Positions 1-23,990 of a stretch of DNA of 23,990 nt are shown in pieces (position 1 is the stretch's first letter; every line of letters starts with the position of its first letter). This DNA is from a virus, in IMG/VR virus record IMGVR_UViG_3300000115_000195, positions 1-23,990 of that record. One strand, 5' to 3'. The position numbers and the translations under genes were made by a program. The notes under the pieces are model-generated. The model ran no database searches, was not told the origin of the DNA, and was given only the letters and a program-made list of their open reading frames with translations.

Positions 1-700
1 TAATCTTTTTTCTAGAGCAATGTATTTCCTGTTCTAGTTTTCCACCCCAATCTCTCCAAGCCGGTATCATACCAACAGGCGAATTGTCTTGGTACTTTTC
101 AGTCTCGTGGGTAATATAAATTACATCGCAATTTAATTGGAATACTGCTTCCATTAGGAAGTAGAAGGTTTTGTTTCTAGCACCATACATAAACGGCATG
201 ATTTTAGTTACTACTCTAGGATTAGGATTTACCTTCAACATGCAAGAATCAAACCAAGAATCCACTCCATCGAAAACGAATACAGGTTTTTCTCCCGCTT
301 CTATCTTTCCTCTAACATAGTTAATAAATAATAGAGAATTTTCTTCGCTCTTATTAATATCAACAATATTATCCTTGTTCATTTCGATAGGGCAGAAAAC
401 TTCTATTCTATCTGTAGAGTCGTGACATTCATGCCATGTAGAATCTACACCCTTATCCCAATCTAAAGCATATATCTTTCTATCGGGGAAATCTAAAGCA
501 ATGCCTGTCTTCCCAGTTTTGGGTTCTCCCCAAATACCTAGAACTAATCGAGAGTTTTTACTCTCTCGCTTTTTCTTCATATACTCTGCAAAGGAAGAAT
601 TAAACTCTTCCTGCTTTTTACCAAAGATTGTTTTCTTCTTAGCATCAGCAGTTTCCTTTGCTTCTTCCATAACTTCTTTTTTCATTTTAGTTAAACTCAT
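1..700 (-). CDS. RecA-like P-loop ATPase (Sak4/AAA_24-like), C-terminus outside window
   Basis: 233 codons are readable and the gene runs off the left edge. I translated it by hand from the ATG at 700-698. A lysine-rich N-terminus precedes a Walker A motif GEPKTGKT (residues 58-65). A Walker B strand VFVFDG lies at about 140-145, and a sensor-like strand (DVIYITHET) at about 192-200. This order matches the short RecA-fold ATPases of phages (Sak4/AAA_24 families), which act in single-strand annealing or recombination with an ssDNA-binding protein. The neighbour at 1050-2261 is a candidate ssDNA-binding protein, which fits. The start overlaps the upstream gene by 14 bases. The ATPase fold is seen directly; a recombination role is inferred, and a RadA paralogue is the alternative. 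Confidence 0.75.
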   Translation of the reverse strand, partial: MSLTKMKKEVMEEAKETADAKKKTIFGKKQEEFNSSFAEYMKKKRESKNSRLVLGIWGEPKTGKTGIALDFPDRKIYALDWDKGVDSTWHECHDSTDRIEVFCPIEMNKDNIVDINKSEENSLLFINYVRGKIEAGEKPVFVFDGVDSWFDSCMLKVNPNPRVVTKIMPFMYGARNKTFYFLMEAVFQLNCDVIYITHETEKYQDNSPVGMIPAWRDWGGKLEQEIHCSRKKI

Positions 701-941
701 ATTTACCACCTATTTCATATTCTGTAAAGTCTATTTCTTGACCACGGAATTTTGTCCAAATTCCCATTATTTCAATTGCCATTTCTTTAGTACTAAGGAA
801 CCTTATTTCCTTCTGCCCTAAATGCAACTTCAATAGAATTCCGTCGTCGTTCTGTCTCCATGTAATAAATTCCACAAGGGATAAGTCTGCCAAATAACTG
901 CCAGCCTTCATTACATATCTTTCATCTATTAATTCACTCAT
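687..941 (-). CDS. Small hypothetical protein (84 aa)
   Basis: Unrecognised. The ATG has a GAGG Shine-Dalgarno motif 8 bases upstream, and its end overlaps the RecA-like gene by 14 bases, the usual pattern in this operon. The protein is mixed alpha/beta by eye, with no cysteine motif or membrane segment. It is the first gene after a 108-base gap, so it may head the unit that contains the RecA-like ATPase. Confidence 0.6.
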   Translation of the reverse strand: MSELIDERYVMKAGSYLADLSLVEFITWRQNDDGILLKLHLGQKEIRFLSTKEMAIEIMGIWTKFRGQEIDFTEYEIGGKYEFN

Positions 942-1049
942 TATAATTCCTCATTAAAAACATGGGCTTCGCACCCACTCGAATATCATTCTTTTCCCAT
1001 TAGAATATATTTACACTAATTGTTGAAGAGGCGTAATCCCCTTTGGAAC
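942..1049 (-). promoter_or_regulatory. Candidate promoter and 5' leader for the RecA-like operon
   Basis: This is one of the few gaps above 100 bases in the leftward gene block. On the minus strand it contains an AT-rich TATA-like stretch (TAAATATATTC, about 1003-1013). Next come a small TGGG/CCCA hairpin (963-977) and the GAGG ribosome binding site of the 84-aa gene. TATA-to-start distance is about 65 bases, so a leadered transcript is implied. The hairpin could instead end the upstream transcript. Confidence 0.35.
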
Positions 1050-2261
1050 TCAACTAAACCAATCGTCGTTGGCTTCTTCAGTCTGCTCAATTTCTACAGG
1101 AGAGCCAACTCTTTCTACAACTAGAAGTCCCGATACATTAATTGTAACTGGTTCCGGCCCGTCGTCTCCTTGTCTTTGAGAAGTTCTTCCAATAACAATA
1201 ATGTTACTTCCTATACCAAAATCAATTCCGATATGTTCGGGAACCCAACATGTAGTCATGTTATTTCCACCTTCATAATCGAACTCTGCATTTAAGTCAG
1301 TAATGTTTAGGACACGGTTTCCATTTCCAAATGGAGTCATGTTCATATTACAAACAGTACCGTCAGTAATAACATATCTCTGTTTTACCGGAAGCATTGC
1401 TAAGTTAGCATGTTGCCTATCAATATCTACAAGTTCTGCAATCTTATCAGAAAATACTTCTGTAAGAGTAGAAACATAATCGAAGTTAGACATATCCCTG
1501 TAGTCTGAATTCTCAGGGTCTAGGTTTTCATTCATTACTAGGCTAGCCTTAGTAACTTCAGTATAACCATAAATGTCATCCGATGTTTCATTCTTAATTA
1601 CAACCATGTGTAGATACTCGAAACAATTTGGTGCAAATTCTAGACAACCATCTTTCTTGTAAGAAAAGAAATACGGTTTCATTTCTGTACTGTCTCCAAC
1701 CATACCATAGAAAACTCCGGTTCTACGGAATTCTTGTGCTGGTAGTGGTTTTCCAAAGTTGCGGTTTGTCCCACCGTTAGGATAGCGGTCAGTAGCATCT
1801 AAAGGAATAATAGTATTCCCATCAATTTCTTCTGCGCCTTCGGGTAGTGACTTAACGATTCTTTCTTGGTAATCGCCCTTGAACACTCTAAGGATTTTCC
1901 ATCCACCGTCAGTTTCTTCAGCAGTTGCAATTAGCCCTGCTTCTAAAGCCGCATCCGGATTTCTACCGTATTCTTCCTTAGCCTTGTTTCTGTTCCAAAC
2001 CATAGTGTCTCTAGGAGACTCTAGTGAGATAAAGAAACCAAATGCCTTCTTGGACAATTGGTTATTTCCCCCACCACTAGGTTTAGATTTCTGCCTACGG
2101 CTTTGGGCAACATGGCTTCGCCATAATCCTAAACCGATTGGGCTTTGGGCATCTACCCCGTTCTCTCTGCAAATATCTCCATACTTGGTCAGTGCATCTT
2201 CAACACTAAGACCTAGAAGACTTGCTCCTTGCTCTACTTCGTTTTTCGTTTTTTCATCCAT
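1050..2261 (-). CDS. Candidate ssDNA-binding (RPA-like, OB-fold) protein
   Basis: 403 aa, not matched to a named family by clear motif. The C-terminal third has strand-rich segments resembling an OB fold: a W-P pair, a DFGIGS turn, then IIVIGRTS and VTINVSGLLVVE strands. The protein ends in an acidic tail finishing DDWFS, reminiscent of the acidic tips that SSBs use to recruit partners. It lies between the RecA-like ATPase and clamp-loader genes, where a virus would keep its ssDNA-binding protein. A GGAGGAA ribosome binding site precedes the ATG, 18 bases after the clamp-loader stop. The function is inferred from context and fold impression; another replication accessory protein is possible. 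Confidence 0.5.
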   Translation of the reverse strand: MDEKTKNEVEQGASLLGLSVEDALTKYGDICRENGVDAQSPIGLGLWRSHVAQSRRQKSKPSGGGNNQLSKKAFGFFISLESPRDTMVWNRNKAKEEYGRNPDAALEAGLIATAEETDGGWKILRVFKGDYQERIVKSLPEGAEEIDGNTIIPLDATDRYPNGGTNRNFGKPLPAQEFRRTGVFYGMVGDSTEMKPYFFSYKKDGCLEFAPNCFEYLHMVVIKNETSDDIYGYTEVTKASLVMNENLDPENSDYRDMSNFDYVSTLTEVFSDKIAELVDIDRQHANLAMLPVKQRYVITDGTVCNMNMTPFGNGNRVLNITDLNAEFDYEGGNNMTTCWVPEHIGIDFGIGSNIIVIGRTSQRQGDDGPEPVTINVSGLLVVERVGSPVEIEQTEEANDDWFS

Positions 2262-2279
2262 TTTCAGATTCCTCCTTTT

Positions 2280-3191
2280 TCATATTAATTGTCCTACCAT
2301 CCATGAGAGTAAAACTCTCGGTGTCATAGTAGTAGACCGGTATTCACTTTCTCCTATCACTCTCAAAAATTTGTATTTTACATTTCCATCTAAAGTAGCA
2401 TTGATAATAACATCATGCAAAGAAACACAAATATCCTTGACGGTTTTACCGTCGTATAGTAAGTTGTGTAGTGTTGTAAGAATGTCAGTATTTTTATTGA
2501 TAAGTTCATTAATTATATTTTCATATTCCTGTAGTCCTTCTTGGACTTGTACCTTCAGTGGTTTGTCAGATGCAATTGCCGCCTGTAACTCGGTGATTGC
2601 TCTCCTTAAGTCACCTCCATAAACACCTATAAAGCCCTGCATCTCGGACTCGGTTGGCCTGTTAGGTATGTTCTCCTTGTCCAAAATGTCCATTAAAATT
2701 GAACCGACTACTGCCGGTACAAGAGGCTTGAAGTGATAGTTTGCACACCTACTTTGTAGTGCGAATATAATTTTAGTTCTATCATTACAAGTAATAATAA
2801 ATCTAACATTGTCTGAATATCTTTCCATAATTCTTTTCAATGCGTTTTGTGCATCGTTGGTCATTCCATCCATTTCATCTAATAGAATTATTCTGAATGG
2901 AACATTACCAAGTTTACCGCTTTGGGCAATCTCTTTGATTTTAGTTCTAACAGTTTCTAATCTTCTATCGTCAGAAGCATTAATCTCAAAGAAATTATCT
3001 AGTGCATTTTCACCAAGTAATGTTTTTGCTAGGGCTAAACCTGCCGCAGTTTTACCTGTACCGGAAGTACCGTAAAACAAAACATTTGGCATGTTCTGTA
3101 ATTCTACCCAATTCTCCGCATCCATTACGAAGTGTTCCTGTCCTTTTATTCCGCTTAGTAAAGCGGGCCTATATTTCTCAGTCCATAGCAT
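2280..3191 (-). CDS. rfcS: Replication factor C small subunit (clamp loader)
   Basis: A 303-aa AAA+ ATPase. It opens with the RFC box (WTEKYRP, residues 3-9) and has Walker A GTSGTGKT (41-48), Walker B LLDEMD (103-108; the usual DEAD is DEMD here), sensor 1 (IITCND, about 132-137) and the SRC arginine-finger motif (147-149). Length is close to archaeal RFC small subunits (about 320). The family forms a pentamer with the large subunit that opens PCNA and loads it on primer-template DNA. The gene overlaps the membrane-protein gene by 14 bases; a probable large subunit lies just beyond. Identification is firm. Confidence 0.95.
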   Translation of the reverse strand: MLWTEKYRPALLSGIKGQEHFVMDAENWVELQNMPNVLFYGTSGTGKTAAGLALAKTLLGENALDNFFEINASDDRRLETVRTKIKEIAQSGKLGNVPFRIILLDEMDGMTNDAQNALKRIMERYSDNVRFIITCNDRTKIIFALQSRCANYHFKPLVPAVVGSILMDILDKENIPNRPTESEMQGFIGVYGGDLRRAITELQAAIASDKPLKVQVQEGLQEYENIINELINKNTDILTTLHNLLYDGKTVKDICVSLHDVIINATLDGNVKYKFLRVIGESEYRSTTMTPRVLLSWMVGQLI

Positions 3192-3594
3192 CGTTCATCA
3201 TTACTCCGTCTTTTACATTTACATTTCTTATTACAACACTAGGTTGCTGCTGTTCCCTAAACACAGGAACTTCTTTTATTACTTCTATTTCCCTAAGCAC
3301 TTCGACTTCTTTTATTACTTCAACTTCTCTTACATCGGCTCTCATTTGAGCATACCAAAACTGAGGATAGTAGAACATATAATAGATTAAAGGAAATCCT
3401 GTCGTGTGAGTTATCAATGTTAGCCAGAATAATAATTCTGTAAAGTCTCCATCATGATACCCGTTATTCATTTCTATTACTAATACAATATAGAATAGAA
3501 ATATCCAAAGGTTTATCACAAAAAATCCTGCTAAAGACCTCATTCTTATTTTATCAATATCAATCGTTTTTCTTTCCACGCATTCCTTCATCAT
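3178..3594 (-). CDS. Two-pass membrane protein with V-E/K repeat tail
   Basis: 138 aa from the ATG at 3594. A GTG nine bases earlier is open too, but it forms part of the GTGAT ribosome binding site. Two hydrophobic segments are plain (about residues 22-44 and 55-83, the second possibly broken). They are followed by a charged tail in which V(R/K)E(V/I)EV is repeated about four times, likely an extended or coiled-coil arm. No family recognised. It overlaps the large-subunit gene by 35 bases and the RFC small-subunit gene by 14, so it is co-translated with the clamp loader. That position hints at membrane tethering of replication, but this is inference. Confidence 0.7.
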   Translation of the reverse strand: MMKECVERKTIDIDKIRMRSLAGFFVINLWIFLFYIVLVIEMNNGYHDGDFTELLFWLTLITHTTGFPLIYYMFYYPQFWYAQMRADVREVEVIKEVEVLREIEVIKEVPVFREQQQPSVVIRNVNVKDGVMMNDAMD

Positions 3595-4435
3595 AATAAT
3601 CACTTAACTTACTTATTTTTATTTTAGGTTTAGATTTTCTTATCTTCTTTTCACCAAGACCGAGTAATCTACACTCACTATTGTTTAGTTTGGTTTTAGC
3701 CCAACGGCTAAAGTCTTCATCTTTACATAATTGGCGAAGAAGTCTTTCATCTCCGCTTCTTAGTTTTAGCCTTCTACATAGAGAAGGTATTTTGGAATAT
3801 GCTTTGCGTTTAGGAAATGCTGGCCTACTGTAATTCTTACCTATGTAAGCATATGCTAACACTTCGTAAAAGTAGTTCAGTGGCCACTTTCTCTTAACGA
3901 CTCCATCTGCGAATATCAATCTATTCGGGTGGATGTTTTCTACAAGCCAAGACATAATCTGCGTGTCTGCTGGCCTGTTAATTTTTAATAACTTAGCAAC
4001 TAAGTTCCTATCACTTTGCTTCATGTATTCCATTACTAAAGAGAATGTATCTCTTTCCAATGAAAGGGGTTCTTCGCATCTAGGTGCTAGTTCCTTAATC
4101 TGTTCTCTTAGGTATTGTTTGTTTCCTGCTCTCTTGAACTTAACCTTATTCTTAATATCAGCAGGAATACTTTTTTGATTCAACGAAGTCATTACCACTT
4201 TACCGCCATAGTTTCTAAGAACATTTAGTATCTCGTCTTTCTTCGGCTTGTAGTGTATGTCTTCTATTATTATTCCTCTTTCCTTCGGTAGCGATTTAAT
4301 ATCAAGTATTTCCATATCATTAGCGTAGTAGATAATAGCATCTTCAAACATCTCCTTTGCCATAGTAGACTTACCGCTTCCATTCTTTCCGGTAATTACT
4401 ATAGTTCTATCTTTATTCATATTGGTTAGTCCCAT
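3560..4435 (-). CDS. P-loop ATPase, probable clamp-loader large subunit (RFC-L-like)
   Basis: 291 aa with Walker A GKNGSGKST (residues 16-24), a Walker B-like strand ending in ED (IIIEDIH), and a sensor-like strand (KVVMTSLNQ). After the short ATPase core, a helical segment begins MSWLVENIHPN and continues with aromatic-rich helices. This resembles the region after the AAA+ core in archaeal RFC large subunits, where a W-x-x-E-N-x-P segment is typical. The C-terminus is very basic, as in RFC-L tails. It shares one base (TAATG) with the LAGLIDADG-like gene. The assignment rests on P-loop order and adjacency to the RFC small subunit; a different AAA+ replication ATPase cannot be excluded. Confidence 0.6.
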   Translation of the reverse strand: MGLTNMNKDRTIVITGKNGSGKSTMAKEMFEDAIIYYANDMEILDIKSLPKERGIIIEDIHYKPKKDEILNVLRNYGGKVVMTSLNQKSIPADIKNKVKFKRAGNKQYLREQIKELAPRCEEPLSLERDTFSLVMEYMKQSDRNLVAKLLKINRPADTQIMSWLVENIHPNRLIFADGVVKRKWPLNYFYEVLAYAYIGKNYSRPAFPKRKAYSKIPSLCRRLKLRSGDERLLRQLCKDEDFSRWAKTKLNNSECRLLGLGEKKIRKSKPKIKISKLSDYYDEGMRGKKND

Positions 4436-4833
4436 TAAATCAATCCCTTTATTTTTAATATTTCATCTAGTCCACTAAGGCTAAGATGTCTTTTATCATT
4501 CATTATATTTATTACGGTTCTGAAGTCCGGCCACTGATTTCTTGCATCAGAATATTCCGGAGGAATTATATTGCTTATAATAACTAAATCCTTTATTCTA
4601 GAAATAGTTAGTATTGGTTTCTGTCTTAGTTTAGACTCCCTTTCTTTGATGTGGCACTTAACATTATATTGTAATAGAGTTCTTTTAATTTGATTAAGGA
4701 AATCCAATTCCCCTCTAATCTGAATCTTAGGCCTTACTTGATATCCCAATGTACTTCTATAGTCTGATTCTATTCTAACATCACAATTAGCAACGCCGAT
4801 AAAAATGCCAACCATAACCTCTTTACTAAACAT
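4435..4833 (-). CDS. Degenerate single-domain LAGLIDADG-like protein
   Basis: 132 aa. The N-terminal helix (VGIFIGVANC, residues 8-17) aligns with a LAGLIDADG motif. The next lines match the family layout: a GYQVRPKIQI strand, a helix, LLQYNVKCHIKERE, then a strand and helix. In active endonucleases the motif ends D-G with a catalytic acid; here that position reads A-N, so cleavage is unlikely. The gene sits in frame with the operon (GGTGAC ribosome binding site; overlaps of 8 and 1 bases) rather than inside a gene, intron or intein. A domesticated DNA-binding role is the simplest reading. The family call is by motif only. Confidence 0.55.
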   Translation of the reverse strand: MFSKEVMVGIFIGVANCDVRIESDYRSTLGYQVRPKIQIRGELDFLNQIKRTLLQYNVKCHIKERESKLRQKPILTISRIKDLVIISNIIPPEYSDARNQWPDFRTVINIMNDKRHLSLSGLDEILKIKGLI

Positions 4834-5188
4834 AATTTGTCACCTGTCCCGTACCTAAACACTCACTCTTAAATCTAAGAAAATTTAAACCCTCTAGCAT
4901 AATCTCTATGATATATTCCGAGAGTTCACAATTTGCAACAACTACTGTTACATTATTTCCCCTGTAAATGTTTAGGGACTTGGCTTCTTCTTCATCTATA
5001 CCCTTAGAAAATAACATCATTGGTGGGTCTACTCCTCTTGATAGAAGGTGGATTTTAACCCCGCCTCCTACAAACTCTATTTCTTCATCACTTATGTCAC
5101 CATAAACCATAAAGGAATAAGTGTTCACTCTTTCGTATTTCTCGCACCAAGTCTGTATTTCGGGGTCTAGCATTATATCAAAATCCAT
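4826..5188 (-). CDS. Hypothetical protein (120 aa)
   Basis: No family recognised. The N-terminal half is acidic; a strand (NVTVVVANC) and an amphipathic helix (SEYIIEIMLEGL) follow in the second half. No membrane segment. It overlaps the end of the ligase gene by 11 bases and the start of the LAGLIDADG-like gene by 8, so it is translated from the same message as the ligase. Confidence 0.6.
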   Translation of the reverse strand: MDFDIMLDPEIQTWCEKYERVNTYSFMVYGDISDEEIEFVGGGVKIHLLSRGVDPPMMLFSKGIDEEEAKSLNIYRGNNVTVVVANCELSEYIIEIMLEGLNFLRFKSECLGTGQVTNYV

Positions 5189-6713
5189 TCATAGTCTGAA
5201 TTACATCTGATACTGTATTAATATCTGCTACATATTTATCTTCTCTTATCTTTACTATTCGGGGAAACCTTAGACCAATATCTCCCTTACTATTTCTTGA
5301 GATTAAATCGGCAGTAACTTCTATTACCACCTTTGGTAAGAATAAATAAGTATCTCCCTTATATCCCTCTACCAATGTTCGTAACTTATTTGTTAATACA
5401 AACATTTCATTTTCTGATAGTCCAGTTCCTACAGAACCTATGTTCATGAAACCATCTTCACTCTTTACTGCTATATCGAAAGAAGCAAAGAATCCTGCCC
5501 TAGCCCCTTCTCCGTATCTAGCAGAAGTAATCACTACATCTAAATCAATTCTAGGAGGCTTATACTTAGCCCAAGAAGTAGAACGCTTGGCTGACTCATA
5601 TTTATGGTTAGCATCTTTAACAATGATTCCTTCGAACCCATCATTAATTGCAATGTTATAGAATGCTAAAACATCACCACCCTTTTCCATTCTATGTGCT
5701 TGGTCGGGTATCATTGACATCTTTTCTAGTCTTTCATGATAGGGCAAATCTGTAAGAGTTTCTCCACCCACCATTAGAGCATCAAAGGCCACCCATCTTA
5801 CAGGGCAATCCTGTACTGCTTTAGCATGGTCTTTTGAGTGAACCCTAGTTCCCATCCTTTTGTGTTCCGCAGGGCTACCGTCTTCCTTAATCGGATAGAT
5901 TTCACCATCTAGAATACAATCGACACTGTAATTTTTTACAAGATTCACTATGTCTGAAAATTGTGGGGTTACGATTCTGCCTTTTCTATTGAAAACAATA
6001 ACACTCTCGCCTTTTCTATGGACTTGATATCTATTGCCGTCATATTTATAATCGACAATCTTATCTCTGGGCCACTTTTTCATAGGAATTTCTTTTGCTA
6101 GCATTGGTTTTAGAAACTTACCATGCTGCAAAGAACATGACGGTTCTTCTTTCATCTCATAATATCTAGTAGTCACTTGAATAGAATTAAAATTAGTATG
6201 GTGTTTAACTTCTGATAATTTTTTACCATAAGCCTTAGCCAACATCTTTTGAACATTGCCAATGTTTATACCATTTCTAGGAACACCTAGCCAATATTTA
6301 ACGAACCATTTTCTTTCCAATGAAGACATAGAATTAAAGGACAGGCTAAAGGTATTAAATTCACTAGAGTCTATCCCCTTACATTCTATCTGTAGTAGTG
6401 AAAGTACTTCGCCCAAACCTATTTCGGTTTCTGATGTTTGGCTACTATCTAAAGAATAAATAGCATCGCCCAAATCATTTAGTGCGGCATACATTGAATC
6501 AACTTCATCCTCAAATATATTCAAGGCCCTCGCTATCCACTTCTTAGCCTTCGACAGTCCTATGTTATTACTTTCATATTCCATAGAAAGAATAGAAAAT
6601 AGGGCTGGCCTATTTTCGAATTTCTCTAGTTCTTTGGAAACTAAAGCCTGTTGTTGTGTTGGAGTTTTGTAGTTCGTCGCTTCTAACAGTCTCGCTAACT
6701 TCTTCATCGTCAT
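5178..6713 (-). CDS. lig: ATP-dependent DNA ligase
   Basis: 511 aa, slightly shorter than archaeal LigI (about 560-600). Nucleotidyltransferase motifs appear in order: motif I KYDGNR with the adenylated lysine K223, motif III LDGEIYP (268-274), IIIa WVAFDAL, IV GFEGIIVKD, V SWAKYKP. A C-terminal OB domain ends in a motif VI-like RFPRIVKIRED. The first 200 residues are helical and match the DNA-binding domain of archaeal/eukaryotic ligases. It seals nicks by transferring AMP from ATP to the 5' phosphate, serving Okazaki joining with the RFC genes nearby. The ATG at 6713 has a GGAGTGA ribosome binding site. Firm. Confidence 0.95.
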   Translation of the reverse strand: MTMKKLARLLEATNYKTPTQQQALVSKELEKFENRPALFSILSMEYESNNIGLSKAKKWIARALNIFEDEVDSMYAALNDLGDAIYSLDSSQTSETEIGLGEVLSLLQIECKGIDSSEFNTFSLSFNSMSSLERKWFVKYWLGVPRNGINIGNVQKMLAKAYGKKLSEVKHHTNFNSIQVTTRYYEMKEEPSCSLQHGKFLKPMLAKEIPMKKWPRDKIVDYKYDGNRYQVHRKGESVIVFNRKGRIVTPQFSDIVNLVKNYSVDCILDGEIYPIKEDGSPAEHKRMGTRVHSKDHAKAVQDCPVRWVAFDALMVGGETLTDLPYHERLEKMSMIPDQAHRMEKGGDVLAFYNIAINDGFEGIIVKDANHKYESAKRSTSWAKYKPPRIDLDVVITSARYGEGARAGFFASFDIAVKSEDGFMNIGSVGTGLSENEMFVLTNKLRTLVEGYKGDTYLFLPKVVIEVTADLISRNSKGDIGLRFPRIVKIREDKYVADINTVSDVIQTMNGF

Positions 6714-6858
6714 ATTTTATCACTCCATTTATTATTATTATCATTTCCTTTATCAGTTGTTTTTCTTTATCATCAAAAGGATATAGTACGCTATTGTTTT
6801 TATTATTCGCTAATTTGGTTAATTTACTACCAATACGAATCCATTCATTCCTCTTCAT
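6610..6858 (-). CDS. Hypothetical protein (82 aa) with a long overlap into ligase
   Basis: Unrecognised; charged and helical in the first 50 residues, then polar. It overlaps the upstream gene by 14 bases, as is normal here, but reads 104 bases into the 5' end of the ligase gene in another frame, the longest overlap in this block. Its last 34 residues may therefore be under little selection. The ligase start has its own good ribosome binding site, so the overlap is not an annotation artefact of the ligase. Confidence 0.45.
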   Translation of the reverse strand: MKRNEWIRIGSKLTKLANNKNNSVLYPFDDKEKQLIKEMIIIINGVIKYDDEEVSETVRSDELQNSNTTTGFSFQRTREIRK

Positions 6859-7243
6859 CCACTACACCTTCTTCAGTAGGGTTGTCACCTTTCATCTTAG
6901 TAACTAACCCGTTAGTTATCTCAAGATTTATCCTAGGTATGTTCATAATCATATTGTTTAAAACTTCTATGATATCTTCTCTACCTGCTGCTTGTGCGCC
7001 ATCTGCCAAATATGCTAGATATCCGATAGACATTGGCTGGGCCATATTATGTATTTGGCCAGCCCCAGTACGCATTTCCCAATAGTAGACAAATGAACCC
7101 TTTATTGCTTCATTATTAGTTCTAACCTTGGGCCATGATTCTTTAAACTGGCTAAGGACTTCTCCCTTGAGTTTCTTCTCTATTCTTTTAGTCCAAGCAA
7201 CAAATTCCTTGTCGTCTTTGTATATTTTAATTATTTTCCACAT
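6845..7243 (-). CDS. Hypothetical protein (132 aa)
   Basis: No family recognised. The N-terminus is basic and helical, with a possible amphipathic helix at residues 11-35. The centre reads as two further helices separated by G/A-rich turns. The tail is strongly acidic (EEGVVDEEE). It overlaps the PC4-like gene by 17 bases and the 82-aa gene by 14. Confidence 0.6.
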   Translation of the reverse strand: MWKIIKIYKDDKEFVAWTKRIEKKLKGEVLSQFKESWPKVRTNNEAIKGSFVYYWEMRTGAGQIHNMAQPMSIGYLAYLADGAQAAGREDIIEVLNNMIMNIPRINLEITNGLVTKMKGDNPTEEGVVDEEE

Positions 7244-7451
7244 CTAAATCAGCCTCTCTTAGTATTCTAGTTAGTATCGCATGTACTCTAGTCGCTTCTT
7301 CTAGATTCATCCTAATGCCTTTCTTTGTAGGCTTATCATTAGAATACCATCTAAAGTCTACCACTTGTTTCTTCCAGTATTCTCCGGAATATATCTGTAT
7401 TTCATCTGTAGCATTTCTAGCCACCCTTCCTTGTAATGTTAAATCACTCAA
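7227..7451 (-). CDS. PC4-like ssDNA-binding / transcription coactivator protein
   Basis: 74 aa. The core IYSGEYWKKQVVDFRWY (residues 20-36) followed by KPTKKGIRM (40-48) and a closing helix matches the PC4/Sub1 fold: a strand ending V-D-x-R, then P-x-K-K-G-I and a helix. PC4 proteins are dimers that bind ssDNA and stimulate transcription or protect melted DNA. Small PC4-like proteins occur in archaea, bacteria and several viruses. The start is TTG, 8 bases after a GGAGG motif; no ATG is available before the conserved core. Overlaps of 8 and 17 bases tie it to its neighbours. It could serve replication, the viral TFB, or both. Confidence 0.7.
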   Translation of the reverse strand: MSDLTLQGRVARNATDEIQIYSGEYWKKQVVDFRWYSNDKPTKKGIRMNLEEATRVHAILTRILREADLDVENN

Positions 7452-7848
7452 TCATTAACCCTCCTTTAAATTTCTCTAAGTCCTTTCTTGAGATGAAATA
7501 TCTAGGAGACTCTAAGGAATCCAATCTATTAACAACCCAACAAGCACCGCCCAAACTAGATATCTGAACTATTTCATATTGGCCATCTTCGACCTCTACT
7601 ATTTCCCTCGTTTGTATTTCGGGGGTTAGCCCATACATCCTAGTGAGTTCTCCCGCTACTTCGTGTATGTTATCAATTACATACTTGATGATGTGCGCCC
7701 TTTGAATTGGTATCTTCGGGGCGACTTCTATTTTCATCTTACCTGTATTGCTACACACCTTACATTTATTGCCGCTACATATAGGACATTTAATTTCTGC
7801 TGCATATGGCGCAGGTAAAGTTACGGTGACGGCCCTCTTCTTGCTCAT
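7444..7848 (-). CDS. Zinc-knuckle hypothetical protein (134 aa)
   Basis: Four cysteines at residues 21, 24, 29 and 32 (CPIC-x4-CKVC, glycine in the spacer) form a tight zinc knuckle like those in DnaJ-type and ribbon proteins. The rest is mixed alpha/beta with no known motif. It starts at an ATG sharing four bases (ATGA) with the 37-aa gene. Nucleic-acid or protein binding is likely but not shown. Confidence 0.65.
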   Translation of the reverse strand: MSKKRAVTVTLPAPYAAEIKCPICSGNKCKVCSNTGKMKIEVAPKIPIQRAHIIKYVIDNIHEVAGELTRMYGLTPEIQTREIVEVEDGQYEIVQISSLGGACWVVNRLDSLESPRYFISRKDLEKFKGGLMIE

Positions 7849-7958
7849 TTTTCTCTCCTCTGAACCGACATAGTACCGTCTTTGTTTTTAGTTAGAATGG
7901 TCATAGAGCCATCTGTATAAACAATAGTCATTCTTTCGATTGTTTTGTCATCGAACAT
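7845..7958 (-). CDS. Small protein (37 aa)
   Basis: A 37-residue frame begins MFDDKTIERM and has one of the best ribosome binding sites in the window (AAGGAGGAAG, 5 bases before the ATG). Its start shares one base with the stop of the 51-aa gene, and its stop overlaps the next start by 4. It is alternating-strand in character (MTIVYTDGSMTILTKNKDG), a likely beta hairpin. Function unknown. Confidence 0.6.
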   Translation of the reverse strand: MFDDKTIERMTIVYTDGSMTILTKNKDGTMSVQRREK

Positions 7959-8113
7959 TAGTCTTCCTCCTTAAATAAAAGGACACCGTGTTCCATGCAA
8001 TATCCACCTTCAATCATTTTTTTTACCCAAGTCGGTTGTTCTCCGATTGTTATCAAACTGTTCTTAAGTATTTTTTTCTTACATCCTTCGTATTTACATT
8101 TAGCCCATTCCAT
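7958..8113 (-). CDS. Small Cys/His protein (51 aa)
   Basis: A 51-residue frame opens MEWAKCKYEGCKKKI. Cysteines at 6 and 11, with C39 and H42 near the end, can make one CCCH-type zinc site. A GGAGG motif sits 8 bases before the ATG, directly behind the GroEL stop. It has the look of many archaeal-virus zinc microproteins; no function can be given. Confidence 0.65.
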   Translation of the reverse strand: MEWAKCKYEGCKKKILKNSLITIGEQPTWVKKMIEGGYCMEHGVLLFKEED

Positions 8114-8115
8114 AT

Positions 8116-9612
8116 TTATTCCTCCGGTAATAATACTGCTACTTCAGTGGTAAGGAATAGCATTGCAATAGACATGGCTACAGAAAAACTACTCTTTGTA
8201 ACTTTAACGGGGTCGATGATTCCGTCTTCTAACAAGTCTACATATTCTCCCTTTACTGCATTCCATCCTTGATTGTCTTGTAGTAGGCGAACCAACGGTA
8301 CATGCCCGCTAAGAATTAATTGAGGAGCCTTTAGAGAATCAATAACAATTCTATTCAATTCTACATTTCCATCTAATTCTTTAGAAGCATCCCATAAAGC
8401 CCTTCCAGCACCCAAAACAATTCCTTCTTGTAAAGCGGCCTTTGTTGCATTTAGAGCATCGTCTAATCTTTCTTTAGTTTCACGCATTTCCATACTCGAA
8501 CCTGCACCTACAGTAATTACTGCTACTCCTCCTTGTAGTCTGCTAAGTCTTTTCTTGATTCGCATTCTATCATAGTTGGTTTCTATTTCTTCGTAGCGGC
8601 TTTTCAGAGACGAAATCTTATCTGATACATCTCCTTCTCCTCCGACTAAAGTAGTATTGCTAGAAGTAATTATTGCCTTCTCGCAAGTACCTAAGTCTTC
8701 AATAGTAGCAGAAGTAATATCTGAATTATTCTCGTCACTGAATACCTTTCCACCTAACAGAGAAACAATGTCTCCCAATTCATCTAGTTGAGCATCGCCG
8801 AAATTAGGAGCGGTTACTACACATGCTTCTATTCTACCCTCTACGATATTCATAATCATATTGTTTAGCGCAGGGCCTTGAATACTTTTACAGAATATAA
8901 GAACGGGCTTTCCTTTAGAAGAAGCCAATTCTAGTATTGGTAATAAGTCTGAAAAGTTACTGATGTTTTTATTGGTAGTGAGTACAAGCGGATTCTTTAG
9001 TTCGCAGATTCCCGAAGGGTCGTTTGCCATAAGGTGACTGAAATATCCTTCGTCTACTTCTAGTCCCTCTTTAACTTCATAAGAAGTTTCTAATTGGTTT
9101 CCTTCTTCTACAGTTATTACTCCATCCTTACCTACATGAGATAATACTTCTGCAATCAATTTACCCATTCTAACATCGTTATTAGATGCAATAGTGGCGA
9201 CATCAATTATAGTTTCATCTGTAACTTCTATCGCTTGGTCTGATAAACTGTTTAGAACAGCATTCCTAATGCTCTCCATCTCTAATCTAAGATGGTGCAA
9301 GTCTGTTGCATCTAGTTCTGCTAAACCATTACACAATGCTTGAGCAATAATACAAGCGGTAGTAGTACCATCACCTGCATTTTGTTGTGCTTGCATTGCA
9401 AGATTCTGAACCATCTTAACCCCTAAACTAACATAGGGGTCGGGGTGAGAAATATACTTGGTAATGGTAACTCCGTCATTAATAATGACAGGAGGATTAC
9501 CTTGTAAGATAACCGTCTTTGCTTGTGGGCCAAGAGTAGGTTTTACTGTATCTGCTACTAAGTTAATTCCCTGTAGTAATTTTTCCTTTACTTCTTTACC
9601 ATGTATAATCAT
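8116..9612 (-). CDS. groEL: Group I chaperonin GroEL
   Basis: 498 aa versus about 545 for cellular GroEL; the Gly-Gly-Met tail is absent and the apical domain is a little trimmed. Core signatures are intact: LGP (27-29), NDGVTITK with D46, GDGTTTA with D81 for ATP hydrolysis, and LDDALNATKAA with D385 in the late equatorial domain. The next signature, usually V-V-x-G-G-G, reads IVLGAGRAL. It makes the folding double ring that works with GroES, probably for capsid or other viral proteins. It overlaps the groES gene by 4 bases. The group I type stands out beside archaeal-type replication and transcription genes, because most archaea use only the group II thermosome. Confidence 0.95.
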   Translation of the reverse strand: MIIHGKEVKEKLLQGINLVADTVKPTLGPQAKTVILQGNPPVIINDGVTITKYISHPDPYVSLGVKMVQNLAMQAQQNAGDGTTTACIIAQALCNGLAELDATDLHHLRLEMESIRNAVLNSLSDQAIEVTDETIIDVATIASNNDVRMGKLIAEVLSHVGKDGVITVEEGNQLETSYEVKEGLEVDEGYFSHLMANDPSGICELKNPLVLTTNKNISNFSDLLPILELASSKGKPVLIFCKSIQGPALNNMIMNIVEGRIEACVVTAPNFGDAQLDELGDIVSLLGGKVFSDENNSDITSATIEDLGTCEKAIITSSNTTLVGGEGDVSDKISSLKSRYEEIETNYDRMRIKKRLSRLQGGVAVITVGAGSSMEMRETKERLDDALNATKAALQEGIVLGAGRALWDASKELDGNVELNRIVIDSLKAPQLILSGHVPLVRLLQDNQGWNAVKGEYVDLLEDGIIDPVKVTKSSFSVAMSIAMLFLTTEVAVLLPEE

Positions 9613-9839
9613 TCAACCACCCCGTAAATATAATCTATATCAATAACCCAATAGTCGCCACTCTTATGTGCAACCTTGTTAATATCAAAGTGTATCTTAT
9701 CTCCAACCTTTAGTCCGTTGGTAACTTCTTTCATCTCAAATAAAACGGTTCCTTTATCTAGGCTCTCGCTCTTTATTCCACTAGCACTTTCTTCCACTAA
9801 TGGGAGAAAGGCAACCCATTTCCCTATCGTTTTAATCAT
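9609..9839 (-). CDS. groES: GroES-like co-chaperonin
   Basis: 76 aa versus about 97 for GroES. The order is kept: an N-terminal strand (WVAFLPL), the mobile-loop region, KGTVLF, KVGDKIHFD (the V-G-D-x-V motif region) and a closing strand (VIDIDYIYGVVE). The loop reads SASGIKSES (18-26), where bacterial GroES has S-A-G-G-I-V-L; only the isoleucine of the GroEL-contacting I-V-L remains. Direct overlap with groEL supports a cognate pair. The product caps the viral GroEL. Confidence 0.85.
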   Translation of the reverse strand: MIKTIGKWVAFLPLVEESASGIKSESLDKGTVLFEMKEVTNGLKVGDKIHFDINKVAHKSGDYWVIDIDYIYGVVE

Positions 9840-10018
9840 TTAGCCAACTCCCAATTATTAATTAGATGATACCCGTTCCATCTTGTATCGTTATTTAGCA
9901 CAAAAATTGTATATTTTTTGCTTCCCCTAGTGAACTTTTCGATTGACTTAACTGTAGCCTTAACGCCTAGATGTATATTCTGTAATGCGTCACCTTTTTT
10001 TAAAGTCCCTAAGTTCAT
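9836..10018 (-). CDS. Small beta-rich protein (60 aa)
   Basis: 60 aa, basic. K-K-G-D-A-L and V-K-A-T-V-K-S-I segments suggest a small barrel of the SH3/KOW type, but I cannot assign a family. It overlaps groES by 4 bases and the 90-aa gene by 4, so it is part of the same message. Confidence 0.6.
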   Translation of the reverse strand: MNLGTLKKGDALQNIHLGVKATVKSIEKFTRGSKKYTIFVLNNDTRWNGYHLINNWELAK

Positions 10019-10287
10019 TCTTCTTCACCTAACTTAAATCTATTCAACCGTGCTACTTGGCAACATAGTCTAATCTTTTGAGTAGATTCTAAATTCCAAA
10101 AGGCATCATCTTTCCAGCCTAACTTGATTTCAATGTATCTGCACAATTCTCGCCTAGACATATTTTGAAAATCTTCGTCTATAGGAGTCCCTAATACTTC
10201 TCTAGTATCATGGTCTAGAAACTTATCCAAGAAAACATACACCCTTCCCATTAAACCAATTAGTTTTCTAACCGTCCATTGTATCAT
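10015..10287 (-). CDS. Hypothetical helical protein (90 aa)
   Basis: The start is placed at the ATG at 10287 because a GGAGGAG ribosome binding site lies just upstream and it shares ATGA with the stop of the 85-aa gene. A longer frame from 10332 is open but lacks a site. The protein is mostly helical with a mixed-charge surface (MSRRELCRYIEIKLGW). No family recognised. Confidence 0.6.
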   Translation of the reverse strand: MIQWTVRKLIGLMGRVYVFLDKFLDHDTREVLGTPIDEDFQNMSRRELCRYIEIKLGWKDDAFWNLESTQKIRLCCQVARLNRFKLGEEE

Positions 10288-10541
10288 ACTATTCTCCTCC
10301 AAACATTCTTTTTTCTCATGCCTACTTCGCATTTAGTAAAGTGGTTAGATATTCTTAGTAGGTAGGCCATGCCCTGCATTGTAGGAATAAACGCCATAGT
10401 CTGATGGCGGTAACTACTTCTATCTTTAACAGGCCCTATTAGTTTTTTCAGAATATCTATCGCTTGGTCAGAAGTCAATTCTTGCCCGACCTCCGTTGCT
10501 TCTAGAAGTTTCTTCTCCATTCTTCTGTGCCTAAGTTTCAT
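10284..10541 (-). CDS. Hypothetical basic protein (85 aa), possible DNA-binding
   Basis: 85 aa. Basic ends flank a helix (SDQAIDILKKLIG) and a second segment (SSYRHQTMAFIPTMQGMAYLLRIS). The arrangement is compatible with a small helix-turn-helix, but no signature is clear. It overlaps the JAMM gene by 4 bases and the 90-aa gene by 4. Confidence 0.55.
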   Translation of the reverse strand: MKLRHRRMEKKLLEATEVGQELTSDQAIDILKKLIGPVKDRSSYRHQTMAFIPTMQGMAYLLRISNHFTKCEVGMRKKNVWRRIV

Positions 10542-11131
10542 TCCTCTTCCCCCTGCTCTAGTCTAAGTAATTCTTCTGCATTTATGAGTTCGTGTTCTGT
10601 AATAAAATCGTAGTCTAACAGAATTTCTCTAAGTCTTTCGTAATCAATCGGAATGACTGAAGAAGCACTTGGCATTACTGAATCATATTCCCAACTCTGA
10701 ACTCTCTCAAAACGGTAGTCGTTATAAATCATCAACTGCTTCGGACTTATATTATTCCAACGACCATAGTGCCCCTCTCCACCCACTACTATTGCAGATT
10801 TCATCATAGGTTCCCAAATAGAAACCGTACTAATATCAGTACTGCTAAAATAGGCGGAACCGAATGGGTGCGTATGAATCCAACATTTGATGGGAAGTTT
10901 CATTCCTACTGGGTCTACTTTAAAATCAACATATCCAGCAGTACCACTACTAATATGTAGTCTGTCATTACCATCAATGACTACCTGTACTTCCAGTTTT
11001 GGAAGTATTTCTGTAGAAGACTTCCATATTTCTGATAGGAACTTCGCCGTAACTTCAGGATTTAATTCCCATTCAGATACAATCCCAACTTTGTAATCGG
11101 GGCCTAAATCATCATTCATCATTTCAGTCAT
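10538..11131 (-). CDS. JAMM/MPN-domain metalloprotease (isopeptidase)
   Basis: 197 aa. The JAMM motif is complete: H86-T-H88-P, ten residues, then D99 (HTHPFGSAYFSSTD), which binds zinc. The catalytic glutamate is probably in the strand at about residue 47. JAMM enzymes cut isopeptide or peptide bonds after ubiquitin-like proteins; relatives also process sulfur-carrier proteins and phage tail proteins. The gene overlaps the E1-like gene by 4 bases (ATGA), and a Gly-Gly-ending ubiquitin-like protein is encoded upstream in the same operon. That makes deconjugation the leading hypothesis. The C-terminal 60 residues are acidic and helical, of unknown role. Confidence 0.88.
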   Translation of the reverse strand: MTEMMNDDLGPDYKVGIVSEWELNPEVTAKFLSEIWKSSTEILPKLEVQVVIDGNDRLHISSGTAGYVDFKVDPVGMKLPIKCWIHTHPFGSAYFSSTDISTVSIWEPMMKSAIVVGGEGHYGRWNNISPKQLMIYNDYRFERVQSWEYDSVMPSASSVIPIDYERLREILLDYDFITEHELINAEELLRLEQGEEE

Positions 11132-11682
11132 ACATTTACCACCTTAAAAAGCCCAACATCTTCAGCATTGAACCATCTTTGAATCCATTCTGCCGCCATT
11201 CCAGCAATTGCCACTTGCATAAAGTGAACATTTTTATTACTTCCATCCCAAGAATCTCCTTGACAAGAAAAACTTCCATCCGGCCCAGCCAACATAGTGT
11301 CCCACATATCCGGACTAGAGTCCGAAGATATAAACGCAGCATTGCGGCCTTGTGCTCTTAGGTCTAGCCAATTAAAATTACTTCGGTACATGGTTCTCCT
11401 AAGACTTAGATTATCTACGCAAGATATAACCAAATCGAATCCTTCCATTTGCTTAGTAGTTAGAATTTTATGCGGTATGCAGGTTGTTAAATTAAACCTA
11501 GTGTGCATCACTGATGCTTTATTATCCCCAACATCCTCTTTGCCGTAATTCTGATACGGTATATTTTTCATTTCTACTATGTCGGGGTCTGCTACTGTAA
11601 TAGAATACAGTCCCGTCTTCTTCAGAAGCGGAATTAGAAAACTTCCAATTCCACCTGCGCCTATAATTAATACTCTTCTCAT
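11128..11682 (-). CDS. E1-like/ThiF-family adenylyltransferase
   Basis: 184 aa, shorter than ThiF/MoeB (about 250). The Rossmann ATP site is clear: GAGGIG (8-13), acidic strand end DPD (32-34), N40-x3-Q44, DNKA (53-56), and DN with following arginines (90-97). Family members activate the C-terminal glycine of a ubiquitin-like protein with ATP, sometimes passing it to a cysteine; C140 (FSCQGD) is a candidate. The usual N-x-x-R-Q has Y in place of R. There is no CxxC zinc pair of MoeB type. It overlaps the JAMM gene directly. Family assignment is firm, substrate inferred. Confidence 0.88.
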   Translation of the reverse strand: MRRVLIIGAGGIGSFLIPLLKKTGLYSITVADPDIVEMKNIPYQNYGKEDVGDNKASVMHTRFNLTTCIPHKILTTKQMEGFDLVISCVDNLSLRRTMYRSNFNWLDLRAQGRNAAFISSDSSPDMWDTMLAGPDGSFSCQGDSWDGSNKNVHFMQVAIAGMAAEWIQRWFNAEDVGLFKVVNV

Positions 11683-11683
11683 T

Positions 11684-11881
11684 TCAATTCCTCACAATTA
11701 TTTTTCTTTCTACAAGTTCATTGTAGTTTTCCATCCAACTAACTAGAACCTTACTGGCTTCTCTTCGATTTAAACCGTATGCTTCTTGCAGGTAGGGAGA
11801 AGCACCAAACATATTGGTTACTCCACTTTGTCTAAGTTCTTCTAAATATACATAATATTCATACCATTCTTCTTCTATCAT
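11684..11881 (-). CDS. Small helical protein (65 aa) of a type common in viruses
   Basis: 65 aa: an aromatic, acidic N-terminal helix (EEWYEYYVYLEELRQS), then TNMFGASPYLQEAYGLNRREASKVLVSWM. The pattern of a Y-L-x-x-L segment, N-M-F-G-A and a second helix ending W-M is one I associate with small conserved proteins in phage genomes; no function is known. It sits between TFB (4-base overlap) and the E1-like gene (1-base gap). Confidence 0.65.
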   Translation of the reverse strand: MIEEEWYEYYVYLEELRQSGVTNMFGASPYLQEAYGLNRREASKVLVSWMENYNELVERKIIVRN

Positions 11882-12708
11882 TTTATCATTTCTCCTATTG
11901 TTTTTCCACTAATTTGTTTTAGGCTATTATAACCTAACATCTGTAATATCTTCTTTGCTTGAATACGGATTGTAGAAACATCGTATCCTGTTTTTTCTGA
12001 CAACTCCTTTTGGGTTATCTGCATTAGATTAGCCTTTGCCACTATCATACAAACAGCAGCACAATATGTTCTGCCCTTGGTAAAATTGCTTGCCTCTAGG
12101 ATGGGCTCTAACATTATGTGCATTTCTTGACATAGCGTAATAAATTCAGCACTATCATAAATAGCCCTAGAAGTTTTATCTAACATCGAAACCGTATTGT
12201 CTCTAGCATATACACTAGAGTTACCAAAGTGCTTTGCTATTGCCCTAGTTAGGCGGTTGACCTTTCTCATATCACATTCGAATTCCTTTCTAACTTCTCT
12301 AAGTTTGATAGGTATTCCGTTTTCTTTCAGAACATAATACACTAATGCCGTTGCCCTAGTCTCGTAACTATATTTATTACTAAACACATGCCCTCTAAAT
12401 AAAGAAATATAGCATTCTTCTACTCTATCTCTTAGAGGATGATTGGTAGCAATAGACGATAGAACTAGATTACAATATACCAACCCTGTCTGTATGTTAG
12501 TTTCAGAAGCATCGTATCTGTTTCTGTTAGTGGTTCCTAAAGTATTCCTAAAGGTAGACTCTCTAACTACCTCTCCGGATGGGTTGAATTGCGAAACGCT
12601 TTGTTCAAACAATTCGGTTATTTCAACCAAGCCGCAATCGTCGCAGATTCTTTCTCCCATTACTTCATCAAAACTAAAATTATTATTTCCACACTCTATA
12701 CATGTCAT
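11878..12708 (-). CDS. tfb: Transcription initiation factor B (TFB)
   Basis: 276 aa, close to archaeal TFB (about 300). The N-terminal zinc ribbon has Cys 3, 6, 22 and 25 (CIEC / CDDC). A B-finger/linker region follows (FNPSGEVVRESTFRN), then two cyclin-like repeats, the second ending with a helix-turn-helix type segment (TQKELSEKTGYDVSTIRIQAKKIL). TFB binds TBP-TATA and the BRE and recruits RNA polymerase. A virus copy can redirect the host polymerase to viral promoters, such as the repeated ones at 14697, 20187 and 21381-23896. It overlaps both neighbours by 4 bases. This gene is the strongest single sign of an archaeal host. Confidence 0.92.
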   Translation of the reverse strand: MTCIECGNNNFSFDEVMGERICDDCGLVEITELFEQSVSQFNPSGEVVRESTFRNTLGTTNRNRYDASETNIQTGLVYCNLVLSSIATNHPLRDRVEECYISLFRGHVFSNKYSYETRATALVYYVLKENGIPIKLREVRKEFECDMRKVNRLTRAIAKHFGNSSVYARDNTVSMLDKTSRAIYDSAEFITLCQEMHIMLEPILEASNFTKGRTYCAAVCMIVAKANLMQITQKELSEKTGYDVSTIRIQAKKILQMLGYNSLKQISGKTIGEMIK

Positions 12709-13964
12709 AGTAATCGACCCAAGTCGTTTTTAATTAAATCTTCAAAGTCTAATCGGTTCTTACTCATATCCCTTTCATTGAGATAAGAGTTAATCGTACT
12801 AACTAAACGAATAGTAGCACTATCATTCATGAAAGCGAATCCTCTAGCCACCATTTGGTCGCCTACGCTAGTAGCCCCATTAAAATTCATATTATCTACA
12901 CATATAGGGCCAGCCCATCCGTAATGATAAGTGATTTCGAAGACATCTATCCATTCTCCACTCTCATTTTCTGTTTGACCGACTTTTATCCTTGTAGTGA
13001 ATCTCTGCCAAATATATGTCTGTACCGATTGGGTACTTTCTTGGTTGCTAGACTTCCTAATCTTCCAATCATACGAATTACCCCTAATAAATAGCCACTC
13101 GTTATTATTTGAGCCTACTGTCTGCTTATCAGTTCTAAAATAATGCTTCCCCTTAATGACCTTTTCATGTCTCTTTGGTTTGATTATTGCCCCTTCTTCT
13201 TCAACATGATAGAAGAAAGTCTTCGGGAAATTTTCACATATTTCCTCAACTAATTCCTTGGCTCTCCTTTCCACTATATCGCTAGTTCTGTTTTGTGAAA
13301 GGAACGCCTTCATCAACTTTAATTCTGATTCGCTAGGCTCTCTTTCCATTAATTTACAAAATAACATTTTAGGCGAAAGGTTATTCCAATTGCCTCTTCT
13401 ACTTCCATCCCTATACGAATTAACAAAGGTCACTAAATCCTTTTGGGCTATTTCTCCCCACACCGAATCGGAAACTTCTATTGCATATTTGGTAGAGCCT
13501 ATTTTTTCTACATTTAATCTAACCTCAACCTTATTGTAGTTTTCATAGAAATGGTAAGGGGCCCTATTCTCAATAGCATAAGAGATAGGCTCCGGAACTT
13601 CCATATTAGTAAACAAAAGACTTAGCAATTTAGAAGAATCCGTCTCGCCCACAGCAGCACTGTAGGCAACTCTAGCCAAGGCCGAAGATATTAATTTCAG
13701 ACTATGGCTCTTACCCATGACATAATACTTACCATCGTATTTTACATGTATAGGCAACCCACCTATAGTAAGAACAGTTTCCCATTCCCCATAGTTTTTC
13801 TTTAACTGTCTAGAAAAGAGATTAGTTAGGCTCGTATGAATAGGGTCGCCTTTGGTCTGAACTCTTCCCGATACTTCTCGGCGCATTGGTAGGACTAGGC
13901 CCCCATCTGAAGTTATTTCTGTTATTAGAGTACTTCTGTCTGTATTTACTATTGTTATTCTCAT
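12705..13964 (-). CDS. Conserved hypothetical protein (419 aa) in the Ubl/E1/JAMM operon
   Basis: 419 aa. The first 150 residues are strand-rich. The middle has a helical block with LFCKLMEREPSESELKLM followed by FLSQNR and a coiled EERRAKEL-type helix. The C-terminal part is again strand-rich and contains ITYHYGWAGPICVDNMNF and then GFAFMNDSATIRLVSTINSYL. I do not recognise a family. A single cysteine in a G-P-I-C context after histidine and tyrosine is worth noting because the operon encodes a Ubl and an E1 but no obvious E2. That link is speculative. The start has a GTGAT-type ribosome binding site. It overlaps TFB by 4 bases. Confidence 0.65.
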   Translation of the reverse strand: MRITIVNTDRSTLITEITSDGGLVLPMRREVSGRVQTKGDPIHTSLTNLFSRQLKKNYGEWETVLTIGGLPIHVKYDGKYYVMGKSHSLKLISSALARVAYSAAVGETDSSKLLSLLFTNMEVPEPISYAIENRAPYHFYENYNKVEVRLNVEKIGSTKYAIEVSDSVWGEIAQKDLVTFVNSYRDGSRRGNWNNLSPKMLFCKLMEREPSESELKLMKAFLSQNRTSDIVERRAKELVEEICENFPKTFFYHVEEEGAIIKPKRHEKVIKGKHYFRTDKQTVGSNNNEWLFIRGNSYDWKIRKSSNQESTQSVQTYIWQRFTTRIKVGQTENESGEWIDVFEITYHYGWAGPICVDNMNFNGATSVGDQMVARGFAFMNDSATIRLVSTINSYLNERDMSKNRLDFEDLIKNDLGRLL

Positions 13965-13968
13965 TTTA

Positions 13969-14136
13969 TCACATCATATATGTATTATTACTTAAATTAT
14001 TATCACAATTATCGTGTATTTCTTTCTTCATTTCTTCGGGTAAGACTAACTGCTTACCACATATTCTGCACTTAGTCGCTATTCTTTTCTTGTACGACCA
14101 AGCACTAGGAGTATAATTGGGGTCTTTGTCTTTCAT
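13969..14136 (-). CDS. Small zinc-motif protein (55 aa)
   Basis: 55 aa, starting MKDKDPNYTPSAWSYKKR. CRIC (23-26) plus H41 and C44 form one probable zinc site, as in small classical knuckles. Its start shares ATGA with the stop of the 98-aa gene; its stop lies 4 bases before the 419-aa gene. The N-rich C-terminus is low complexity. Function unknown. Confidence 0.6.
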   Translation of the reverse strand: MKDKDPNYTPSAWSYKKRIATKCRICGKQLVLPEEMKKEIHDNCDNNLSNNTYMM

Positions 14137-14429
14137 TTTAAAGCCTCATAGTATTCTATTGCTTCTATTCTTTCGGGTATGTTCTTTGCCATCCATTCGA
14201 AGAATCCCATCTCAACTGCTTCCGGAATGTCCCATAGGCATTCTCTAAATACGGAAGTAATTGCAAATATCTTTTCCTTTGGAGAGTTATCTAAAGAGAT
14301 AACCAACTCCATTTTAGTCCTGTTAACAGGGCTAAGTTCCTCGATGAAAGTTTCAATCACCGATATACATTGCCTTTCATTTTTAAAAAACATAATACAA
14401 CCCCAAGGGAAGGGAGAGTAGTTTCCCAT
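14133..14429 (-). CDS. Hypothetical protein (98 aa) with start codon inside a hairpin
   Basis: No family recognised. The frame is helical with two strands (MELVISLDN, KIFAITSV). The ATG at 14429 has a GGGAGGG ribosome binding site. Both are enclosed in an 11-bp stem-loop described separately, so translation may be controlled. An alternative start at residue 13 (MFFKNERQ) would lie outside the loop but has no ribosome binding site. Confidence 0.6.
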   Translation of the reverse strand: MGNYSPFPWGCIMFFKNERQCISVIETFIEELSPVNRTKMELVISLDNSPKEKIFAITSVFRECLWDIPEAVEMGFFEWMAKNIPERIEAIEYYEALK

Positions 14430-14441
14430 TACTACCCTCCC
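14412..14441 (-). promoter_or_regulatory. Hairpin sequestering the ribosome binding site and AUG of the 98-aa gene
   Basis: GGGAGAGTAGT (14412-14422) pairs with ACTACCCTCCC (14431-14441). In the minus-strand RNA this is 11 continuous pairs including one G-U, and the 8-base loop carries the start codon. The ribosome binding site is in the stem. No U-tract follows, so a terminator is less likely than translational control. The hairpin lies just after the Ubl gene and would lower expression of all genes translationally coupled downstream. Confidence 0.55.
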
Positions 14442-14457
14442 TATTTACTTAGTTATT

Positions 14458-14658
14458 TCAACCGCCGACGATAGCCGGAGTTAAAACAACCGATTCGACA
14501 TCATCCCAGTTAACAGATGAAATGTTCTCTCTCGATACCATTTCTCCGTCAATAAATACCCAATCCGTAGGGTGGGTATTAATCTGCTCTATTACTTCAC
14601 TAGCCACTAGGGATAGTGATGTATGTCCTGTCTCATTCAAAATTGTTAAACTTATCAT
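14458..14658 (-). CDS. Ubiquitin-like beta-grasp protein ending in Gly-Gly
   Basis: 66 aa. The predicted order is strand (ISLTILNE), strand (TSLSLVAS), helix (EVIEQINTHP), strand (WVFIDGEMVS) and final strand (DDVESVVLTPAIVGG). This is a beta-grasp layout whose last residues V-x-L-T-P-A-x-V-G-G resemble the ends of ThiS, MoaD and ubiquitin-like proteins. The stop codon follows GG directly, so no processing is needed before activation. An E1-like enzyme and a JAMM protease are encoded downstream in the same operon. Two uses are possible: a protein modifier, or a sulfur carrier. A GAGGTGA ribosome binding site precedes the ATG, and a repeated promoter-like sequence lies about 40-50 bases upstream. 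Confidence 0.75.
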   Translation of the reverse strand: MISLTILNETGHTSLSLVASEVIEQINTHPTDWVFIDGEMVSRENISSVNWDDVESVVLTPAIVGG

Positions 14659-14696
14659 TTATCATTCACCTCTTCTATTTTTTTTAGTTCGCATTA

Positions 14697-14710
14697 CCTA
14701 TTAAAGCCCT
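14697..14710 (-). promoter_or_regulatory. Repeated promoter-like motif upstream of the Ubl operon
   Basis: On the minus strand AGGGCTTTAATAGG, part of a 19-base block (14692-14710) that recurs at 20187-20205 with one mismatch, in the same orientation and again upstream of a minus-strand gene. TTTAAT would serve as the TATA box, putting the start of transcription near 14675 and leaving a short leader with the Ubl ribosome binding site. Confidence 0.5.
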
Positions 14711-14714
14711 GCGT

Positions 14715-15866
14715 TTAGTATTCGGGTTTGCCACCCGAAGCCAATATATTGTCAATTATTTGACTAGCCTCTCTCTGACCTAACTCTCCTACTTCTCCTT
14801 CATATCCAAGCCTTACCAAATATCTCTGTTGCTTGTATGTAGATGGAGTATCTTCGCCCTTGATAATCTTATCAAGGGTTTGTAGTTGCTGGGCCGAAAG
14901 ATGGGGTATGTGGCCATAGCCTCTAGTAACCCTTTCCCTCATGTCCCCGACGAAATTCTTCTCCCAAGTAGTCATATGGTCGGTAGATATATTGTAAAAG
15001 TCCGGAAGTCCGTAGTATTCACAAACCTTAGCAAACATTTCTCTTGCCAATCTATCCTTATCTTCTCTTAACATAGTATATTGCGCCGCTCTAAGAGATT
15101 CTCTCTTTTCCTTTAGAGACATTAAGACATCCAATTGCATATCTTCTATCTCACATTGCTGCTTATACTCTCCTATTCTAAGATTGAATAGAACCAAATC
15201 CTGCCATAGTTTCTCGGTAGGATATCCCCTAGTGTTTATCTGCGCTTTGGGATTGTCGGGATGATTCCATCTCCAAACAATTGATGCCATAGTGTGGCCA
15301 TCTTCGCCATAGTTTCCTTTACCTGCTTTCCTTATCGCAGTAACAGGTCGCCTAGTTTGTACCTTAGCATCGTATTCCCACTTTAGAACTCTAACATTTA
15401 CTCTGACATCATATTCTTTAACGGCTTCAAACATTTCAGTAAAATGCTCTCCATGTTTATGCCACCAAGCGGTTTGCATCATAGAAGCAACTCTTACCTT
15501 CATCCATTCATCAATCATTTCATCAGTAATCATCTCTTCCTGCATTCCAGTAGATAGTGCTATCTGCTTTAGAATATGGTAGGAATTAATATGGTCGGAA
15601 CCAACTAAAATCATTTCTCCATTTTCAGTATTTTCTACTTCAAAGTGATATACAATCCTATGTCCACAAAGACATTCGCCCTTTCTATCTTCCCACCATT
15701 CGGGGACTTCGATATCTCCCCAGTAAACTTTACCGGTGGCAATCCATTCTTTACAAGCCTCTTCATAATCATCTGCTACAGATAAATCAACCATCCTCTC
15801 GATTAGTTTCCTATCATATCTTCCAGTACCTAATTTTCTCTTAGGTTTAATTAGTAATTCATCCAT
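14715..15866 (-). CDS. Zinc-motif protein (383 aa), conserved phage-type architecture
   Basis: The start is taken at 15866, where TAATG overlaps the upstream stop and GAGGTGG is the ribosome binding site; a frame from 15887 would bury that site. Domain impressions: an N-terminal part with ECLCGHR (C65, C67) and a GSDHI turn, a long charged helical centre, and a C-terminal part with LSAQQLQTLDKII then TYKQQRYLVRLGY and EASQIIDNIL. The last resembles the short C-terminal repeats that follow many phage-encoded DNA-binding or helicase-associated proteins. I cannot name the function. It is the last gene before the hairpin at 14721. Confidence 0.65.
   Translation of the reverse strand: MDELLIKPKRKLGTGRYDRKLIERMVDLSVADDYEEACKEWIATGKVYWGDIEVPEWWEDRKGECLCGHRIVYHFEVENTENGEMILVGSDHINSYHILKQIALSTGMQEEMITDEMIDEWMKVRVASMMQTAWWHKHGEHFTEMFEAVKEYDVRVNVRVLKWEYDAKVQTRRPVTAIRKAGKGNYGEDGHTMASIVWRWNHPDNPKAQINTRGYPTEKLWQDLVLFNLRIGEYKQQCEIEDMQLDVLMSLKEKRESLRAAQYTMLREDKDRLAREMFAKVCEYYGLPDFYNISTDHMTTWEKNFVGDMRERVTRGYGHIPHLSAQQLQTLDKIIKGEDTPSTYKQQRYLVRLGYEGEVGELGQREASQIIDNILASGGKPEY
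14721..14739 (-). terminator. Perfect 7-bp hairpin at the end of the 383-aa gene
   Basis: TTCGGGT (14721-14727) and ACCCGAA (14733-14739) with a 5-base loop overlap the last codons of the 383-aa gene. The hairpin is followed, in the direction of transcription, by the promoter-like motif at 14710-14697. This marks a plausible boundary between two transcription units. There is no strong U-tract, so termination is inferred. Confidence 0.4.
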
Positions 15867-16048
15867 TATTTTCCACCTCTTATACAACTCTTATGTCTTA
15901 TTTCTACTTCCCCTTGTTTTTTAGGAATGATACATACGCAGGAAGGACAACTTGGCCCCCTGCATTTATCACAACTAGTAGAGCCTTGGGTTTTCTTACA
16001 TTCGATACAAGTACCGAACTTACTTTCCATTTTATGTAGTGCTACCAT
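15866..16048 (-). CDS. Cysteine-rich zinc protein (60 aa)
   Basis: Eight cysteines in 60 residues: 14, 17, 26, 29, 34, 37, 39 and 55 (CIEC, CDKC, CPSCVC, then KSC), enough for two zinc sites. The tail is basic. The ATG at 16048 has an AGGTGA ribosome binding site; M7 is a weaker alternative. Likely nucleic-acid or protein binding; no family name can be given. Confidence 0.65.
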   Translation of the reverse strand: MVALHKMESKFGTCIECKKTQGSTSCDKCRGPSCPSCVCIIPKKQGEVEIRHKSCIRGGK

Positions 16049-16050
16049 TA

Positions 16051-16284
16051 TTATTCACCTCTATCCATTATCTCGTATTGGTATTGCTCTCTCAAATAAG
16101 CATCTAACATCTCTGTTAGTTTCTTTGGGAATACTTCAAAAATCCCAGCAATTGTTCCTCGCTGCAAACATAGCCAAAGCCTATGATAGTTGTTAATCAA
16201 TATCTCCGGACTTCCGTTTGCGTTCTCTTTAATAATTACCGCAGGTAATTCTTCATCATCTATTATTCTAAATTCTACTTCCAT
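16051..16284 (-). CDS. Hypothetical protein (77 aa)
   Basis: Unrecognised. Starts with an acidic strand (VEFRIIDDEELPAVII), then a hydrophobic segment (HRLWLCLQRGTIAGIFEVF) too polar for a membrane helix, and a C-terminal helix. Spacing is 2 bases to the 60-aa gene and 1 base to the 91-aa gene. Confidence 0.55.
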   Translation of the reverse strand: MEVEFRIIDDEELPAVIIKENANGSPEILINNYHRLWLCLQRGTIAGIFEVFPKKLTEMLDAYLREQYQYEIMDRGE

Positions 16285-16285
16285 T

Positions 16286-16561
16286 TTAATCCCTCATTAA
16301 ATTCCATATCTCTTCTATATCTTTGTGCATTAATGCACCTTCTTTATTTTCAATTACCGTCCTAACTAATACACCGCTAATAGTAGTGAGTAGTTCCTCA
16401 CTAGGTTCACTAATAAGTATTTTAGTAATCTTCTCTTGCATTTCTATTGCGTACATTTCTTCAGAAAGGCAATCCCAACAATCGTCATAAACAAATCTCT
16501 CTGTCGCATGGCAAAAGGTTTTGATAAAGTTGTTACCTTTACATTCTCTACATTCAATCAT
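16286..16561 (-). CDS. Zinc-ribbon hypothetical protein (91 aa)
   Basis: CREC (4-7), C17/H18 and CWDC (28-31) make a zinc ribbon in the first 31 residues; the rest is two helices. The start shares ATGA with the stop of the 47-aa gene inside one copy of a 21-base direct repeat. Both proteins begin M-I-E and then a cysteine pair. Confidence 0.6.
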   Translation of the reverse strand: MIECRECKGNNFIKTFCHATERFVYDDCWDCLSEEMYAIEMQEKITKILISEPSEELLTTISGVLVRTVIENKEGALMHKDIEEIWNLMRD

Positions 16562-16713
16562 TCAATCATCTCCTTATCCATTAAATAGCAATCTGTTTTA
16601 CAAGTAGGACAACCTTTCCCAATACCATCCCCATCTTCAAACATCACTAAATCTTCTTCTTCTCCTTGCCAGCCGCATTTATTACAAGTTACTTCAATCA
16701 TTCAATCATCTCC
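16553..16713. repeat. 21-base exact direct repeat flanking a small zinc gene
   Basis: The blocks 16553-16573 and 16693-16713 are identical over 21 bases and exactly 140 bases apart. Each spans the stop of one gene, the overlapping ATGA start of the next and its GGAG ribosome binding site, so the 47-aa gene forms a unit bounded by identical junctions. This is what duplication or insertion by recombination at start/stop junctions would leave. Confidence 0.8.
16558..16701 (-). CDS. Zinc-ribbon microprotein (47 aa)
   Basis: 47 aa with CNKC (6-9) and CPTC (31-34), a complete four-cysteine ribbon, and C38 extra. The acidic middle (EEEDLVMFEDGDG) joins the halves. The ribosome binding site is GGAG, 8 bases before the ATG. 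It lies inside the 21-base repeat pair and shares its first residues (MIE) with the 91-aa neighbour. Too short to be obvious to gene callers, but its context supports it. Confidence 0.65.
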   Translation of the reverse strand: MIEVTCNKCGWQGEEEDLVMFEDGDGIGKGCPTCKTDCYLMDKEMIE

Positions 16714-17339
16714 GTATTAGTACCAAATATTTCATTACTCTTTTTTATTTCAGAATTTCTCATATTCTTGTAGTGGTCTGCTGGCCACCAAGGAGGAGCC
16801 CTGCCATTTTTCCAAGTTGCAAATTTCCATTTACCTTGTAAATAATAGTGTCTATAACTTTCTATAACAAAGTTCCATGTATTCTCTTGGGGACTTAATC
16901 GGTAATAGTCATCCATAGCAATTGTTACCGGAGTTAATTCTTTACAAGTAAAATCGTGACTTCTAAGCAACTTACCGTAATCGACAACATCAAGAATCCT
17001 ATCATAAGAACCATGCCTTTTACCATATCTAAAAGTAAATTCTTCGCAAAGGGCCTTACCATGTGCTAGTAGCCAATTGAAATTATCTAAAGACTTCCTT
17101 GCCCAAATGGTACTAGGATGATTTAACATAGCCGGTTTCATTAGTCTAGAATTAATCATTTTATGATATATCTTTAGTTCCGCCAATGATGGTTCATAGC
17201 GACATTCAGAAATAAACCTCATGTAGAGTATATTAGTATGTAGCATTTGACATGTTTCAGTCGGCATTTTTACTACATGCTTGTCTAGCATTTCTTGTGC
17301 TGATTCTCTTGGGCATTCTGATAGTGCAAATATATTCAT
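16698..17339 (-). CDS. Conserved viral protein with KHVVKM motif (213 aa)
   Basis: The start is the ATG at 17339 with AGGTGA upstream; a GTG at 17348 lies within that site. MNIFALSECPRESAQEMLDKHVVKM at the N-terminus (quoted in parts: MNIF, a D-K-H-V-V-K-M motif at 19-25), then NHPSTIWARKS, NFNWLLAHGKALCEEFTFRYGKRH and a late WPADHYK, are hallmarks of a protein family I know from many marine phages. It is sometimes labelled a pyrimidine-dimer glycosylase, without good evidence. Conserved His, Lys and Trp suggest an enzyme acting on DNA or nucleotides. The family is recognised, the activity is not. Confidence 0.75.
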   Translation of the reverse strand: MNIFALSECPRESAQEMLDKHVVKMPTETCQMLHTNILYMRFISECRYEPSLAELKIYHKMINSRLMKPAMLNHPSTIWARKSLDNFNWLLAHGKALCEEFTFRYGKRHGSYDRILDVVDYGKLLRSHDFTCKELTPVTIAMDDYYRLSPQENTWNFVIESYRHYYLQGKWKFATWKNGRAPPWWPADHYKNMRNSEIKKSNEIFGTNTEMIE

Positions 17340-17340
17340 T

Positions 17341-17688
17341 TTATTCACCTTTTAAATTATTAAATTCTGGGAAATGCTTGTCAATTAAGTAAGCACAAGC
17401 ATCCCAAACTTCTAGTTGGTCTTTGTAGTATTCTACACACTGCTCTCTAGATTGTGGCTGATGTTCAAAATAACCATAATAGGAAAGGTATTTTGCCGCC
17501 ATAGTTAATTGTGATTTGGTTTTACCTTTGTTTAGATTATGGATGTAAGGTATTCCTCTCCATCCTATCTTTTCTACTAGAGAAGAAATTGCTTCGTCTC
17601 TACCCATAATAATCGGAGCAACATTTACCTTCATGGCAATGATACCGCTTCTTCTTAGACTAGGTACAAATTCTTTTCCAAAACTCAT
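17341..17688 (-). CDS. Hypothetical protein (115 aa)
   Basis: Unrecognised. Basic N-terminus, then a helix-rich body with WRGIPYIHNLNKGKTKSQL and a C-terminal helix rich in aromatic residues. No zinc or membrane motifs. Overlaps the 88-aa gene by 4 bases. Confidence 0.6.
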   Translation of the reverse strand: MSFGKEFVPSLRRSGIIAMKVNVAPIIMGRDEAISSLVEKIGWRGIPYIHNLNKGKTKSQLTMAAKYLSYYGYFEHQPQSREQCVEYYKDQLEVWDACAYLIDKHFPEFNNLKGE

Positions 17689-17951
17689 TCCGAATCAACA
17701 CCGTCTAAAGGTTCGGGTAGCCATTCTTTAGGACAGCCTTCTCTAACCGCTTGTCGGATTGCTTGGTTAAAACACGGTTCGAACTTCTCATGTGTTTTAA
17801 TTACTAAGTGATTCCAAGTATCGCCCCAGCAAACTGTTACTCTCCAACCATGCTTAGTTGGATAAACTGTTAGTAGTTTCCTAGTAGCCCAATCTTGGTC
17901 AGGTAATCCGTACTTCAATCCTTCTCCTTCTTTCCATATTATATCAGTCAT
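17685..17951 (-). CDS. Hypothetical protein (88 aa)
   Basis: 88 aa, tryptophan-rich (six W) with strands LLTVYP, WRVTVCWG and a helix after NHLVIKTHEKF. The C-terminus is acidic. No family recognised. Two bases separate it from the 71-aa gene and it overlaps the 115-aa gene by 4. Confidence 0.6.
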   Translation of the reverse strand: MTDIIWKEGEGLKYGLPDQDWATRKLLTVYPTKHGWRVTVCWGDTWNHLVIKTHEKFEPCFNQAIRQAVREGCPKEWLPEPLDGVDSE

Positions 17952-17953
17952 AT

Positions 17954-18169
17954 TTATGCCTCCAATTCTGTTTCATATTCAATCTTAAATTCCCATGTGT
18001 GAAAAATATCATGGCCCCCAAGGAAACCACCTGCTTCTCTAATCGGCCCGATAAATCTAGCCGCACAAACTTGACAATAAACCATTACAATTCGTTCATC
18101 AATTAGTGTACCATTGTCTCTTTCAATAGTTACTATATTGCCAATATCATCTTCTGTATATTTAGTCAT
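17954..18169 (-). CDS. Hypothetical protein (71 aa) with Cys/His pair
   Basis: 71 aa. CQVC in the middle and H-x-x-x-H later (GHDIFHTW) could bind one zinc. The N-terminus reads as a small beta unit (GNIVTIER, RIVMVYC). Overlaps the upstream gene by 8 bases. Function unknown. Confidence 0.6.
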   Translation of the reverse strand: MTKYTEDDIGNIVTIERDNGTLIDERIVMVYCQVCAARFIGPIREAGGFLGGHDIFHTWEFKIEYETELEA

Positions 18170-18440
18170 CTACTCTCACCCAGTAAACTGTTCCATGCTT
18201 ATATTTGGAATAATTCCACCTAACATAGTTAGGGCTCTTAATCAATAGCCTAGTCATTTTCCTAGGTATTGGAATCATTTTCATTATGTGCCCTTTTTTA
18301 TTAGGAGTTATTGCCACCATTCTAGCAGCATCAGTTCCACTAAAGGGGAGCGAAGTATCTAAATCACTTCTTTCTAGTGCGTCTAACCAATTCGCTTCTT
18401 GTCTAGTTACTCTTCCTAGTCTCTTTGCTCTACCACTCAT
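18162..18440 (-). CDS. Hypothetical basic protein (92 aa)
   Basis: The start is placed at the ATG at 18440, two bases after the upstream stop, with GGTGAT as ribosome binding site; the frame is open further upstream to 18485. The product is strongly basic (GRAKRLGRVTRQEANWL, IPRKMTRLLIKSP) with a helix-then-strands pattern that could bind nucleic acid. No family recognised. Confidence 0.55.
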   Translation of the reverse strand: MSGRAKRLGRVTRQEANWLDALERSDLDTSLPFSGTDAARMVAITPNKKGHIMKMIPIPRKMTRLLIKSPNYVRWNYSKYKHGTVYWVRVDD

Positions 18441-18441
18441 A

Positions 18442-18684
18442 TTAATCACCATCTCTATATCTTTGATAGGCTTCTTCATCTGCATTACTCTTCATCCTTT
18501 CATGGTCTACCCAATCAAAATAATCGGCTGCTATTCTTTCTACTTCTTCCCTAACAAAATCAACTGCATCTTCGGGACTATCTACTAGAGATTCTAACAA
18601 GTCTGTCAGTTCTGCTTTATTCATGTGGTCATTCATCAAACTATATGCGGAAGTATATCCGCAAAATATCAATACATCTTTCAT
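18442..18684 (-). CDS. Hypothetical acidic protein (80 aa)
   Basis: 80 aa, acidic and helical (ELTDLLESLVDSPEDAVDFVREEVERIAADYF), the reverse in charge of the basic 92-aa neighbour. It has an AGGAGA ribosome binding site. Opposite charges in adjacent genes might indicate a complex, but this is only a suggestion. Confidence 0.6.
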   Translation of the reverse strand: MKDVLIFCGYTSAYSLMNDHMNKAELTDLLESLVDSPEDAVDFVREEVERIAADYFDWVDHERMKSNADEEAYQRYRDGD

Positions 18685-18686
18685 AT

Positions 18687-18917
18687 TTATTTCTCCTGTT
18701 CAAAAACTAAGGGAGGAATCCATAATGGATTAAACTCCCTGCTTAAATCATCTTCGCAACTGTCACAACAATTGCCCGCTATTGACGAAATCTCTTCGCC
18801 CTGTATAAATCTTATCTCGATTCTCTTAGTAGAAAGAAGACCGCACTTGCTACATTTAGGCAAGTCGGCCCTTCTTATCTCACTCTTAGTAAAGAATCTT
18901 TTAATCCATTCTATCAT
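18687..18917 (-). CDS. Zinc-motif protein (76 aa)
   Basis: The start is the ATG at 18917; the GTG nine bases earlier is part of the GGTGAT ribosome binding site. CSKC (22-25) pairs with CC-x2-C (50, 51, 54) to give a zinc site around a beta hairpin (RIEIRFIQGEEISS). Function unknown. Confidence 0.6.
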   Translation of the reverse strand: MIEWIKRFFTKSEIRRADLPKCSKCGLLSTKRIEIRFIQGEEISSIAGNCCDSCEDDLSREFNPLWIPPLVFEQEK

Positions 18918-19014
18918 AATAATCACCCCCGTCGGGAAACGACTTCGTAGTTGGAGGACTACTATCTGCCGTGTAACCTTCGTCGTTTTTACTGCAAAAA
19001 CCGACTGGAATCAT
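18901..19014 (-). CDS. Possible microprotein (37 aa)
   Basis: MIPVGFCSKN..., a proline- and serine-rich 37-residue frame. Its ATG shares ATGA with the stop of the 28-aa frame and its end overlaps the 76-aa gene by 17 bases, continuing the coupled pattern. No other evidence of coding, so the call is tentative. Confidence 0.4.
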   Translation of the reverse strand: MIPVGFCSKNDEGYTADSSPPTTKSFPDGGDYYDRMD

Positions 19015-19097
19015 ATAACATATCTATTGATTAGATATGCCAATACTAGAAATTCTAGTAATTGAAGTAGCCTATATGCTATCTTCTTGAGTTTCAT
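19011..19097 (-). CDS. Possible 28-aa membrane microprotein
   Basis: MKLKKIAYRLLQLLEFLVLA continues for eight more residues. A basic start is followed by a hydrophobic stretch long enough to insert in a membrane. An AGGTGA ribosome binding site lies 6 bases before the ATG, inside the end of the 50-aa gene. Start and stop mesh with both neighbours. Confidence 0.5.
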   Translation of the reverse strand: MKLKKIAYRLLQLLEFLVLAYLINRYVI

Positions 19098-19250
19098 TTA
19101 TTTCACCTGCTTGATTAAGCGTTGGTAGACTAACATGCCGACTACATTATCCCCACATCGTAGGATAACCTTCTCACCATCTACTTCAGCAGTGGTTACA
19201 TCGTCTACATATTTCGCTAGCCAATCTAAGATTACTTTTTCTGATTTCAT
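19098..19250 (-). CDS. Hypothetical protein (50 aa)
   Basis: 50 aa: a helix (KVILDWLAKYVDDV), a strand-turn-strand (VDGEKVILRCGDN), and a final helix. AGGTGAT is the ribosome binding site, 5 bases before the ATG. It follows the 16-bp hairpin at 19265-19318. No family recognised. Confidence 0.6.
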   Translation of the reverse strand: MKSEKVILDWLAKYVDDVTTAEVDGEKVILRCGDNVVGMLVYQRLIKQVK

Positions 19251-19264
19251 TTAAATCACCTGTT

Positions 19265-19318
19265 GAAGATAGGGGGAGCATATTTTGTCTTAGGCCTCTT
19301 TGCTCTACCCCTATCTTC
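19265..19318 (-). terminator. Long stem-loop between 78-aa and 50-aa genes
   Basis: GAAGATAGGGG (19265-19275) pairs perfectly with 19308-19318. After a 2-base bulge the stem goes on for 5 more pairs (19276-19280 with 19301-19305), giving 16 pairs around a 20-base loop. It begins directly after the stop of the 78-aa gene. It could terminate, attenuate or be a processing site. No U-tract follows in the minus direction. Confidence 0.5.
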
Positions 19319-19555
19319 TTATTCAAGTGGGTGTTCTATTCGAACATCTCCCATAGCCCATCGAAGAGTTTTGATTACTCCTTCTAGTGCCTTGAAATTT
19401 CTCATATGATATATGCGGTCTTCTCTAGATTGCTTTTGGTGCATCTTGGTGAAGTGCATATTTTGTTTTCGTTCTGCCTTTTCTAACATGTCTTGGAAGT
19501 CATCCCAAGTTCTATTGTAGGAGAACGAGTCCGTATCTTGGTGGTCACTCAACAT
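19319..19555 (-). CDS. Small conserved viral-type protein (78 aa)
   Basis: 78 aa, basic and helical in the middle (KAERKQNMHFTKMHQKQSR), ending YHMRNFKALEGVIKTLRWAMGD then HPLE. The terminal pattern H-M-R-N-F-K-A-L-E-G-V-x-K-x-L-R-W resembles small proteins seen widely in marine phages; function unknown. Ribosome binding site GGAATGAT. Confidence 0.65.
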   Translation of the reverse strand: MLSDHQDTDSFSYNRTWDDFQDMLEKAERKQNMHFTKMHQKQSREDRIYHMRNFKALEGVIKTLRWAMGDVRIEHPLE

Positions 19556-19561
19556 TCCAAA

Positions 19562-19660
19562 TCATTCCTTTAGTAAATAAAAAATATAGTTGGGAGGTCG
19601 GTCTGAATCCACAAGATACCTGTACCCTCGCCCCTCACTTATAACTGGCATGTCCCTCAT
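19562..19660 (-). CDS. Possible microprotein (32 aa)
   Basis: A 32-residue frame, MRDMPVISEGRGYRYLVDSD and 12 more, ends inside the ribosome binding site of the 78-aa gene. The first ATG lacks a ribosome binding site; the fourth codon, ATG, is preceded by GAGGGAC. Tentative. Confidence 0.35.
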   Translation of the reverse strand: MRDMPVISEGRGYRYLVDSDRPPNYIFYLLKE

Positions 19661-19712
19661 ATAGATAATTTTTGTAATAATTTTATAACATTATTAACCA
19701 CTTTAGGATTAC

Positions 19713-20171
19713 CTACTCTTCCTCACTAATAGGGGCGTAACCCAACCCCTCTAAAGTACCATCCCATTTCTTATTGGTAAAACGCCTTTGCAAATCTGTT
19801 GAAATTTTCTTCTTCTCGTTGAGTGCGTATTCGTGGGCACTGGCATATCCGCCTCCCCCACTCTTACCATGCTTGAGATGAAGTCCGTTAGGAACCATCT
19901 CGAAATATACCTTAGATGCCTCATAGACCATCTTAGCCACTTTGTCTACATTGACCTTTACAGAGACAGGGTGAGTGCTCCTTACCCCTTGCCTAAAGGG
20001 AGAGCCATCTCTTCCCTTCAGTAGTCCTCTAATGGAGAACTCTGCATTCTTCCTTTCCTTCTCATTATCGTTACCTGCTGAAATTAATGTATCTACAACA
20101 TCTTCCAATTTACCTAAATCAGCATCTTCCATATATGCCTCGACTAACAGTACTAGGTCATCCCATTCCAT
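19713..20171 (-). CDS. Protein of unknown function (152 aa), paralogue of the 170-aa protein at 21499
   Basis: Helical and acidic N-terminus, then basic. The C-terminal 70 residues (GKSGGGGYASAHEYA..., ending KKWDGTLEGLGYAPISEEE) align with the C-terminus of the rightward 170-aa gene (GKHGGISYSTADEFA..., KKIWDGTIAGL), so the two are paralogues. First gene of the leftward block after the iteron region. A TTTAAT box in the repeated promoter motif lies about 25 bases upstream, as for a leaderless archaeal message. Function unknown; its place next to the candidate origin suggests a replication or packaging link. Confidence 0.7.
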   Translation of the reverse strand: MEWDDLVLLVEAYMEDADLGKLEDVVDTLISAGNDNEKERKNAEFSIRGLLKGRDGSPFRQGVRSTHPVSVKVNVDKVAKMVYEASKVYFEMVPNGLHLKHGKSGGGGYASAHEYALNEKKKISTDLQRRFTNKKWDGTLEGLGYAPISEEE

Positions 20172-20186
20172 AAATCCCTACTTTTA

Positions 20187-20205
20187 CATTCCCTATTAAA
20201 GCCCT
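20187..20205 (-). promoter_or_regulatory. Second copy of the leftward promoter-like motif
   Basis: 18 of 19 bases match 14692-14710. On the minus strand AGGGCTTTAATAGG, with TTTAAT 22-31 bases before the ATG at 20171, the distance expected for a TATA box and a leaderless or near-leaderless transcript. Confidence 0.55.
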
Positions 20206-20344
20206 CTTATTTGGGAAGTGAATATATATTACGCACCCCTAAGGAAAGCCGCATTTATTATATTACAAAATATAGCCTTCTTAAATAATACATATTTATT
20301 ACGGAAATAGTTTGCCCTCTGTTAAAAAATCTAAAAAAACACAA

Positions 20345-20581
20345 CCATGAGACAACCCATGAGACAAAGAGAAACGCCCCACTGCGACCAACTTTGCCCC
20401 TTCAGTCTCATGTCTCATGTCTCATCGCCCAAGAGAGAGAGATAAAGGGAGAAATAGGGGTGGGGAGAGAGATATATGATATGAGATTATGAGATTATGA
20501 GATTGAATAATAATAAATGATGTACTGAAAGCCTATCCTTTCAGTCTCATCTTCAGTCTCATCACCAAATCGTGAGACTGA
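20345..20581. repeat. Iteron cluster, candidate replication origin
   Basis: This occupies most of a 607-base gene-free stretch (20172-20778). Related copies on both strands include: CCATGAGACAA twice (20345-20355, 20357-20367); GTCTCAT three times in tandem (20405-20425); ATGAGATT three times in tandem (20481-20504); a perfect ACTGAAAG/CTTTCAGT hairpin (20524-20545); TTCAGTCTCATC twice in tandem (20540-20563); and an inverted GTGAGACTGA (20572-20581). Iterons of this kind bind initiator proteins at many viral and plasmid origins. It lies where the all-leftward block ends, and no protein frame crosses it. An operator cluster is the alternative. Confidence 0.6.
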
Positions 20582-20660
20582 CCCCGTACATGTTATATTC
20601 CATACTATAAATTATAACATAATATATCCCCTATATACTATAAGGAGCAATTAGAATTAC
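20582..20660. other. AT-rich segment beside the iterons, possible unwinding element
   Basis: About 80 bases made largely of TATA, ATAT and TTATA runs (for example ATTATAACATAATATAT) directly next to the iteron cluster. Such DNA melts easily and is often the unwinding element of an origin; it might equally hold promoters. No gene is seen in it. Confidence 0.4.
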
Positions 20661-20733
20661 TATAACTTCCCTAAAGCGTTTAGTTGGGTAAATTTTTCTT
20701 ACGGTTTTGAAAGAGGGGACTATAGTGTGATTA

Positions 20734-20768
20734 GGTGGCTTGCTTTGTTTTAGTGACCCCGAAGGGCC
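20734..20768 (-). terminator. Hairpin after the RPA-like gene, partial copy of the repeated element
   Basis: On the minus strand GGCCCTTCGGGGT, a CCC-UUCG-GGG hairpin, is followed by an ACAAAGC arm. The same 13 bases and arm occur on the plus strand at 23839-23862. The CCATATGG palindrome is missing here. It lies 10 bases after the stop of the 99-aa gene, so it is a likely transcript end. Confidence 0.5.
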
Positions 20769-20778
20769 ACATTCTTAT

Positions 20779-21078
20779 TCACCTCTCTAACACCTCTATA
20801 CTGCCATCCCTAGCGGAAACGATAAGTTCGCCCTGCCTCATGGCACACATACCGCCTTCGATTCTTACGACATCCCCTGATTTGACTTTCTCCACTTGGC
20901 CGCCCCATAGGACGATACCGACGATTCCAGTTTCATCCCTACCACATGCAGCCGCAATAAATCCGGTATAGTTTGCAGATTCAACCCTGCGTCTAGGGTA
21001 GCGTTGCAATACCACTAATTCTAAGCCGTCAACCGGTTCGTCCTGTGCTAAATCTTCAATTTTTTGTCTTTCAGTCAT
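20779..21078 (-). CDS. Single OB-fold ssDNA-binding protein (RPA-like)
   Basis: 99 aa forming one OB fold: an N-terminal V-D-G-L-E-L-V-V-L strand, YTGFIAAACGRDETGIVGIVLWG (D-x-x-G-x-x-G, then V-L-W), VKSGDVVRIEGG (G-D-V-V-x-I-x-G) and a final strand pair with L-I-V-S-x-R-D-G. These are standard marks of archaeal RPA/aspartyl-tRNA-synthetase-type OB domains. It probably coats ssDNA, next to the candidate origin. It overlaps the 90-aa gene by 8 bases and ends before a UUCG hairpin. Confidence 0.75.
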   Translation of the reverse strand: MTERQKIEDLAQDEPVDGLELVVLQRYPRRRVESANYTGFIAAACGRDETGIVGIVLWGGQVEKVKSGDVVRIEGGMCAMRQGELIVSARDGSIEVLER

Positions 21079-21343
21079 ATGCAGTCAACTCCTCATATAC
21101 TTCGGTGAATATAGCATAATAATTTTCGAATAAGTTAATTTGCATAATTTTCCATATTGGCATCCCTACTTGATATTGTTCAACTTCTAAGTGCATGTCG
21201 CTAAACTGTTTCGAAATCTCAGAATAGGTATGTGGAACCAAACCATCTACATATTCAACCAAAAGGTCGTCTGTATGTTCACCATCACAATAATCTTGAT
21301 AATCCTTCGCCCATTCTTCAAATGTTTCTCTATTAGGAAGCAT
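21071..21343 (-). CDS. Hypothetical acidic protein (90 aa)
   Basis: 90 aa, net acidic and helical (TFEEWAKDYQDYCDGEHTDDLL). No family. The ATG has no ribosome binding site, so a leaderless message from the divergent promoter region (21344-21498) is likely. It is co-transcribed with the OB-fold gene. Confidence 0.55.
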   Translation of the reverse strand: MLPNRETFEEWAKDYQDYCDGEHTDDLLVEYVDGLVPHTYSEISKQFSDMHLEVEQYQVGMPIWKIMQINLFENYYAIFTEVYEELTAYD

Positions 21344-21370
21344 ATAATACCGTTAGCACTCTGTTTAGGT

Positions 21371-21432
21371 AAGGTACTATCAAAGCCCAGTACCATATGG
21401 TAGTAGAGGGCTTTGTTCTAATACCTTATAAT
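21371..21432 (+). promoter_or_regulatory. Palindromic promoter element, copy 1
   Basis: CAAAGCCC (21381-21388) and GGGCTTTG (21408-21415) flank the perfect palindrome TACCATATGGTA (21391-21402). Eleven bases after CTTTG comes TATAAT (21427-21432). In this copy the symmetry extends outward to AAGGTA (21371) and TACCTT (21422), so it may act in both directions between the 90-aa gene and the 170-aa gene. The expected transcript start is near 21455. Confidence 0.75.
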
Positions 21433-21498
21433 TTGAGAACGCCAATTACTATTGTCTAGCAAGGCAACTAATGAATCAACCGTTTTGGAGGAATTATT

Positions 21499-22011
21499 AT
21501 GGAAATGAACAGATTAGAGATAAAATTAGTTTCAATGGAAGAAACATTGAAATCCCACGATGCCGGTGCTATGGGCCCTGCTATTACAGCAGCCATAGCC
21601 AACTGTAGGAACGCAACCACCGACGAGGAACGCACCAAGAAATGGGGCGAACTAAGAACCGTCTACGGTATTAGCGGAAACCTGCCACAACTACAATCTC
21701 GCCAGCCAGTACTACCGGCTGCTGAAGATGTAGCATTCGATTCTCTCTTAGAGAAGCAAGTACGCAAGGCTGCTATGAAGTATGCAGAAACCGTACTTAA
21801 CTTGATTAATGCTAGAGGCACTGGTAAGCATGGAGGAATTAGTTACTCTACTGCTGACGAGTTTGCTGACCAGCAAGTAGACCTAATGAAGCGTAATATG
21901 CTCGCTAGGTATGCTAAGAAGATTTGGGATGGCACAATTGCCGGACTAAGTACTCAAGACTATCCAGTTCTTGAGGAAGTCCCTGCGGAAACACCGGAGG
22001 GCGACCACTGA
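21499..22011 (+). CDS. Protein of unknown function (170 aa), paralogue of the 152-aa protein
   Basis: First rightward gene. GGAGGAA ribosome binding site. Helical throughout; an N-terminal helix (MNRLEIKLVSMEETLKS), an alanine-rich stretch (MGPAITAAIANCRN), and a C-terminal block starting KHGGISYSTADEFA and ending KKIWDGTIAGL, shared with the leftward 152-aa protein. Codon use looks more GC-rich than its neighbours, as might be expected of a highly expressed protein. No function known; a structural or DNA-organising role is possible. Transcribed from element copy 1. Confidence 0.75.
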   Translation: MEMNRLEIKLVSMEETLKSHDAGAMGPAITAAIANCRNATTDEERTKKWGELRTVYGISGNLPQLQSRQPVLPAAEDVAFDSLLEKQVRKAAMKYAETVLNLINARGTGKHGGISYSTADEFADQQVDLMKRNMLARYAKKIWDGTIAGLSTQDYPVLEEVPAETPEGDH

Positions 22012-22033
22012 TTCAAAAGTTGACCTTGCTGGG

Positions 22034-22053
22034 CCTCAATTTTTAAATTGGGG
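22034..22053 (+). terminator. Hairpin after the 170-aa gene
   Basis: CCTCAATTT (22034-22042) pairs with AAATTGGGG (22045-22053), nine pairs with a two-base gap, so the effective loop is a little larger. It ends in the GGGGTT sequence that precedes element copies 2 to 5 and probably ends the upstream transcript. Confidence 0.5.
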
Positions 22054-22057
22054 TTCT

Positions 22058-22111
22058 ACAAAGCCAAACAACCATATGGTACTAAATGGCTTTGTTTTAG
22101 TACCTTATAAT
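22058..22111 (+). promoter_or_regulatory. Palindromic promoter element, copy 2
   Basis: ACAAAGCC (22058-22065), ACCATATGGT (22071-22080), GGCTTTGT (22088-22095), 11 bases from CTTTG to TATAAT (22106-22111). A start of transcription near 22131 would give the structured RNA whose first stem begins at 22134. Confidence 0.75.
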
Positions 22112-22130
22112 TCTACAACGGTGCTAGTGT

Positions 22131-22793
22131 TATTCAAGTGGCAAGTTAGTATCTATCCGATTACCACTTGATGTGGTTATGCAACATAGGGGGAAATCGA
22201 GATGATATTTACTTGAATAGTAAAGATAACCCAAATAGAGATATTTGGGATTTTCTTGAAGAAGAACCCGAAGTATAACCACACTTCATGAGAGTTTGGA
22301 GCAAATAAAAAAATCTTAAGGGCTACCGTAGTCATGCCATGCACTACCTTATCCTCGCATCCTGTTGTTTTCAAGCCAACAGATAAAGATTTTCTCTCGC
22401 CCATTCCAAGGAGACAGAGCGTATTCCTAGCAGAGATTGTCTGCGTGTTTTTGGCTTTATTGTTATCAACTCTGTCTCCACTCCCCTTCTAGGGGGTCTA
22501 GTAGAACACCACGAGATGTTTTTTAGGCTTACACTTGCGGGCGCATTTGTATCATAGACCCCCGCTTTTTTTCCACCCCCAATACCCGTTGGACATTCTA
22601 GACAACAAGGGGTCGGGTGAGAATGACGGAATAAGACCGTAGTAGTAGCAATCGACTGACAGCAAAATCGGAATGGTTTTCGAACCCCTATGAAATACTA
22701 GTTAAATTAGTAGGGATAAGATACCATCAGTGAGCGCAGCCCTTTTTCAGCGAATTACGGAACACTGTTCCCGATTTCTTATTCGTGGGGTTC
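22131..22793 (+). ncRNA. Candidate large structured non-coding RNA
   Basis: This covers most of the 859 bases between the 170-aa and 49-aa genes, in which I see no credible protein on either strand. Stems found by eye (perfect unless noted): 22134-22141/22164-22171; 22172-22182/22273-22283 (11 pairs, one G-U); inside it 22208-22213/22219-22224, 22230-22237/22242-22249 with a GAGA (GNRA) tetraloop, and 22253-22257/22262-22266; then 22310-22317/22386-22393 enclosing 22328-22332/22343-22347 and 22362-22367/22377-22382; 22410-22419/22470-22479 enclosing 22430-22434/22440-22444; 22492-22500/22555-22563; 22574-22619 (bulged); 22686-22690/22711-22715; 22759-22763/22767-22771; and 22682-22688/22787-22793. 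It starts about 25 bases after the TATA box of copy 2. A T7 tract at 22566-22572 may split it into two RNAs. Confidence 0.65.
22537..22572 (+). terminator. GC stem followed by T7 inside the structured RNA
   Basis: GCGGG (22537-22541) can pair with CCCGC (22561-22565), directly followed by seven T. The same C run can instead pair with GGGGGTCTA (22492-22500). Poly-T tracts terminate archaeal RNA polymerase, so this is a plausible end or attenuation point. Confidence 0.5.
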
Positions 22794-22794
22794 A

Positions 22795-22839
22795 CAAAGC
22801 CAGTACCATATGGTAGGCTTTGTTACCCTAGTCCATAAT
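22795..22839 (+). promoter_or_regulatory. Palindromic promoter element, copy 3
   Basis: CAAAGCC (22795-22801), TACCATATGGTA (22804-22815), GGCTTTG (22816-22822), then 11 bases to CATAAT (22834-22839). It is the most compact copy. A start near 22860 gives a short leader to the ATG at 22871 with a GGTGA site. Confidence 0.7.
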
Positions 22840-22870
22840 GCAGAAACCCCAGTATTACTAAGTGGTGAAT

Positions 22871-23020
22871 ATGCTAAGTAAAGAAAAAGCGGAAGAATAT
22901 GCTAGGAAGATAGAGCCCCTATACTCTAGGGATGATTATGGACAGAAAAAACCTACAGTTACCAAGACAATTAAGCGTCATGGCTGGCCGTTGGAAGTTG
23001 AAGAGGTGGTCTTAGAATGA
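22871..23020 (+). CDS. Small hypothetical protein (49 aa)
   Basis: MLSKEKAEEYARKIEPLYSR... 49 aa, charged, one helix then a basic stretch (TVTKTIKRHGWPLEVEEVV). GGTGA ribosome binding site. Ends in ATGA shared with the next start. First gene of the unit behind element copy 3. Function unknown. Confidence 0.6.
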   Translation: MLSKEKAEEYARKIEPLYSRDDYGQKKPTVTKTIKRHGWPLEVEEVVLE

Positions 23021-23202
23021 GGAAACTTACTTCAACTGAAAAGATGCTCCTAAAAGAAATAGCAAAACAAAAAAAGGTAATAGGTACGGCAGATAAAATA
23101 AATGCCATGTACCCAAATTCTTCTAAAGAAGAAAAGGCTGCTATTTGGAATATAGTCCAAAAGTGTAGGAGACTTAAAATCAAGCACATAGTTGACCAAT
23201 AA
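23017..23202 (+). CDS. Small basic helical protein (61 aa)
   Basis: 61 aa, lysine-rich, with helices STEKMLLKEIAKQKK and KEEKAAIWNIVQKCRRLKIK separated by a short loop; a helix-turn-helix is possible. It is translationally coupled to the 49-aa gene. It could be the DNA-binding regulator of the repeated elements, but nothing shows this directly. Confidence 0.6.
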   Translation: MRKLTSTEKMLLKEIAKQKKVIGTADKINAMYPNSSKEEKAAIWNIVQKCRRLKIKHIVDQ

Positions 23203-23221
23203 ATTAACTAGTTACAATCCT

Positions 23222-23288
23222 CGGTTTCCCAACCGTTGCAGGTACATTGTACCGTCTGCCCCCCTCAGTACTTCGGCACTGGGGGGTG
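23222..23288 (+). terminator. Three consecutive hairpins between the 61-aa gene and element copy 4
   Basis: CGGTT/AACCG (23222-23226/23231-23235); GGTAC/GTACC (23241-23245/23249-23253), extendable through GCA/TGC; and a very stable stem between 23261-23271 and 23276-23286 with a UUCG tetraloop, one A-C mismatch and one G-U. The last resembles a strong terminator; the three together may be a small structured RNA or a protected 3' end. Confidence 0.55.
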
Positions 23289-23309
23289 GCTAATCCCAAT
23301 TTGGGGTTA

Positions 23310-23358
23310 AACAAAGCAACACCATATGGTACTAGACTTTGGCGTACCCTGCTATAAT
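23310..23358 (+). promoter_or_regulatory. Palindromic promoter element, copy 4
   Basis: ACAAAGC (23311-23317), ACCATATGGT (23321-23330), a weaker right arm GACTTTG (23335-23341), 11 bases to TATAAT (23353-23358). The next ATG begins at 23379, 26 bases after the first T of the box: the spacing for a leaderless archaeal transcript. This copy fixes the direction and nature of the element. Confidence 0.75.
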
Positions 23359-23378
23359 TGGAAATACTTGATAACACT

Positions 23379-23696
23379 ATGAGAAAAATTACCCAAGAGG
23401 CTTGTATTGCGTTCGAAACCAGTAGAAACTACAAAAAAAGCAATACCGAAATAGTATGCCATAGCCATGGATTCTCGGCATTTGGTAAATCAGTAAGTAA
23501 AATAATGATGCTATACGGTAACCTAATCGCCTACAGTTGTCCTAAAGGAACATTCATTTCAAATGGTGGATGGTCTTCAAACACAACTAAGGAAAGGCTA
23601 AACGGTTTAACAGGGGTTAGCATTCAACAAAAGGACTTTGTATGGTATCTAAATGGCGAGGCTTGGAATGGCGATTGGATAAAGGTAGGAGAGTGA
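23379..23696 (+). CDS. Conserved small viral protein (105 aa)
   Basis: The ATG at 23379 is chosen over an in-frame TTG at 23358 that overlaps the TATA box. The order of motifs, MRKITQEA at the start, KKSNTE, a short strand with LYGNLIA, ISNGGW, NTTKERLNGL, GVSIQQK and WYLNG-x-x-W at the end, is one I associate with small proteins of unknown function in many marine phages. It is beta-rich and basic. No ribosome binding site is visible, consistent with a leaderless message from element copy 4. Confidence 0.7.
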   Translation: MRKITQEACIAFETSRNYKKSNTEIVCHSHGFSAFGKSVSKIMMLYGNLIAYSCPKGTFISNGGWSSNTTKERLNGLTGVSIQQKDFVWYLNGEAWNGDWIKVGE

Positions 23697-23700
23697 TATT

Positions 23701-23838
23701 ATGAGTTTTGCAGATGAATTAAGAATGGTGCATATTAACCAAATACTAGATGCTAAAAATAAAAGAATAGAGGAATTAGAGAAGATAGTAAAGGGCTATA
23801 TTTTTGCTCATGCTGTTATATCAAAGGCCACTGATTAA
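23701..23838 (+). CDS. Small hypothetical protein (45 aa)
   Basis: MSFADELRMVHINQILDAKN... 45 aa, one long amphipathic helix that could form a coiled coil (KNKRIEELEKIVKGY). Ribosome binding site GGAGAGTGAT, four bases after the previous stop. Second gene of the unit behind element copy 4. Confidence 0.6.
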   Translation: MSFADELRMVHINQILDAKNKRIEELEKIVKGYIFAHAVISKATD

Positions 23839-23852
23839 GGCCCTTCGGGGTT
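23839..23852 (+). terminator. UUCG hairpin after the 45-aa gene
   Basis: GGCCCTTCGGGGTT starts at the base after the stop codon. CCC/GGG closes a TTCG loop; the same 13 bases end the leftward OB-fold transcript at 20768. The stem is short, so termination is inferred from position and recurrence. Confidence 0.5.
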
Positions 23853-23855
23853 GCC

Positions 23856-23896
23856 ACAAAGCACAACCATATGGCTTTGTTTCCAATTTTTATTTT
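23856..23896 (+). promoter_or_regulatory. Palindromic promoter element, copy 5
   Basis: ACAAAGC (23856-23862), CCATATGG (23867-23874) overlapping the right arm GGCTTTGT (23873-23880). Eleven bases after CTTTG is TATTTT (23891-23896), a weaker box. The following 94 bases to the window end are AT-rich, and I see no gene in them; the unit it would drive lies beyond the edge. Confidence 0.6.
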
Positions 23897-23990
23897 TCTA
23901 TTATTACTTTCATTTAATTATTTTCATATATTCTACTGACCTTTTGCCCCTTTGATTTAATGTAGCCCCCAATAATAACTAAATACTATG

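Follow-up and report, generated by a model that had tools for sequence, protein, structure and literature searches.

The plus strand of the window (the whole 23,990-nucleotide stretch of viral DNA that was analysed, which makes up nearly all of a 24,022-base virus record) encodes at positions 22131 to 22790 a structured RNA of about 660 nt, the helices of which covary between homologues, and two apical loops of which have conserved their self-complementarity while their letters differ by virus (UCUAGA, CCUAGG, ACUAGU, CCAUGG, GCAUGC, GCUAGC and GGCGCGCC). As the loops are self-complementary with differing letters, copies of the RNA may join one another, and on balance it is probably a large folded RNA of a magrovirus-like virus, whose copies would form homo-oligomers through homotypic kissing loops. 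New here are the self-complementary variable loops and the related RNAs (types B and B2) in other magrovirus arrays, which share a covarying closing helix, P-close.

Minus-strand genes in the left part of the window specify a chaperonin, a replication factor C subunit, an ATP-dependent DNA ligase and a TFIIB-like zinc ribbon protein, which we take to be a gene kit of the kind reported for magroviruses, viruses of marine Poseidoniales; this gene content and the relatives found in IMG/VR suggest a magrovirus-like source. From 21,392 on, the plus strand consists of short units, between which stands an imperfect hairpin, CAAAGC-ACCATATGGT-GCTTTG, in five copies. This palindromic element (at 21392, 22071, 22805, 23321 and 23866, then ACC(C/T)TATA) also punctuates short-gene arrays across magrovirus-like contigs. 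The promoter region of the RNA unit (22058-22112, plus strand) comprises the imperfect hairpin or operator ACAAAGCC-ACCATATGGT-GGCTTTGT (22058-22095), followed by a TATA-like box, ACCTTATAATT (22102-22112). The element pattern matched 54 stretches in IMG/VR, and among 134 copies taken from the matched, related contigs and oriented by the next gene, the TATA-like box was most commonly located 27-37 nt past the palindrome start. The element looks like a shared operator-promoter. An earlier sequence-only reading had given the RNA its own promoter; the palindromic element and TATA-like box are indeed present upstream, but since the same combination recurs in the 134 copies, they constitute the generic punctuation of the gene array. 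An AT-rich intergenic region of the window (20560-20660) resembles the region upstream of the homologous RNA in G004, a copy which may use a different promoter; the window's region may drive another plus-strand transcript (20640-20780). The arrays also hold several paralogues per virus of a 170-aa protein family (in the window at 21499-22008 and 19716-20171) with no credible Pfam or PHROG match. The neighbouring member was predicted by AlphaFold to be helical at low confidence (pLDDT 72.6, pTM 0.47); used as a query in viral contigs it found no relatives, the family being found only later by tblastn.

Four homologues come from other magrovirus-like contigs of IMG/VR: the unit was found by blastn in three, L005 (G014; 77%), L023 (G003; 83 and 79%) and L040 (G005; 87% in part), and the core is also present in L080 (G004), found first by blastn and nhmmer. 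A covariance model of the core (R1) found the other type A members, and matched G004 at E 3e-16, G004 being included in the model. Type A comprises five members, three of them close relatives. The unit is intergenic with a T-rich 3' end, and the fold of the region beat all 20 of 20 dinucleotide shuffles (z -2.8). It lies where the sequence-only reading had put it (22131-22793), except that its end falls near 22790, just before the next palindromic repeat, and all the inverted repeats listed there were found in place: three of 8 bp (22134-22141/22164-22171, 22173-22180/22275-22282 and the GAGA-capped 22230-22237/22242-22249), one of 10 bp (22410-22419/22470-22479) and one of 9 bp (22492-22500/22555-22563).

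In the 5' domain, all on the plus strand, helix H1 (22134-22171; TCAAGTGG/CCACTTGA) shows an A-U to U-A exchange in G005, and H2 (22173-22282; GTGGTTAT/ATAACCAC), which closes the domain, is invariant in four members and reads ATGTAGT/ACTACAT in G004 (manual placement). H3 (22208-22224; TTTACT/AGTAAA) was kept in four members without covariation, its first pair being broken in G005; H4 (22230-22249) carries the GAGA tetraloop; and H5 (22253-22266; TTCTT/AAGAA) is invariant in four members. The core (22290-22398) is built of H6 (GAGAG/CTCTC), H7 (AAAATC/GATTTT), a UUUG..UAAAA bulge and two enclosed, covarying hairpins, H8 and H9; the UUU/A-rich bulge beside an A-U helix, in the window as elsewhere, could form a triple helix. 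As a short element, the helix of this type A core (GGGAG-UUUG..UAAAA-AACC/GGUUUU-CUCCC) occurs again in L236, L237 and L238, immediately ahead of a small zinc-ribbon-like gene. Downstream, the 10-bp H10 (22410-22479) with its inner hairpin H11 (22430-22444) differs on both of its strands in G014 and in G003, and reads GGGTAGCGGA/TCCGCTACCC and AATCC/GGATT in G005 (manual placement). The 9-bp H12 (22492-22563), followed by a T7 tract (22566-22572), is an optional peripheral hairpin, present in the window and G014 and entirely absent in G003. Hairpin (i) (22588-22606; GTTG/CAAC) bears the self-complementary TCTAGA (22597-22602) in its loop; P-close (22619-22780), pairing GAGAA-UGA-CGG (22619-22629) with CCG-AU-UUCUU (22771-22780), closes the 3' domain; and hairpin (ii) (22686-22715; CCCTA/TAGGG) presents a self-complementary ACTAGT (22697-22702) on a covarying stem. 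At 22775-22823 the T-rich 3' end is followed by the next palindromic element (22793-22823), and T-runs after P-close were also seen in G005, G004, L241, L223, L224 and L226.

Changes on both sides of a pair were found in 10 of 14 helices, the GAGA hairpin included, with few broken cells, in a helix-by-helix comparison in which the divergent G005 and G004 were placed by eye and H2 counts only through G004. In unedited MAFFT alignments, 94-98% of cells were paired in helices versus 26-58% in slid controls, and double changes exceeded every slid control. Depending on the alignment, 1 to 165 of 500 shuffles matched the observed covariation score, a control of some, though not overwhelming, weight given the three to five sequences compared. 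Covariation was clearest in H4 (one A-U to U-A exchange, in G014 and G005, beneath the invariant GAGA loop), H6 (to GGGAG/CTCCC in G004), H7 (UC/GA to CC/GG, giving AAAACC/GGTTTT in G014), H10-H11 and H14.

Beyond type A, a related RNA occurs in about 23 further contigs, in hairpin-punctuated arrays like the window's, either as a 630-690-nt array interval with strong conservation and covarying hairpins (type B) or as a shorter relative (B2). A second covariance model, R2, gave five matches in 50 whole contigs, all in contigs outside its building set (one of the five extends a locus that had earlier been met at the edge of a contig), and a third, R3, added L241 and L244. Sequence matches connect types B and B2, through L044 (E 4e-10) and through L225, which has the type B 5' part (E 1e-45). 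With these B/B2 models the 3' domain in type A had no hit of credible E-value, and no model tied type A to the other two types. R3 matches in L245, L246, L249 and L254 (E 2e-4 to 0.4) look like coding sequence, and E-values above 1e-4 from these models were therefore distrusted; R3 matches to the type A 5' part (E 0.025 and 0.26) were left unused. What R1 matched in G034, in G036 and in G038 (E 4e-4 to 2e-3) is a short element before a small gene (GGGAGTTTG..TAAAAAAACC..GGTTTTCTCCC) and not the whole RNA.

Common to types A, B and B2 is an architecture of hairpin (i), P-close 5' strand, hairpin (ii), P-close 3' strand and T-rich end. P-close, in which a short internal loop leads on to an inner helix, covaries across the three types: to the window's form (above) correspond GGAAC-GAA-GGAG/CUCC-GGA-GUUCC in G004, GAGAAAC-RAA-GGC/GCC-GGA-GUUUCUC in B2, GGAAAC-AAA-GCC/GGC-GGC-GUUUCU in B and GGAAC-AAA-CCG/CGG-GGA-GUUCC in L231, while in G005 (3' strand) and L241 (inner pairs) the pairs were seen by eye with the internal loop shifted by one. 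G004 has a plainly type A core, and its P-close is in B2 form with an identical GAA/GGA internal loop. All features by which we propose to recognise magrovirus large RNAs (hairpin (i), P-close, a self-complementary hairpin (ii) loop, a T-rich end and a hairpin-punctuated array) were found for the window RNA. The hand-assigned architecture and the intermediates G004 and L241 make a good, though not conclusive, case for grouping A, B and B2 in a single family; the likeness between A and B may alternatively stem from convergence or from a 3' module common to both. Members of types A and B are both located near members of the 170-aa family and a 112-aa Gp96-like protein (PF23790). In L009, L053, L027, L037 and L044 the type B RNA has a tRNA-Leu(UAA) gene at a distance of about 1.9 to 2.3 kb, and GOLLD too is reported to occur near tRNA genes (PMC12286853). 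Type B 3' ends (L009, L037, L038) have a further long hairpin past the first T-rich stretch, which covaries between contigs (CCATAACGGACA/TGTCCGTTATGG in L009).

Loop (i) is a self-complementary hexamer in all five type A members, with four sequences among them: TCTAGA in the window, CCTAGG in G014 and G003, ACTAGT in G005 and CCATGG in G004. From the window to G014 and G003 the aligned change, TCTAGA to CCTAGG, altered both ends together. In type B, loop (i) is nearly constant (UGGCCA) and offers no evidence from covariation. At site (ii), the B and B2 loops read CCTAGG, GGCATGCC, CCATGG, ACTAGT, ATTGGCGCGCCAAT, TGGTATACCA, GCATGC and GGCTAGCC, and also GCTAGC and GGCGCGCC; members fetched after the idea had formed have GCCATGGC (L229 and L230), CCATGG (L231), TCTAGA (L241) and GCTAGC (L244). 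A rule for this site (a stem of at least 4 Watson-Crick pairs, a loop of 6-22 nt and a centred palindrome of at least 6), written after most loops had been seen, held for 10 of 12 representative loops whereas 17% of random 76-nt stretches drawn from those loops' contigs satisfied it (P about 1e-6 assuming independence of the representatives, some of which are related). Three type B members, L009, L037 and L044, failed the automatic stem rule; p-values computed for the three members lacking a qualifying hairpin, being meaningless, were left out. In OLE and GOLLD, in-loop covariation is the signature supporting symmetric intermolecular kissing loops, the argument for OLE L9.3 and GOLLD L21a being that neighbouring nucleotides of one loop cannot pair intramolecularly (PMC12286853).

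Homotypic loop pairing reached at least 6 bp in every tabulated member, versus only 2-5 bp between loops (i) and (ii), which is consistent with the partner of each loop being the same loop of another copy. A distinctly less probable, though serious, explanation is that the structured non-coding RNA acts as a monomer (a regulator or a protein-binding RNA), its loops serving intramolecular or protein contacts. Stem covariation would be explained equally well, and type A loops (i) and (ii) share the core CUAG, by which a 4-bp intramolecular contact is possible; in G004 and most B and B2 members, however, the two loops match each other poorly while each is still self-complementary, and the loop letters vary between viruses, unlike those of a fixed protein site.

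Division into two adjacent RNAs, the first ending at the T7 tract after the 9-bp hairpin and the second starting near 22590, was an option of the sequence-only reading. A GC-rich hairpin does precede the tract, which is T8 in G014, and the 3' domain, which P-close closes, stands as a unit of its own. The tract is not conserved, however: G003 has only four T and lacks the preceding hairpin, for which reason the split is not favoured. With no further promoter element ahead of 22590, and type B keeping its 5' and 3' parts together without such a tract, we regard two RNAs as unlikely, though with a small probability left for the window itself.

Less likely still is that the unit serves as an mRNA for a small acidic peptide (22195-22278, ...RDIWDFLEEEPEV) with a long structured 3' region. 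No ORF of at least 80 aa was found in the unit, the longest being 75 aa (minus strand) and 52 aa. The frame in question, 27 codons on the plus strand (NRDDIYLNSKDNPNRDIWDFLEEEPEV*), is unbroken in four members and survives a 3-nt insertion in G005, and five of the six changes between the window and G014 fall at third codon positions. Against coding, the four members share no common ATG or GTG start codon, the comparison with G005 shows no concentration at third positions (2 of 6 changes), and one A/U exchange pair coincides with helix H4; moreover, G004 has no such frame, the peptide has no database relative, and most of the unit lies outside the frame. The frame is, with some doubt, probably not coding, and the earlier statement that the interval holds no credible protein frame holds for a frame through the interval but must be qualified by these 27 codons, open in four homologues. 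Very improbable is the reading in which the self-complementary sites act in DNA as protein-binding palindromes with RNA structure incidental, for although DNA palindromes (ACCATATGGT) abound in the array, sites (i) and (ii) lie within hairpin loops, the stem of (ii) covaries, the loop letters change while self-complementarity is kept, and the rest of the window RNA shows no excess of six-base palindromes (5 in 663 nt versus about 10 by chance).

Searches for known relatives were negative. Rfam cmscan of the window at E up to 1 found no family, its two chance matches lying outside the RNA, and the known classes (intron, riboswitch, RNase P, SRP) gave no match at gathering score; none of the ROOL, GOLLD and OLE models matched. 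The relatives yielded only tRNAs and matches below gathering score (no GOLLD, ROOL or OLE). A tmRNA was rejected, ARAGORN finding neither tRNA nor tmRNA in the window. Because most helices covary, no frame runs through the interval and no Rfam family matches, the earlier designation of a new class of large viral RNA stands. Annotated phages (INPHARED) held no similar DNA beyond 31-nt chance matches, and the exact core patterns were absent from GTDB species genomes; by these patterns the RNA looks virus-restricted. A broader core pattern gave at least 119 matches, mostly by chance, and was discarded. In the literature searched, no paper combined magroviruses with noncoding RNA.

Our preferred explanation, homo-oligomerisation through kissing loops, would run as follows. 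The interval would encode a separate RNA of about 660 nt, probably non-coding and made from the array promoter of a magrovirus-like virus of marine Poseidoniales archaea, its transcription and limits being predicted from the sequence. The fold of the RNA would have three parts, namely a 5' domain, a core with a bulged helix, and a 3' domain bearing hairpins (i) and (ii), each self-complementary loop of which would kiss the identical loop of another copy in a symmetric contact. Two such sites per molecule would give dimers, and then chains or closed rings or cages. By analogy with GOLLD, our best guess for the role during infection is a scaffold or compartment. More tentatively, this may be an archaeal-virus RNA whose copies self-assemble as a closed ring or cage by homotypic kissing at two independent loops, with contact loops repeatedly changed yet kept self-complementary, and, to our knowledge, the first RNA-only assembly outside bacteria and phages.

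Several known systems resemble the window RNA in part. The retroviral dimerisation initiation site is a purine-flanked palindromic loop that varies between isolates while self-complementarity is kept, and several type B loops similarly read AG-[palindrome]-NGA; the retroviral site is, however, a genomic packaging signal, whereas the window's sites belong to a separate RNA of a DNA virus, and no relationship is implied. The phi29 pRNA (about 170 nt) is likewise a viral RNA that oligomerises via loops, but these are complementary and not palindromic, and its tie to packaging forms no part of our reading. OLE differs in being a bacterial and not a viral RNA, and the window RNA has no Rfam match to it. 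Like the window RNA, GOLLD is large, ornate, virus-encoded and without a protein frame, and has symmetric intermolecular kissing loops (predicted for the window RNA) with in-loop covariation, and a conserved 3' and a less conserved 5' region (PMC12286853); it differs in its bacterial hosts and in its members often exceeding 800 nt, and the window has neither a tRNA gene nor an Rfam match. ROOL, also large and equipped with kissing loops, assembles into multimers made of RNA only (PMC12286853); the window RNA lacks a match to its Rfam model and differs in array context and promoter. The window RNA may work like OLE, GOLLD and ROOL while being, by Rfam model, a member of none: a sequence-unrelated class of large RNA in viruses of abundant marine archaea, which adds an archaeal branch, and in which loop covariation predicts the contacts, making the kissing interactions directly testable.
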